From positions 57,057 to 121,056 of the forward strand of contig CACNFD010000005.1 in the NCBI GenBank assembly GCA_902619615.1: 64,000 nt of DNA, read 5' to 3'. The notes below the pieces were generated by a model. That model had not been told where the DNA came from. It made no database searches and saw nothing but the letters and a program-made list of their open reading frames with translations. Every line of letters starts with the position of its first letter. Positions within the stretch are counted from its first letter, which is position 1. This DNA comes from an uncultured SAR116 cluster alpha proteobacterium (GTDB lineage Bacteria; Pseudomonadota; Alphaproteobacteria; Puniceispirillales; Marisalimonadaceae). Of the stretch, positions 1 to 64,000 are shown one piece after another. The translations under genes were made by a program, and so were the position numbers.

Positions 1-2
1 AA

Positions 3-497
3 TCTTCTCAAGCCATCAGTGTTTTCTTAGGAGGAATAGTTTTAATTCTATTTTTATGTGTAGGTTATTCAGATGCCAACCCCTCTTTCATTTTTGAATG
101 GTTAGTATCGACTTTAGGATATAGCTTTTTAATCATAACGACTTTCCTAACTTTTATTGCTATTATAAGTATTATAAATATTAGTAATTATAAAAATATA
201 AGAAGAAAATTTTGGTTTGAAACAGGTTTGCAAGTATCTAATTTGATTTCTACCTTAGCTTTAACTTACACTCTTCTAGGAATAAGTCTCGGTATTGGTG
301 AGTTATCATCATCTAAATTAGATATTGATACAATCAATCAAACTATTTCTAAATTAACTCAACAATTTAGCATGGCTTTCATGACTTCGGTAATAGGTTT
401 ACCTTTGTCAGGTTTGTTTAGAAGTCTTTTAATTATAATTTATGAACATTTCACTGTTCAATCCCTTAAATCATCCTCAAAATTATTAAGCAAATAG
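3..497 (+). CDS. MotA/TolQ/ExbB-like proton-channel family protein (5'-partial; open to window edge)
   Basis: Frame 3 is open from base 3 through the listed ORF (228 TTG start is internal). Translation ...SSQAISVFLGGIVLILFLC...GLQVSNLISTLALTYTLLGISLGIGEL...LTQQFSMAFMTSVIGLPLSGLFRSLL has the TM/loop pattern of TolQ/ExbB/MotA TM segments. Confidence 0.6.
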   Translation, partial: SSQAISVFLGGIVLILFLCVGYSDANPSFIFEWLVSTLGYSFLIITTFLTFIAIISIINISNYKNIRRKFWFETGLQVSNLISTLALTYTLLGISLGIGELSSSKLDIDTINQTISKLTQQFSMAFMTSVIGLPLSGLFRSLLIIIYEHFTVQSLKSSSKLLSK

Positions 498-505
498 GTG
501 AAAAA

Positions 506-1066
506 ATGAAATTTTTAATATTTAATGTAATTGTATTGTGCTCTCTTGGTTATTTATTAAGCTCTAAGCCTAACGAAAATTTTAATCAATGGTTTTCAAA
601 TACAAAAGATAAAATTACTAACATATCTAAAGAAGAAGTAGTTAAAACCATTAAAAAAGCCACTTCAAGTAATAAATCAATAGATGATAATCAAATAACA
701 AAAACTTCTGATGAAATTAAAGAATTAAATACTGATAGCAAACTCAATTCAAATAAAAAAAATTCTAATGAAGTTAAGGTTCAGGAAAATTCAAAAATAG
801 CTAATTTAGATATTAAAAAAGAAATTGAACAAAAAACAAACGATAATGAGATTAAGAAAATTATAAATGATATTTTAGAAGCTAAAAATAAAAATTCATT
901 TAAAGAAAAAGTTGAAATTGATAATGGTGAAACTTATAAACAAGAAAAAATAAACCAGAAAGTAGAAATTTCTGAAGAAAAGTTTATGTCTCTAGATGAA
1001 AGGGAGAATGCTCTTGCTCAGTTAATAATTGATATGGAATTACTTCACATTAAAACCTTGAAATAA
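506..1066 (+). CDS. hypothetical protein, N-terminal TM anchor plus Lys/Asn/Glu-rich low-complexity tail
   Basis: 186-aa ORF, MKFLIFNVIVLCSLGYLLS hydrophobic N-terminus, RBS-like GGTGAAAA upstream, TAATG overlap with next ORF. Confidence 0.7.
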   Translation: MKFLIFNVIVLCSLGYLLSSKPNENFNQWFSNTKDKITNISKEEVVKTIKKATSSNKSIDDNQITKTSDEIKELNTDSKLNSNKKNSNEVKVQENSKIANLDIKKEIEQKTNDNEIKKIINDILEAKNKNSFKEKVEIDNGETYKQEKINQKVEISEEKFMSLDERENALAQLIIDMELLHIKTLK

Positions 1067-2091
1067 TGAAGAATACCGGCCGAATAACTATTTATATTAA
1101 TATCACTGCATCAATTTTATTTGTCTTGTATTTTGTTTTAATTTTAATCAAACCAAATAATGATAAAAAAGTAGAAATAGAAAATAAAAATAAAGTATTA
1201 CAACACATTAAAATCTCGAATCTTGAAAATGATTTGATAATAAAAGATGTAACTCTTCCACATTTAGAAATAAACAAACTTGATTATAAAAATAAAAAAA
1301 ATTTTAAATTGTTGCCATCAAAAACTGTTCCTGAAAATAAAATTGTTCAGAATGTTAAAATAAATCCTATTGATTATAGTGATATAAAAGTTAAAGATTT
1401 AAATATAAAATCAAAAGATCTTTCAATTTTACAACCAGTTGTCTTTGAAAAGAAAATTGAACTTATATCAATAAAGCCTATTAAAAAAAATTCTTTAAGG
1501 ATTAATGATAAGGACAAAGCTAAAGTAAATGTTGATAATAAAGAATTGTTAAAATTTAATAAATTGGAGTTAATAAAAAATGGCAAAAATATTTTAGAAA
1601 ATGTTAAGGATGATTTTCTGTTTGAATTTAGATGGCCTCTAAAAACTCTAAGTCACGATAAAATTTATAAAATTCTTAATGAATGTTTGTTTAGTCAGAC
1701 TGTTTTATTGAACAAGAACAATCAGATATTCGGTCTCAATGGTTTAATTAATAGAAATGATTTTAAAGAAAAATATTCTAGTATAATAAGGATGCCTAAC
1801 AATGTTTATTCAAACAAAGAAAATACTATTATTAAACAAATAAGAACAAAATACCTGAATAATGAAAAGGGACGTCATTTACGAATTTTTGATAAAAATA
1901 CTGATGCTTATATAATTGGGTATCTATTAAAAATTTCTGAAAGAAATAATTTGAAATTAAAAAAAATTCAAGGTCAATACTTAATTGATAATAATAAACT
2001 GTATTTAGATAAACTAATTATAAATAATAAAAAAATTTCAAATAGAATATTATTGAGTCATTTAAATAAAAGATGTTATGGTTTAGCCTAG
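1066..2091 (+). CDS. hypothetical single-TM protein, TonB-like layout (N-terminal TM, extended linker, C-terminal globular part)
   Basis: 341-aa ORF; N-terminal TM ITASILFVLYFVLILI then long polar linker; start overlaps previous stop (TAATG). Confidence 0.65.
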   Translation: MKNTGRITIYINITASILFVLYFVLILIKPNNDKKVEIENKNKVLQHIKISNLENDLIIKDVTLPHLEINKLDYKNKKNFKLLPSKTVPENKIVQNVKINPIDYSDIKVKDLNIKSKDLSILQPVVFEKKIELISIKPIKKNSLRINDKDKAKVNVDNKELLKFNKLELIKNGKNILENVKDDFLFEFRWPLKTLSHDKIYKILNECLFSQTVLLNKNNQIFGLNGLINRNDFKEKYSSIIRMPNNVYSNKENTIIKQIRTKYLNNEKGRHLRIFDKNTDAYIIGYLLKISERNNLKLKKIQGQYLIDNNKLYLDKLIINNKKISNRILLSHLNKRCYGLA

Positions 2092-2103
2092 TTATTAGGC
2101 TAA
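2083..2103 (+). promoter_or_regulatory. hairpin TTAGCCTA-N5-TAGGCTAA overlapping stop codon and upstream of the 2108 start
   Basis: Perfect 8-bp inverted repeat; no T-run follows, so not a canonical intrinsic terminator. Confidence 0.4.
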
Positions 2104-2107
2104 TATA

Positions 2108-3394
2108 ATGAAAATAAAAAGAAGAAATTTTAATAAACTTTTAACCTCAACCATTGTAGCAAGTTCTTTTTCCTTCAATAGTTATGCAGAAAATTATTCA
2201 GGACCTGTTAATTGGGCAGGGGTAAGTTTTTTGTTACCATTCAGTGAAATAAAAACATTAATGCCAGTAACAAAAGCTGCATCAGAGTTCAAAAGTGATC
2301 TAGATAATGCTTCATACTTTAATTCTTATTTAAACAAAAGCTTAAAAGAAAAACCCATTAAAAATATTGATCTTAGATTAGAAGGTTTCGCTGAGAATGC
2401 TACATTAGCATTTACATATGGATTTTCAGCTGAATTTGACTTTGGGGAGTTTAAAGACAATGAAGTCAATAAAACTGCTTATTTGATGTATTCCTTTGGG
2501 CAAAGCTTATTATACAACGTTTATGATAGAGTTATAATATCTTCTGTTCCAATACGAGCAATCTCTACTAACTTGATATCTGAAAAAGAAAGTATCAAAT
2601 ATCCTGATATAAAAGCTGAACTTATGAAAAGAGCTTTTTATAATACATCAAATCCACAATCCACAATGTTAGAGCAATTTAGAATTATGGTTGGAAAACA
2701 ATCATTTAAGAAAAAAGCATGGGAAGGCAAAAAACCAAGGGTAGTTATGGTAAGTCTTTCCGAAAATAGCAAAAACCTTTTTAATAATTTTGGTCTTACA
2801 AAAGAACAATTTATGAGTTTTTTAGGACAGTCATCGACGTTTGCTTTTGGTTATAAATTAGAAAGTCCAATTTTACCTTTTATGATGAACGCTGCTTTAA
2901 CAAATACAACTATCAGTAGATTTGATTTTGCAACTAAGTTGTATAATAAAATTGATGTAAAATTACCTAATCCTGATTTAGAAATAAAAATTTATCATCA
3001 AGGTTGGGAATTTGCAGAAGAAACATATCAAGAAAATGCTAAATCATTATTAAAAGTTAGTTTAGGTATGGCAATAGAAATTGAAATATATGACAATTTT
3101 GATGAAACGGTTTTATATAAACAATACTTTTTTGCAGAAAAAACTTATATTGAAAATAAAAATAAAATTATGCGCTCTGATGCTGCCAACGTATGTGAGC
3201 TTACTGAGGCTATATTAGAAAGAGCATTTTTTAGTATTAAACATAAAAACTACAGAAATAAAATTATTTCGGGTGACGAAGTACAATCTCAATATACTTC
3301 TGCAATTTTTCAGTTAGATACTGATAAACCTGAAGAAGTGAACAAACAATCAGAGCTTGTTTTGAGTGTGCTTCCTCAGGCTGATACTTTTTAA
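2108..3394 (+). CDS. exported protein of unknown function (possible Tat signal)
   Basis: 428-aa ORF; N-terminus MKIKRRNFNKLLTSTIVASSFSFNSYAEN has RRxFxK-type twin-arginine and AxA-like cleavage site. Confidence 0.65.
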   Translation: MKIKRRNFNKLLTSTIVASSFSFNSYAENYSGPVNWAGVSFLLPFSEIKTLMPVTKAASEFKSDLDNASYFNSYLNKSLKEKPIKNIDLRLEGFAENATLAFTYGFSAEFDFGEFKDNEVNKTAYLMYSFGQSLLYNVYDRVIISSVPIRAISTNLISEKESIKYPDIKAELMKRAFYNTSNPQSTMLEQFRIMVGKQSFKKKAWEGKKPRVVMVSLSENSKNLFNNFGLTKEQFMSFLGQSSTFAFGYKLESPILPFMMNAALTNTTISRFDFATKLYNKIDVKLPNPDLEIKIYHQGWEFAEETYQENAKSLLKVSLGMAIEIEIYDNFDETVLYKQYFFAEKTYIENKNKIMRSDAANVCELTEAILERAFFSIKHKNYRNKIISGDEVQSQYTSAIFQLDTDKPEEVNKQSELVLSVLPQADTF

Positions 3395-3395
3395 A

Positions 3396-4910
3396 CTAAC
3401 TATTTCTTTTTTTTCTAAACTTGCTTCTGAATTTTGTGTTTTCAGAGGTAACAGGCTTTGGCAGGGTGATTTTAGTTCTTGAAGCATAAGATTTTACACC
3501 AGTGTAAACTTCACAAGCAATCTTTTCATTTTTTCCTGTAATCCCGATGGTTTTTGTCAATTCATAAAATCCTGATCCACCAAATCCACCTCCTGACATT
3601 AAATTGGCAGCAAGTGAAAATAAAAGACTTTGATTTCTAAGAAGTAGAATCTCGTTATCATGCGAAAGGTTAGCAATTTGAATTTTCCCTTGTTCATCAA
3701 CTTTTTTTGTTGCACTGAGGGCTTTTTGTACTCTTAAATTCATTTCTTCATTAATTATAACCATTCTCTCAACAAGCTTGTTATCTGTAGCAACCTTGCT
3801 TGCTAGAACAGCGTATTGAGCTTTAAGTTCGCTTAATTGTTCACCTAAGCCTAAATTTTCTCCTAACGCGTCAAGTATGGCATGTTGTCTGTTTTGTTGT
3901 TCTATAAGAAATGGCCACCAACCACTCTTAGGATCGTTTTTTTCTGATTTAGATAGTTCTGCCATTACTTGCTTATTCATTCTTCTGGCATCAGCTAATT
4001 GTGACTGATATTGTTGTTTATAAGGATTTCTATTATCAGCAGCAATTTCAAAAAATACAGTCTCAGCCCATTTAAAAGGATTTAATCCTTTGAAAGGTCC
4101 GTCAGTATTCAGATTTAATTTTTTATCGCCTGCTCTTTGATAGCCAGTTAAAGCATTCATATTACCAGCTTGAATATTTTGTTTTACATTTATACCATAA
4201 AACTGCCACGCACCATAAATTGTAAGAGCACCTATGTTATCTGGTCCCTTAATGGCTTTAGATATATATTGTATTCCAAGATTTTTCTTACCACCAATAT
4301 CTCTTAAATAATAATGAACAAGACCATATGCAAATAGAGCATCAGCTTTTATTTGTTTCTTATTTTTATTAAAACCAGTTTTCATGTCACCGATAGCTCT
4401 GATAGTTGCTAGATCGTCGATGCTTTTCATTCTTAAAAATCTATTAAAAAGTGTCTCAATTTCTTTCGTTTCGAAGGCTCCATTAAATGTATTTAGTGAT
4501 GAAACATAAGGGTCATTACTTGAAGATGGCATGGAGTTCAAGATTTTGACAATTTCACTCCTTTTTTTTCCAAAATCATTTTCAACTAATGCAACGTTTG
4601 GCTTTGGTAGATTTTTAATAGTTTGAGGTATAGTGGGTTCACACATTTGTTTAGCTAGTTTTGTGTTTGAATTGTTCCCAGACATACTTTGCCCACTAGT
4701 GTTCATATTTGTTGAACTTTTGTTTTGGTTTAATCCCTTGAGCATTCCTCCTAATGGATTAGATCCAGAATTGGTTTGAGGGATTTTTAGTTTTTCACCA
4801 ACATCCTTTTGAATTTTATCAGTAAGCGCTTTCAGATCAAAAGCATGAACATTTTTAGATATAGCTAAAACTAAAAATATATAAAAAAAGTTCTTAAGAA
4901 ATTTTGTCAT
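3396..4910 (-). CDS. secreted protein with Sel1/TPR-like helical repeats
   Basis: 504-aa ORF; signal peptide FLKNFFYIFLVLAISKNVHA; segments ADALFAYGLVHYYLRDIGGKKNLGIQYISKAI / GALTIYGAWQFYGINVKQNIQAGNMNALTGYQRAG resemble Sel1-like repeats. Confidence 0.6.
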   Translation of the reverse strand: MTKFLKNFFYIFLVLAISKNVHAFDLKALTDKIQKDVGEKLKIPQTNSGSNPLGGMLKGLNQNKSSTNMNTSGQSMSGNNSNTKLAKQMCEPTIPQTIKNLPKPNVALVENDFGKKRSEIVKILNSMPSSSNDPYVSSLNTFNGAFETKEIETLFNRFLRMKSIDDLATIRAIGDMKTGFNKNKKQIKADALFAYGLVHYYLRDIGGKKNLGIQYISKAIKGPDNIGALTIYGAWQFYGINVKQNIQAGNMNALTGYQRAGDKKLNLNTDGPFKGLNPFKWAETVFFEIAADNRNPYKQQYQSQLADARRMNKQVMAELSKSEKNDPKSGWWPFLIEQQNRQHAILDALGENLGLGEQLSELKAQYAVLASKVATDNKLVERMVIINEEMNLRVQKALSATKKVDEQGKIQIANLSHDNEILLLRNQSLLFSLAANLMSGGGFGGSGFYELTKTIGITGKNEKIACEVYTGVKSYASRTKITLPKPVTSENTKFRSKFRKKRNS

Positions 4911-4931
4911 TTTTTTATCCTTATAGGTTAA

Positions 4932-6524
4932 TTATTTGAATGCACTAGAGCCAGTTCCAGCTCCTTTAAAGCCACCTTTTGAACTGCCACTTGATTCTGG
5001 ACTAGAGCTTGAAGATTTTTTAGGAGTATTGGATTGAGACTTGGCTTTAGCTTGACCTTCTTTAAATCCTTTTTGAAAAGAAGATTTATCTTTTTTTGCA
5101 TCATCAATTGCTTTGTCAAAACCTGCTTTTACTCCCTTAGATCTTTGATTTTCTCTAATCATATCTTGAGTAACTCTTGCTTGAGATGCCTCCATTAATT
5201 GAGCTTGTCTAACTGCTTTAGATGAAATTCCATAAATCGAAACAAACATTTCCTGACCTGAGATAGGGTGTGTGTATTTTTTTCCTTTTAATTGGGACAT
5301 ACCTTGAATATCAAGGTCTTCAACTTTTTGAGAAATAGTTTCAGCAAAAGATGTTACTGACTGATTTTCTGTTTCACCCACATTCCCAGTAGTAACTTCT
5401 TGTAATTTTTCTTTAGCACTTCTTTTAGAAGAAGCTTCTGAAAATAATACAAATGCTATTTGCTTTTGAGCGCTCAATTGTGCTTGTCCTTTTGCTGTTC
5501 TTGTAGCTTTTGAGGATTTACCTTTAAGGGGACTGGAACCAATTGATATTAACCAGAAGTTACCTTTGTCATCAAAAAATTTCCTTACACCTTGGGCTGT
5601 AGACCAATCTATAGAATTTATAAAATCTTTCACAGATAAAGAACCTGGGTCATAAGCTACCTCTTGACCAGAATAAAGCATTCTTGCTCTTTCTTCTTCT
5701 TTTGTCGTCCATATACTAACAATTGTTGTAGCATATTGTTCTCCATCCCAAGATTCAAAGCTTGCTATAGGAACAAGACCAACCACATTCATTTTTGAAA
5801 ATGTTTCAATAGAACTCACATTTTCTTGTTGCAAAGATCCTCTAAGGGTTTCTAATTCATTTTTTAAATTATTTAGATCAGTCTCAGTTGCTTCTAAATC
5901 TGCTTTTGCTTTTGCAAGATCATCTGCTAGTTTTTTCTCAACTTTGCCTGCGTCAAATTCTGGATTTATTCTTTTAATAGTCGCAGTAATTCCTTCCTTA
6001 GCTAACACAGAAAAATCAATTCCATTGAACTTAGCAGCCTCTGCTTTATTTGCTCTCCTAAGAGCAAGTTTATAGTTTCTGAATGCCTTATTAATTTTAT
6101 TCTGTGTAGCCTTCATTTTGTTATCAAATTCAGTAGAGAAGGGTGACTCTGGCATAGTTATAACATCCTCTGCTGACATAGTGGTTCTTATAAACTCTAT
6201 AAATTGTCTTTTAGCTTCAAGAGATGCCTCAGAAGCTTTAATTCTTCTCATTGTTAGGAAGTCGGGATTGCTTGCAGGATCGGGCTCAGGCAAAACTGCT
6301 GTTCCCACAGCCACAAACAAGCCATCATTGTCACCCTCAGTTAGGCCAACTTCGTTTAAAAACTCTTGTGCTAAGTCTTCTGATGATGCGCTTTCGCTAT
6401 AAAGAGGTGCTTCGGATTTTTGTGTCTTCTCAATTACTTCATTAGTTGTTTGCGATGCAACTGAGTAAGAGTGGCTTGATATTGAAACTATTAAAATTAA
6501 AATTGTTTTAATTAAAATTTTCAT
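4932..6524 (-). CDS. secreted protein paralogous to the N-terminal half of the 6945-9686 protein
   Basis: 530-aa ORF; signal peptide; shares SEDLAQEFL..G..EG..DG.FV..G......PDP.SNP.FL..R..KA.EA...AK...I.YIRTT.SAED.IT.P and DDAKKDK.SFQKGFKEGQA.AK with the neighbouring protein. Confidence 0.75.
   Translation of the reverse strand: MKILIKTILILIVSISSHSYSVASQTTNEVIEKTQKSEAPLYSESASSEDLAQEFLNEVGLTEGDNDGLFVAVGTAVLPEPDPASNPDFLTMRRIKASEASLEAKRQFIEFIRTTMSAEDVITMPESPFSTEFDNKMKATQNKINKAFRNYKLALRRANKAEAAKFNGIDFSVLAKEGITATIKRINPEFDAGKVEKKLADDLAKAKADLEATETDLNNLKNELETLRGSLQQENVSSIETFSKMNVVGLVPIASFESWDGEQYATTIVSIWTTKEEERARMLYSGQEVAYDPGSLSVKDFINSIDWSTAQGVRKFFDDKGNFWLISIGSSPLKGKSSKATRTAKGQAQLSAQKQIAFVLFSEASSKRSAKEKLQEVTTGNVGETENQSVTSFAETISQKVEDLDIQGMSQLKGKKYTHPISGQEMFVSIYGISSKAVRQAQLMEASQARVTQDMIRENQRSKGVKAGFDKAIDDAKKDKSSFQKGFKEGQAKAKSQSNTPKKSSSSSPESSGSSKGGFKGAGTGSSAFK
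5041..5153 (-). repeat. conserved DNA segment shared with 8201-8313 (paralogous genes)
   Basis: Encodes ENQRSKGVKAGFDKAIDDAKKDKSSFQKGFKEGQAKAKSQ; nucleotide identity high by eye (most of 113 bp). Confidence 0.7.
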
Positions 6525-6533
6525 AAAATACTC

Positions 6534-6941
6534 CTAATTAATATTATATTTTTTAAAAAATAATTCCTTTTTAGGAAAGGCGAAAACCACAATATATTTA
6601 TCTTTAAATCTTCTATCTTCAATTTTCCTAGAATTATTAAAATTTAGTTTTGACTTATTTGAAACGTTAATTTCTTTTTTGTTAAAGAATTTAGAGGTAT
6701 TAATAAAGAAAGACTTGAACTGGTTTATGGAATCTAACATTCCTTGTCTAGATAATAATTTCCTACTAGATCCTTTTTCCCATTTATAAATAATCTGAGA
6801 AAAATAAAAATTTTTAGTTTCAAAAACTTTAGAATTTTTAAAATCATTATTTCTAATTTTTTCAAATTCATTTTTAATGGTTGAAGCTAAACTAGAAAAA
6901 TTAAAAATAACAAAAATAAAAATTATTAAAATTTTTTTCAT
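6534..6941 (-). CDS. small secreted hypothetical protein
   Basis: 135-aa ORF with signal peptide MKKILIIFIFVIFNFSSLAS, positioned between two paralogous genes on the same strand. Confidence 0.55.
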   Translation of the reverse strand: MKKILIIFIFVIFNFSSLASTIKNEFEKIRNNDFKNSKVFETKNFYFSQIIYKWEKGSSRKLLSRQGMLDSINQFKSFFINTSKFFNKKEINVSNKSKLNFNNSRKIEDRRFKDKYIVVFAFPKKELFFKKYNIN

Positions 6942-6944
6942 TTT

Positions 6945-9686
6945 TTACCAGTCTTTATCTTTATCAATTTTTTTCATCATTTTTTTGTTTTTTGCCTTAA
7001 TTATTTTAATTTTTTCTTTGGCAATGTCAGAAGCAGAAGGCAGTTTTTCAAATATTGGTCTTATAATAATACCTTGTTGTGCATCTAATGAAGTTTCTTT
7101 ATCTTCTAAACTTATTAATTTTAAAACGGATTGCTTAGATGAACCTTCTAGAAATTTTGCTTTACCAACAATATTCTCAACCCTTCCAGAAAATTGGTTT
7201 AATGTTTGATCTATGACCCTTGGTCCTAACTTAATGATATTATAAGTACTTTTTTTATTAAAAAAGCTATTACCTTGGTCAACAGTCAACTTATTGTTCT
7301 TGAAAGCTATAAGTTTAGCAGGGAAAAAGGTGTCAGTTATTTTTCTTGCTAATCTCTCAGCGATTAATTTAGAAAACTTAGATAAACTTCCTCCGGCTTG
7401 TGATAGTGACATACTATCAGAGAAGATGATTTGTGATGTTGCAATATCAACAATGCTAACAGTTAAATCTATTTCAGATTGTTTGGTTGATATTGTCTCT
7501 CCCATCAGTTTTGCTTTTATAGTTTTATTATTTATATTTTGTAGAGAAGTAACTATAATATAATCAGCACCGACTTTATTACCTAATTTTGCTAATTCTT
7601 CAGTTCTTACATTTGAGCCTTTAATAAAATTTATCTCTTTATCAATTTCTTTTGAGTTTTTTCTATCCAATAGGGCAAACCTATTACTTTTAACAAGCAT
7701 TGATCTCAGTTGTGGATTAAATATTTTTTCGAAACTTTTCGCAGAGGATCTATCTTTTATTCGATTATTAATTTTGACTGGTGAGACGACAAATCTCATT
7801 CTTTTAAGCTCTGAGGATAGTTGTAATTTTGATACATTTACATTCAATTTAGCTTCAAACATTTCACCAGATTGATTTTTCCCAACTGATATGATTTGCC
7901 AGCTCTGGATAACACCTTTTGTGCTTTGTTTTACTTTTTCTTGAAAGGATGAAGAAGAAGCAAAAGTTTCATCTCCATCTTTAACTGTTTCAAAAGAAGC
8001 CATGTTAGAAGATGTCTGAGATGACATTTGAAGGCCATTCACCTGAGAAATTGCTTGTACGAGACCATCCTTGATCGCGTCTTTAGAATTGAAACCTACA
8101 CCAGTAATTGAGACTGAAACCACAGTTAGTTTGCTTCTGGAATTTGATTCAGTTGAAGATGTTGGGTTTGGATTTTTACCTGATACTTTAGTTTGTGGTT
8201 TTGCATTAGCTTGACCTTCTTTAAATCCCTTTTGAAAAGAAGCTTTATCTTTTTTTGCGTCATCAGTTGCTTTGTCAAGGCCAGATTTTACTCCTTGAGA
8301 CCTTTGATTTTCATTTATCATATTAACGCTAGCAGAATATTGTGATGCTTCCATAGCTCTGGCATTTAGTGTAGATGAAACAGATAATGAATAAACAGCC
8401 ACATACATTTTTTGATTAGTAATAGGGTGGGTGACAATGTCGCTAAATCTCTTTGAAGCACCTTGAATTTGAAGGTTTTCAAGCTTTTGGTAAATTGTTT
8501 CTGCAAATGAGCTTGCTACTTGATTTTCAGAAGTACCATCAGCTTTAGACATTTCTTGAATCTTATCTTTGGCTTCTCTACTTAAAGTAACATCACCTTT
8601 AAGTGCAAGTGCAAGTTCCTTTTGTGCAAATAACTCTGCTCTTCCTTTTGCTGTCCTCATTTGCGCAGATGATTTGCCCTTAATTGGTGTTGCTCCAATA
8701 CCAAATAAAAAAAACTCACCTTTATTATCAATAAATTTTCTACCACCTATTGCTGATGCCCAATTAGTTGTTTTGATATAATCCTTAACACTCATATTTC
8801 CTGGTTCAAGCTTTATTGGAACTCCCTTCAAAAGTGCTAGAGACCTTTGTTCTTGCTCAGGAGACCACATCTTTATTACTGCAATTTCATATTGTCCATC
8901 TACAAATGACTCGAAATGAGCAACTTGATACGCACCTACAAGTGTCATTGATGATAATGTCTTGACAGAGGATGTGTTTTCTTGCGAAATCTGACCTTGC
9001 AATTTTTTGGCTAATTGTTTTAAAGAACTTATTTCACTCTCTAAGGCTAAAAGTTCTGCTTCAGCTTTTTTTAAATCTTTAGCTTTTTTTTTGCCGGAAG
9101 CATCTATTTTTATATTTAATTTTGAAATAAATTGAGACAGTGGGCCAGCCATTACAGCACTAATAGATATACCATCTATATTATTAAAATTATTACTAAG
9201 TGTTTTATCGTAGTTAATTGCAGCCTTTTTGTATTTTCTAATTTTACTTTGTAATTTCAATTCTAAGTTATATTTTTTCTCATCAAATTCAGTTGATAAT
9301 CCAGAACTAGGAATAGTTATAAGGTCTTCTGCTGAAATTGTAGTTCTAATATATGATATGATGTCGCCTTTAGCAGTAATATTAGCCTCAAAGGCCTTCA
9401 TTGCTCTAATGTTCAAGAAGTTAGGATTTGTAGATGGATCTACTTCTTCAAATACACTGCTTCCAATGGAAATAAAAAACCCTTTATCTTCGTTCCAACC
9501 TTCAGACACTCCTGCATCTAAAATAAAATCTTGTGCTAATTCAGATGCAGTTTTATTTTCTAGAACAAATGGCTCAGAATTAGCTAGATTCCTCACTCTC
9601 TCAACTTCATTTGCGTTTGCATTTAAGAAGAAGAAAAATGATAGCAGAAAGACGTAACGTTTCTGTAAAAAAAAAGATTTTAACAT
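6945..9686 (-). CDS. large periplasmic protein: N-terminal domain paralogous to 4932-6524 plus C-terminal FlgT/CsgG(LpoB)-like domains
   Basis: 913-aa ORF; signal peptide; C-terminal half VVSPVKINNR...FNPQLRSMLVKSNRFALLDRKNSKEID...ELAKLGNKVGADYIIVTSLQNI...IVDIATSQIIFSDS is CsgG/TolB-like, followed by a FlgT-C-like segment (FPAKLIAFKNNKLTVDQGNSFFNKKSTYNIIKLG). Confidence 0.65.
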   Translation of the reverse strand: MLKSFFLQKRYVFLLSFFFFLNANANEVERVRNLANSEPFVLENKTASELAQDFILDAGVSEGWNEDKGFFISIGSSVFEEVDPSTNPNFLNIRAMKAFEANITAKGDIISYIRTTISAEDLITIPSSGLSTEFDEKKYNLELKLQSKIRKYKKAAINYDKTLSNNFNNIDGISISAVMAGPLSQFISKLNIKIDASGKKKAKDLKKAEAELLALESEISSLKQLAKKLQGQISQENTSSVKTLSSMTLVGAYQVAHFESFVDGQYEIAVIKMWSPEQEQRSLALLKGVPIKLEPGNMSVKDYIKTTNWASAIGGRKFIDNKGEFFLFGIGATPIKGKSSAQMRTAKGRAELFAQKELALALKGDVTLSREAKDKIQEMSKADGTSENQVASSFAETIYQKLENLQIQGASKRFSDIVTHPITNQKMYVAVYSLSVSSTLNARAMEASQYSASVNMINENQRSQGVKSGLDKATDDAKKDKASFQKGFKEGQANAKPQTKVSGKNPNPTSSTESNSRSKLTVVSVSITGVGFNSKDAIKDGLVQAISQVNGLQMSSQTSSNMASFETVKDGDETFASSSSFQEKVKQSTKGVIQSWQIISVGKNQSGEMFEAKLNVNVSKLQLSSELKRMRFVVSPVKINNRIKDRSSAKSFEKIFNPQLRSMLVKSNRFALLDRKNSKEIDKEINFIKGSNVRTEELAKLGNKVGADYIIVTSLQNINNKTIKAKLMGETISTKQSEIDLTVSIVDIATSQIIFSDSMSLSQAGGSLSKFSKLIAERLARKITDTFFPAKLIAFKNNKLTVDQGNSFFNKKSTYNIIKLGPRVIDQTLNQFSGRVENIVGKAKFLEGSSKQSVLKLISLEDKETSLDAQQGIIIRPIFEKLPSASDIAKEKIKIIKAKNKKMMKKIDKDKDW
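8201..8313 (-). repeat. conserved DNA segment shared with 5041-5153
   Basis: Encodes ENQRSQGVKSGLDKATDDAKKDKASFQKGFKEGQANAKPQ. Confidence 0.7.
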
Positions 9687-9701
9687 TACTCACCTATAAA
9701 A

Positions 9702-10841
9702 TTATATGCCTTGGGCTTTTAAGCTATTTACAATTTCTTGTGCAGCTTTCTCACCAGCTTTTATTAAAGCATTTTTTTCAGCCTCATTGTCTTCTAATCC
9801 TTGTGATCTTACCTGGACTGGACCGATAGATGCTACTACTTCAGGAAATCCATCAATTATTTGGGACACGTCTACTCTTATACTTGCTGATACTGTAAAG
9901 TTTCCACTAACTTTGTCTACAAGAGCAGTATTCACATTAATGGTACCAATAGCAACGAAACCAATGATTTTGTTACATCTATCATTTTCGGCAATAGCAT
10001 CAAAAATTTCAGCTTCGGTGTCATCAGTTAATTTATCCAGTGTTGAAAATTCTTCTTCAATTATATCACTTGGAGGAGCACCACATCTCTTTGCAAATGA
10101 CGGATATCTAATACCTCTAAAACCATTGTTACTTAATGTTTTGGCTATGTTATTATTTAAGTCAGATGAAGGCATTATAACCCATGCTCTTTCCGAAGAT
10201 CTTTGCTTTATTTCTGTGCTTCCACCTGTAACTGTTTTTTTAAAAGCACTGGCTTCTTTGTTCACGACAGTTGTAGTTCCGTCTGTAGTAGCATTTTTTT
10301 CAGCAGCTACTCCTTTTTCAACTTTTTGAATTTTGGCAACTTTATTATCATATACTTTTGTATCAGTTGATTCTGCTTTTCTGGCTATAAAAAATGAAAC
10401 CATTCTTTTACGCTTTTTACCCGAATTAGAACTACTTGCTGTGTTATTTCCGCCATATAGAAGGGACTCAAAAAGTTTACCATTAACTGTAGCTCTAACT
10501 TTAACGTTTAGTTTAAGATCTTTTTGATCTTGTTTTGACTTAGTAACGTTAACAAAACTATCAGTTTGTGAATTTATAGTTTCTTTCACTTTAAGATATT
10601 GGTCTAATTTATTTCTTTCAGTAACACACTTACTAATAAATTTTTGTAAAACACTTTGTTTAGCTTTTGTGATACCTTCTGAAATTACTTCAGGTGATGG
10701 TTTGGGAGTTCCAGAAAAAAAACCTTTTGGTTTTGGTATATCAACACTCACAGTCGCATCAAATGTTGTGTCAGCATTACATACAGCAAAAGCGTTCAAA
10801 GGAAAGAATATCATAATTGAAAGGAAAATAAATTTTTTCAT
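9702..10841 (-). CDS. secreted protein, possibly FlgT/LPP20-like fold
   Basis: 379-aa ORF; signal peptide MKKFIFLSIMIFFPLNAFA; pattern ITKAKQSVLQKFISKCVTERN...SQTDSFVNV...LKLNVKVRATVNGK resembles FlgT-N/LPP20-type domains. Confidence 0.5.
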   Translation of the reverse strand: MKKFIFLSIMIFFPLNAFAVCNADTTFDATVSVDIPKPKGFFSGTPKPSPEVISEGITKAKQSVLQKFISKCVTERNKLDQYLKVKETINSQTDSFVNVTKSKQDQKDLKLNVKVRATVNGKLFESLLYGGNNTASSSNSGKKRKRMVSFFIARKAESTDTKVYDNKVAKIQKVEKGVAAEKNATTDGTTTVVNKEASAFKKTVTGGSTEIKQRSSERAWVIMPSSDLNNNIAKTLSNNGFRGIRYPSFAKRCGAPPSDIIEEEFSTLDKLTDDTEAEIFDAIAENDRCNKIIGFVAIGTINVNTALVDKVSGNFTVSASIRVDVSQIIDGFPEVVASIGPVQVRSQGLEDNEAEKNALIKAGEKAAQEIVNSLKAQGI

Positions 10842-11075
10842 GTTTAACCCGGATTTAAAAATTAATACTTTTATTATTAAATTTAATTACTTTTAATAAA
10901 CAATAATATATAATATAATATACAACATGTTAATTGAAAATTAGACAATAATATAAATACTAATTTATATTTAATTTCAGAGCGCTCATCCAAATATAAA
11001 ATTAATTTGTTTAATTTACTAAAAACTGTCTGTTTTTTCCATAAACAAATTGATTAAATAAAATGGAAAACGAAA

Positions 11076-11825
11076 ATGATTAAGAATTTTTTTTTCAAGA
11101 ATATCTTTACAATTCTTTTGTTATTATTTGTTACCCCTTCATTCTCTCAAGAAACCAATTTATTAAATAAAACTTTTTTAATTTTTTTAGAAAAAGAGTT
11201 TTTATCTAATCAGATCATAACTAAGAAAAACTCTAATGAAGATTATGTCACAATTTTAGATATCAAAAAGTCTGAATATCTAGTTTCTTTCGATTTGTTA
11301 AATAAAAACATCAATCAAGATTGGCTTTTAATCCCAACATTAAAGATTGTTAATAAAGTTGATAATAAAACATATGCTTTTTCTAGATCACTTGCTTTTG
11401 AAAAAAAATCCAACCTTTTGGAAATAGAAACAATTGCTAAAATGTTAGTGAGCTCTAGCTTAGAGCAGATGAAGAAAAACGGTATCCAATTTGTAATAGG
11501 CGACAAACAATTTGTTGATAAAAAAGAAAAGAAAATCGTCATCTCTCTAAATTATTTCAACTCATGTGAGAGTAACAAAATTATTGATGTCATGGAAAAA
11601 GAGTTTCCAGGTTTCATTCACATGGAAACTGAAGGTCATAATACACAAAGTAAAACTAAATTAGCTTACTATACTGTCTCTACAATATATAAAATTAAAA
11701 AATGGCTTGGTCTGACAATCAATGAATATGGTTTTAGTCCAGATGATTTTTTTATTAGGGTTTATAAATCAAAAATTGATATCAACAAACTCAGCAAATC
11801 AAAATATTTTTATGTTTGTGAATAA
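11076..11825 (+). CDS. secreted hypothetical protein (tandem paralogue A)
   Basis: 249-aa ORF; signal peptide; shares ..EFPGFI......YY......KLKKWL... with the next ORF. Confidence 0.65.
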   Translation: MIKNFFFKNIFTILLLLFVTPSFSQETNLLNKTFLIFLEKEFLSNQIITKKNSNEDYVTILDIKKSEYLVSFDLLNKNINQDWLLIPTLKIVNKVDNKTYAFSRSLAFEKKSNLLEIETIAKMLVSSSLEQMKKNGIQFVIGDKQFVDKKEKKIVISLNYFNSCESNKIIDVMEKEFPGFIHMETEGHNTQSKTKLAYYTVSTIYKIKKWLGLTINEYGFSPDDFFIRVYKSKIDINKLSKSKYFYVCE

Positions 11826-11826
11826 G

Positions 11827-12696
11827 ATGAACAAAATAAAAGCTACATTTTTAATAATATTTTTATCATTGATATCAATGAATGCTTATTCTGCTGAGCA
11901 AAAACCATTAATTTCATTATATGTATTAGGAGAAAATAAAAACAATAAATCTATCAAAATATCTATACAATCAACTCTTAATCAAAGCGGTTTTGTAATT
12001 AAAGATGGCAATAGGTCTATCAAAAATTTAGATTTAAAAAACACAAAAAATTTAGATAAGCTTCTTGAAAATTCTGATATTTTAAGTGACATTATTGATG
12101 CTGAATTATTGATTACTTTAAAATTAAATTATCAGCGTATCAATAAACTATCATCAAGTGTTTATATTTCTTCAGAAATATACAATACCCAAACAAAAAA
12201 TTATATATCTACTTGGTCTACTCCAAGGAAAATTATCAAGTTTCCTAAGGATTGTGATAATATTTGTGAAAACCTTTTATTAAGTGAAAAAGTTATTCTA
12301 TTGTCTGATCAACTTGGGAATAGTATCTTAAGAATTCTGGATGCAAAGTTAAAAGAACAGAAAAATTATAGTAATATTTCGAAAGTTTATAATTTTAAAT
12401 TTTATAATTTTAAAGATAAAGATATCATCTATTTAACAGATATAATGGTAAATGAATTTCCTGGATTTATCAAAATTACTAATGAACAAAGTTTTGGCAA
12501 GCAGAATAGCTGGTCTTACTATTCATCTACTGATTTATTGAAATTAAAAAAATGGTTAGTGATTTCATTATCAGACATAGATCTTAAAATTGACAAGGAT
12601 TATGAGATATCAGTGTCTGACAATAATTTTTTTATTAAAAAATTCCCATCATTTAACTCTTTAGGCTCAAAAGGCAACACAAAGAAATTTAATTAA
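11827..12696 (+). CDS. secreted hypothetical protein (tandem paralogue B)
   Basis: ORF track start 11722 is upstream; ATG 11827 gives signal peptide MNKIKATFLIIFLSLISMNAYSAEQ and immediately follows the previous stop. Confidence 0.65.
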   Translation: MNKIKATFLIIFLSLISMNAYSAEQKPLISLYVLGENKNNKSIKISIQSTLNQSGFVIKDGNRSIKNLDLKNTKNLDKLLENSDILSDIIDAELLITLKLNYQRINKLSSSVYISSEIYNTQTKNYISTWSTPRKIIKFPKDCDNICENLLLSEKVILLSDQLGNSILRILDAKLKEQKNYSNISKVYNFKFYNFKDKDIIYLTDIMVNEFPGFIKITNEQSFGKQNSWSYYSSTDLLKLKKWLVISLSDIDLKIDKDYEISVSDNNFFIKKFPSFNSLGSKGNTKKFN

Positions 12697-12731
12697 ATCA
12701 AAAAAGTTTCTAATTTTTCCATAATTTAAAT

Positions 12732-13154
12732 ATGGAGAAAAATATGAACTCGAATTACTCACATAACCCTCTAACTGAAGTTGCTTTAGCATTATCAATG
12801 GCATTTTTTGCTTTAATGGTCCTAACAATTTTTGCACTTTCTCAAAAACAATTAAAATCAACTGAAAGTGATAAAATTTCAATAAATTCAAAATCTTCAG
12901 TTAATAAAGACAAAAAAGATGAAAAAAGAACATTAGTTTTTTATCACAATAAAAATTTTTATGATCAAAATCTAAAAAGATGGAGACTTAAAAATCATGG
13001 AGAAAAAACCGTCCGATATACCTTAGCTGTTCCAACAAAAATGTCAGTTAAAGAATTATTTGAAATTAAAAATCTTTTTCAAGGTTTTGACCTGCAAGTT
13101 ACTGAGCAAAACCAGCAATGGAATGAAGCTTTAGAGAAAATATCAACTAAATAG
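12732..13154 (+). CDS. ExbD/TolR-like single-TM protein (acidic TM residue is Glu)
   Basis: N-terminal NPLTEVALALSMAFFALMVLTIFAL matches the ExbD/TolR P-x-x-D-V-x3-L-x3-F TM motif with D replaced by E (codon 12777-12779). Confidence 0.45.
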   Translation: MEKNMNSNYSHNPLTEVALALSMAFFALMVLTIFALSQKQLKSTESDKISINSKSSVNKDKKDEKRTLVFYHNKNFYDQNLKRWRLKNHGEKTVRYTLAVPTKMSVKELFEIKNLFQGFDLQVTEQNQQWNEALEKISTK

Positions 13155-13165
13155 GATAAATTATC

Positions 13166-13777
13166 ATGAAATTAGTATTAACAATAATTATAATTTTATC
13201 AGCTTCTATGGCGAATGCTAAAAGTTATAATCGTCCATATATAAAAATGTTATTAATTGAAAATGCAAGGCTCTCAGAATACGTTACTCCTGCCTTAGCA
13301 ATTGCAGTAGCTAAAGTTGAATCTGATTTAAGGCCTGATGCAGTTAGTAACAAAGGCGCTATAGGTGTAATGCAAATTATGCCACGTACTGGGTTATTAG
13401 AATTTGGAGTAAAAAGAAAAGATTTATTTAACCCAATTATTAATATTAAAATAGGTGTTAAATTTTTAGACCAATTAATAAAAAAGTATAGAGGGAATAT
13501 TGGAGTTGCCTTATCACATTATAACGGAGGTTCAGCAGTTGGAGTATGGCCAAATGTAAAAATTATTCCTGCTACGTATCCCTATGTTGTAAAAGTCTTA
13601 AAAAAGTCCAATGAATTAGTTAATATGGCACCTACATTACGAAAACAAAAAGATTTGATTGAAGCAAAATTCAAACTAATTCAAAGTAAAGAAAAGTCCG
13701 AAATCGATTTATTAGTTGCTAAAATAGATGATTGGTTGGAGATTTATAACAATTATAAATTAAATAAAATAAATTAA
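13166..13777 (+). CDS. lytic transglycosylase, SLT domain
   Basis: 203-aa ORF; signal peptide; AIAVAKVESDLRPDAVSNKGAIGVMQIMPRT...NIKIGVKFLDQLIKKYRGNIGVALSHYNGG is classic SLT. Confidence 0.9.
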   Translation: MKLVLTIIIILSASMANAKSYNRPYIKMLLIENARLSEYVTPALAIAVAKVESDLRPDAVSNKGAIGVMQIMPRTGLLEFGVKRKDLFNPIINIKIGVKFLDQLIKKYRGNIGVALSHYNGGSAVGVWPNVKIIPATYPYVVKVLKKSNELVNMAPTLRKQKDLIEAKFKLIQSKEKSEIDLLVAKIDDWLEIYNNYKLNKIN

Positions 13778-13831
13778 TAAATTAATTTGTGTTAATCTTA
13801 TTATTAATTTTTACTTTAGTTAGGTTTTTAA

Positions 13832-15550
13832 ATGCGTGACAAACTTTTTTTTGACGACTGGAAAGAGTTTACTCTTCAAAAACCTGATGAGGTTATTTTA
13901 AATCATTTTGAAAACATAAAAAATAAAACTACGATAAATGGAACTTTAAAGTACCCAAATTTAAAAGAAGTAAACAAAGTTTTTGCGCTTTTTATAACTC
14001 ATAATTATGGATCAGTAATTTATGAATTATGTAATTTTTTAAGATATTTAAGTCAAAATAATTTACCTTTTTACAATATCATGATCATGGACAATAATGA
14101 TCTTTTAAAAAAAATTAAAAAAATAAATTTTAGAAACAGCCATGAAATATCAAACAAATTCACCTTAAAACTAGAGAGTTATAATTTTGATATTGCTTAC
14201 TCTAGAATTTCAAATTTAATTATAATCATTGAATTTTTAGAAGAAATTTTAGGTCTTGAGGAGATATTGTCATTAGATAAATCTATTAATAAAGCAAATT
14301 CCCAAAGTGATTTAAAAGCAGTTTCAAATAATATTTCTAAGAAAGTTTATTCTTATTTAAAGAACTTACTTCCAACATCACATCTGCAAAGTTTTTCAGC
14401 AGCAATTGGAAATCTCATTATAAAAATAAATAAAGATGACAATCATAAGATCGTGTCGGAGGATATATCGGATGATTTTATATTTGAGTTTTGGGTTTCC
14501 TCAGGGTCAGGAGAAAAAGATTTATTAATTAAAACCTTTACTTTAGCTGCTGATTTATGTCTGACCTATAAAAAATCAATAGAACTTAGTGAAAAATATC
14601 AAGTCTCTTCAAAGCATAAGGATTATGAGGAGTATTCTGCGAACTCGATTTCAAACGAAGTGTTAAATGAATTTCTTGAACAAATAATTTCAAATGATGA
14701 GCATGTGTTTTCAAAAAGTTTTAACAAACTTAGTATTTTGAATTCCAATAAAATTAATATTCTTAAGAAAAAAGAGCTTGGAGATATAGAAGTCTTTTCT
14801 AAATATGATGATTTATCTATGAAACTACCTTTAACTATTTTAAGAATATGTGTATTTGGAAACATGCAGAATAAGATAATAGAAAATGGAAGAAGAAAAA
14901 AAATAGATCTTCCTGATTTTTTTCAGTCATATTGTGATGATTCCAAATATTATGAACAAAGCCAAATTATACTAAACATTATAAATAATAATTCTTTTTT
15001 ATGTGAAATTTTATTTTATAAACTATGGTCCTTTGAAACTCCTAAAATTTTAAATATGATTAGAAACTATTTAAATAAGGATGAAAGTATTTTATTTGAA
15101 AACTTTTTAAATCAGAAAAAAGAAACTCTTGATTTTGATCCTAATTTAGATGACTTTGCACTCCTTAAAGAATTAGATAAGAAAAAAGAGAATTACTCTC
15201 CAGATGAATATAGAGAAGAAATTTTAACTAATTTATACAATGAATTTAAAATTTATATTAAATCGAGTGAATTCCAGTCTAACTTTAATAGTTTCTTAAA
15301 TTTCTTGAGTAAGACTAAAAAAAATTCTATTTCTTTTCGAAGAAGTGGCTTTGATTTTAATAAAAGTAATAAAGAAAATCTTGAAACAATAACTGAAATT
15401 TATAATGCTCTTATGGTTATTAAAGAGTTTTTGTGCAATTTTTTAGAAACCTTAAATCAAAATGTAAATAATCTGAAGTTTAAATTTAATGAAGATAAGA
15501 TAATTTTCTTTGAACATTTTAAATTATTATATTCTAAAGAAGGTATTTAA
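13832..15550 (+). CDS. hypothetical cytoplasmic, mostly helical protein
   Basis: 572-aa ORF, no signal peptide; first of a three-gene unit (stop/start 15550/15552). Confidence 0.7.
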   Translation: MRDKLFFDDWKEFTLQKPDEVILNHFENIKNKTTINGTLKYPNLKEVNKVFALFITHNYGSVIYELCNFLRYLSQNNLPFYNIMIMDNNDLLKKIKKINFRNSHEISNKFTLKLESYNFDIAYSRISNLIIIIEFLEEILGLEEILSLDKSINKANSQSDLKAVSNNISKKVYSYLKNLLPTSHLQSFSAAIGNLIIKINKDDNHKIVSEDISDDFIFEFWVSSGSGEKDLLIKTFTLAADLCLTYKKSIELSEKYQVSSKHKDYEEYSANSISNEVLNEFLEQIISNDEHVFSKSFNKLSILNSNKINILKKKELGDIEVFSKYDDLSMKLPLTILRICVFGNMQNKIIENGRRKKIDLPDFFQSYCDDSKYYEQSQIILNIINNNSFLCEILFYKLWSFETPKILNMIRNYLNKDESILFENFLNQKKETLDFDPNLDDFALLKELDKKKENYSPDEYREEILTNLYNEFKIYIKSSEFQSNFNSFLNFLSKTKKNSISFRRSGFDFNKSNKENLETITEIYNALMVIKEFLCNFLETLNQNVNNLKFKFNEDKIIFFEHFKLLYSKEGI

Positions 15551-15551
15551 G

Positions 15552-16067
15552 ATGGATAATAAAGATAAAATTTCAGACACCTTTTTAGCATTAAATTATT
15601 TAAATTTATCTAAAAATTATTCTACGCCAGAACTAAAATCAAAATTCAACATTAAAATGGTTTGGGATGTTTACTTAAACCCACTTAAATACCAAGATCA
15701 AATTAATGAATTTTTAAAAAACAAAGTTTTTTCTGATGCTTATTTTTTAATTCTTAAAAATGAAGGGTGTATTTATCAATCAAAATTAAATGCTGCATCT
15801 AGTGAAAGAATATTTTCTAGATCATCAAATGAATTTAAAATTGAGATAGTTAAATCAAATAAAAATGAAGACGTATATTATTTAATTATTAAATTCATTA
15901 ATGATATTGATTTACAACTTTCAAATTTATATGTTATTTGCGACAATAAAAGTGATTGCATAAAGCTACCTTTTTTAAATGATAAACAGGCTCAAATTTT
16001 GATAAAAAAATCTGATAACTTTTTTAACCTTATTACAAACCCTAACGCAGAGATTTTTATAAGGTGA
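15552..16067 (+). CDS. hypothetical protein
   Basis: ATG at 15552 directly after previous stop; MDNKDKISDTFLALNYLNLSKNYS. Confidence 0.65.
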   Translation: MDNKDKISDTFLALNYLNLSKNYSTPELKSKFNIKMVWDVYLNPLKYQDQINEFLKNKVFSDAYFLILKNEGCIYQSKLNAASSERIFSRSSNEFKIEIVKSNKNEDVYYLIIKFINDIDLQLSNLYVICDNKSDCIKLPFLNDKQAQILIKKSDNFFNLITNPNAEIFIR

Positions 16068-17392
16068 AAAAATATACAGTTATGATTCCTACTACTAATA
16101 ATGTAGTAGGTATTACTGATATAGTAAAAGAAGATCCATTGGTTTCTTCAGTTATATGTGAAAATAATAATTTAGAAGCCTTGCCAATCAGCTCTTTTTA
16201 CAATTCTTTTGTAAAAAGCCCTACTGGAATAATTGAAAAATTAGTCGGACACTCCTCATTTAGGATAGATATAACCAAACCAATTCATAATGGAAAAAGT
16301 TGGCAATTGGCGATTGCTATAGCCCATATTTTCACAAAACATAATATTTTAAATTTTTCAAATGAAAATCAGCTTTTAACAAATAAAACGGACGAAATTA
16401 TTTGGGCAAGTGGAACTATCAATTCAAATTTAGAAATAAAAAAAATAAATTACCTTGATCAAAAAATTGATAATTCAATGAATTTTTTCAAAAATTGTAT
16501 AAAAAATGAAGTTCAAATTAATATTATATTGAGTATTCACAATAAAGATGATTTAAACAGCCTTTTGATAAATAATAAATTCTTAAGAGACGCAATAAAA
16601 ACTAAATTAATTAAAGTTTTATTTTTTAAGAATTTATATGATCTATTTGATCATTTGAATTTAAAAAATTTACTAAAAAAACCAACTAAGCGGTTATATT
16701 TTTTTCAAAAATCAAAAAAAACACTTAACTTACTTTCTATCATCTTTGTAACAATTTTGTTTGCTCTTATGTTCATAAATGTTTGGCAAAAAACTTCACC
16801 TTTAATAATTTTAAATAACAATAAAAACTATAGTTTATTACTTACAACTTTAAAAATGTATAGATATGGTAATTTGACTGAAAGGGTAATCGCTTATGTT
16901 TATGATTACATTCAGACACTGCAGTCAAATGAAATAAACAAACAAATGAGATTAAATTTTATTCCATACAATGAATTAGAAACTAATAAATTAAAATGTA
17001 CACCAGGTAGTCAGTCTATAGATCATGTCTGTAATTTAAACTTAGAGGTTTCTAATATTGGAGTAGATACAGTTTTTTTGTGGGCATTAAAATTTTCTAA
17101 TCTTAATTTAGAGGAAAAAGGATTTCAAAAAACTAATAAGAAATCAGATATAGTAAATGGCATGATTAAAAGTAACGAAGCTTTCTTAATTGATATAAAA
17201 AATAGCCATGAACCTATAACTCTATTTATAGTTTATAGTAAGGAGTTTGATATTAAGATCATAGATTGGTTAAAGCGTGTTGATAGAGAAAAGTCTTTGC
17301 TAGAAACAACTATTAAGAGGATAAGAGCCCTTGGTTATGGTTATACGATTAACAGCATTAAAAATGTGAAATTAATTGAAAATAAAATTTAA
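16064..17392 (+). CDS. Lon (S16)-protease-like domain fused to a TM anchor and C-terminal exported region
   Basis: 442-aa ORF, GTG start overlapping previous stop (GTGA). Motifs PIHNGKSWQLAIAIA ... IIWASGTINSNLEIKKINYLDQKI ... INIILSIHN match the Lon-S16 Ser and Lys motif regions; TM LLSIIFVTILFALMFINVW. Confidence 0.5.
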   Translation: MKKYTVMIPTTNNVVGITDIVKEDPLVSSVICENNNLEALPISSFYNSFVKSPTGIIEKLVGHSSFRIDITKPIHNGKSWQLAIAIAHIFTKHNILNFSNENQLLTNKTDEIIWASGTINSNLEIKKINYLDQKIDNSMNFFKNCIKNEVQINIILSIHNKDDLNSLLINNKFLRDAIKTKLIKVLFFKNLYDLFDHLNLKNLLKKPTKRLYFFQKSKKTLNLLSIIFVTILFALMFINVWQKTSPLIILNNNKNYSLLLTTLKMYRYGNLTERVIAYVYDYIQTLQSNEINKQMRLNFIPYNELETNKLKCTPGSQSIDHVCNLNLEVSNIGVDTVFLWALKFSNLNLEEKGFQKTNKKSDIVNGMIKSNEAFLIDIKNSHEPITLFIVYSKEFDIKIIDWLKRVDREKSLLETTIKRIRALGYGYTINSIKNVKLIENKI

Positions 17393-17415
17393 ATTATAAA
17401 AAGAGGAGGTAATAT

Positions 17416-18255
17416 ATGAACAAATTAGATGTAATGAATAATAGTTTTAATATTAAACCTTTTGCACCAAATTTAGGAGCAATTATAACTAACGTAGATT
17501 TATCTAATGATATAAATGATGCAGAGCTTAAAGTCATAAGAGATGCTTTTCATAAATATCAGGTTTTATTTTTCCAAAATCAATCTGAAATTTTACCAGA
17601 AAATCATATAAAGTTTGGTAAATATTTTGGAGATTTGCATATCCATCCTGCAGCTCCTAAAATGAAAAACTATCCCGAAATCTTTGAAATACATACCAAC
17701 AAAAATAGTAAGATATCTAATGGAGCAGAAGATTTTCATTCTGATGTTTCTTGTGACATGGAACCACCTCTCGGAACAATGCTCCAACTTCATATACTTC
17801 CTGAATGTGGTGGGGACACAATGTTTGCAAATATGTATATGGCCTATGAATCTTTAAGTAAACCTATGCAAAAGTTTTTAAGTGGTCTTAGAGCGTTTCA
17901 TGAATCTGAACATTTTTATAAAGGAAGATATAATAAAATAGATGAAAATATAAAATATCCATCTGCTCTTCACCCTGTAGTCAGAACACATCCTGTAACT
18001 AAAAAGAAGGCATTATATGTAAATCGCTTTTTTACAACGCAAATTGAAGGTTTAAGTCAACATGAAAGTAAACTTATTTTAAATTATTTATTTGAACATT
18101 GCGAAAAAACAGATTTTCAGATTAGATATAGATGGAAACAAAATGATATGGCTTTTTGGGATAATAGATGTACCCTGCATAAAGCAATTTGGGACTATTT
18201 TCCTAATGAAAGGAAAGGAAGAAGGGTTACAATTAAAGGCGACAAACCTTTTTAA
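17416..18255 (+). CDS. TauD/TfdA-family Fe(II)/2-oxoglutarate dioxygenase
   Basis: HxD motif FHSDVSCD, distal His NRCTLHKAIWDY, RRVTIKGD C-terminus; AGAGGAGGT RBS. Confidence 0.9.
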   Translation: MNKLDVMNNSFNIKPFAPNLGAIITNVDLSNDINDAELKVIRDAFHKYQVLFFQNQSEILPENHIKFGKYFGDLHIHPAAPKMKNYPEIFEIHTNKNSKISNGAEDFHSDVSCDMEPPLGTMLQLHILPECGGDTMFANMYMAYESLSKPMQKFLSGLRAFHESEHFYKGRYNKIDENIKYPSALHPVVRTHPVTKKKALYVNRFFTTQIEGLSQHESKLILNYLFEHCEKTDFQIRYRWKQNDMAFWDNRCTLHKAIWDYFPNERKGRRVTIKGDKPF

Positions 18256-18305
18256 AACTTTTTATAATGTTATTGTTGCGCAATTAATTTATTACCTAAA
18301 AAGTG

Positions 18306-19517
18306 ATGTTTAAACCTCTTGAAGGCATACAAGTACTAGACTTTACTCATGTATTAGCGGGTCCAGCATGTTCTTATTATCTAGCCCTCTTAGGGGCTAA
18401 TGTGATTAAAGTAGAATCCGTTTTTAAAGGTGATTCAATGAGGCATAGGGGAGGTACTTATGAAGAGGGAAATTTTATTGGAATGAGTACTCCTTATCTT
18501 ACTCAAGCTTCTGGTAAAAGATCAATTGCGATTGACATTAGCAAAAAAGAAGGTTTTGAAATTTTTGAAAAACTTTTAAAAATCTCTGACGTTCTAGTTG
18601 AAAATCATTTACCAATAACATTAGATAAACTTGGGTTAACTCCAGATTACTTTAACATAATTAATAATAAACTTATTCATTGTTCTCTTACGGGCTATGG
18701 AAGAAATGGAGATAAAGAAAACGTACCAGCATATGATGTAAATATCCAAGCAATAAGTGGTCTAATGAATTTAACTGGTTTTGAAGAGCAAGGACCAGTT
18801 AGAACAGGTGCACCAATTATAGATTATGGAGTTGCATTAGCAGCTAGTTTTGCAATTTCAAGTGCTCTTTTTAAAAGATCACAAACTGGTAAAGGAAGTT
18901 TTATTGATGTGTCTATGTTAGAAACTGCATATACACTTATGAGTTCCACCGTTGTTGATTATCTAACCACAGGCAATGAACCAAAGCAGAGAGGGAACGC
19001 TGCTAATAGTAAAAGTCCAGCTGCAGGAAGTTTTGCTTGTAAAGATGGCTTAATCTCCCTTGGAATTAATGAAGAACATCAGTTTGTTGCGTTAGCTAAA
19101 ATGTTAAAAAAAGAGAAATGGCTTGTTGACGAGAGATTTTCAAATAAAAATAATCGAAAAAAAAATAAAGATTTACTTATTGCGGAGCTTCAAGAAATCT
19201 TAAAAACTAAAACTGCTGAACAATGGGAAAGACTTGCTAATAATTTTAAAGTTCCTGCTGCTAGAGTTCTGTCCTTAAAAGAAAGTTTAAACCTAAAACA
19301 AAATTGCGCTCGAAATTTTATTCATGAATTTGATAGTGATAACCTTAAAGTCCTTACCTTACCATTTCGATTTAATAACCAAAAAAATCATCCTCCAATT
19401 ACGCCTCCAAGTAGGTTAGGACAAAATACTGTTGATATTTTAAAAGAATTAGGTTTTAAAAATTATCAAATCAAACTCTTTAAAAAAAACAATGTAGTTT
19501 TTTTTGAAGATAAGTAA
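18306..19517 (+). CDS. class III CoA-transferase (CaiB/BaiF)
   Basis: FKPLEGIQVLDFTHVLAGPACSYYLALLGANVIKVES...; ATG 18306 preferred over GTG 18303. Confidence 0.93.
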   Translation: MFKPLEGIQVLDFTHVLAGPACSYYLALLGANVIKVESVFKGDSMRHRGGTYEEGNFIGMSTPYLTQASGKRSIAIDISKKEGFEIFEKLLKISDVLVENHLPITLDKLGLTPDYFNIINNKLIHCSLTGYGRNGDKENVPAYDVNIQAISGLMNLTGFEEQGPVRTGAPIIDYGVALAASFAISSALFKRSQTGKGSFIDVSMLETAYTLMSSTVVDYLTTGNEPKQRGNAANSKSPAAGSFACKDGLISLGINEEHQFVALAKMLKKEKWLVDERFSNKNNRKKNKDLLIAELQEILKTKTAEQWERLANNFKVPAARVLSLKESLNLKQNCARNFIHEFDSDNLKVLTLPFRFNNQKNHPPITPPSRLGQNTVDILKELGFKNYQIKLFKKNNVVFFEDK

Positions 19518-19712
19518 TTTGGTAATACTAAATTTTTTATAATTAACTTTGGCTGTAACGATTTTATTGTATTGTATTGCCTGTTTTTCTCAAAAATTAA
19601 AATTATTTCAATATAAATAATATTTTCATAAATTATTTTTATATAACAAAAGATATTTTTTATTTTATTAATATTTTTTGGACTACTAGTATATTTATAA
19701 AAAGAGAAAAAA

Positions 19713-21254
19713 ATGTCAGAAAAAAAACCTAATATTATTTTTATTACATCAGATCAACAAAGAGCAGATTGTTATGGTTTTGCTGGTCGTAAAATTTCAA
19801 CTCCACATTTGGACAAATTAGCAAAAACTGGTAGCCGTTTTGATTCATGTATTACGCCAAATTTAGTTTGTCAGCCCTCAAGAGCTTCAATTCTTACTGG
19901 TCAACTACCTTTCACACATGGGGTTTGTGATAATGGCATTGATTTAAACCCAGAAATTGCGGAACTTGGATTTGCAGAACAACTTAATAAAGTAGGCTAT
20001 AAAACTTCATTTATTGGTAAAGCGCATTTTGCTACTTCCTCAACTTTTGAGCCTACTGGTACACCAGAATGCAAACATAGTTCAACAAAATTTGGTTCAG
20101 AATGGTATGGTCCTTACATGGGCTTTAAGCATGTTGAACTCATGACTTTAGGCCATTGGTATAAAGAAAAAGGGCCTACACTTCCACCAGAAGGTCAACA
20201 TTTTGAACGTTTTGTATTTGAAGAAGTTGGTGGACCAGAGATTTTTGATATTTGGCATAAACCAGCTAAACCAGGTTATGGTGCCGCTCAAACTTGGCAT
20301 TCATCTTTACCTGTAGCATTGCATTCAAGTACATGGTGTGGGGATAGGGCGATCTCTTTTTTAAATAATCAAAATAAAAACGAACCTTTTTGTTCTTGGG
20401 TATCATTTCCTGATCCTCATCATCCTTTTGATTGTCCTACTCCTTGGAGTACAATGTATAATCTAGATGATGTTGATTTACCTGCTGAAGGTCAAAAAGA
20501 CTTAGATAATAGGCCTTGGTGGCATAAAGCTTCTTTGGAAAGTGAACCAAATCTTGCTGATCCCCAACTCAAATTTTTTAGAGCTAAGCTTTCTCGTTCA
20601 GTAGATCAAACGGAAAAACAATTGAGGGAGATGACTGCAAATTATTTTGGAATGATTTCATTAATAGACCATAATGTAGGCAGAATAATTTTAGAACTAA
20701 AAAGATTAGGCATGGATAAAAATACTATTATTATCTATTCAACTGATCATGGAGATCTTTTAGGTGATCATGGCTTATATTTAAAGGGACCAACTCCATA
20801 TGAAGGTCTATTAAGGGTTGGATTGATTGTAAATGGTCCAAATATACCTAAAAATAAAGTTATAAAAGATCCTGTTTCTACAATGGATATTGCAGCAACA
20901 ATTTGCGATATTGCTGGAGCAGAATTGCCTCATGTAGCTCAAAGTAAAAGCTTGATACCAGTCATAAGAAACAATGAATCAAGAGATGTTGCACATAGTG
21001 AGTGGAAAGTTAATGCTAGTAGGTGTGGCGTTGAGTTAGAACTACGTACCGTAAGAACAAAGAATGCAAAACTTACAATTGAAAAAAATACTGGTGCTGG
21101 TGAAATGTATAATCTTGATATTGACCCTAATGAGATGACAAATCTATTTAATGATGATAATTCGAGTAATCTTAAAAAAGAGTTGATGGATATGATTGAA
21201 GAAAGACCAGGAAAAGAATTATCAAATTTTGATGAACCTGTTGGAATGGCATAA
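19713..21254 (+). CDS. type I sulfatase (arylsulfatase/choline-sulfatase-like)
   Basis: NIIFITSDQQRADCYG...VCQPSRASILTGQ (CxPSR FGly motif at 19869-19883), STDHGDLLGDHGLYLKG. Confidence 0.93.
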   Translation: MSEKKPNIIFITSDQQRADCYGFAGRKISTPHLDKLAKTGSRFDSCITPNLVCQPSRASILTGQLPFTHGVCDNGIDLNPEIAELGFAEQLNKVGYKTSFIGKAHFATSSTFEPTGTPECKHSSTKFGSEWYGPYMGFKHVELMTLGHWYKEKGPTLPPEGQHFERFVFEEVGGPEIFDIWHKPAKPGYGAAQTWHSSLPVALHSSTWCGDRAISFLNNQNKNEPFCSWVSFPDPHHPFDCPTPWSTMYNLDDVDLPAEGQKDLDNRPWWHKASLESEPNLADPQLKFFRAKLSRSVDQTEKQLREMTANYFGMISLIDHNVGRIILELKRLGMDKNTIIIYSTDHGDLLGDHGLYLKGPTPYEGLLRVGLIVNGPNIPKNKVIKDPVSTMDIAATICDIAGAELPHVAQSKSLIPVIRNNESRDVAHSEWKVNASRCGVELELRTVRTKNAKLTIEKNTGAGEMYNLDIDPNEMTNLFNDDNSSNLKKELMDMIEERPGKELSNFDEPVGMA

Positions 21255-21284
21255 ATTGTAATTAAATAGGAAATTCTTGTAATT

Positions 21285-22286
21285 ATGAAAACTAGTAAAA
21301 TCAAAGGTGAATGGACGACAAAAGAGCTTCAAATTGATAAAAACTGGTTAATAAATTTAGATCATTTAGATAAACAAGAACTTTTTAAAGCTACTAAATT
21401 TGCAATTAAATCTAATAAATCTCTTTATGATATTAAAGATTCAGACTTTCCATTAAATAATTTTGTTAATAAAATTAATCTTATAAAAAAACAAATTCAG
21501 TTTGGTTTTGGATTCGTTGTTATTAAAGGGCTTCCTATCACAGAATTTAATGATGAAGAAACAAAGGTAATGCTCTGGGGTTTAGGACAATATTTGGGAT
21601 ATCCTGAAAAACAAGATAAAGCAGGATCATTACTTCACGTAGTCACTGATACTGGGGCAAGTTTTGCCAATACTGATCATATAAGAGGGTTTCAAACAAA
21701 TGAGGAACTTCAATTTCATACTGATGGAGCAGATATTTTTGCTTTATTATGCATAAGAAATGCTAAAAAAGGAGGATTATCTAAATTAGTATCATCAGTA
21801 GCAATATTTAAAGAAATTGAACAAAACAGACCTGATCTTGCCAGAGTTCTTCAAGAACAATTTCATTTTGACTCCAGAACTCAAAATCCAAACGACGACA
21901 AAATTCAAAAAATCCCAATATTTGTAAAGCATGATAATCTCATAACAGCTTTATATAAAAGAAGATATATCAGGTCAGCTCAACGTTTTGAAGAAGTCCC
22001 AAAGTTAACAAAATTACAATTTGAAGCTCTTGATCTGTTGGATAAATTATGTAATGACGATAAGTTTTGTTTAAGCATGAATCTAAGTCCTGGAGATCTA
22101 GAAATAGCTAGTAATGCAACTACGTTTCACTCAAGGGAAACTTATGAAGATTATCCCGATCCTAATAAAAGAAGATGCATGATTAGATTATGGTTATCTA
22201 TGTCTTATGAAAGGCCCCTTCCAGAAGTTTATAAGAGAACTAGAGAATGGGAGCCAACATTCAAAAGAAGAGGTTTAATTAATTAA
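21285..22286 (+). CDS. TauD/TfdA-family dioxygenase
   Basis: ELQFHTDGADIFALLC HxD, distal ATTFHSRETYEDYPDPNKRR. Confidence 0.85.
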   Translation: MKTSKIKGEWTTKELQIDKNWLINLDHLDKQELFKATKFAIKSNKSLYDIKDSDFPLNNFVNKINLIKKQIQFGFGFVVIKGLPITEFNDEETKVMLWGLGQYLGYPEKQDKAGSLLHVVTDTGASFANTDHIRGFQTNEELQFHTDGADIFALLCIRNAKKGGLSKLVSSVAIFKEIEQNRPDLARVLQEQFHFDSRTQNPNDDKIQKIPIFVKHDNLITALYKRRYIRSAQRFEEVPKLTKLQFEALDLLDKLCNDDKFCLSMNLSPGDLEIASNATTFHSRETYEDYPDPNKRRCMIRLWLSMSYERPLPEVYKRTREWEPTFKRRGLIN

Positions 22287-22365
22287 ATTAAAATATTAAC
22301 TACAATTATAATTTTTTCAGGCTATCACTTTAGAGTCGAATAAGTTTTAAATTTAGGAGTTTTAT

Positions 22366-23571
22366 ATGTTTAAACCACTCAAGGGTATAAAAGTTTTGGA
22401 TTTGACTGGAGTTTTAGCAGGTCCTTATTGTACTTACCAATTAGCTTTACTGGGTGCTGAGGTAATAAAAATAGAGAATCTTGAGCAAGGTGATTGGACA
22501 AGAGTTGGCGGAAAAGATCAATCTCTTAATAGCTTATATATGGGGACTTCATTTTTAATTCAAAATTCAGATAAAAAGTCTATCCAAATAAACCTAAAGT
22601 CAGAAAAAGGAAAAGAAATTGCATTAGAGTTGATTAAAAGGGTTGATATTTTTGTTGAAAACATGAGACCTGGAAAAGCTGAAAAATTAGGTCTTGGTTG
22701 GAAAGAGGTTTCAAATATTAATAATAAAATTATTTATTGTTCAATTTCTGCATTCGGTCAGGATGGACCTTTCAAGAATAGGGGTGCTTATGATCACGTG
22801 GTTCAAGGGATGAGTGGAATTATGACCACTACTGGAACTAAACAAACTGGCCCAACTAAAGTGGGTTCCCCCTTCATAGACTACTCAACGGGAATGAATG
22901 CTGCATTTGCTATCGTGTCTGCAATTCATGAAGTTAAACAAAAACAAAAATCTATTAGACTTGATGTTTCCATGCTTGATACGTCATTTTTGTTAATGGC
23001 AAATATGGTTACTGAACATTTGAATTCTGGATGGATACCTACCCCAATGGGAAATGAAGCGCAAAGTGGTTCACCTGCATCTGGAATGTATAATACTCTA
23101 ACATCCCCTATTTTACTTGCTGCAAACAATAATATTCAATTTTTATCTTTATGTAAGGCACTAAACACAATTGGGTCATTTGATGCTGAAAAGTGGAAAT
23201 CAGAAAAAATAAGAAAATCAAAACAAAGTGAGCTTAGAGAGGAATTTCAGAATATATTTATTACAAAAACAGCAGAAGATTTAGAAATACTTTTAAATAA
23301 TTTTGATGTGCCTGCTGGAAAAATAAGATCATTACCAGAGGCAGTAGCAGAAAAGCAGTTCAAAGAAAGAAAATTGTGGAATAAAATAAATATAAAAAGT
23401 ATTAACAAAGATTTTTTGGTGCCAAGTATTGGTTTTAAAGTTGATAAAAATGAGGTTTCACCCAAAAATCCACCTCCAACTTTAGGAGAAAACACTAAGG
23501 AAGTTTTGCAAAACATTGGAATAAATAAAGATCTATTAGGGGTACTTAAAAAAGAAGGTGTGATTAATTAA
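22366..23571 (+). CDS. class III CoA-transferase (CaiB/BaiF)
   Basis: FKPLKGIKVLDLTGVLAGPYCTYQLALLGAEVIKIE...; clear paralogue of 18306-19517. Confidence 0.93.
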   Translation: MFKPLKGIKVLDLTGVLAGPYCTYQLALLGAEVIKIENLEQGDWTRVGGKDQSLNSLYMGTSFLIQNSDKKSIQINLKSEKGKEIALELIKRVDIFVENMRPGKAEKLGLGWKEVSNINNKIIYCSISAFGQDGPFKNRGAYDHVVQGMSGIMTTTGTKQTGPTKVGSPFIDYSTGMNAAFAIVSAIHEVKQKQKSIRLDVSMLDTSFLLMANMVTEHLNSGWIPTPMGNEAQSGSPASGMYNTLTSPILLAANNNIQFLSLCKALNTIGSFDAEKWKSEKIRKSKQSELREEFQNIFITKTAEDLEILLNNFDVPAGKIRSLPEAVAEKQFKERKLWNKINIKSINKDFLVPSIGFKVDKNEVSPKNPPPTLGENTKEVLQNIGINKDLLGVLKKEGVIN

Positions 23572-24676
23572 ATTTCTTGAGTTCTAATTCATTTATTTTT
23601 ACGCCCACCCCAAAACTATTTGCTGGAAGTCTTGATTTACCATTTATAATTTCAGGATTTGGATTTTTTAACAATGTTTTAAAATATTCAGTTTCTTTAT
23701 ATTGATATTCCATCAAAGGTGGCTCATTCGCAGCTGCACAGATTTGAAGAGTATGAGCGTGAGCTATTGGCCCAGTTGGATTATGAGGTGAAAATTTTAC
23801 ATTATGGTCATTAAAAAATTTATCTAAAGCTATAAGCTCATCTGGCCCGCCTGCGTATTTAATATCAGGCATCATAACGTCGTACACACCAGATTTGACA
23901 TATCTTTCAAAACCTACAGTAAGAATTTTTTTTTCCAAACCAGCTAAAAACATACCTTTTGAATTTGTAATTGATCTTATTTTTTTTATTTCTCCTAAAC
24001 TTTCAATTGTTTCTGGTATAGGGCACTCTAACCAATATAAATTTAAACCCTCAATCTCTTTGATTAGATCTATAGTTGTTTCAAAATTAAATCTCCAATG
24101 ACAATCAATCATTACATCAATCTTTGGATCCACATTTTGCTTGATTGTGTTTATCCTCTCTAATCCAGGTTGCATTGCTTCTCGTATCTCTTTAGATGTC
24201 AATCCTGCTGAAACCTCATCAAAAGGAGCAAACTTAATTTTTGTGAAGCCATCTTTCAATACTTCATGCAGTTTATTTACAATTCCTTTAGGAGTTCTAT
24301 CGACAGTTGAACGGTTAAAATTAGCATATATGTTTACTTTTTTGCGATTATTACCAAAAATTGAACTAATTGATTTTTCTTTTAACTTACCCTCAATATC
24401 CCATAAACACTGCATGATTGCTGAACTCAGTGCAGCTTCTACAATATTGTTAAAAGGTAATGGTTTTTTTAAATCTTGAGGTGTTAAGTAATGCTTATTC
24501 AATATCAATTCAAAAATCTTTTCACTTTGTGTCAAAATTTCGTTCTCTTTTCCCTGAAGTGTTGCTTCACCCCATCCGGAAATACCAATATCATTTTCTA
24601 ATTTTACAAATAACCATTTGGTTTTCTTCGTAACATTAACTTCAAATAAATTGGATTTAATAATTTTATTTGTCAT
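23564..24676 (-). CDS. enolase-superfamily (mandelate racemase/muconate lactonizing) enzyme
   Basis: TKIKFAP (KxK), DVMIDCHWRF, WLECPIPE, FSPHNPTGPIAHAH. Confidence 0.88.
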   Translation of the reverse strand: MTNKIIKSNLFEVNVTKKTKWLFVKLENDIGISGWGEATLQGKENEILTQSEKIFELILNKHYLTPQDLKKPLPFNNIVEAALSSAIMQCLWDIEGKLKEKSISSIFGNNRKKVNIYANFNRSTVDRTPKGIVNKLHEVLKDGFTKIKFAPFDEVSAGLTSKEIREAMQPGLERINTIKQNVDPKIDVMIDCHWRFNFETTIDLIKEIEGLNLYWLECPIPETIESLGEIKKIRSITNSKGMFLAGLEKKILTVGFERYVKSGVYDVMMPDIKYAGGPDELIALDKFFNDHNVKFSPHNPTGPIAHAHTLQICAAANEPPLMEYQYKETEYFKTLLKNPNPEIINGKSRLPANSFGVGVKINELELKKFN

Positions 24677-24765
24677 ATAAAAAATTTTAATAAATTATAA
24701 ATATATAAAATAAAGTTATATTTTTTATATTTTTTGTAAATACATATTTTCAAAGGAGGAAATGG

Positions 24766-25992
24766 ATGCACTTAAATGATGAAGAAAAATCAATGCTTAA
24801 TGGTGATTTTGGTAAAGCAAAGAAATGGGCACTAGAACATCAAATAAAAGTAGGAAATTTTTTTTCTGCCAGTAAATTTGTAAATGTAAGTCAAGCACAT
24901 ATGATGGTGGATCCTGAGTCAATAGGTCAAGCAGGAGTTATTTTTTTAGAAGATTTAGTTAATAAGGGTGCTAAAGTATCTATCCCTACTATAACTGACC
25001 CAAGAGGTGTTGATTTGAATTATTATAAGCCACTTGGTCAGACTGAAGAAATGGCTGAGATAGATCGAAGAACAAATAAAGCTTGTATTTCAATGGGTAT
25101 TATAATGACTGACACTTGTGTTAATTATCAAACTATTATGCCCCCAGTCTATGGAGAACACGTTGCGTATGGTGACACGGGTGTAGTAATTTATTCCAAC
25201 AGTGTATGTGGAGCAAGATCTAATTTTGAGGGAGGTCCTTCAGCTTTAGCTGCAGGTTTGACTGGAAGAACACCTGATTATGGTCTCCACCTTGATAAGA
25301 ATAGGTTACCAACTAAGAGATTTTGTGTGAAATACCAACCAAAAGATCTAACAGATTGGGGAATTTTAGGAGCTATTATTGGAAAACAACTAGGGTCTTA
25401 TTGGGAAGTTCCCATAGTAGAGGCTTTAGAAGTAGTTCCTAACTCTGATGAAATGAAACACTTGGGTGCCGCTATGGCAAGTTATGGATCCACACCTTTA
25501 TTTCATCTTCATAATATTACACCTGAGGCAAAGAATCTTAAAATTGAACAATTTGATAATCTTGATTTAATCGACATAAATTCGTCTGATTTTGAATCCT
25601 TAAAATCTTTATTTGGTCGAAAGGGTGATAAAATAGATGTAGTTGTTTTTGCTGCACCTCAATTATCAATAGTTGAAATGCAAAAAGTTGCTAGTTTAAG
25701 CAAGGATAAAAGCTTTAAGGTACCAGTCATAGTTTGTACATCACCACAAGTATATGCAGACTCATTAAGAATGGGATTTATTGAAAAAATCGAAAATTCT
25801 GGTGCAAAGGTTTTACAGGGTACCTGTTTCTATCAACAATACGCTCGTGAAATTGGAGAGGCAAATGGTTGGAAAAAATTATTAAGTAATTCAACAAAAA
25901 TTGTTAATATATTAGGTGGCTATGGATATACACCTGCCTTAGCAAGTATGGAAAATTGCATTCTAGGAGCAGTCAAGGGGGAAATAGTATGA
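24766..25992 (+). CDS. aconitase X catalytic (large) subunit
   Basis: MHLNDEEKSMLNGDFG...VSQAHMMVDPESIGQAGVIFLEDLVNKGAKVSIPTITDPRGVDL; typical AcnX. Confidence 0.9.
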   Translation: MHLNDEEKSMLNGDFGKAKKWALEHQIKVGNFFSASKFVNVSQAHMMVDPESIGQAGVIFLEDLVNKGAKVSIPTITDPRGVDLNYYKPLGQTEEMAEIDRRTNKACISMGIIMTDTCVNYQTIMPPVYGEHVAYGDTGVVIYSNSVCGARSNFEGGPSALAAGLTGRTPDYGLHLDKNRLPTKRFCVKYQPKDLTDWGILGAIIGKQLGSYWEVPIVEALEVVPNSDEMKHLGAAMASYGSTPLFHLHNITPEAKNLKIEQFDNLDLIDINSSDFESLKSLFGRKGDKIDVVVFAAPQLSIVEMQKVASLSKDKSFKVPVIVCTSPQVYADSLRMGFIEKIENSGAKVLQGTCFYQQYAREIGEANGWKKLLSNSTKIVNILGGYGYTPALASMENCILGAVKGEIV

Positions 25993-26396
25993 GTAAAATA
26001 TTGAAATGTCACCCAGGTATAGGTGATAAGACAGAAGGGATTGTTTTATGTGCCAACGATAATTTTTCTGCTCGTTATGATTTAGATAGAATTAAAGGTG
26101 TATTTTCAAGACCACAACATAAATTATTTGGTAAGTCGTATAAAAACAAGATTTTAGTTCTTAATGAATCTAAGGGAGGTGTGGCTTCTGCATGGATGTT
26201 ATATGAAATGAAGATAAGAGATGTTGTTCCAAAAGCAATTCTTTTTAACAAGGCTAATACCATATTAGCTCAAGGAGCAGCTCATGCAAATTTAACTATG
26301 TGTGATAGATTTATAGACGGGGATATAACATCTTTATTAAAAACTGGTGATAAAGTCATTGTCGATCCTTCAGAAGGTTATATAGAAATTATATAA
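25989..26396 (+). CDS. aconitase X swivel (small) subunit, DUF126-type
   Basis: ATGA overlap with preceding AcnX; GKSYKNKILVLNESKGGVASAWMLYEM...PKAILFNKANTILAQGA. Confidence 0.9.
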   Translation: MSKILKCHPGIGDKTEGIVLCANDNFSARYDLDRIKGVFSRPQHKLFGKSYKNKILVLNESKGGVASAWMLYEMKIRDVVPKAILFNKANTILAQGAAHANLTMCDRFIDGDITSLLKTGDKVIVDPSEGYIEII

Positions 26397-26449
26397 AAAT
26401 AATTTATGGATATATAAAAAATATAAATTTCTAATATTAAATATTTTAA

Positions 26450-26463
26450 ATTAACATGTTAAT
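26450..26463. promoter_or_regulatory. perfect 14-bp palindrome ATTAACATGTTAAT upstream of TctC; candidate operator
   Basis: Seen directly between the acnX small subunit and the TctC gene. Confidence 0.3.
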
Positions 26464-26484
26464 ATCATTTTTTTGGGGGTTATA

Positions 26485-27459
26485 ATGGTTTTTTTAAAAA
26501 ATAAATTTAAACTAATTTCTGTAATTTTATGTTCTTTTCTGTTTTCTTTTGGTGCTCATTCGTCTGATTATCCAACAAAACCAATAAATGTAATGGTTGG
26601 TTATGCAGCTGGAGGAGGAACAGATTCTTATGCCAGAACATTAGCCAGCTTTATACATGAGCATTTAGGTATGCCATTTATGATAACTAATAAACCTGGC
26701 GCCAGTGGTTTCATTGCAGCTAAAGCTGTTGCAGATGCAAAATCTGATGGATATAGGCTATATGTTATGGCGCCTGGACCTTTTTTCATTAAAGATGTAT
26801 TAGATGGTGATAAAGCTAAAGTTAAGCCATTAGAGGTTTTTAGACCTCTTGGGACAGTAGGTGTTCTAAATACTTCATTAATGGTTCCTATGGACTCTCC
26901 TTTTAAAACTGCCAAAGATTTTGTTGATTATTATAAAGCAAATCCTGATAAAGTAGCGAGGTGGGCAAATACAGGCAATGCAAGTTTACATACTTTAGGT
27001 GGACATGCTTTTTTACAAGCTAATGGAATAAAAGCTCAAACAATACCGCATAAAGGCGGTGCAAAAGCAAGGCTTTCTATTATTAGTAAACAAGTTGATT
27101 ACGGTTTTGTTGGAATACAATTGTTAGCTGGTTTTGATACGAAGATGCGACCTTTAGGTGCTTTAGGGAATACCAGAGATCCAAATTATCCAGATGTTCC
27201 AACTGTTGAGGAAGCTGGTTTGCCTCCAATGGGAATTGCAAATCCAATGATGGTTTGGGCAAAAAAAGATATTCCAGAAGATGCAGCTCAAAAATTAATT
27301 GTCGCAATTAAAAAAGTTGCTGAGAGTAAAGGTTTTAAAAAATTAATTAAAAAGCTTGGTTTATCAGCTATTTATGCTTCTCCAGAAGAATCAGTTAAAC
27401 TATTAAATGATCTAGGAGCTCAAGTGACACCTGTTGCTAAAAGAGTTTTCAATAAATAA
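26485..27459 (+). CDS. TTT-family tricarboxylate-type transporter substrate-binding protein (TctC/Bug)
   Basis: YPTKPINVMVGYAAGGGTDSYARTLA...NKPGASGFIAAKAVADAKSDGY. Confidence 0.92.
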   Translation: MVFLKNKFKLISVILCSFLFSFGAHSSDYPTKPINVMVGYAAGGGTDSYARTLASFIHEHLGMPFMITNKPGASGFIAAKAVADAKSDGYRLYVMAPGPFFIKDVLDGDKAKVKPLEVFRPLGTVGVLNTSLMVPMDSPFKTAKDFVDYYKANPDKVARWANTGNASLHTLGGHAFLQANGIKAQTIPHKGGAKARLSIISKQVDYGFVGIQLLAGFDTKMRPLGALGNTRDPNYPDVPTVEEAGLPPMGIANPMMVWAKKDIPEDAAQKLIVAIKKVAESKGFKKLIKKLGLSAIYASPEESVKLLNDLGAQVTPVAKRVFNK

Positions 27460-27463
27460 AATG

Positions 27464-27494
27464 AAAAGGCCATTTACAAATGGCCTTTTTTTTT
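27464..27494 (+). terminator. intrinsic terminator/attenuator hairpin between tctC- and tctB-like genes
   Basis: AAAAGGCCATTTACAAATGGCCTTTTTTTTT; GC-core stem followed by T-run, located inside the operon. Confidence 0.85.
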
Positions 27495-27497
27495 AAA

Positions 27498-28001
27498 ATG
27501 TTCAATTTAAATAAATTAAAAAATTTTAACTTTTCTTCTGGGTTAGCTTTACTCATGATTAGTTTGTTTTTATTATTTGATATTAGATCAACAGAATTTT
27601 CTGATGTCACAACAGGGGAAGGAGTTGTAGGTCCAAAAACAGCTCCAACTTTCTTAAATATTGGAATAATTTGCCTATCAATTCTATTAATAATTAGTAG
27701 TTTTTCTAATAAAAACAGTAATGAGAAATTAGAAAATATTGATTTGACTTTAATTTTGAAAAAAGTCCTATTGATATTAATTACCTTTTTATACTTGTTT
27801 TTGACTAATTTTATAGGATACTTAACAAGTACATTACTGATAATACCCTTAATACTTTACATATTTGAAAACAAAAATTTAAAAAAAAATTTAGGTATTT
27901 CTATTAGTGGAGCTCTTATTTATTATATTTTTTTTATTAAAATTTTAGGTTTACATAACCCTGATCCTTATTATGAAATTTTTAATATTGTGAGCTTCTG
28001 A
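27498..28001 (+). CDS. TctB-like small TTT membrane subunit
   Basis: ORF start at 27480 lies in the terminator hairpin; ATG 27498 preferred. Four hydrophobic segments between TctC and TctA; TGATG overlap with TctA. Confidence 0.82.
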   Translation: MFNLNKLKNFNFSSGLALLMISLFLLFDIRSTEFSDVTTGEGVVGPKTAPTFLNIGIICLSILLIISSFSNKNSNEKLENIDLTLILKKVLLILITFLYLFLTNFIGYLTSTLLIIPLILYIFENKNLKKNLGISISGALIYYIFFIKILGLHNPDPYYEIFNIVSF

Positions 28002-29494
28002 TGGAAATTTTAAATGGATTTGATTATTTATTTTCTAATACTTCTGCATTGATATTTGTTTTTTTAGGTGCTGTTGTAGGTATGGTAGTTGGAGCTATTC
28101 CAGGTTTATCAGCTGCTGCGGCTATTGCAATGATTGTACCTGCTACATTTTACTTGGACCCACTATCAGCACTTGGTTTTTTGTATGTAATTGGCAAATC
28201 AGGAAGATATGGAGGATCTATTTCTGCTATATTGTTTAATACACCAGGTACTGCGGCAGCAGCAGCCACAATGCAAGATGGATATCCAATGACACAAAAA
28301 GGTCAGTCAGGAAAAGCTCTAAAAATTGCTACAGTTGCATCCGTATTTGGAGATTTTATAGGTGAATTTATTTTAATATTTGGTGTGGCTTACATAGCTG
28401 CTTGGACACTGTCTTTTGGTCCTCCAGAATATTTTGCAGTTTATTTTGCAGCATTTGTCATAATTGGAAGTGTTATAGGAAAATCCATTATTAAGGGAAT
28501 TGTCTCTACTTTATTAGGAGCTTTGTTGTCACTTATAGGAATGGATCCAATTACGGGTGAATCGAGATATACATTTTACATTTATGAACTTGAAAATGGT
28601 TTGAATCTTGTTCCTTTATTAATTGGATTATTTGTCTTTTCAGAAATTTTGTTTCAATTTAATAAAGTTCTATCCAGCAAAATTGAAGAGATTTCTATAA
28701 AATCCAACATTAAATCTGACCATTCATTATCTTTTTCTGAAATTAAAAAATGTTTAATGATCATGACCAGATCTTCTGCGATAGGAGCATTTATTGGAAT
28801 GATGCCTGGTTTAGGTTCAGCTGTTGCATGTTTTGTTGCGTATGGGGAAGAAAAGCGGAGGTCCAAAAATAAAAAATTGTGGGGAACTGGAATTATTGAA
28901 GGGGTTGCTGCTCCTGAGTCAGCTAATAATGCTGTTTCTGGACCAACAATGATACCGCTTCTAACTCTAGGTATTCCAGGTAGTACAATAGCCGCAATAT
29001 TAATTGGAGTATTCTTGATACATGGAATTCAAGTAGGGCCTACAATCTTTGCTACTAGTAAAGAACTTGTTTATGGTTTATTTGCTTGCGGTTTATTGGG
29101 AATTGTAACTTATGGTATAATTGGATACTTTTTCGGACCTTTACTTGGAAGAATTATCGCTGTTCTCTCTCCAAATATGATTTATCCTTTTGTTTTGATT
29201 ACTGGATTTATAGCTGCTTATTCAGCTAGGCAAAGCTTATTTGATGTAGGACTTGCAATTTTGTTCGGAGTTATTGGTTATTTGCTAAGATTGACTGGAT
29301 ATAGCCTGCCTGCTTTGTTAATAGCATTTGTTTTGGCAAGAAATGCTGAAGAAGCTTTTAGACAATCTCTACTTTTATCTGAACAAGGTATTGGTATTTT
29401 TTTAAACAGACCAATTGCGATTGCTTTTTTTGTTGTTGGATTATTTGTTTTATTTTTTCGTATAAAAACAAAAGATAAACCCTTGGAGAATTAA
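28001..29494 (+). CDS. TctA-like large TTT membrane subunit
   Basis: GAVVGMVVGAIPGLSAAAAIAMIVPATFYLDPLSALGFL...GIPGSTIAAILIGVFLIHGIQVGP. Confidence 0.93.
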   Translation: MEILNGFDYLFSNTSALIFVFLGAVVGMVVGAIPGLSAAAAIAMIVPATFYLDPLSALGFLYVIGKSGRYGGSISAILFNTPGTAAAAATMQDGYPMTQKGQSGKALKIATVASVFGDFIGEFILIFGVAYIAAWTLSFGPPEYFAVYFAAFVIIGSVIGKSIIKGIVSTLLGALLSLIGMDPITGESRYTFYIYELENGLNLVPLLIGLFVFSEILFQFNKVLSSKIEEISIKSNIKSDHSLSFSEIKKCLMIMTRSSAIGAFIGMMPGLGSAVACFVAYGEEKRRSKNKKLWGTGIIEGVAAPESANNAVSGPTMIPLLTLGIPGSTIAAILIGVFLIHGIQVGPTIFATSKELVYGLFACGLLGIVTYGIIGYFFGPLLGRIIAVLSPNMIYPFVLITGFIAAYSARQSLFDVGLAILFGVIGYLLRLTGYSLPALLIAFVLARNAEEAFRQSLLLSEQGIGIFLNRPIAIAFFVVGLFVLFFRIKTKDKPLEN

Positions 29495-29497
29495 TTT

Positions 29498-31735
29498 ATG
29501 CCCTACCATAATTACGAGCAGCATTTAATGGGAAGTGCTGAGATTATTCCTAAAGGTAGCTTTGAGGTTGGTTCAATGCAGTCATTTAAACTAATTTACA
29601 AAGCTGGTAAATTTGGAATTGATGACCAAGGAGGATTTATGGTTGGTTTGCGTCCTCATTTTGATGGTAGTAAACTACAACAACATGACCCTAAAGCTGA
29701 AGGTTACGTTACTGTTGAAAGTTCAAAAAAAATACCAATTGAACTCAAAATTGAAATTAGGCGAAGTATAAGACCATTACAAAAAAATTTATATATCATT
29801 TGTAAAAAATTTTTAAAAGAAAACGACAAAATTATTATTAGAATTGGTGACAGAAGATTTGGATCTCCTGGGGTGAGGTTGCAAACATTTTGCGAAAAAA
29901 AGTTTGATTTTAAAATCCTAGTAGATCCTTTTGCTACTCAAGATTTCATACCCTTGCCTGATGGAAGGCACCCAGAAATTTCAATTGTACCTACTATTGG
30001 TAAAAACTGGAAATTAGTTGCTCCTTCTCTTAGAAGACCAAAAGAAAAGTTTAGAATTTCAATTAAATGTGAGGATAAGTGGGGCAATCCATCCAATAAA
30101 GTACGAATGGTATTTTTTCTTCACTCTAAAGAAAATATTATTGGATTACCAAAAAAAATAACTTTTAAGAAAGGTCAATTTTCTGTAATTATACATGATT
30201 TAAATATTCATAAAGAGGGTGTTTATAAAATTGAATTAAAAGATGTAGATAATAATATTTTGACTATAAGTAACCCTATTATAATCAAAAATTCTACATT
30301 TGCTCATTTCTGGAGCGACATGCATGGTCAGAGTAGAGAAACAATCGGAACAAATACTGCAGAAGAATATTTTAATTTTGCAAAAAATAAATCATTTTTA
30401 GATATATGTGGTCACCAAGGTAATGATTTTCAAATAACTGATAAATTTTGGAAAGAATTAAACAAAATAACTAAGACTTATAATAAAAATGGAGAATTTA
30501 TATCTGTTCCTGGTTATGAGTGGTCTGGTAATACATCAGTAGGTGGTGATCACAATGTTTGGTATAAAAACGAAGGACGTCCAATCTTCCGTTCAAGTAG
30601 GGCGCTGTTGTATGAAGAGAGTAAAAAAGGAAATGATGCTCATACTTCTAAAGAATTAATAAAAAAATTAAAAAATGAAGATGCGTTGGTTGTTGCCCAT
30701 GTTGGAGGACGTTATGCTGACATAGGTTATGCTCATGACGCAAACTTAGAACCTTCAGTTGAAGTGCACTCTGCGTGGGGAACTTTTGATTGGCTAATAA
30801 AAGATGCATTTAAATTAAATTATAAAGTTGGTATAGTGGCAGCAAGTGATGGTCATAAAGGAAGGCCTGGCGCAAGTTACCCTGGAGATAGTCTGTTTGG
30901 ATCTTATGGTGGTCTAACATGTCATTTATTACCGTTTTTAGACAGAGATAGTCTATTTGAAGAATTTAGAGCAAGGCATCATTATGCCACAACTGGAGCA
31001 AGAATTTTTTTGGATGTTAAAGGTGATTTTTCAAACAAAACTCATTTAATAAGTCCTATCAGTAAAAAGAAAGTATCCATCGATTCATGTTTGATGGGAG
31101 ATGATATTCTTACAGCTTCCAACGAACTCAAATTAAATGTAAAAGTTGAGGGCACATCACCTTTAGAAAAAATAGAGTTGTATGATGGTCTTAAACTTTT
31201 AAAGACTATATATGCATTTGAAAGAAATGAATTTAGTAATAGAATTAGAATTACATGTGCAGGTCAATATTATAGAGGTCGAGGTAGACTAGTAAATTGG
31301 GATTGTAAAGCATCATTTAAAACTGCAAAAATCATTAAATATAAGTGCTTTAATTTTTGGAATCCAAATCGACAACCAAAAAAATTAAACCCTAATACCT
31401 TGGAGTGGAAAACAGTTACAACTGGAGGAAACTCAGGAATAGATTTTTGGATCGCCAAAGACACATTTAAAAATAATCTAACAATTGAAAACAATTTCAA
31501 AAATATAAATATAAATATAAGTTCAATTGATTATAAACCTCGAGTATACAAATTTGGTGGTATGGATATCAGAATGCATATTCAAAAATTACCCAAAAAA
31601 CTTAGACAAACTAGCTTTGAAAAAGAATTTAATATAAATTTAAATAAATCTGATGATCATAGATTTTATATAAAAGTAATACAAGAGGATGGTCATCAAG
31701 CTTGGTCAAGTCCTATATATATTAAAAAAGTCTAA
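29498..31735 (+). CDS. DUF3604 (PHP-like) domain protein
   Basis: 745 aa; FWSDMHGQSRETIGTNTAEEYFNFAK...DICGHQGNDFQIT...VPGYEWSGNTSVGGDHNVWY...VAHVGGRYADIGYAHD. Confidence 0.85.
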   Translation: MPYHNYEQHLMGSAEIIPKGSFEVGSMQSFKLIYKAGKFGIDDQGGFMVGLRPHFDGSKLQQHDPKAEGYVTVESSKKIPIELKIEIRRSIRPLQKNLYIICKKFLKENDKIIIRIGDRRFGSPGVRLQTFCEKKFDFKILVDPFATQDFIPLPDGRHPEISIVPTIGKNWKLVAPSLRRPKEKFRISIKCEDKWGNPSNKVRMVFFLHSKENIIGLPKKITFKKGQFSVIIHDLNIHKEGVYKIELKDVDNNILTISNPIIIKNSTFAHFWSDMHGQSRETIGTNTAEEYFNFAKNKSFLDICGHQGNDFQITDKFWKELNKITKTYNKNGEFISVPGYEWSGNTSVGGDHNVWYKNEGRPIFRSSRALLYEESKKGNDAHTSKELIKKLKNEDALVVAHVGGRYADIGYAHDANLEPSVEVHSAWGTFDWLIKDAFKLNYKVGIVAASDGHKGRPGASYPGDSLFGSYGGLTCHLLPFLDRDSLFEEFRARHHYATTGARIFLDVKGDFSNKTHLISPISKKKVSIDSCLMGDDILTASNELKLNVKVEGTSPLEKIELYDGLKLLKTIYAFERNEFSNRIRITCAGQYYRGRGRLVNWDCKASFKTAKIIKYKCFNFWNPNRQPKKLNPNTLEWKTVTTGGNSGIDFWIAKDTFKNNLTIENNFKNININISSIDYKPRVYKFGGMDIRMHIQKLPKKLRQTSFEKEFNINLNKSDDHRFYIKVIQEDGHQAWSSPIYIKKV

Positions 31736-32622
31736 TTCTCTTCTTTCATCATCTTTTTTAAGTTTTTGATGAGAGTATTCAAAAAATTACTTGTATAGCC
31801 TTGACGAATAATAAGGCCTGTCTCTCTTGATACATCAAAATCACTTATTTCTATTTTGCAAAATTTTTCTGATTGAAATATTTCCAGAGTATTATGTGTT
31901 GTGAATAAAAGTAATGTGGAATTTAATAGAGAATTTAATGCAACATTTAATGAATTAGTGGAAAATGAAATGGTTGGACTTGGTAAATCTTTGGATGAAA
32001 AAAAGTTAAAAAATAATTCTTGAGTTTGTTTTGCTGTAGTTGAGATTGCCCATTTATAATTAGTAAGCTCTTTTAAAGAAATTTTTTTATTAGCTAAAGG
32101 ATGCATTCTTGACGCCATAACTATAAACTTATCTACTTTTAAGGGTTCAAAATAAAAGAATTCTTCATTTTGCGGTTTCCTGGCAAACAAGATATCTATT
32201 TTATTATCTTCTAATTTTTTAACTTGAAGATCTGGAAGGTCTACATTTAAGTCAACAACTAAATCTGGAAAACTTTCTAATGTTTTAGATATTGCTTTTG
32301 GAAGACAACTCAAGGTCCAACTTGCTCCAGCCCCTATAAAAATTTTTCCTTTTGTTCCTTGTTTGAAGTTATTTACTTCATTCCTTGCATTTTCTGTAAG
32401 TGCAATAATATTTTTCGCATACGGAATTAAAAGTTGGGCATTTTTACTAACCGTCAAGCCGCCTGAAACTCTTGTAAATAAAGTATCAATTCCAAAAGCA
32501 TTTTTTAAATTTTCAAGACGTTTAGATACTGCTGGTTGCGTTATGTTTAATTTTTCAGCTGCAGCAGTTATTCCTTTTTCTTCAATTACGGTTAGAAATG
32601 TTTTAAATTCTATTAGGTTCAT
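31732..32622 (-). CDS. LysR-family transcriptional regulator
   Basis: MNLIEFKTFLTVIEEKGITAAAEKLNITQPAVSKRLENLKNAFGIDTLFTR; full-length 296 aa. Confidence 0.92.
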   Translation of the reverse strand: MNLIEFKTFLTVIEEKGITAAAEKLNITQPAVSKRLENLKNAFGIDTLFTRVSGGLTVSKNAQLLIPYAKNIIALTENARNEVNNFKQGTKGKIFIGAGASWTLSCLPKAISKTLESFPDLVVDLNVDLPDLQVKKLEDNKIDILFARKPQNEEFFYFEPLKVDKFIVMASRMHPLANKKISLKELTNYKWAISTTAKQTQELFFNFFSSKDLPSPTISFSTNSLNVALNSLLNSTLLLFTTHNTLEIFQSEKFCKIEISDFDVSRETGLIIRQGYTSNFLNTLIKNLKKMMKEEN

Positions 32623-32714
32623 GTCATAAATTATTTTTATCAGTATATAAAAATTATAAATTATATTTTATTATACTTGTTGTCTATGATAAATTGGTAA
32701 AGTTGGAGGGATTA

Positions 32715-34166
32715 ATGGAAAGTAAAAATTTACTTATTTTACTTTCTGACGAGCATAATAAGAGAATGCTTGGTGCAGTTGGTCATAGCCATGTCAGAAC
32801 ACCAAATCTAGATAAATTAGCTTCAGAAGGTGTTTTATTTGAAAATGCATATTGTAATTCACCAATTTGTGTTCCATCAAGAGCAATTTTAGCAACTGGA
32901 AGGTATAATGCTGAAATTGGATATTGGGATAATGCTGATCCATATGATGGTAAAATACCAAGTTGGGGACATCGTGCAGTTGAAGGTGATTGTGACGCAG
33001 TGTCAATTGGAAAACTTCATTTTTTAAATGACCAGGCACCAACTGGTTTTTCTGAGCAAATAAATCCATTGAATGTTGTAGGAGGAGTAGGTGATCTTTT
33101 GGGACTGATACGGCAAGAACTTCCTGTTCGCAAAGGTGCTGCAAATATGGCGAAAGATGTAGGCAGTGGAGAAACTACATATTCAAATTATGATAAAAAA
33201 ATAGCAGAAGATGCTAGTGACTGGATTTCTAATAGAAATGTTGATGATAAGCCTTGGGTTCTCTTTGTATCTTTTGTTTGTCCTCACTTTCCATTAATTG
33301 CACCCGAAGAGTTTTATAATATGTATCCTGAAAGCGAAGTTCCCTGGCCATTGTTGTATGAAGAAAATCAAAGAAGTCAGCATCCATACTATTTAGCAAT
33401 GAGGAAGTGTATGAACTATGATGACTACTTTGATGAAGATAAGGTACGCAAAGCGACGTCTGCATATTTTGGTTTATGTTCTTTTCTTGATCATAATATA
33501 GGTAAAGTACTAGAAACTCTAAATAAATCAGCCTTCTCAGAAAATACTAATATAATTTATACTTCTGATCACGGTGATGCTCTAGGAATGAGAGGTATGT
33601 GGGGAAAAAGTACTATGTTTGAGGAATCTGCTGGCATCCCTATGATTATAAAAGGTCCAGACATCTCAAAATCTAAAAGAATTAAAACCCCAGTTAGTTT
33701 AGTTGATATTTTTCCAACTGTTGTAGATAGTCTAAAATTAGAACAAAACTCAAAAGATAATGATTTACCAGGTAAATCACTCATCAAAATAGCTAATGAA
33801 AATGAAGATTATGAAAGAATAGTACTTTCAGAATATCACGCAGCAGCCTCTCCTGTTGGAGCGTTTATGTTAAGAAAAGGTAAATATAAGTATGTCTATT
33901 TTGCTGAAGGTTATAATCCTCAACTATTTAACTTAGAGGAAGATCCTTATGAAGAAAATGACCTAGCTAAGGACAATAATTTCAAAAAAATTCTTGAAAG
34001 CTTTCATGGTGATTTGTTAAATATATGTAACCCAGAAGAAGTAAATAAAAGAGCAAAAAGAGAACAAAATGAAAAAATTTTAAAACATGGTGGCGTAGAT
34101 GCTATCAAAGAAAGAGGAGATTTTGGTTATTCTCCTGCTCCTGGACAAAAAGCTGAGTTTGATTAA
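32715..34166 (+). CDS. type I sulfatase
   Basis: NLLILLSDEHNKRMLGAVGHSHVRTPNLDKLA...SPICVPSRAILATG; CVPSR at 32868-32882; GGAGGG RBS. Confidence 0.93.
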   Translation: MESKNLLILLSDEHNKRMLGAVGHSHVRTPNLDKLASEGVLFENAYCNSPICVPSRAILATGRYNAEIGYWDNADPYDGKIPSWGHRAVEGDCDAVSIGKLHFLNDQAPTGFSEQINPLNVVGGVGDLLGLIRQELPVRKGAANMAKDVGSGETTYSNYDKKIAEDASDWISNRNVDDKPWVLFVSFVCPHFPLIAPEEFYNMYPESEVPWPLLYEENQRSQHPYYLAMRKCMNYDDYFDEDKVRKATSAYFGLCSFLDHNIGKVLETLNKSAFSENTNIIYTSDHGDALGMRGMWGKSTMFEESAGIPMIIKGPDISKSKRIKTPVSLVDIFPTVVDSLKLEQNSKDNDLPGKSLIKIANENEDYERIVLSEYHAAASPVGAFMLRKGKYKYVYFAEGYNPQLFNLEEDPYEENDLAKDNNFKKILESFHGDLLNICNPEEVNKRAKREQNEKILKHGGVDAIKERGDFGYSPAPGQKAEFD

Positions 34167-34679
34167 ATGCTAGCAAATGATATAGAAAAAAAAGAAAAAA
34201 AATCTGACTACTTTAAAGATATATTAATCGCATTAATGGTACTTGTCATAAGTGTTGGATGTTTTTTTACATATAATCCTGCAGATGCACCTCTGGACAT
34301 AGGCTCTGATGGAATGAATTTTGCTACCTATCCACTAGGGGTGGCATCATTTCTAACTGTTTTAGGGCTGATTTATTTAATTATTTCAATAAAAAAATAT
34401 TTATCGTCGAGTGACGATTTTGATTTTTATAATCAGATGTCACAAGCAATTAAGGATAATAGATCTCTATACTTCAAAAGATTAGGCACTGTTATTTTGC
34501 TTATATTGTTTGCAATAATTTTAGGCGAAATAAATTTTATGTTATTGACAAGTATTTTCCTTTTTTTCGGATTTTATTTATATGACCGAAGAGATTATAT
34601 CTTTATGATAATCTTGTCTCTATTAGGAGGAGGATTCAGTTATGGGTTGTTTGTCTATTTTCTTAAATTACCTTTATAG
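34167..34679 (+). CDS. TctB-like TTT small membrane subunit
   Basis: Small multi-TM protein immediately upstream of TctA. Confidence 0.82.
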   Translation: MLANDIEKKEKKSDYFKDILIALMVLVISVGCFFTYNPADAPLDIGSDGMNFATYPLGVASFLTVLGLIYLIISIKKYLSSSDDFDFYNQMSQAIKDNRSLYFKRLGTVILLILFAIILGEINFMLLTSIFLFFGFYLYDRRDYIFMIILSLLGGGFSYGLFVYFLKLPL

Positions 34680-34687
34680 GAGATGAT

Positions 34688-36178
34688 GTGTTAGAAGGTT
34701 TAATAGGTGGGTTTGCAAATTGTTTCGAACCATTTAACTTATTATTATTATTTTTAGGAACCTTTCTAGGTCTGCTTGTTGGTGCTTTGCCAGGTTTAAG
34801 CTCACCCATGGCTATAATAATATTATTACCTGTTACATATTCATTAGATCCGCTTCCAGCACTTTTAACTATGATAGGTGTTTATGTTGGTACCAAATTA
34901 GGAGGATCGTTCTCAGCTATTTTATTAAGAACTCCTGGTACACCAGCTGGTGCATGTACAGCACTAGATGGTTTTCCTATGGCTGAAAAAGGACAATCAG
35001 CACTCGCATTAGGTTATGCAACTTACTCTTCTTTTTTTGGAGGGGCTACAAGTTGGATAATAGCGGTAACTTGCATTCCTTTTATTTCAAGTATAGCTCT
35101 TAAATCTTCAAATGCTGACATAGCACTTATAGCTATTATGGGTTTAGTAATGGTTTCTGCATTCACTCGTGGATCAATGTTAAAAGGGTTTATTGGTGTA
35201 AGTATAGGTTTGTTAATAGGTGCAGTGGGAATGGATAGAACTGATGCAATTGAGAGATTTACTTTTGGATCTATTGATCTGCTATCTGGCGTTCCTTTTG
35301 CAGCAGCTTTAGTTGGATTATTTGGATTTGCAGTAGTAATTTCAGATTTATCTCTTATGAAATCTTCGTCTCAACTTGTGGCAACAAAATTTAAAATTGA
35401 ATTACCCTCTACATTAGATTTTTTAAAAAGATGGCGAGCTTGGAGCGTCGGAGGTTTTTTTGGAGCTATTATTGGCGCTGTTCCAGGAGTGGGAGCGGAC
35501 GGTGCAACTTGGCTTTCATATGGTGTAGTAAAAAATAATTCCAAGAATCCAGATAATTTTGGTAAAGGTGAACCTGATGGAGTTGTAGCACCAGAAACCG
35601 CTAACAACGGGACAACTGGAGGTACTATGGTCCCTATGTTAACTCTTGGTATCCCAGGAGATGCATCAACAGCAATCATGATTGGAGCCCTTTATTTACA
35701 TGGTCTTCAACCTGGTGTCACCCTTATGAAAACTGGTGCTGAAGTTGTTTATGGTATGTTGGCTGGCTTGCTGTTAGCTGGTGTATTTATGTTTGTGATA
35801 GCTCTAGGTGCAATAAGATTTTTTGTTTACGTGTTAAGGCAACATAGATCTATTTTATTTCCATTTGTAATGATATTTGCCACGATGGGAGCCTACGCAA
35901 GTTACAATGAATTCTTTCCAGTATATGTTGCTATTTTTCTTGGTGTGTTTGGGTTTTTCATGGAAGAAAGAGGTTTCCCAGTTGTTACAATCGTGCTTGG
36001 AGTTATTCTAGGTCCTATTATAGAGTATAACACAAGGGCAGCTTTACAACTCGCAGATGCAAATTGGTTTACGTTTGTAGATACTTGGCCAAGATTAATT
36101 ATGATTGGAATAATAGTATTCCTTGTTTTTAATGAAATTAGACAAGGCTTAATAAGACAGAAAATTTCAAAACAATAA
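34688..36178 (+). CDS. TctA-like TTT large membrane subunit
   Basis: GTFLGLLVGALPGLSSPMAIIILLPVTYSLDPLPALLTMIGVYVGTKLGGSFSAILLRTPGTP. Confidence 0.94.
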   Translation: MLEGLIGGFANCFEPFNLLLLFLGTFLGLLVGALPGLSSPMAIIILLPVTYSLDPLPALLTMIGVYVGTKLGGSFSAILLRTPGTPAGACTALDGFPMAEKGQSALALGYATYSSFFGGATSWIIAVTCIPFISSIALKSSNADIALIAIMGLVMVSAFTRGSMLKGFIGVSIGLLIGAVGMDRTDAIERFTFGSIDLLSGVPFAAALVGLFGFAVVISDLSLMKSSSQLVATKFKIELPSTLDFLKRWRAWSVGGFFGAIIGAVPGVGADGATWLSYGVVKNNSKNPDNFGKGEPDGVVAPETANNGTTGGTMVPMLTLGIPGDASTAIMIGALYLHGLQPGVTLMKTGAEVVYGMLAGLLLAGVFMFVIALGAIRFFVYVLRQHRSILFPFVMIFATMGAYASYNEFFPVYVAIFLGVFGFFMEERGFPVVTIVLGVILGPIIEYNTRAALQLADANWFTFVDTWPRLIMIGIIVFLVFNEIRQGLIRQKISKQ

Positions 36179-36194
36179 CTAAAAGGAGGACGAC

Positions 36195-37154
36195 ATGAGA
36201 ATATTAATTTTAGGAATATTTTGTTTTTTTACTTTTCTGGGTAACTTAGCTTTAGCTGCATACCCTGAAAAACCAATAAGAATAATAGTGCCTTATAAAG
36301 CAGGTGGTGGAACTGATTCTATTGCCAGGGGATTTGTAGGTGCTTTTAGTAAGGCAGCAGGTGTAGATGTTGTCATTACTAATGTTAATGGAGGTGCAGG
36401 ATCTAAGGGTATAATTCAAGTTATGAAAGCTAAGCCAGACGGTTATAACCTTATTTTAACTGGGTCAACCGATATAATAGGACTTTCAACTTTTAGAAAA
36501 ATGCCTTTCAAGTCTATAGGTAGCCTTACACCAGTTGGAGGTATATATACTACGCCAACTTATGTCTTAGCTCACAAAGATAGAGGTTACAAAACTTTAG
36601 AAGAGGTAATAGAAAAATCAAAAGCTAATCCTGGTAAATTAATTGCAGGAATTGGTGGAAAGTTTGGTGCCCATGATGTTTTGGCTAATGCCGTTAATGG
36701 TTATAAAAATGCTGGGTTCAGAATTGTTGCCTTTGATGGTGGTGCAATGTTAAAGAAAGCTACTATCGCCAACGAAGTAGACATTTGTATAATACATTCT
36801 CCTGTTTTACTTAATGAGGTAAAAGCAGGATTATTAAATGTAATTGGTACAGGAGGATCTTTAGCAAAAATAACTTACCCACCAATTCAAAAAACAAAAA
36901 CACTAAGAGATATGGGAATACCTGCTGATGTCGGTGTTACAAGAGGTGTTTGGGCTCCAAAAGGAACACCAAAAGATGTTATTGCAAAACTAGAAAAATT
37001 TATAGAAGTAGCAACCAACAGTGAAGAATTTAAAAAGTTTGGTAATAATTTTGGTTTTGCTCCAAAATATTATACATCATCACAATTTTTAGATTTATTA
37101 AATTTAGAACAAGGTGTTTACACTGATATTAAAGGTAAATTTATGAGTAAATAA
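36195..37154 (+). CDS. TctC-like TTT substrate-binding protein
   Basis: AAYPEKPIRIIVPYKAGGGTDSIARGFVGAFS; AGGAGG RBS. Confidence 0.93.
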   Translation: MRILILGIFCFFTFLGNLALAAYPEKPIRIIVPYKAGGGTDSIARGFVGAFSKAAGVDVVITNVNGGAGSKGIIQVMKAKPDGYNLILTGSTDIIGLSTFRKMPFKSIGSLTPVGGIYTTPTYVLAHKDRGYKTLEEVIEKSKANPGKLIAGIGGKFGAHDVLANAVNGYKNAGFRIVAFDGGAMLKKATIANEVDICIIHSPVLLNEVKAGLLNVIGTGGSLAKITYPPIQKTKTLRDMGIPADVGVTRGVWAPKGTPKDVIAKLEKFIEVATNSEEFKKFGNNFGFAPKYYTSSQFLDLLNLEQGVYTDIKGKFMSK

Positions 37155-37173
37155 ATCTAATCAAAATCTAAAT

Positions 37174-37207
37174 AAAAGAGAGATATATTGTCTCTCTTTT
37201 ATTTTTT
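37174..37207 (+). terminator. intrinsic terminator downstream of second TctC
   Basis: AAAAGAGAGA-TATATTG-TCTCTCTTTT-ATTTTTT. Confidence 0.75.
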
Positions 37208-37232
37208 AGAGTATCATTTCAGGAGAAGATGA

Positions 37233-38672
37233 ATGAAAAATAAAAACGAAAACTTGATTATAATTATGTCAGATGAACATCAAGCTAAAGCACTTGGCTC
37301 AGTTAATCATCCTTTCGTTAAAACTCCTAATCTTGATAAATTAGCTTCTACAGGAATTAATTTTACTAATGCCTACACACCATGTCCAATATGCGTTCCT
37401 GCCAGGGCATCATTTGCAACAGGGCTCCCAGTTCATAAAAATAGATTATGGGATAATGCAATGCCATATTATGGACAATTACCTAGTTGGGGCCATATGT
37501 TACAAAAAGTGGAAGTTTCAGTTGAATCAATAGGAAAACTTCATTACAGAGCTCAAGACGATGATGATGGGTTTGATCAAAAACATATTCCTATGATGGT
37601 TTATAAGGGTGTCGGAATGGTTTGGGGTTCAATTAGACGAGAAAATGAACGAAAAACACGAGACCAAAGAATGTTAGGTGAATATATTGGTCCAGGAACT
37701 AGTAATTACACTGACTATGACGAAGCAGTTGTAAGTCAGACAATTAAGTGGTTAGAGAATAAATCAAAAGATAATAATAAAAAAGCTTGGTGTTTATATA
37801 TTGGGCTAGTAGCACCTCATTTTCCACTTGTGGTCCCTCAAGAGTTTTATGACATGTATCCTCACAAAATTTTACCTGAAACTAAATTAAACCCTAGAGA
37901 TGGGTATATACAACATCCTTGGATAAAAAAACAAAAAGAGCTTAGGAATGACGAAAATGACTTCAAAAATGAAGAAGAAAGATGGGCTGCAATAGCTTCA
38001 TATTACGGTTTATGTTCTTTTCTCGATTATAATATTGGAAAAATTATTAATAAAGTTTCAGAATGTGGATTTTTAGATAATACAACAATTATTTATACTA
38101 GCGATCATGGAGATAATGTGGGCGCAAGGGGGTTATGGGGAAAATCCAATATGTATGAAGAGTCAGCTGCTATACCACTAATAGTATCTGGCCCTAAAAT
38201 TAAACCTGCTAAATGTGATACACCAGTTTCTTTGTTAGACTTAACTGAGACAATAGTTGACCATTTTGGTGCAAAAAGCCCTAATAATGGGCCTGGTGAG
38301 TCTTTATATTATATTGCTAACAATTCACCAGACGAAACCAGGATTATATTTAGTGAATATCATGCATCATCTTCAGTTTCAGGCGCCTATATGATACGAA
38401 AAAGTAATTGGAAATATATATACTATGAGGGTTTTGAACCAGAACTGTTTGATCTTGAAAATGATCCAGAAGAAATTAATGATTTATCAAAAGACCCAAA
38501 ATATTCGAATATTTTGGTTGAGTTGGAAAAAGATTTACACAATATTTGCAACCCAAAAGAAATTAATGAGTTGGCATTTAAGGATCAGGACGACATGATT
38601 GAGCGTTATGGTGGAATAGAAGAAGCCAAAAAGTTAGGTGCAAATGCTGCTACACCTCCACCTAAAACATAA
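37233..38672 (+). CDS. type I sulfatase with CxPAR variant motif
   Basis: NLIIIMSDEHQAKALGSVNHPFVKTPNLDKLA...CPICVPARASFATG; CVPAR at 37392-37406; paralogue of 32715-34166. Confidence 0.92.
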   Translation: MKNKNENLIIIMSDEHQAKALGSVNHPFVKTPNLDKLASTGINFTNAYTPCPICVPARASFATGLPVHKNRLWDNAMPYYGQLPSWGHMLQKVEVSVESIGKLHYRAQDDDDGFDQKHIPMMVYKGVGMVWGSIRRENERKTRDQRMLGEYIGPGTSNYTDYDEAVVSQTIKWLENKSKDNNKKAWCLYIGLVAPHFPLVVPQEFYDMYPHKILPETKLNPRDGYIQHPWIKKQKELRNDENDFKNEEERWAAIASYYGLCSFLDYNIGKIINKVSECGFLDNTTIIYTSDHGDNVGARGLWGKSNMYEESAAIPLIVSGPKIKPAKCDTPVSLLDLTETIVDHFGAKSPNNGPGESLYYIANNSPDETRIIFSEYHASSSVSGAYMIRKSNWKYIYYEGFEPELFDLENDPEEINDLSKDPKYSNILVELEKDLHNICNPKEINELAFKDQDDMIERYGGIEEAKKLGANAATPPPKT

Positions 38673-38694
38673 TTTGTAAAAAAGGAAGGTGAAA

Positions 38695-39873
38695 GTGTCA
38701 AAATCAAAAATTAATAAAATTGAATTAACATCTTTTGAAATTGAACTAATTGATATTGAGGAAAATAAAAGCGGTATTGGTATTTTTTATTCTCCAAACT
38801 CTAAAAAAAAGCATATTAGATTTGGAATAAGAATTTTTGATACTGATGGCCATGTGGGAGAATATATTCCTCCAAGAAGTAGAGCTAAGGTAATTATGGC
38901 TGCCTCAGAGGCTCTTTCATATCATATTATTGGTAAAAACCCACTCCATAGAGAAGAGATCTATCGACAACTTAGGGGGTTGTGCAAGCATATTGGAGAA
39001 GTAGGAATTGGACCTATAGATATTGCTTTATGGGATTTGGCTGGTAAAAAACACGATTGTTCAATATCGGATCTTTTAGGAGGTTATCGTAAATTACTTC
39101 CGTCATATGCTAGTACTATGCATGGAGACAGGGAAAAAAATGGTTTATCTAGTCCTGAAGCTTACGCTGATTTTGCAGAAGAATGCTTAGAACTAGGTTA
39201 TAAAGGTTATAAAATGCATGGATGGAACAAAGGTGATGTAAAAGAAGAAATAGAAATGTTAAAAGCTGTAGGTAAACGTGTTGGCGATAAAATGAAAATT
39301 ATGTATGACGCTGGGTGCCATTTTAATACATTAGCTAATGCTCTTGAAGTTGGAAAAGTATGTGATGAATATAATTTTTACTGGTACGAAGATCCTTATA
39401 AAGACGGAGGCGTTTCTATAAATGGTAATCAAGTACTATCCCAAAACTTAGAAACTCCTATACTAGTTGGTGAACATGTAAGAAATTTAGAGACTTCAGT
39501 AGATATGCTAACTAATGGTGCCTCTTTTTTTTCTAGAGCAGATCCAGATTATGATGGAGGTATTACAGGTTGTCATAAACTAGTGGCATCTTCTGAAGGT
39601 TTAGGTATTGATTGTGAAGTTCATGCCTGCGGACCTGCAATGAGGCAATTAATGGCAGCAAGTAGAAATTCAAATTTTTATGAAGTAAATTTAGTACATC
39701 CAAAATGTAAAAATCCTTGGTCTCTTCCTGTTTATAATGAACAATATTCAGATCAACTTGATTGTATTGATGAAAATGGAAATGTTAAGGTTTCTGATCA
39801 ACCAGGTTTGGGAGTTAAATATGATTGGGAATATATTGAAAAAAATAAACTTAACACGATAATCCTGAATTAA
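38695..39873 (+). CDS. enolase-superfamily dehydratase/racemase
   Basis: GYKGYKMHGWNKGD (KxH), IMYDAGCHFN, FYWYEDPYKDGG, VGEHVRN; GTG at 38695 better spaced from AAGGAAG than 38689. Confidence 0.88.
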   Translation: MSKSKINKIELTSFEIELIDIEENKSGIGIFYSPNSKKKHIRFGIRIFDTDGHVGEYIPPRSRAKVIMAASEALSYHIIGKNPLHREEIYRQLRGLCKHIGEVGIGPIDIALWDLAGKKHDCSISDLLGGYRKLLPSYASTMHGDREKNGLSSPEAYADFAEECLELGYKGYKMHGWNKGDVKEEIEMLKAVGKRVGDKMKIMYDAGCHFNTLANALEVGKVCDEYNFYWYEDPYKDGGVSINGNQVLSQNLETPILVGEHVRNLETSVDMLTNGASFFSRADPDYDGGITGCHKLVASSEGLGIDCEVHACGPAMRQLMAASRNSNFYEVNLVHPKCKNPWSLPVYNEQYSDQLDCIDENGNVKVSDQPGLGVKYDWEYIEKNKLNTIILN

Positions 39874-39900
39874 TTTTTTATTAAATAAACAGTTTTTAAC

Positions 39901-40746
39901 ATGACAAATTATTCAACAATAAATGTTAAACCTCTCTCAGGTAATATTGGGGCGGAAATTGATGGTGTTAATTTAAAGAAAATTACTAAAAAACAATTTA
40001 AAGAAATTAAAATAGTATTTGGTAAATATGGAGTTATCTTCTTTAGAAATCAAAATCTCTCACCTGAAGAAGAAATAATTTTTGCAGAGTTGTGGGGTGA
40101 GATAAATATAAATCGTTTTTTTACAAATTTAGAAGGCTATCCTAAAATTGCATTGGTTTCAAAAGAACCTGCTCAAAAAAAGAATATTGGTGGTGCTTGG
40201 CATACAGATCATACATATGATTTAGAACCAGCTATGGGATCTATTCTATTTGCCCATCAAGTTCCAAAAAAAGGCGGGGACACCTTATTTTCTAGCATGT
40301 ATGCCGCCTATGAAACTTTATCAGATGGTCTCAAAGGCAGTTTAAAAAATATGTATGGAAGACACTCTAGTCGGCATGTTTTTGGAAATTCTCGTGCTAA
40401 AAGAAACGATGATACAGTCGGTAGAATAATTAACTCTGATAAAGCTAAACAAGATGCGATCCACCCTGTTGTTATTACACATCCACAGACAGGGAAAAAA
40501 GCTCTATTTGTCAATCCTACATTCACACTTGGATTTGATGGATGGAGTGATGAAGAGTCAAAACCACTATTAAACTATTTATACTCTCATGCAACCAAGC
40601 CAGAATTTACATGTAGATTTAAATGGGAAGAGGGTTCTATAGCATTTTGGGATAATAGATCTACATGGCATTTAGCTGTCAATGATTATCATGGCCAAAG
40701 GAGACTAATGCATCGCATAACTATAAATGGCACTAGATTAAAATAG
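39901..40746 (+). CDS. TauD/TfdA-family dioxygenase
   Basis: GGAWHTDHTYDLEPAMGSILFAHQVPKKGGDTLFSSMYAAYE; distal NRSTWHLAVNDY. Confidence 0.92.
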   Translation: MTNYSTINVKPLSGNIGAEIDGVNLKKITKKQFKEIKIVFGKYGVIFFRNQNLSPEEEIIFAELWGEININRFFTNLEGYPKIALVSKEPAQKKNIGGAWHTDHTYDLEPAMGSILFAHQVPKKGGDTLFSSMYAAYETLSDGLKGSLKNMYGRHSSRHVFGNSRAKRNDDTVGRIINSDKAKQDAIHPVVITHPQTGKKALFVNPTFTLGFDGWSDEESKPLLNYLYSHATKPEFTCRFKWEEGSIAFWDNRSTWHLAVNDYHGQRRLMHRITINGTRLK

Positions 40747-40838
40747 TTTTCTAAATGAAAAATTATCGTAACAAATATAATTTTTGATCATGTCATTCAA
40801 AAAAAATATTTTAACTTTATTTAATAAGTCCAAAATTA

Positions 40839-41594
40839 ATGAATTTTTTTTTCAATATTTTTGAATTTAATATAACTGTATTAATTTTTGCATCAGTATT
40901 CTTAGGAGGAATAATTAAAGGTACTGTTGGAATTGGTATGTCAATGTTTTCTGTTCCAATTATAGCATTTTTTCTGCCGCCTACTACGGCAATTATACTT
41001 TTATGTGTTCCAGTATTGATTACAAATATTATTCAAATGAATATTCCTAAAGGAATTGGATCTTTTAGATTTTTCCCAATGTTTATTGCATTAATTTTAG
41101 GAATTATAATAGGGTGTAATTTAATTTTAGAAATTAATTTGTCTACAATTTCTCAAATAATTGCTATCTCAATTATTTTTGCAGCCATTATAAATTTATT
41201 TGGGATTAATATAAAATATATCAACCCAAATCTTGAAAAGAAACTAACTATACCAATAGGTTTTTTTTCTGGAATAATTGGAGGTTTATCTACAATGTAT
41301 TCACCTTATATTTTGGCTTACCTAGTATCTGTTAACCTAGAAAAAGAAACTTTAATCAGAACCATGGCTACTTTGTATTTCATTGGCTCTATAATTATTT
41401 ACCCTATATGGATTTATAATGGTTTAGGTACACTTAACGACTTAATTTGGAGTGCCTTTTTAGTTTTACCAGCAATTTTAGGTCTAAAAATAGGAACAAG
41501 CATTAGAGGTATGATTTCTAATGAAAATTTTAAAAAAACAATACTTTACATATTAATAATAATTGGAATTTCCCTTCTGATTAAAAACACATAA
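40839..41594 (+). CDS. TauE/SafE-type (sulfite exporter-like) permease
   Basis: FLGGIIKGTVGIGMSMFSVPIIAFFLPPTTAIILLCVPVLITN; about 8 TM. Confidence 0.85.
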   Translation: MNFFFNIFEFNITVLIFASVFLGGIIKGTVGIGMSMFSVPIIAFFLPPTTAIILLCVPVLITNIIQMNIPKGIGSFRFFPMFIALILGIIIGCNLILEINLSTISQIIAISIIFAAIINLFGINIKYINPNLEKKLTIPIGFFSGIIGGLSTMYSPYILAYLVSVNLEKETLIRTMATLYFIGSIIIYPIWIYNGLGTLNDLIWSAFLVLPAILGLKIGTSIRGMISNENFKKTILYILIIIGISLLIKNT

Positions 41595-41597
41595 TAT

Positions 41598-42224
41598 TTA
41601 GTCAGGAGGCATAGGAGCTGATAAAACAGTATTTTGATATGATTTTTTTTCAGACAAACGAGCTCCCCAATTAGAAATTCCTTTGAATTGTGAAAAATCA
41701 AAATCAAATTTAAGACATCTATTATACCAACAACCTGCTGGAATGTCAGCAAGGCTAAATTCCTCACCTAAAATGAATTTATTATTAATTAATTGATTAT
41801 CTAAAATTTTTAATAACGTAAATACCTGATCTTTAGCTTTTAAAACTTTATTAGGGTCTCTTTTATCAGGTGGTAGAAGAATTAGGTTTAATGTAATTAT
41901 TGCGCAGGGAGCTGCTAATGTAAAACCAGCCCAATCCATCCATTGATCTCTTAAAGCGATTATTTTATGATTTTCTAAATTTAAATGATTATATTTATTC
42001 GATAAATATTTAATAATAGCGTTAGATTCATATAAAAAAAATCCATCATCATCTATTAATGGAACTGTGCTATTGGGATTTAAATTCTTGAAAGATTGTT
42101 CCTTAGTGCCACCATATCTACCACCATAATCTAATGTTTCAAAATCAATACTTATTTCTGAACATAGCCATATTACCTTTTGAACATTACATGATGATTT
42201 TCTTCCATAAACTTTTAAAGTCAT
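41598..42224 (-). CDS. glutathione S-transferase
   Basis: MTLKVYGRKSSCNVQKVIWLCSEI...NPNSTVPLIDDDGFFLYESNAIIKYLSNKY. Confidence 0.9.
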   Translation of the reverse strand: MTLKVYGRKSSCNVQKVIWLCSEISIDFETLDYGGRYGGTKEQSFKNLNPNSTVPLIDDDGFFLYESNAIIKYLSNKYNHLNLENHKIIALRDQWMDWAGFTLAAPCAIITLNLILLPPDKRDPNKVLKAKDQVFTLLKILDNQLINNKFILGEEFSLADIPAGCWYNRCLKFDFDFSQFKGISNWGARLSEKKSYQNTVLSAPMPPD

Positions 42225-42300
42225 TTTAAATACTCATTTCTAATTTGAAAATGTTAATAATATTTAATTTCAATATACCACATTAAAACAAAAACAATTA

Positions 42301-43266
42301 TTATTTATTTCTTTCAGGAAAATCTAATCCTACCCCTTTTAAATGACTAAAATTTTGATTAATTTTGCTAATACATTCATCAGATAATTTTAAATTTAAA
42401 ATTGATTTAATATTTTTTTTTAAATGGTTAATATTTCCTGTCCCAAAAAGGACTGTGTCAATTCCTTGTTGATGTCTTACATATCTATAGCAAGCATCGA
42501 TAATGTTATTGGCTCCACTATCTTTTAAAATATATTCTAGGGGCTCTTTTTCATCTAAAAACCATTCAGGAAGTTGTTTATCTTTTACAAGTTTATGAAT
42601 GTCTTCCTGTAATCTGCCATTTACTGAAAACAGGCTTCTAACAACAAACATAGACATAGTAGCAATATTTTTAGACATTGTTTTTGGTAATATTTCTGTT
42701 TTTGCATTTTGGTTCATCATTGAGAATGCAAGCATTATCACATCAAAGTAGTTTGTGTTTATAGCCTTCGAAATTGTTATTTGATCTGGGTCTATTGGAG
42801 AAGATTCAGTTATTCCTAGAAAGCGGATTTTACCCTTTTCTTTTTCTTTTAGTAATTCTGGCACTAATGTAATTGCATGATCAAAATCTTTAGGTGCAAC
42901 TCCATGCAAATGAAAAATATCTATGTAATCCGTCTTTAGTTCTTTTAGTGAGTTTTCTATTCCTGAAATAATGTCTATATGTGAATATTTTTTATCTTTG
43001 GTTGAAACTTGATGTTTGGTTGAAATAACAACTTGATCTCGATTAACACTTTTAATTGCTTTTCCTAGAATTCCTTCTGTTCCATAGACATTTGCAGTAT
43101 CAAAAAAATTAACACCTAAATCCAAGGCAGTTTTTATAAGATTAATTGATTGATTTTCAGTTTTACCAGTTGATTTGCCAATTGTGCTTGATCCTCCACA
43201 CCCAAGGCAAGCAACACTCACTTTAAGACCAGTTTTACCAAGTTTAATGTATTCCATACTAGACAC
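42301..43266 (-). CDS. aldo/keto reductase
   Basis: EYIKLGKTGLKVSVACLGCGGSS...ALDLGVNFFDTANVYGTEGILGKAIK; ATG alternative at 43257. Confidence 0.9.
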   Translation of the reverse strand: MSSMEYIKLGKTGLKVSVACLGCGGSSTIGKSTGKTENQSINLIKTALDLGVNFFDTANVYGTEGILGKAIKSVNRDQVVISTKHQVSTKDKKYSHIDIISGIENSLKELKTDYIDIFHLHGVAPKDFDHAITLVPELLKEKEKGKIRFLGITESSPIDPDQITISKAINTNYFDVIMLAFSMMNQNAKTEILPKTMSKNIATMSMFVVRSLFSVNGRLQEDIHKLVKDKQLPEWFLDEKEPLEYILKDSGANNIIDACYRYVRHQQGIDTVLFGTGNINHLKKNIKSILNLKLSDECISKINQNFSHLKGVGLDFPERNK

Positions 43267-43405
43267 ATAAAAATTTTAAATAAAATCAAATATATTATAA
43301 ATTATTATTTAGCTTTATATAATAAAAAATTGTTAATTAGATATTTTTATATTTAAGATATATTAGAGTTATTAATTACTTTTTAAATTAAATTTCGGTT
43401 GTCTA

Positions 43406-45019
43406 ATGGACGTTTTTGATTTTGTTATTGTTGGTGCAGGTTCAGCAGGAGCAGTTCTGGCTACAAGACTTTCAGAAAATAAAAAATATAAAGTTTTATT
43501 AATAGAAGCAGGTGGTAATGATAATCATCCTTGGCTTCATATTCCTATTGGAGTAGGAAAAACTCTTACAGACCACAGATTTATTTGGAATTTTCAAACT
43601 GAGCCTGAAAAAGAATTAAACAGAAGAAATATTTTATGGCCCAGAGGAAAAGTCTTGGGGGGGTCTAGCTCAATAAATGGAATGTTATATGTGAAAGGCG
43701 CTCCACATAGATATGATGAATGGAGAGATGGAAATAATCCAGGGTGGGGTTATAATGAGTTACTACCTTACTTTCGTAAGTTAGAAGATAGACGTGAAAG
43801 TAATCATCCAGATAGGGGGATAGGTGGCCCTATCAAAATATCTAGTGGAAGTTATCGTGACAAGCTTTCAGATGCTTTTTTTCAAGCTTGTGTTGATGTG
43901 GGAGCAAAACCTAATAAAGATTACAATATAAATTTTGATGGTGTTGGCTGGCTTCAATATTCTACAAAAAATGGACTAAGATGCTCTACATCCTCAACTT
44001 ATCTAAAAATTGCAAAAAAAAATAAAAACTTAAAAATTATAACAAATGCCGAAGTTGAAAAAATTATTTTTGAAGGAAAAAAAGCAGTAGGAGTTATATA
44101 TAATAGAGATAATTTTTCAAAAGAAATTCGAATAAGAGGTGAAGTGATATTATCAGCAGGTTCAATAAATTCACCGAAAATATTAGAACTTTCAGGTATT
44201 GGGCAAGGACCTTTATTGAAGTCTCATGGAATAGAAGTTCTTTCTGATATTAAAGGTGTAGGAGAGAACCTAACTGACCATTTGCAAACAAGACTTACTT
44301 ATGAAACTAATTTAAAAGTTACCGTAAATGACATATTAAACAATAAATTTAGAGGAGCTTTGGAAGCATTAAGATATATCGTTAGGCGAAATGGCCTAAT
44401 GTCTATTGCATCAGCAACTGTTCATGCGTTAATGAGAAGTGAAAATTCCAAAATATACCCAGACTTAAAAGTGCAAATAATGCTTATTTCTGGAAATAAT
44501 AGATATTCAAGAAAGAAAAATCATGGAATGGATTCTTTTTCAGGATTTAGTTTAGGAGTTTTTCCTTTATATCCATCCTCAAGGGGAACAACTCATTTAA
44601 GAAGTAATAATTTTAGGGACAATCCTATTATTAAAGCAAATTATTTATCTACACCAGAAGATAAAAATTTAACGATTAAAGGACTTAGGTTAGTAAGAAA
44701 AATTGCAACCCAGAAGTCTATTTCTCCATATATTGTTAGAGAAGTTCGTCCAGGAAAAAATATAGAAGATGATGAAAGTTTACTTAATTTTGCACGTGAA
44801 ACAGGACAAACTTCATGGCATTCTGTTAGCACTTGCAGAATGGGGAAAGGCCCAAATGATGTTGTTGATTACAATTTAAAAGTGTTTGGGATAGAAAATT
44901 TAAGGGTGGTAGACAGCTCTATAATGCCTTGTATGCCATCTTCTAATACTAATGCACCTTCAATTGTAATAGGTGAAAAGGGGGCTGATATTATATTAAA
45001 AAACACAAAAATGAAATAA
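43406..45019 (+). CDS. GMC-family FAD oxidoreductase (choline dehydrogenase-like)
   Basis: [21 protein letters not shown]...[21 protein letters not shown]...[28 protein letters not shown]. Confidence 0.95.
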
Positions 45020-45052
45020 GCTTTTAGTCAAGTTTTTGATAACTTCTTTTTC

Positions 45053-46534
45053 TTAAAATCTACCTTTTCGTTGTATTCCAGCTGAACTGGTATTCATTAT
45101 AGCATCAATATGTGAGTGCATTAATTTTAATTTTAACTTATCATTTATTCCTTTTTCCCAAAGATCTTCGAATTCTCCTGGATCGTTTTCTATGTCATAA
45201 ATTTCACCAAATCCAAGTCCATGATAAATTATTGTTTTATATCTTCCATCAAAGGTCATAGTAGCGTGTGTATCTCTAACAATTCTTGGAGATCCTAATG
45301 AGTCATTAAATTCTGAAACTACAACATGCTTGTGAAAGTTAACGTCATTACCTGAACACATTTTTTCAAAAAGGGACTTTCCCTGCATATAGTAAGGTAT
45401 ATTTATGCCTGCAGCATCCAAGATAGTTGGGGCTAAATCAACCAATTCAACTAATGCTGAACTAACTATGTCTGACTTTATCTTTCCAGGCCACGAAAAC
45501 ATTAATGGTACATGAACTAATCCTTCAAAAAAACGACTTCCTTTATAAATTAGTCCATGATCACCCAACATTTCACCATGATCACTATGAAAAATAATTA
45601 GAGTGTTTTGAAGTTGGCCTATTTCTTCTAAATGATTGATAAGTATCCCAAAATGTTTATCTAAAAGTTCAATCATGGCATAATAATGTGCCTTAACAAT
45701 TTTGCCATTAAATGATTCAGGAGGCCAATTGCCTGGGTTTTTATACCCACCCTCTGGCGGAGGTGGAGGATTTTCTCCGCCAGGATTTACAGCGTTAACT
45801 GCTTGCTGACAAACTTCTTTAAATTTTTTTTGTCTTTCAATATCATTTAATTTAAACAAAGGTCCAGGAAGGTCGTCTGGATTATACTTCTTTCTATATT
45901 CTTTTGGAGGATCAAAAGGAGGATGGGGATCAAATGGGTTAATAGATAACATCCATGGACCTTTTCTTTTTTTATTAATAAATTTTATTGCCATTTCAGT
46001 GCACCATGTAGTTTGGTGAAATTCCTCAGGGACGCCGTCACAGCAAAAATTATTTACGGGTTCAAAAAGTTTTTTTAGATTCTGTTTTTTTTCTTCTACA
46101 ATCCATCTCTTATAATCATCAGTCTCTGGATTTAATTTGGGAGTTGAATCGTGACTATAATAAAATGTATTGTATCCATCATCTGTTCTTTTTTCAACTC
46201 CTCCTTCAGCACTTGATAGATGAAGCTTACCAATTAGCCCGCAGTCATATCCTGCGTCTTTAAGTATTTTGGTAACTAGCACTTCATGATCAGGAAAATG
46301 TTCCGCACCATTTCTGTGTGCATGAGTTGAAGCAGGGTATCTTCCTGTCAAAAATGATGCTCTGCTTGGAGTGCAGATAGGACTTTGTACATACGCATTT
46401 TTGAATGTATATCCATTTTTCATGAATTTATTTATATTAGGAGTATTTATATATTGATTGCCAAGACCATTTATTGTGTCAAATCTTTGTTGGTCAGTAC
46501 AATACCAAATTATATTAGGTAAATTTTTCTTCAT
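45053..46534 (-). CDS. type I sulfatase
   Basis: NIIWYCTDQQRFDTINGLG...SPICTPSRASFLTGRYP; CTPSR codons at 46361-46375; HSDHGEMLGDHGLIYKG. Confidence 0.94.
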   Translation of the reverse strand: MKKNLPNIIWYCTDQQRFDTINGLGNQYINTPNINKFMKNGYTFKNAYVQSPICTPSRASFLTGRYPASTHAHRNGAEHFPDHEVLVTKILKDAGYDCGLIGKLHLSSAEGGVEKRTDDGYNTFYYSHDSTPKLNPETDDYKRWIVEEKKQNLKKLFEPVNNFCCDGVPEEFHQTTWCTEMAIKFINKKRKGPWMLSINPFDPHPPFDPPKEYRKKYNPDDLPGPLFKLNDIERQKKFKEVCQQAVNAVNPGGENPPPPPEGGYKNPGNWPPESFNGKIVKAHYYAMIELLDKHFGILINHLEEIGQLQNTLIIFHSDHGEMLGDHGLIYKGSRFFEGLVHVPLMFSWPGKIKSDIVSSALVELVDLAPTILDAAGINIPYYMQGKSLFEKMCSGNDVNFHKHVVVSEFNDSLGSPRIVRDTHATMTFDGRYKTIIYHGLGFGEIYDIENDPGEFEDLWEKGINDKLKLKLMHSHIDAIMNTSSAGIQRKGRF

Positions 46535-46689
46535 GTGATTTATAATATTTATATTTATTTAGTTAAAATTATGAACAAATTTTAAGATTTTAGCCAATAC
46601 AACTTTTTTATTTTTTCATAACTTTTAGTTATGCATATAATTAATTTGTTTAATTTTTTTTATATATATATCATTATTTATTACTTATT

Positions 46690-46941
46690 ATGATTAAAAT
46701 TAGACAAATACAATTTTTTCTTTCTGTTCTTCAATACAATAGTTTTGTCAAAGCAACTGAAAGTTTGAATGTTTTACTGCAAAGTGTAAGTAAAGTCATT
46801 CGAGAACTTGAAGAAATTTTGCAAGTAAAATTAATTACAAGGCATACAAATGGAATTGAAATTACAGAATATGCAAGTTTCTTAGAAAATTATTCACATT
46901 TAATTCTTAAAGGTATTTCTAATGCAGAAAAAGAAATTTAA
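46690..46941 (+). pseudogene. truncated LysR-type regulator (HTH domain only)
   Basis: 83 aa: MIKIRQIQFFLSVLQYNSFVKATESLNVLLQSVSKVIRELEEILQVKLITRHTNGIEIT; stops at the linker helix, no effector domain before the next gene. Confidence 0.6.
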
Positions 46942-46992
46942 AGAAGTTCTGCTGAGTTAATTATTGAAAAATTAATTTTAGCAAGAAAGGAA

Positions 46993-48075
46993 ATGACTAA
47001 GATGGTAATGGTAAAAAATATTGCTAAAAAAAATATAAAAATCTTTATTAAAACAATTTTAATTGGCCTATTAGGTGGTATAATATTTAACTTCTTACTT
47101 TTACCATTACCGTGGATGCTTGGTCCAGCATTTAGTGTAGCTATTTTTGCTTTGTCAGGAGTAAATGTTGATTTAAGCAGAAATTTTCGTGCACCTTTTG
47201 TAGGTCTCACTGGTGTTTGGCTTGGAAGTTATTTCCAACCAAGCATTTTGAATGATGTTTATATATGGATTATCTCTCTTATTTTTTTGGTGTTATACGT
47301 GCCTTTAGCACACTTATTTTCATATTTTATTCTACTTAAAACTAGAAAAATAAATAAACCTGAAGCTTTTTTTATAGGTTCAGCTGGAGGCTTATTAGAA
47401 ATGACATTGGGCGCTGAAGAATGTAAAGCTGATGCCAAAAGAGTATCATTAACTCATATGACCAGAATTTTTTTAACAGTTATGTTTATCCCAAATTTAT
47501 TACTCATATTTTTTCCAGGCGCTTACGAAAGAGAAGCTACTTGGCCTAATTTGGAGGGTAGTTTTTTACATGTAATTGCATTTATTGTATTAATTCCATT
47601 AGGTCAATATATTGGTAAAAAACTAAATTTTCCTGGCCACTCTCTTTTTGGTCCTCTGATAATAAGTGCAATCTTACATGTATTTGGATATTTTAAATTA
47701 GAGGCAAACATTTCTTTTTTAATAATTTCTCAATTATTTATTGGAACTTTTTTTGGATGTAACATGAATGGAGTTTCTTGGAAAGTAGCTGGTAATTATT
47801 TAATTGATGCGATCATTGTAGTTTTGTCTCTAACCGTATGCATAGTTCCTTTTTTACTTATATTAGGATTATTAACATCAATAAATGTAGAAGCAATTTT
47901 ATTGGGTTTTGCACCTGGTGGAGTTAATGAAATGGGATTGTTGGCAGCTTTTTTAAATATTGAACCAGCTTATGTTTTGACACATCATTTATTTAGATTA
48001 TGCACGGTATTAGTGATGTTGATTTTTGCAAAAAAATTTCTTTATCCAAAATTTAAAAAAATTAAAAAATTTTAG
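46993..48075 (+). CDS. AbrB-family membrane protein (putative ammonia monooxygenase/AbrB duplication family)
   Basis: LLGGIIFNFLLLPLPWMLGPAFSVAIFALSGVNVDLSRNFRAPFVGLTGVWLGSYFQPS...GFAPGGVNEMGLLAAFLN. Confidence 0.85.
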   Translation: MTKMVMVKNIAKKNIKIFIKTILIGLLGGIIFNFLLLPLPWMLGPAFSVAIFALSGVNVDLSRNFRAPFVGLTGVWLGSYFQPSILNDVYIWIISLIFLVLYVPLAHLFSYFILLKTRKINKPEAFFIGSAGGLLEMTLGAEECKADAKRVSLTHMTRIFLTVMFIPNLLLIFFPGAYEREATWPNLEGSFLHVIAFIVLIPLGQYIGKKLNFPGHSLFGPLIISAILHVFGYFKLEANISFLIISQLFIGTFFGCNMNGVSWKVAGNYLIDAIIVVLSLTVCIVPFLLILGLLTSINVEAILLGFAPGGVNEMGLLAAFLNIEPAYVLTHHLFRLCTVLVMLIFAKKFLYPKFKKIKKF

Positions 48076-48084
48076 TTGATTTAA

Positions 48085-48429
48085 TTATTCGGTTCTAATT
48101 TTTTCAAGACCAGTTGTGATTAATTTTATAAAATAACCATATAATATAGGTAGAAATGCAACTGAAAAAGCTGGCCATATATTTTCTGTGTTTGCGTGAT
48201 GATTGCCTATAATTACAATCCCAATCATTAAGCCAATCCAACCCATATAAACTGAACCATCTCCAAAGTTTTTTATAAAATTGCTAGATTTACCTTTTGC
48301 CAAAACGTAACCTAGTGATCCTCCCACAACTAGTAAAAATGAAGGTAAATCAATAAACTTGTTATAATCTATTGTTGATACAGCTCCAACAACCATACCA
48401 ATAATAATTATTACTCCAATTATCCTCAC
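48085..48429 (-). CDS. mini MotA-like 4-TM protein lacking the large cytoplasmic loop
   Basis: 114 aa, GTG start; IIGVIIIIGMVVGAV...FIDLPSFLLVVGGSLGYVLAKG...GWIGLMIGIVIIG...WPAFSVAFLPILYGYFIKLI. Confidence 0.5.
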   Translation of the reverse strand: MRIIGVIIIIGMVVGAVSTIDYNKFIDLPSFLLVVGGSLGYVLAKGKSSNFIKNFGDGSVYMGWIGLMIGIVIIGNHHANTENIWPAFSVAFLPILYGYFIKLITTGLEKIRTE

Positions 48430-48607
48430 TTAATTACCTAACGTATATGCGATTTTTTCTTCATTTAATTTATCTTAAATAAAAATAAATTAGAGTAAAC
48501 ATATAAATTTTTTTAGATATAAATATATTTAAATCAAATAATTGTTGATATTAAATAAAGTTAATTATCTACTATTTTTAGAATTAAACATATTGGTAAT
48601 AAAGTTC

Positions 48608-49309
48608 ATGGGTCTTTTAGGTAGTGCCGTTTTAGTAAATTGGGGCGGAATCGTTGAAGAAAAAGAAATTGAATATAATGAGTGGCATTCTAAAGAACAT
48701 ATGCCAGAGAGGATATCTTTACCTGGATTTTTAAGAGGTCTAAGAGCTGTTGGAATTTCTGGCACAGATTTAAATCACAAATATTTTATGATGTATGAGG
48801 CTGAACGAAAAGAAGTTTTTACATCCAGAAAATATCTAGAAAGGTTAAATAACCCAACTGAATGGACAAAAGAAATTTTATCAAATTACTTATCTCCGTC
48901 TAGAACGATTTGTAGTGTTATATGCAGCAAATCAATTGGTGTAGGAGGTTATCTCTCAACCATAAGATTTTTAGGTGATAATATTCCAAATAATCATAAT
49001 GTAGAAAATTTTAAATCCTTTGTTCCTGATATACTAAAATTAAACGGTGTTTCAGGTATGCATATTATCTTAGGTGATAGTAGTTATGGCCAGATGAATA
49101 CTGAGGAAAAAAAATATAGATCATCACAAGGTTTAAGTGATCAAATAGTATCTCAAGCAGTCATTATCGAAGGTTTGAATTATCTCTCTTTACAAACTGC
49201 TATTAAAAATTTTAAAAACAAATACTCTCTTAAAGAAAGTAATGACTTAATTATAAATTATTACTTTTGTCAGAATGTTTTAACTCAGCAAGATTTACTA
49301 CAAAAATGA
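48608..49309 (+). CDS. EthD-like/dimeric alpha-beta barrel protein
   Basis: ATG 48608; EIEYNEWHSKEHMPERISLPGFLRGLRAVG. Confidence 0.6.
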   Translation: MGLLGSAVLVNWGGIVEEKEIEYNEWHSKEHMPERISLPGFLRGLRAVGISGTDLNHKYFMMYEAERKEVFTSRKYLERLNNPTEWTKEILSNYLSPSRTICSVICSKSIGVGGYLSTIRFLGDNIPNNHNVENFKSFVPDILKLNGVSGMHIILGDSSYGQMNTEEKKYRSSQGLSDQIVSQAVIIEGLNYLSLQTAIKNFKNKYSLKESNDLIINYYFCQNVLTQQDLLQK

Positions 49310-50547
49310 AAAAAGTAGCAATTATTGGATCAGGTATAGTTGGAATTTGCACAGCTGTTGAATTAATTAATAGAGGATTTTCAGTTACGGTAATTGATCC
49401 AAATCAACCTGGTTCACAAACTTCATATGGGAATGCTGGTGTGTTAACAGATTCTTCTTTGATGATCATTAATAATCCTCAATTACTTAGATCTTTATTA
49501 AGTTTAATCTTTAAAAGAAAGACATCTTTTAGATATTCAAAATTATTTGTATTTTCGAGATTATCTTGGGTAATTAACTTTTTAATGTTTAGTAAAAAAA
49601 AACATATGGAACTTGCAGCAAAAGCATTAAGGGAATTACAGGTTTTATCTTTAAAAACACATAAAAAACTTATTAAAAACACTAAATCGAACAATAACAT
49701 TGAAGCACCCGGATGGATGAAAGTTTTTAAAACAAAATTAAGCTATGAAAAATATGCTTATGAGTTAGATATTTTAGATAAAAACAAGGCTAGATATATT
49801 CTATTAAATACAGCAGAAATCAAGAAACAATTTCCTGATTTGCAAATTGAGTATTACAAAGGCGTTCTTTTTGAAAACTCACTGAGAGTAAAGTCTCCAA
49901 TAGAATTATCAAAAAATTATTTTAAATATTTTATAAAATTTGGAGGCAGTTTTTATAAAGAAATTTGTAAGGATATAAAATTCGTCAATGGGCATTGGAC
50001 TGTTGTATTAAATAAAAATAAAAAAATTTTTGATGAAGTTGTAATTTGCGCAGGTCCTTGGTCTAAGGATTTTTTAACTAACTTAGGTTATAAAATACCA
50101 CTTGCATGGGAAAGGGGATACCATCATCATTTTAGCACCAAGAATGATATTGATATTAGTCCAGCAATTCATGATGTGGATGGTGGTTTTGTTTATAGCT
50201 GTAACAAAAATGAAATTAGGGTAACATCAGGCGTTGAATTAAATTTCAGAGAAGCAGATTTAAATGAAAAACAAATTAATGAAGTAGTCCAAAAATTAAA
50301 AACAATTCTACCACTAAAAAATAAATTAACCAAAGATCCTTGGCTGGGCTCAAGGCCAACTATTGCAGATAGTCTGCCTATGATAGGAAAAGCACCTAAA
50401 CATAAAAACTTGTGGTTCAATTTTGGACATAATCACATTGGATTATCTACTTCAGCTGGCTCTGGGGTTGTAATAGCTGATATGATAGAAAATAAGCAAA
50501 CTTCTATTAATATTGATCCATTTTTACCAGATAGATTTATCTTGTAA
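49306..50547 (+). CDS. DadA-like FAD-dependent amino-acid dehydrogenase/oxidase
   Basis: KKVAIIGSGIVGICTAVELINRGFSVTVIDPNQPGSQTSYGNAG; ATGA overlap with previous gene. Confidence 0.9.
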   Translation: MKKVAIIGSGIVGICTAVELINRGFSVTVIDPNQPGSQTSYGNAGVLTDSSLMIINNPQLLRSLLSLIFKRKTSFRYSKLFVFSRLSWVINFLMFSKKKHMELAAKALRELQVLSLKTHKKLIKNTKSNNNIEAPGWMKVFKTKLSYEKYAYELDILDKNKARYILLNTAEIKKQFPDLQIEYYKGVLFENSLRVKSPIELSKNYFKYFIKFGGSFYKEICKDIKFVNGHWTVVLNKNKKIFDEVVICAGPWSKDFLTNLGYKIPLAWERGYHHHFSTKNDIDISPAIHDVDGGFVYSCNKNEIRVTSGVELNFREADLNEKQINEVVQKLKTILPLKNKLTKDPWLGSRPTIADSLPMIGKAPKHKNLWFNFGHNHIGLSTSAGSGVVIADMIENKQTSINIDPFLPDRFIL

Positions 50548-50549
50548 TT

Positions 50550-51296
50550 TTATAAAAGTGATAAACCACCATCAACTTTTATTACTTGTCCAGTAATATA
50601 AGAAGCTTCATTTGATAGTAAAAAATTTACTAAATTGGCAATATCTTCAGGTCTTGCAAGTCTAGATAAAGGTATTTTATCTATAATTTTATCCCATTCA
50701 TCTTGTGATAGAGCAGAATGATTACCATCTTTTTTTGTATAACCTGGTGAAATTGCATTTACAGTTACATCATCTCTTGCTAACTGAAAAGACAGAGTTT
50801 GTGTAAGAGCTTCTAAAGCACTTTTAGCAGCAGCTGTAATTGGAAAAATTTTATTGTTTAAGCCAATACTCTTATTTACAAACGAACTAATAACAACAAT
50901 CCTGCCGCAACTTGATTTTTTAAAATCTTCAATGCATAAGTTAATGATTTCTGAAAATGACAGTGTCATAGTTTGAACTGATCTATCAAGATCGTCATAA
51001 TTAAATTTTCCAAATTCTTTTTTATCAGCATAACCAGCATTCGAAATAAATTGGTCAATACTACCAGTATTACTTCTTGCTAAATTAACTAATTCTTTTA
51101 AAAATATTTTTTGAGATAAGTCACCACAAATATATTTAACTTTTGCACCTTTATTTTCAGCAAATTGTATAACAGACTTTAAACCTTCTAAGTTAGACTT
51201 AGTTGTTAAAGTAAATGATACATTTTTAGAAGCCAGTTTTTTTACAGTAGCAGCTCCAATTCCAGAGGCGGCGCCAGTAATTAATATTGATTTCAT
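50550..51296 (-). CDS. short-chain dehydrogenase/reductase
   Basis: ILITGAASGIGAATVKKLA...ISNAG...GQVIKVDGGLSLL. Confidence 0.93.
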   Translation of the reverse strand: MKSILITGAASGIGAATVKKLASKNVSFTLTTKSNLEGLKSVIQFAENKGAKVKYICGDLSQKIFLKELVNLARSNTGSIDQFISNAGYADKKEFGKFNYDDLDRSVQTMTLSFSEIINLCIEDFKKSSCGRIVVISSFVNKSIGLNNKIFPITAAAKSALEALTQTLSFQLARDDVTVNAISPGYTKKDGNHSALSQDEWDKIIDKIPLSRLARPEDIANLVNFLLSNEASYITGQVIKVDGGLSLL

Positions 51297-51420
51297 TTTT
51301 TTATAAACTTTATTTAATGTGATTTAATTATTCTCTTTTTATTGTTTTTTTTCAATAGTTTATATTATTTTATAGACAAATTATGTCTTAAACATAATAA
51401 TTTATTTAGGAGGCAATGTT

Positions 51421-52386
51421 TTGTCAGTATTACTCGGTCAAGGAGAGTTTAAATATAGGGTTGTTGAAGACTGGGCCAAACTCCCTGAAAATTGGTCATT
51501 TATGGATGTAGCTGGAGTTGCAGTCAACAGTAAAGACGAAGTCCATGTCTTTAATCGAGGTAGACATCCTATGATTATTTTTGACATAGATGGTAATTAT
51601 CTGAGATCTTGGGGTGAAAACCTGTTTTCAAGACCACACGGTATTCATATTGGTCCTGATGATTATATATACTGTACTGACGATGGAGATCATACAGTTA
51701 AAAAAATAGCACCTGATGGAAAATTAATATTTAAAATTGGAGTTCCTGGTAAACCATCAGAATTTATGTCTAATTTGCCATTTCATAGATGCACTCATAC
51801 TGCATTATGTTCAGATAATAACATTTTTGTATCTGACGGTTATGGAAATGCTTGTGTTCATAAGTATTCTCCTGATGGAAAACTAATTAAAACATTTGGT
51901 GAGTCTGGTACCGGACCTGGTCAATTTAATCTTGTCCATAATATTGTGGCTGATGATGATGGCTGGATTTATGTGGCAGACAGAGAAAATCACAGAGTAC
52001 AAGTTTTTAACACAGAGGGTAAATACGAGACACAGTGGAATAATCTTCACCGACCTTGTGGTTTATTTATGCCTAGAGGTAAATGTCCAATTTGTATTGT
52101 TGGAGAGTTGGGACCAGGACTATTAGTCAATAGAAAATATAAGAATTTAGGCCCAAGGTTAAGTATTCTAGACAATAATGGTAATTTAATTTCACGCTTG
52201 GGTGGTGAAAATGGTGCTGGCTTTGAAATAGGCCAATTTCAGGCACCTCATGGAATATCGCTAGATAGTAAAGGAAGTATTTATGTCGGAGAAGTTTCAT
52301 ATACAAATTGGCCTTATACATATGGAGATGAGCCAAAGCCAAAGTATTTAAAAACTCTTCAAAAGCTTGAAAGAGTTTTAAATTAA
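51421..52386 (+). CDS. NHL-repeat protein (peptidyl-alpha-hydroxyglycine amidating lyase-like)
   Basis: TTG start with AGGAGG at 51408-51413; NHL repeats VAVNSKDEVHVFNRG..., PHGIHIGPDDYIYCTDDGDHTVKK, WIYVADRENHRVQVFN. Confidence 0.85.
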   Translation: MSVLLGQGEFKYRVVEDWAKLPENWSFMDVAGVAVNSKDEVHVFNRGRHPMIIFDIDGNYLRSWGENLFSRPHGIHIGPDDYIYCTDDGDHTVKKIAPDGKLIFKIGVPGKPSEFMSNLPFHRCTHTALCSDNNIFVSDGYGNACVHKYSPDGKLIKTFGESGTGPGQFNLVHNIVADDDGWIYVADRENHRVQVFNTEGKYETQWNNLHRPCGLFMPRGKCPICIVGELGPGLLVNRKYKNLGPRLSILDNNGNLISRLGGENGAGFEIGQFQAPHGISLDSKGSIYVGEVSYTNWPYTYGDEPKPKYLKTLQKLERVLN

Positions 52387-52480
52387 ATTAGTATTATTAT
52401 TAATAAAGTAAAATAATTTGAAAGGAGGTTAAATTACACTTATCAAACTTACTAACTAAATCAAAGGAGGAAAATAAATT

Positions 52481-54001
52481 ATGAAATTAAAAAATTTTTC
52501 ATTTGCAATTTCTACAGCTACAATTATGGCATTTGGAAGTTTGTTTTCTTCAGCTTACTCTGCTGGCAAAGATATAACTATTGTCATAGCTGAAGAACCT
52601 GACATTGTAGATCCTTGTGAAGCTACAAGATCTGTTGTTGGGAAAATAGTTAAGCAAAATGTTACTGAAACATTAACGGAAATAAATCCTGCTGATGGAT
52701 CTGTAACACCTAGGCTTGCAACTTCTTGGAAGCAGACTGATAATCTTACCTGGGAGTTTAATATTAGGAAAGGTATTAAGTTTCATGATGGCGAAGATTT
52801 AAATGCAAAGGCTGTTGTCAAGTCAATTAATCGAGCGTTAAATCCTAAGTATGACTGTGAAATTAGAACGAAGTTTTTTGGAAACATAAAATTACAAGCT
52901 TCTGCAATAGGAAGTCATACCATTTCAGTTAAAACTGAATCACCTCAACCTATTATGCCTGCTTTGATGGGCACAATGACTGTTGTTAGCCCAAACACTC
53001 AAGAGGCAAAAGGTGTTCGTGATCCTAAAGGAACTGGTCCATATTTATTTAACACTTGGACCCCAGGTCAATCTGTTACTCTAAAGAGATTTGATGGATA
53101 TTGGGGAGATAAACCAGAAGTTGAAAATGCTACATATGTTTGGAGAAATGAGTCTGCAGTTAGAGCAGCCATGGTTAAAACTGGTGAAGCTGACATAGCA
53201 GCAAGCATTGGTGTCCAAGATGCCAATGATCCAAAAATGGATTTCAGTTATTTTAACTCGGAAACTTCTAGACTTAGAATTGATATGACAAGGGCCCCTT
53301 TAAACGACATTAGGGTTAGAAAAGCTATGAATCTAGCTATTGACTTAGATGGATTAATGGGAACAATTTTTCCAAAAGGTGTTGTCAAAATGACACAAAT
53401 TGTAGTTCCAAGTATCAACGGTCACAACCCAAATCTTAAGCCATGGCCATACGATCCTGCTGAAGCAAAAAGACTAGTTAAAGCTGCTAAGGCAGATGGC
53501 GTACCAGTAGATAAGGAAATTGTTTTGATTGGAAGATTAGGTATCTATCCAAACTCCACAGAAGCAATGGAAGCTATGCACGCTATGTTAACTGAAGTTG
53601 GTTTCAACATTAAAATTAAAATGATGGAAACTGCAGGATGGCTAAATTTCTTAAGTAGACCTTATGCTGAAGATAGAGGTCCAGCTTTGCAACAAAGTCA
53701 ACATGATAACAATAATGGTGACGCAGTTTTTTCAATGTTTAATAAATATGCATGTAAAGGTGCTCAATCTACAACTTGCGACAAGCAAGTAGACGCTTGG
53801 ATCACTGAGGCAACAGCTGCTACTGGAACCAAGAGAAGAGACACTTGGCGTAAAGCACAAAAGAAATTACATGAAGAAATTATACCTGATGTTCAAATGT
53901 TTCACATGGTAGGATTTTCTCGTGTAAACCCTAGAATTAAATTTACTCCTACTATTTCTACTAATAGTGAAATACAAATTTCTCAGGTGAAATTTAATTA
54001 A
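52481..54001 (+). CDS. ABC peptide/nickel-type substrate-binding protein (SBP family 5)
   Basis: KDITIVIAEEPDIVDPCEATRS...TWEFNIRKGIKFHDGEDLNAKAVVKSI. Confidence 0.94.
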   Translation: MKLKNFSFAISTATIMAFGSLFSSAYSAGKDITIVIAEEPDIVDPCEATRSVVGKIVKQNVTETLTEINPADGSVTPRLATSWKQTDNLTWEFNIRKGIKFHDGEDLNAKAVVKSINRALNPKYDCEIRTKFFGNIKLQASAIGSHTISVKTESPQPIMPALMGTMTVVSPNTQEAKGVRDPKGTGPYLFNTWTPGQSVTLKRFDGYWGDKPEVENATYVWRNESAVRAAMVKTGEADIAASIGVQDANDPKMDFSYFNSETSRLRIDMTRAPLNDIRVRKAMNLAIDLDGLMGTIFPKGVVKMTQIVVPSINGHNPNLKPWPYDPAEAKRLVKAAKADGVPVDKEIVLIGRLGIYPNSTEAMEAMHAMLTEVGFNIKIKMMETAGWLNFLSRPYAEDRGPALQQSQHDNNNGDAVFSMFNKYACKGAQSTTCDKQVDAWITEATAATGTKRRDTWRKAQKKLHEEIIPDVQMFHMVGFSRVNPRIKFTPTISTNSEIQISQVKFN

Positions 54002-54014
54002 AAGTATAAAAGTT

Positions 54015-54050
54015 TTTCCAACCAGAGATATTTCTGGTTGGAAATTTTGT
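54015..54050 (+). terminator. intrinsic terminator/attenuator between SBP and permease genes
   Basis: TTTCCAACCAGA-GATATT-TCTGGTTGGAAA-TTTTGT; 12-bp perfect stem. Confidence 0.85.
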
Positions 54051-54069
54051 TTTAAATTACAATAAATTT

Positions 54070-54987
54070 ATGAGACAATATTTATCTAAAAGAATTTTTT
54101 CTAGTATTTTAGCTATCACTGGACTTTTTGTGATGGTGTTTTTTCTAGCTCGTTTAACTGGTGACCCAGGGCACTTGTATTTACCTATAGATGCTCCATT
54201 AGAGGTTAGAAAAGAATTTTCTGAGAAACATGGTTTTAATGATCCCATTTATATTCAATTTGGGAAATTTTTAGAAGACTTAACTGATGGTAATTTTGGT
54301 TATTCACTAAGAAAAGAAAGACCTGCCATTGACATAGTCTTAGAGGCAATTCCGGTTACTTTATCTTTGGCTGCTGTTGCAATGTCAATAGCTGTTGTAG
54401 GTGCTATTTTAATTGGTTCTTTAGCTGCATATAGACCAAATGGAATTTTTGATAGAATTTCAAGGGTTGTTTCTTTAACTGCTGCAAGTGCTCCAGATTT
54501 TTGGGTTGCTATAACAGCGATTTTAATATTTTCAGTTTCCTTAGGTTGGTTGCCTACGTCAGGAATTGGAGGAGTTCCATATTGGATAATGCCAATCGGA
54601 ATTTTGGTTATTAGACCACTTGGACTTTTGGTGCAAGTAGTAAGGGGGTCAATGATTACTGCTCTTAGTTCAGATTTTGTTAAAACAGCTAGGGCAAAAG
54701 GTGTAAAAGAAAAAGTAGTTATTTTTAAACATGCTCTTAGAAATGGTTTGTTACCTGTAATAACAGTTGCTGGTGATCAAGCCGCCGCAATTGCTAATGG
54801 TGCAGTAATTGTAGAAACAATATTTGGATGGCCGGGAATTGGGAAGCTCATGATAGATTCTATAATGCAAAGAGACTTTGCAGTTGTACAGGCCTCAATT
54901 TTAATTACAGCAATAGTTATACTTTCTATAAATATAATAATTGATATTGCGTATGCAGTTCTAGATCCAAGAATAAGGCATAAATAA
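54070..54987 (+). CDS. DppB/OppB-type ABC permease
   Basis: MRQYLSKRIFSSILAITGLFVMVFFLARLTGDPGHL...EAA-loop-like TARAKGVKEKVVIFKHALRNGLLPVITV. Confidence 0.94.
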   Translation: MRQYLSKRIFSSILAITGLFVMVFFLARLTGDPGHLYLPIDAPLEVRKEFSEKHGFNDPIYIQFGKFLEDLTDGNFGYSLRKERPAIDIVLEAIPVTLSLAAVAMSIAVVGAILIGSLAAYRPNGIFDRISRVVSLTAASAPDFWVAITAILIFSVSLGWLPTSGIGGVPYWIMPIGILVIRPLGLLVQVVRGSMITALSSDFVKTARAKGVKEKVVIFKHALRNGLLPVITVAGDQAAAIANGAVIVETIFGWPGIGKLMIDSIMQRDFAVVQASILITAIVILSINIIIDIAYAVLDPRIRHK

Positions 54988-54988
54988 T

Positions 54989-55903
54989 ATGCAATTAATT
55001 ATAGAAAAAAATCATTTAATAAATAAATTTAGAAAAATATTTTCTATGTTTATGAATGACAAGCTAGCTTTAATATCAATAATTTTTTTACTATTCATGG
55101 TTTTTTTAGCAATTTTTGGGCCCTCTTTAATTAATGAATCTTATACAAAAATGAATTTAAGACTTAGAAACTTAGAACCTTTTTCTTTTGATCATCACAT
55201 TATGTATTTTTTTGGGGCAGACGCACTGGGTAGAAGCATGATTGCAAGACTTATACTTGCTACACAAAACACAATGTTTATAGCAGGTAGTGCGGTGATT
55301 TTATCAATGACTTTAGGTGGAGTATTAGGACTAATTTCAGGTTATTATGGTGGTAGAACAGGAAATTTGATTATGAGAATGGCTGATATAATTATGAGTT
55401 TTCCCTCACTTTTATTAGCTGTAATCGTTTTATATATGTTCGATCCTGGCTTATTAAATTTAGTTATTGTCCTTGCCTTTACAAGAATGCCCATATACAT
55501 GAGAACTGCAAGAGCTGAGGTGCTTGAAATTAGAGAAAGGTTGTTTGTTTCAGCTGCGATATCAATGGGTGCTTCAAACCTAAGGATAATTTTTAAACAT
55601 ATAGCTCCATTGACAATTCCAACACTTCTTACGATTGCAACATTAGATTTTGCATTTGTAATGTTGGGTGAGTCAGCGCTAAGCTTTCTTGGTGTTGGGA
55701 TACAACCTCCTGAGGTTACTTGGGGTTTAATGGTGGCTCAAGGAAGGAACTACCTACAAATTGCATGGTGGTTGGCGTTTTTTCCTGGTCTAATTATTAT
55801 GTCAGTAGCTTTATCATTAAATTTATTGTCATCGTGGTTAAGAATTGTTTTAGATCCGAGACAAAGGTGGCGTCTAGAAAACATTGGTGATAAAAGTGAT
55901 TGA
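54989..55903 (+). CDS. DppC/OppC-type ABC permease
   Basis: DKLALISIIFLLFMVFLAIFGPSL...GADALGRSMIARLI...AAISMGASNLRIIFKHIAP. Confidence 0.94.
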   Translation: MQLIIEKNHLINKFRKIFSMFMNDKLALISIIFLLFMVFLAIFGPSLINESYTKMNLRLRNLEPFSFDHHIMYFFGADALGRSMIARLILATQNTMFIAGSAVILSMTLGGVLGLISGYYGGRTGNLIMRMADIIMSFPSLLLAVIVLYMFDPGLLNLVIVLAFTRMPIYMRTARAEVLEIRERLFVSAAISMGASNLRIIFKHIAPLTIPTLLTIATLDFAFVMLGESALSFLGVGIQPPEVTWGLMVAQGRNYLQIAWWLAFFPGLIIMSVALSLNLLSSWLRIVLDPRQRWRLENIGDKSD

Positions 55904-57497
55904 TGCAAATAAATCCTTATTAAAAGTAAGTAACCTTTCAGTTTCATTTGATACTACTGAAGGTTCTTTTGATGCAGTAAAATCTGTTAACTTTGACTTA
56001 AACAAAGGTGAAACATTAGCAATTATTGGGGAGAGTGGATCAGGTAAAAGTGTAACAGCATCTGTAATTATGGGTATTCTAACTTGTCCTCCAGGAAGAA
56101 TTAAAAGTGGCGAAGTTTTATTAAATGACCTTGATATATTAAAACTTTCAGATTCTGATAGAAGAAAGTTAATGGGAACTAAAGTAGCTATTATTTTTCA
56201 AGACACTTTATCTCACCTTAATCCTGTTTTTTCAGTAGGGTCTCAAATAGCAGAATGTTTCGAGGTACACAAAAATCTCTCAAAAAAAGAGAGTTGGGAA
56301 AAAGCAGTTCAATTATTAGAACGAGTTAGGATCCCACATCCATCAAGAAGGGCTAAAGACTTTCCTCATCAATTTTCTGGAGGGCAAAGGCAAAGAGTAA
56401 TGATTGCAATGGCTCTTGCTTTAGAGCCAGAGATAATCATAGCGGATGAACCTACTACTGCGTTAGACGTTACAATTCAGGCTAAAATTTTAGAATTATT
56501 AGGTGAACTTAGGGATGAAAGAAATATGGGTTTAATTTTAATTACCCATGATTTAGCTATTGCTGCAGAAATCTCTAACAAGGTAATAGTGCTTAATGAA
56601 GGTAAAATAGTAGAAAAAGGAATAACAAGGGATGTATTTATTAACCCTAATCATGCTTACACAAGGCAGCTAATGGATTCTATTCCTGGAAAAATAGCTA
56701 AACAGAAAAAGAAAATATCGAAAAAGTTTTCTGATCCAATCTTAGAAATAAAAAATATTTCAAAATTCTACGATACTATTGCCTGTGATGATGTAAGTTT
56801 TAATTTGTTTCCAAATGAAGTCCTGGGAATTGTTGGTGAGTCTGGGTCAGGTAAAACTACTATTTCTAATTTAATTTTAAGATTGGCAAATCCCTCTAAT
56901 GGTGAAATTTTGTTTCATGGAAAAAATATTTTAAATTTTAACAAAAATGATTTATTTAATTTTAGAAGGAAGGTTCAAGTAGTATTTCAAGATCCTTATG
57001 CATCCTTAAATCCAACTATGAATATATATAACATTATATCTGAGCCATGGTTAATCCATTCAGACTTTTTACATAAAAAATTACATAAAAGTAAAGTATC
57101 AGATCTTTTAACAAGTGTAGGCTTACATCCAGATGATGCAATCAAATTTCCTCATCAATTCTCTGGTGGACAAAGGCAGAGAATTGCTATTGCGAGAGCT
57201 TTGGCACTCAAACCAGAAATTATTATCTGTGATGAAGCAGTATCTGCTCTTGATGTCTCAATCCAAGCCCAGATAATAAAATTATTATTAAATTTGAGAA
57301 ATAAATTTTCTTTGTCATATATTTTTATTGCACATGATTTGCCAGTAATTAAGGATTTAGCTGATAGGGTTATTGTTATGAAATCAGGAAAAATTATTGA
57401 GCAAGGTGCAGTTGATGATGTATTTAACTTCCCTAAAGAAAAATATACAAAAGATTTATTAAAAGCTAGCCCTTCTATTGAAAATTTGATTAGTTAA
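55884..57497 (+). CDS. fused DppD-DppF-type ABC ATPase (two NBDs)
   Basis: Two Walker A (GESGSGKS, GESGSGKT) and two signature motifs (QFSGGQRQR twice); start ambiguous (TTG 55884, GTG 55887 or GTG 55896). Confidence 0.95.
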   Translation: MVIKVIDANKSLLKVSNLSVSFDTTEGSFDAVKSVNFDLNKGETLAIIGESGSGKSVTASVIMGILTCPPGRIKSGEVLLNDLDILKLSDSDRRKLMGTKVAIIFQDTLSHLNPVFSVGSQIAECFEVHKNLSKKESWEKAVQLLERVRIPHPSRRAKDFPHQFSGGQRQRVMIAMALALEPEIIIADEPTTALDVTIQAKILELLGELRDERNMGLILITHDLAIAAEISNKVIVLNEGKIVEKGITRDVFINPNHAYTRQLMDSIPGKIAKQKKKISKKFSDPILEIKNISKFYDTIACDDVSFNLFPNEVLGIVGESGSGKTTISNLILRLANPSNGEILFHGKNILNFNKNDLFNFRRKVQVVFQDPYASLNPTMNIYNIISEPWLIHSDFLHKKLHKSKVSDLLTSVGLHPDDAIKFPHQFSGGQRQRIAIARALALKPEIIICDEAVSALDVSIQAQIIKLLLNLRNKFSLSYIFIAHDLPVIKDLADRVIVMKSGKIIEQGAVDDVFNFPKEKYTKDLLKASPSIENLIS

Positions 57498-57519
57498 TAT
57501 ATTAAAAATTTTAGAAATT

Positions 57520-58947
57520 ATGAGTATAAAAATGAAGAATGAAGAACAAATTTGGGGATTAGTTGAAAATAAAAAAGAAGAATTTATAAATTTTTCAGAT
57601 CAAATTTTTGATACTCCCGAGATTTTATATCAAGAATTCAAGTCAGTATCAGAACATACTAAAATGTTAAAAAAAGAAGGATTTAAAATTACTGAAGGTA
57701 TTTGTAGTATGCCAACTGCAGTTATGGGTGAATTTGGAGAAAGTGGTCCAATTATAGCAATTTTAGGTGAATTTGATGCATTGCCTGGCTTGAGTCAAGA
57801 ATCTGGAATTACGAAACACAAACCATTAGAAAACACTACAAATGGTCATGGGTGTGGTCATAATTTGCTTGGTGCCGCTTCACTTCTTGCGGCCACAGCC
57901 ATTAAGGACTGGCTATTAAAAAATAAAATTAAAGCTAGAGTAAGATATTACGGATGTCCTGCTGAAGAGGGTGGGGCTGCTAAGACTTATATGGCTAGAG
58001 ATGGATTATTTGATAATGTTGATGTTGCCATATGCTGGCATCCAGCTACTTTCAACTCTGTTAACAAGCCAATTTCTCTTGCTAATTCAAGAATTGATTT
58101 TACATTTTTTGGTAAGGCAGCTCATGCAGCTACCGCACCTCATTTGGGCCGAAGTGCTTTAGATGCAATTGAACTAATGAATGTTGGGGTGAATTATATG
58201 AGAGAACATATGCCTGACTCGGCTAGAGTGCATTATGCTTATATGGATACTGGAGGCAATGCAGCAAATGTAGTGCATGCTAAAGCAACTGTTCGACATT
58301 TAATTAGAGCTACAAATTTAATGGAACTTCGTCCTTTAGTTGAAAGAGTTTATAAAATTGCAGAGGGTGCTGCTTTAATGACTGAAACAACAGTAGAGAA
58401 AAAAGTTTATAGTGGGGTTTCAAATTTATTAGGAAATAAATCATTAGAAAAAATAATGCAAACTGAGTGGGATAAGTTAGGACCTGTTAAATTTGATAAA
58501 AAAGACATAGAGTTTGCCAACAGAATTCGTTCAACTTTTACAGAGACTGAGATTTTAGATAGTTTTCAAAGAATAGGTGTTAAAGCTCCACTAGATTTAC
58601 CACTTTGTGATTTTGTTGCACCTCTTGACAATTCAAATAATGGAGGCATTGGTTCTACAGATGTTGGAGATGTAAGCTGGGTAGTTCCTACTGTTCAAGC
58701 TCGTGTAGCGACCTGTGCAGTTGGAACAACCTTTCATACATGGCAAACTGTAGCTCAGGGGAAATCTGCAGCAGCTCATAAAGGTATGATTCATGCAGCA
58801 AAAATTATGGCATCTACTGCTTCTAATCTCATCAATAACCCAGACAAAATTGTTGAAGCTAAAAAGGAATTCGATGATCAAATATCAAGAAATCCATATA
58901 TCTGTCCGATACCAGATGGAGTAATGCCTCCTATTTCAAAAGATTAA
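57520..58947 (+). CDS. M20-family amidohydrolase, AbgB-like
   Basis: ILGEFDALPGLSQESG...NGHGCGHNLLGAASLLAA...CPAEEGGAAKTYMARDGLFDNVDVAICWHP. Confidence 0.9.
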   Translation: MSIKMKNEEQIWGLVENKKEEFINFSDQIFDTPEILYQEFKSVSEHTKMLKKEGFKITEGICSMPTAVMGEFGESGPIIAILGEFDALPGLSQESGITKHKPLENTTNGHGCGHNLLGAASLLAATAIKDWLLKNKIKARVRYYGCPAEEGGAAKTYMARDGLFDNVDVAICWHPATFNSVNKPISLANSRIDFTFFGKAAHAATAPHLGRSALDAIELMNVGVNYMREHMPDSARVHYAYMDTGGNAANVVHAKATVRHLIRATNLMELRPLVERVYKIAEGAALMTETTVEKKVYSGVSNLLGNKSLEKIMQTEWDKLGPVKFDKKDIEFANRIRSTFTETEILDSFQRIGVKAPLDLPLCDFVAPLDNSNNGGIGSTDVGDVSWVVPTVQARVATCAVGTTFHTWQTVAQGKSAAAHKGMIHAAKIMASTASNLINNPDKIVEAKKEFDDQISRNPYICPIPDGVMPPISKD

Positions 58948-58993
58948 TTATTTTTTTTATGTGAAATTTAATATATGTTCATTTAATATGAAT

Positions 58994-59070
58994 GCGCTCT
59001 TAGCTCAACTGGATAGAGTATTTGACTTCGAATCAAAAGGTTGGGGGTTCGAGTCCCTCAGAGCGCACCA
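58994..59070 (+). tRNA. tRNA-Arg (anticodon TCG), CCA encoded
   Basis: GCGCTCT...AGAGCGC acceptor stem, TTTGA-CTTCGAA-TCAAA anticodon arm, GGGTTCGAGTCCC T-arm, ACCA end. Confidence 0.95.
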
Positions 59071-59083
59071 TTAATTTTTCTTA
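59058..59083 (+). repeat. direct repeat copy 1 (tRNA-Arg 3' end plus flank), att-like
   Basis: TCAGAGCGCACCATTAATTTTTCTTA; near copy at 59639-59663. Confidence 0.5.
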
Positions 59084-59111
59084 AACACATCATACTTCAA
59101 TCATAATTAAT

Positions 59112-59366
59112 TCAAAAAAACTTAGACCAAATTTCTAAAATAAAAATATATATACCATAACCATATAAACAGAAAACACAAAACTTTAGAATCTTATTTA
59201 AAATATCATCTGAAGTATATACCCATTGATGATAATTTTTTTCTAATCCTAAATCATCATTTTTCCTTTTATTCCATAATAAGAACCAATAAGGAATATT
59301 AAGCATGATGTAAAAACATATGGCTATGGTAATTAGACCTAAACCTAAAATTATTCCAGTACTCAT
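59112..59366 (-). CDS. small membrane protein, unknown
   Basis: 84 aa, two TM segments (GIILGLGLITIAICFYIMLNIPYWFLLW; ILKFCVFCLYGYGIYIFILEI). Confidence 0.5.
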   Translation of the reverse strand: MSTGIILGLGLITIAICFYIMLNIPYWFLLWNKRKNDDLGLEKNYHQWVYTSDDILNKILKFCVFCLYGYGIYIFILEIWSKFF

Positions 59367-59638
59367 TTTTTTAATTCAATCATATTTAATCCTCTAATTT
59401 TTTTATTTATCCACCCAATAAGTATTGTAGGTGAGAACAATATAAATAATACGATTAAAATCAATTCTAACTTATTTATTTATACCTTATATTTTATAAA
59501 TACGCATATTAAATACATTTTCAATATGAAAGAAATGTATATCAATTTGTACTTTAACTTAATTATAAATAAATAATAACATATAAAATCAATAACATAG
59601 GAAAATCATTTATGTACTGTAAGTAAACATAATTTCAG

Positions 59639-59663
59639 TCAGAGTGTACCACTAATTTTCTTA
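59639..59663 (+). repeat. direct repeat copy 2 (degenerate tRNA 3' end), att-like
   Basis: TCAGAGTGTACCACTAATTTTCTTA; 3 substitutions and one 1-nt gap relative to copy 1. Confidence 0.5.
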
Positions 59664-59823
59664 TAATAATGATTTTATTAGATATTATACTTTATTCACG
59701 ATTAAACTGATGTCCATATTGATGCACAAAAAAGTTCCTCAAAGTGGATGTGGTAGATATAATAATTATTGAGGTTAAATAGTCCAAATACAGAGATAAA
59801 TATTGAATACGCATGAATGAGTT

Positions 59824-60264
59824 ATGGTTAGATTTTTTTTATTTATATTATTTGCGATAATTTCTAATAATGCAATTGCATCCGTCCAAGGTAAGACATT
59901 AATTTGTGATAAAGATAGTAGGGGATATAAATTTATTAGTAAGGATAAAGTTGAAATTTTGAGTATAAAGTTTGATGAACTAAGTATAAATTCCATTAAT
60001 CACTTATATGAACTCGCTGAAAACGTAATTTTAATTAAAAAACCACTAATAGAATTTAACAAAAATAAAAACTCTAAACCTATTGGATGGATTTTTAGAA
60101 GAACTTTAGACTATGTATCATTAGATTATGTTAATGGAGATTGGAGCAGGAGGTTTTTATGGAGTTGTAAAATCACTTCATCAGACCAGCTAGATAAAAG
60201 GTTAAAAATTAAAATTGAAAAATTAATAAAATCTAGTGTGAATAAGATAAAGGAGTTTAATTAA
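59824..60264 (+). CDS. small secreted hypothetical protein
   Basis: 146 aa with signal peptide MVRFFLFILFAIISNNAIASVQG. Confidence 0.55.
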   Translation: MVRFFLFILFAIISNNAIASVQGKTLICDKDSRGYKFISKDKVEILSIKFDELSINSINHLYELAENVILIKKPLIEFNKNKNSKPIGWIFRRTLDYVSLDYVNGDWSRRFLWSCKITSSDQLDKRLKIKIEKLIKSSVNKIKEFN

Positions 60265-60265
60265 T

Positions 60266-60610
60266 ATAGTAAAGTATATTGGATTACTAATATGTTTGTT
60301 AATTATAATTGGAGCTATATCTCACGTTGGTTTGAATTATTATAATGATATGTTAAGCTTTTCATTTGTTGCAGGTGGAAGTGTTGGTTATGGTTTCTTA
60401 AAAGACCAAGAGGGTAAATTTATAATAAATTGTGGTAATGGTGCAGTTTATTTTGGATGGTTTGGTACTCTAATAGGATTAATAGCTTTAACTGCTGGTA
60501 AATGGGAGAATTGGTGAGATATAGATAAAACTGGTACTGCTTTGTCTTTAGCAATGCTGACTGTTTTTTATGGTTATATAATAAAACTGATTACTGTTGT
60601 TTTTAAATAA
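60266..60610 (+). pseudogene. decayed mini MotA-like protein (paralogue of 48085-48429)
   Basis: IVKYIGLLICLLIIIGAI...YNDMLSFSFVAGGSVGYGFLKDQEGKFIINCGNGAVYFGWFGTLIGLIALTAGKWENW*DIDKTGTALSLAMLTVFYGYIIKLITVVFK; in-frame TGA at 60515-60517 and no good start codon. Confidence 0.65.
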
Positions 60611-60676
60611 GCTAATTAAAACTGTCACACTTACTAAAATAGAAGGCCATAAAGATAGAATACTTATTTAAAAAGT

Positions 60677-61015
60677 TTAGTTGAAGTCTTCTGAGGTAAA
60701 TTCATGTAAAACAATGCCTCTACTACCAACTACTTTATTAACAAAAGTTTTTACTTTTGGAGCATGATATTTATCTAACAGAGTTTGACATGCAACAAAT
60801 GCTTTTTCATCTCTATATTCAAATAATATTCCTACTCTTGCAACACCTTCTTTATTCCAAATTCTAGTTAAAACTCTCCTTAACATTCCAGCTTTTTTGA
60901 ATTCTTCAATAACTCTTGGAGTAAAAATTTCATCTTGCTTTTTGGCATACAATTCAAGTTCATTGTCTGACATAAACTCTCTTGTAGTATAATTAATTAA
61001 TTTTGATGTTGGCAT
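60677..61015 (-). CDS. small hypothetical, dimeric alpha-beta barrel-like
   Basis: 112-aa ORF MPTSKLINYTTREFMSDNELELYAKKQDEIFTPRVIEEFKKAGML... Confidence 0.5.
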   Translation of the reverse strand: MPTSKLINYTTREFMSDNELELYAKKQDEIFTPRVIEEFKKAGMLRRVLTRIWNKEGVARVGILFEYRDEKAFVACQTLLDKYHAPKVKTFVNKVVGSRGIVLHEFTSEDFN

Positions 61016-61419
61016 TTAATCTTCCTATAAATTATGTAGATTTTAATAGATGCATATTTAGAATTTGTAAACCATAAAAATACTTATCTGCTGCACGCCC
61101 TAACTATAAATATTAAAAATATCTTTACGCTCAGGCAGTGTTACAAATAAATGTTATTATAGTTATTTATATTTATAAATATTCATGTTCTCGTTATCTG
61201 TAATACTAACGCTAAATTAAGATGTAACATTTAGGTTATACTAAACAATATAATGTTTTTTATACCTATGATCTAATGACTTAATACGCATAAATAGTCA
61301 TTTTATTGAAATTATAAAATACGAACAACATTTCATAATTTTTTATTTTAAGTTACAATAAAAAACGTTTTAATAATTTTTAAAATTTATAATTAATATT
61401 AATTAAAAAGTGGGGATAA

Positions 61420-61821
61420 ATGATAAAAAATATTTTATTCAAGATAATGCCTTTATTAGTGTCATGTCTTATTTTTTCAAATAACGTTAATGCTCAAGGT
61501 TCAGCTGAGGATCAATATAAACAAATGGGTGGTGTAGCCGGTCTATCAGAAGTATGTTTTAAGTCTAAAAATTTAGAACTAGCCTTATTTAAGCAAATTG
61601 GTCAATTATTTTATACTCAACCAGAAATGGGTGAGATGATGTTTGGTCTTTTGTATTCTTACTTTGATGCTAAGTCAGTTGCTGTAGAAAATAAGGTGAT
61701 ATGGAATGGTACAACACAATCATATAATAAAAAACAATTTGACTGTAATAACGCCTCTGACACAAAACTTATCAAACAATTCGAAATGCAATTAATGAAT
61801 GGTTTAAAGTCCCAAGGTTAA
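61420..61821 (+). CDS. small secreted hypothetical protein
   Basis: 133 aa, signal peptide ILFKIMPLLVSCLIFSNNVNAQG, two Cys in mature part. Confidence 0.55.
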   Translation: MIKNILFKIMPLLVSCLIFSNNVNAQGSAEDQYKQMGGVAGLSEVCFKSKNLELALFKQIGQLFYTQPEMGEMMFGLLYSYFDAKSVAVENKVIWNGTTQSYNKKQFDCNNASDTKLIKQFEMQLMNGLKSQG

Positions 61822-62027
61822 TTAATAGCTTTAACTTTAAGATAAAACAATGTGATATTGAAATGATTTCTATAAAAGATGCATCTATATCAAAATTAAA
61901 AGAGTTTTTGATTGAAAAAAATTTTGTTAATTTCCTTAAGAAAAAACTTTGATTTAAAATAATAAGGATTTTGACTAGAAATGATTATAGTAATTATATA
62001 AGTCTGTATGAGTGAGGAATGATTATC

Positions 62028-64000
62028 CTAATTAAATTGTACAAGCACTCTATCTTTATCACCCTGTAGTTCAGGGGTTTGTGAGCCTGAGGATTGTTGT
62101 ACAACGTTTTGTTTTACATATGCGTGTAACTCACGTGCTGTGATTTTATTGTTATTGTTACTGTCTGCATCACCTTCCATACCTTTCATGAGGAAGTATG
62201 AAAACATACCATGTTTTGCTTCTTCTAGTGGCTTGCTTGTCTGGTCACCTGCAGCTGCAGAAAAGACTGTGAAGTTTTCAGGTATGGATTGTTCAATTGC
62301 ACGTATGGTAATTGGTCTAGAAGAAATAAGCATATCTGTTCCACGTGTTGCTCCAGAATAACATGTATCTAAGAAAATTGTGACACTTCGTGGTTTAGCT
62401 TGTTTGATATCTTTGAATAACTCTTTTCTCTTAATTGCTGATGTTAATAGTCTAGGTGAACCATCATATGGAAGAAGAAACATATCTTTACCATCATCAG
62501 ATGCTAAGCCATGTCCTGCAAAAAATATGTATATGTCTGTAATATCTTCCTTAGTTGTACGATTTATCCAATCTTTTATAGCTAACCCTATTTCAACTCT
62601 ATCAGCTTTTTGATTAATCAATTCTTTTATATTAGCCCTAGGAACACCTAGTTTCATTGTTGCATAATCATAAAACTGTTGTGCGTCTTTATCTGCATAG
62701 ATAGCGTTAGCATTAGTTTTTTCGTAATCAGCCACACCTATTATAAGAGCAATAGCATCAGGATTATTAAATGCTTTTTTTTCTAAAGGGTTAAGCCTAT
62801 CAAAACTTGGGCCTGAAGCTTGTTCAATATCATCACGTTCAATGATTATATTTTTTGATGCCTTATTACCTTTTTTATCAAAAGCAACTATCTCAAAAGA
62901 AAGTCCACCACGAGGAATATATAATTCTGTTTCAAATATCCCTTTCTTTGAAAAAGGTATTTGTTCTCCATCTATTAAAATCTCAACAACCTCTGTATTA
63001 TCTGTTACAGTTCCAATTATTTTTGCGTTTGCTCCAATTACTTTATGAGAAGATTTTATTTTAGGCTTTTCTATATCATTATTAATTTTAATTTGTTCAC
63101 TTTTCTTTTTGGCTTCGAAGGCCGCTAGTTTCCTTTTTAATTCTTCTGCTTCACGTTTAATTTTATTAAATTCTTCTGAATTTGCAGCAGTCGCAGATTT
63201 AGGTTTTTTTTGAACTTTTAAGAATTCTCCATTTTTAAAAACACCTTTGAGAATAGAGCCATTAGCAAAAGTAAATGCTCCCTTACCGTGAGGTTTGTCA
63301 TCTTTTATTTGTCCGACGTATTTATCACCATTAGCCCATAGATAAATACCTTTTCCATTACCTTTGTCATTTTTATGCTCACCAACATATTTATCACCAT
63401 TAGACCAAACCATCGTTCCTTGTCCATAAGCAACATCGTTTTTGTGGCTTCCTACATATTTACTTCCATTTGAATAAATAAATGTACCTTTGCCATTTGC
63501 TTTACCATTTGCATGTTCGCCAAAATATTTATCTCCATTTTTGAATTTCATTATCCCATAACCATGTGCTTTGTCATTTTTATGCTCACCTTCATATTCA
63601 TCGCCATTTGCGTAAGTGAAGATACCTTTCCCATTAGCCTTACCATTTTTATGTTGGCCAACATATTTGTTACCATTAGCCCAAAACATAGTCCCTTTGC
63701 CGTTTGCAAAGTCTGATTTAAATTGACCAACATATTTGGCTCCATCTTTCCAAATTAATGAACCATAACCATCAAATTTATTATTTTTAAATTCACCATT
63801 GTAAATTGCACCATTAGAGAATTTGTGAGAGCCAGTGCATAGATGCTTATAATTTTGGTTAGAACATCGTTGCAAGGATTTTGATATTACTTCATTAGAT
63901 TTTTGATTTAATAAGTTAGCTATCGTGGCTTCAGGAAGTTTGATTTTTTTAGAATATTGGAAAACATTATCTTTCCAAATACCTTCTTTAGTTTTTCCAT
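62028..64000 (-). CDS. MORN-repeat / Ig-like / caspase-family (C14) protein, 5'-partial at window end
   Basis: ORF track start at 63875 is a TTG; the same minus-strand frame is open to base 64000 (...KTKEGIWKDNVFQYSKKIKLPEATIANLLNQKSNEVISKS-LQRCSN...). Caspase dyad FFAGHG (His 62511-62513) and LDTCYSG (Cys 62361-62363). Confidence 0.92.
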   Translation of the reverse strand, partial: GKTKEGIWKDNVFQYSKKIKLPEATIANLLNQKSNEVISKSLQRCSNQNYKHLCTGSHKFSNGAIYNGEFKNNKFDGYGSLIWKDGAKYVGQFKSDFANGKGTMFWANGNKYVGQHKNGKANGKGIFTYANGDEYEGEHKNDKAHGYGIMKFKNGDKYFGEHANGKANGKGTFIYSNGSKYVGSHKNDVAYGQGTMVWSNGDKYVGEHKNDKGNGKGIYLWANGDKYVGQIKDDKPHGKGAFTFANGSILKGVFKNGEFLKVQKKPKSATAANSEEFNKIKREAEELKRKLAAFEAKKKSEQIKINNDIEKPKIKSSHKVIGANAKIIGTVTDNTEVVEILIDGEQIPFSKKGIFETELYIPRGGLSFEIVAFDKKGNKASKNIIIERDDIEQASGPSFDRLNPLEKKAFNNPDAIALIIGVADYEKTNANAIYADKDAQQFYDYATMKLGVPRANIKELINQKADRVEIGLAIKDWINRTTKEDITDIYIFFAGHGLASDDGKDMFLLPYDGSPRLLTSAIKRKELFKDIKQAKPRSVTIFLDTCYSGATRGTDMLISSRPITIRAIEQSIPENFTVFSAAAGDQTSKPLEEAKHGMFSYFLMKGMEGDADSNNNNKITARELHAYVKQNVVQQSSGSQTPELQGDKDRVLVQFN
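63227..63815 (-). repeat. tandem MORN repeats (about 23 aa / 69 bp unit, 8 full copies plus a partial)
   Basis: NGDKYVGEHKNDKGNGKGIYLWA-type units in series. Confidence 0.9.

Follow-up and report, generated by a model that had tools for sequence, protein, structure and literature searches.

Prokaryotic caspase homologues (metacaspases and orthocaspases) are built around a Peptidase_C14 domain with an HC dyad, to which accessory domains are joined (PMC3501461, PMC6426788). N-terminal transmembrane helices that may be signal peptides have been reported for bacterial metacaspases, for which an extracellular or fratricidal role was suggested (PMC3501461); EF-hand motifs have been reported for some archaeal orthocaspases, and trypsin, caspase homologue and DUF4384 domains occur together in one alphaproteobacterial protein group (PMC6426788). 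A study on Baltic metagenomes describes MORN/metacaspase proteins with 1 to 4 MORN repeats N-terminal to the metacaspase domain (PMC4933709). The paracaspase MALT1 has an Ig-like domain beside its caspase. As for genomic setting, the tRNA-anchored flexible islands, namely tycheposons and additive islands in which the tRNA ends are repeated (PMC10872708), combine a tRNA boundary, a repeated tRNA 3' end, a tyrosine recombinase and variable cargo.

The SAR116 locus described here resembles each of these systems in part. It has the Peptidase_C14 domain, dyad and accessory domains of prokaryotic caspase homologues, but differs from them in the predicted lipobox leader and the 17 MORN units of its full-length orthologues and in the Ig-like spacer found in most of the family, as well as in the expansion of the family within one marine order and its link to tRNA-anchored islands. 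The number of MORN units, the spacer and the leader also set it apart from the Baltic proteins, which have their MORN repeats on the same side of the caspase, as described so far. We interpret the encoded protein as an exported, lipid-anchored MORN-Ig-caspase protease, which on balance is probably an island-borne envelope effector used in defence or competition.

The window, i.e. the whole stretch of 64,000 nucleotides that was analysed (G000:C5:57057-121056), reaches the end of its contig, which is 121,056 bases long and stops at window base 64000, so that the MORN-caspase gene is cut short at its 5' end and this assembly holds none of the sequence past 64000 whose inspection the preliminary description called for. 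Its minus-strand frame is open over 656 codons without a stop up to the window edge, running past the TTG at 63875; that this TTG is internal and that the frame extends beyond the window, as stated in the preliminary description, is therefore correct. Judging from the orthologues, the whole protein is predicted to have about 1,013 residues, of which the fragment represents the last 656, and about 360 N-terminal codons are absent; the missing 5' part was searched for in the rest of the assembly and was not found. The features of the locus are as follows.

62028 to 63998, minus strand: 3' part of the MORN-Ig-caspase gene (ORF list, contig end and orthologue comparison)
63954 to 63998, minus strand: final turn belonging to the upstream (first) MORN array (orthologue comparison and orthologue model)
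63213 to 63833, minus strand: second MORN array with flanking turns, its eight units repeating at exactly 23 residues (Pfam; PDB matches to MORN1, E 3e-38)
63081 to 63182, minus strand: helix or coiled coil, residues 273-306 (single 32-residue helix in the full-length orthologue model)
62832 to 63077, minus strand: Ig-like beta domain, Glucodextran_B-like, residues 308-389 (Pfam E 3e-4, below cut-off; six strands, pLDDT about 93)
62061 to 62753, minus strand: caspase (Peptidase_C14) domain, residues 416-646 (Pfam, AlphaFold model and fold search)
62685 to 62687, minus strand: Asp438, predicted S1-pocket acid (Asp in 78 of the 78 rows having a residue there)
62511 to 62513, minus strand: codon of catalytic His496 (FFAGHG; His in 79 of 79 relatives)
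62367 to 62369, minus strand: Asp544, predicted S1-pocket acid (Asp in 74 relatives, Glu in 5)
62361 to 62363, minus strand: codon of catalytic Cys546 (LDTCYSG; Cys in 78 of 79 relatives)
62130 to 62165, minus strand: EF-hand-like loop DxNxNxxIxxxE, residues 612-623 (near-invariant in relatives)
62028 to 62081, minus strand: 3'-terminal 54 bp of the caspase gene (QTPELQGDKDRVLVQFN and stop), common to divergent paralogues and orphan copies
61997 to 62030, minus strand: remnant (about 30 bp) of the island-end module found after caspase genes in relatives (30-34 bp, 88-90% identity)
59071 to 62027, no strand: variable part of the island, low in GC and holding small unknown genes
59112-59366 (minus), 59824-60264 (plus), 60677-61015 (minus, DUF6974) and 61420-61821 (plus): small island genes
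58994 to 59070, plus strand: tRNA-Arg(TCG), the island boundary, with the M20-tRNA-Arg arrangement also seen beside islands in relatives

The N-terminal half of the fragment agrees with what had been read from its letters. The proposed tandem array of at least eight MORN units is borne out by Pfam (PF02493, E 3e-35, 118 bits against a cut-off of 22.5) and by eight GxG turns that start at residues 77 to 238 with a perfect 23-residue spacing, far from chance; its sequence relatives in the PDB are MORN1 and radial-spoke proteins. The MORN-like turn noticed upstream of the TTG, KEGIWKDNVFQY, is shown by the orthologues to be the end of an earlier MORN array, and the coiled coil corresponds to one 32-residue helix after the arrays. 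The Ig-like segment was likewise recovered, as a six-strand beta domain in the AlphaFold model and as a sub-threshold Glucodextran_B match in Pfam (residues 318-389).

The caspase domain matched Peptidase_C14 (PF00656) with 71.0 bits against a gathering cut-off of 21.4 (E 1.5e-19), over model positions 3-225 of 233. An AlphaFold model of the last 363 residues, based on 73 sequences, had a mean pLDDT of 87.7 and placed a caspase fold after the six-strand domain; it was used for the fold search because in the model of a full-length orthologue (nine sequences) the MORN arrays were confident and the caspase part was poor. The best Foldseek matches in the PDB were MALT1, metacaspases and caspases, and a profile search gave a weak link to eukaryotic metacaspases (E 6e-5). 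MALT1 was among the best matches (3v4o, TM by target 0.71), but the SAR116 protein is bacterial and predicted to be exported, is only 15% identical and is without a Pfam Ig family match: the Pfam scan of the fragment gave no Ig, Ig_2 or Ig_3 before p20, the feature used to define paracaspases (PMC6426788). Assignment to the EACC1-associated caspases (NF047832), the sole NCBIfam match of the protein (E 5e-19), was rejected with 68.5 bits against a cut-off of 140, and PADLOC returned a single weak caspase-model match and no complete anti-phage system.

The His/Cys dyad described as intact is indeed present, and the loss of catalytic residues in orthologues, which would have refuted the preliminary description, is not what the 79 relatives show, all of them keeping the His and 78 the Cys. 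Asp438 and Asp544, the latter replaced only by Glu, are presumably the acids of the S1 pocket, as judged by a comparison of motifs with metacaspases. In the EF-hand-like loop, whose family form is DxNxDxxIxxxE, D612 is conserved in 79 of 79 sequences and E623 in 77 of 77, position 614 is N in 74 (D in 4), and at position 616 there are 76 D and 2 N, one of the latter being that of the window protein. Of five caspase loci checked in more distant alphaproteobacteria, two encode similar loops. The dN/dS of the caspase domain was 0.05-0.09, and in all five pairs compared it was lower than that of the Ig-like domain. Because of this selection and of the conserved dyad, S1 acids and loop, the protein looks like a working protease, probably Arg/Lys-specific and possibly calcium-dependent, which upholds the earlier proposal of a proteolytic effector at the level of sequence; a death role is no more than a possibility. 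It could be argued that the protein is a MORN scaffold carrying a vestigial caspase domain, considering that almost half of the full-length protein consists of MORN arrays and that MORN-only open frames are also found in relatives, but the near-universal catalytic and accessory residues and a caspase domain more constrained than its Ig-like neighbour make this very improbable.

Five full-length SAR116 orthologues (L034, L036-L039), 77-91% identical and 1,012-1,013 residues long, provide the missing N-terminus; named relatives, mostly single-cell genomes, place the window in the SAR116 cluster. Their order is lipoprotein leader, 17 regular MORN units in two arrays, 32-residue helix, six-strand beta domain and caspase. 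A predicted lipoprotein signal peptide, called from hydrophobicity and the lipobox pattern, opens all five (LFFLGGC or FLTSC, e.g. MVFKIRNIAIILSPLFFLGGC), and for this reason the MORN array and the caspase are both expected outside the cytoplasm. The window protein is thus predicted, by way of its orthologues as its own N-terminus is missing, to be exported and lipid-anchored rather than cytoplasmic, and the membrane association suggested in the preliminary description appears well founded. In E. coli, sorting of lipoproteins depends on the +2 residue after the lipobox Cys, Asn or Lys rather than Asp favouring the outer membrane. This residue is Asn or Lys, not Asp, in the full-length orthologues, and an outer-membrane location is therefore favoured, although we infer both lipidation and location from the leaders. 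Cysteine proteases are not usually found in oxidising compartments, which counts against the reading as an exported caspase.

Four of the five full-length orthologues have a conserved module of exported proteins next to them, made up of a TPR lipoprotein, a TPR-trypsin whose catalytic triad appears intact, a DUF4384 protein and a lipoprotein of the LPP20 type; the trypsin and the TPR lipoprotein were searched for in the assembly of the window and were not found. One could think of secreted proteases for predation or nutrient acquisition, surface caspases that digest proteins of neighbours, prey or organic particles, given the export, the many variants, the trypsin-like protease in the neighbourhood and the oligotrophic marine host. 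The lipid anchor, however, would restrict their reach, and caspase-type proteases are usually site-specific and not digestive, so that we consider this improbable. The preferred reading as an envelope effector would work as follows. After export the leader Cys would be lipidated, and the protein would sit in the envelope, probably in the outer membrane; the MORN arrays, with 17 or more units, would provide an elongated beta scaffold used in binding or assembly, and copies of the protein may be held together by the coiled coil. The Ig-caspase part would then cut envelope proteins after Arg or Lys, with calcium probably bound at the EF-hand-like loop during cleavage.

The family was searched for in 101 genomes (that of the window and 100 relatives). 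Some part of the query was matched in 48 of them, copies ranging from none to many per genome with at least five matching places in several, and the caspase genes are frequently side by side; a wider search of 289 alphaproteobacterial genomes found only a few close relatives. Nearly all members are apparently exported, as a hydrophobic N-terminal leader opens about 60 of 65 complete ORFs, roughly one third of these having a lipobox pattern. The common Ig-like and caspase part is preceded by MORN, TPR or Sel1 repeats or by a sequence of no known type. In a tree of 78 caspase domains, made by a quick method and with some long branches, the MORN front end requires eight changes, seven of them forced by well-supported branches; the nearest non-MORN caspase is 76% identical, whereas other MORN caspases are about 50% identical. 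The N-terminal module has thus changed repeatedly, and in our reading a single Ig-caspase effector has been fitted with exported front ends that can replace one another and travels on integrative islands anchored at tRNA genes.

As to these islands, the tRNA-Arg(TCG) of the window comes immediately after an M20 peptidase gene; past the tRNA, GC falls to 0.24 and small unknown genes start. The same M20/tRNA-Arg pair borders caspase-bearing islands in six relatives (G013, G014, G016, G025, G021 and G010) and an island without caspase in G008. In G013, G016 and G005, the tRNA 3' end CTCAGAGCGCACCA is repeated about 400 bp after a caspase stop codon, with a DUF6538-type tyrosine integrase between this core and the tRNA; G014 and G017 have the repeated tRNA end about 400 bp after an orphan caspase tail, and in G031 the integrase-tRNA-caspase layout recurs at tRNA-Gly, with a matching tRNA-Gly core. 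The tRNA border, the repeated tRNA ends and the integrase layouts in relatives support integrative islands with caspase cargo. That relatives share the island, like the export signal and the many paralogues with different N-terminal modules, was not visible from the window sequence on which the preliminary description was based. These are distinguished from additive tRNA islands and tycheposons by the caspase cargo at the attachment end and by an integrase lying within inverted repeats of 80-81 bp (98.8-100% identical), each made of the tRNA 3' end plus about 65 bp (L110 16953-18261, L126 744-2052, L143 11-1319 and L124 10113-11913; tRNA-Arg in three genomes, tRNA-Gly in one). For an integrase to be flanked by attachment-like repeats that are inverted and not direct is unusual, and inversion of the segment might be possible.

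G074 has a different integrase and four exported caspases between two identical tRNA-Gly genes, which are separated by 13.2 kb; this region (L107 4992-18278), which also encodes a phrog_4756 protein, is a candidate complete integrative element. Proteins of about 480 aa matching phrog_4756 are present in caspase islands of two genomes (L107 6228-7667; L110 10014-11465) and are a possible link to phage or satellite biology. A phage or plasmid origin of the caspase itself was not retained: no close relative was found in phage records, and the hits were distant viral contigs and distant plasmid caspases, mostly from Rhizobium. The copy in the window may no longer be mobile; its present mobility is doubtful because its island-end module has shrunk to about 30 bp and no DUF6538 integrase was found in the assembly.

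We favour a role in defence or competition over a housekeeping one in view of the patchy distribution, the repeated front-end change and the island linkage. A housekeeping envelope protease, which under stress would process envelope or surface proteins of the cell itself, with an island site that only reflects gene turnover, would fit the strong purifying selection and the neighbourhood of four orthologues, where the exported TPR-trypsin and lipoproteins recall a proteolytic pathway; we regard it as rather unlikely, since genes varying from zero to many copies per genome, changing their front ends and residing in islands are atypical of such a function.

The last 54 bp of the caspase gene are common, mostly at 85-94% identity, to divergent caspase paralogues without other detectable DNA similarity. 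Several genomes, that of the window among them, have orphan tails that lack a caspase body (G000:C18:33703-33763; L111 4794-4942; L114 2365-2487; L123 18691-18799). Most simply, the 3' end of the caspase gene would adjoin the end of the element, orphan tails being remnants of earlier element ends; homologous exchange could contribute to the shared tail. A broader model, which we put forward tentatively as a possibility, is a mobile mix-and-match envelope caspase system of SAR116 and related marine bacteria, in which a calcium-regulated Ig-caspase effector with interchangeable exported sensors or scaffolds (MORN, TPR, Sel1 or unknown) would be spread by tRNA-targeting integrases, the element end abutting the caspase 3' end, and would act in extracytoplasmic immunity or inter-bacterial competition.

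Short MORN-caspase fusions (PMC4933709) and possible signal peptides on bacterial metacaspases (PMC3501461) are already known. Our literature search, with most subscription journals outside its scope, found neither SAR116 metacaspases nor a precedent for the long MORN lipoprotein form, the near-family-wide export in SAR116, the front-end exchange or the tRNA-island linkage. Bacterial caspases have mostly been discussed as cytoplasmic death or defence effectors, while the SAR116 family, from an abundant ocean lineage, would have an apparently active caspase in its envelope, joined to front ends that can be exchanged and linked to mobile islands. The long-standing question of an extracellular action of bacterial caspases, be it against neighbours or on the envelope of the cell itself (PMC3501461), can now be tested with defined proteins.

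SAR116 islands also contain a 114-bp imperfect palindromic repeat in dispersed same-orientation arrays with a spacing of 0.7-2 kb (L123 14252-18729; L137 520, 2104; L138 2701; L139 3520; L142 5117-11289). This arrangement suggested integron cassettes, but the left box is not conserved and the integron integrase IntI (TIGR02249) had no match over cut-off in 61 genomes; the integron reading was dropped, as the arrangement is better explained by an attachment core that consists of a tRNA 3' end and lies about 400 bp behind caspase stops. An Rfam scan of four loci returned tRNAs and one sRNA only, without a match for the repeat. In several places a tRNA-Arg 3'-end core lies behind it. The DUF6974 small protein of the window recurs in SAR116 islands, with 45 ORF matches in the loci fetched, and many MORN-only open frames without caspase are present in SAR116 genomes (G010:C32, G039:C13, G023:C2 and others).
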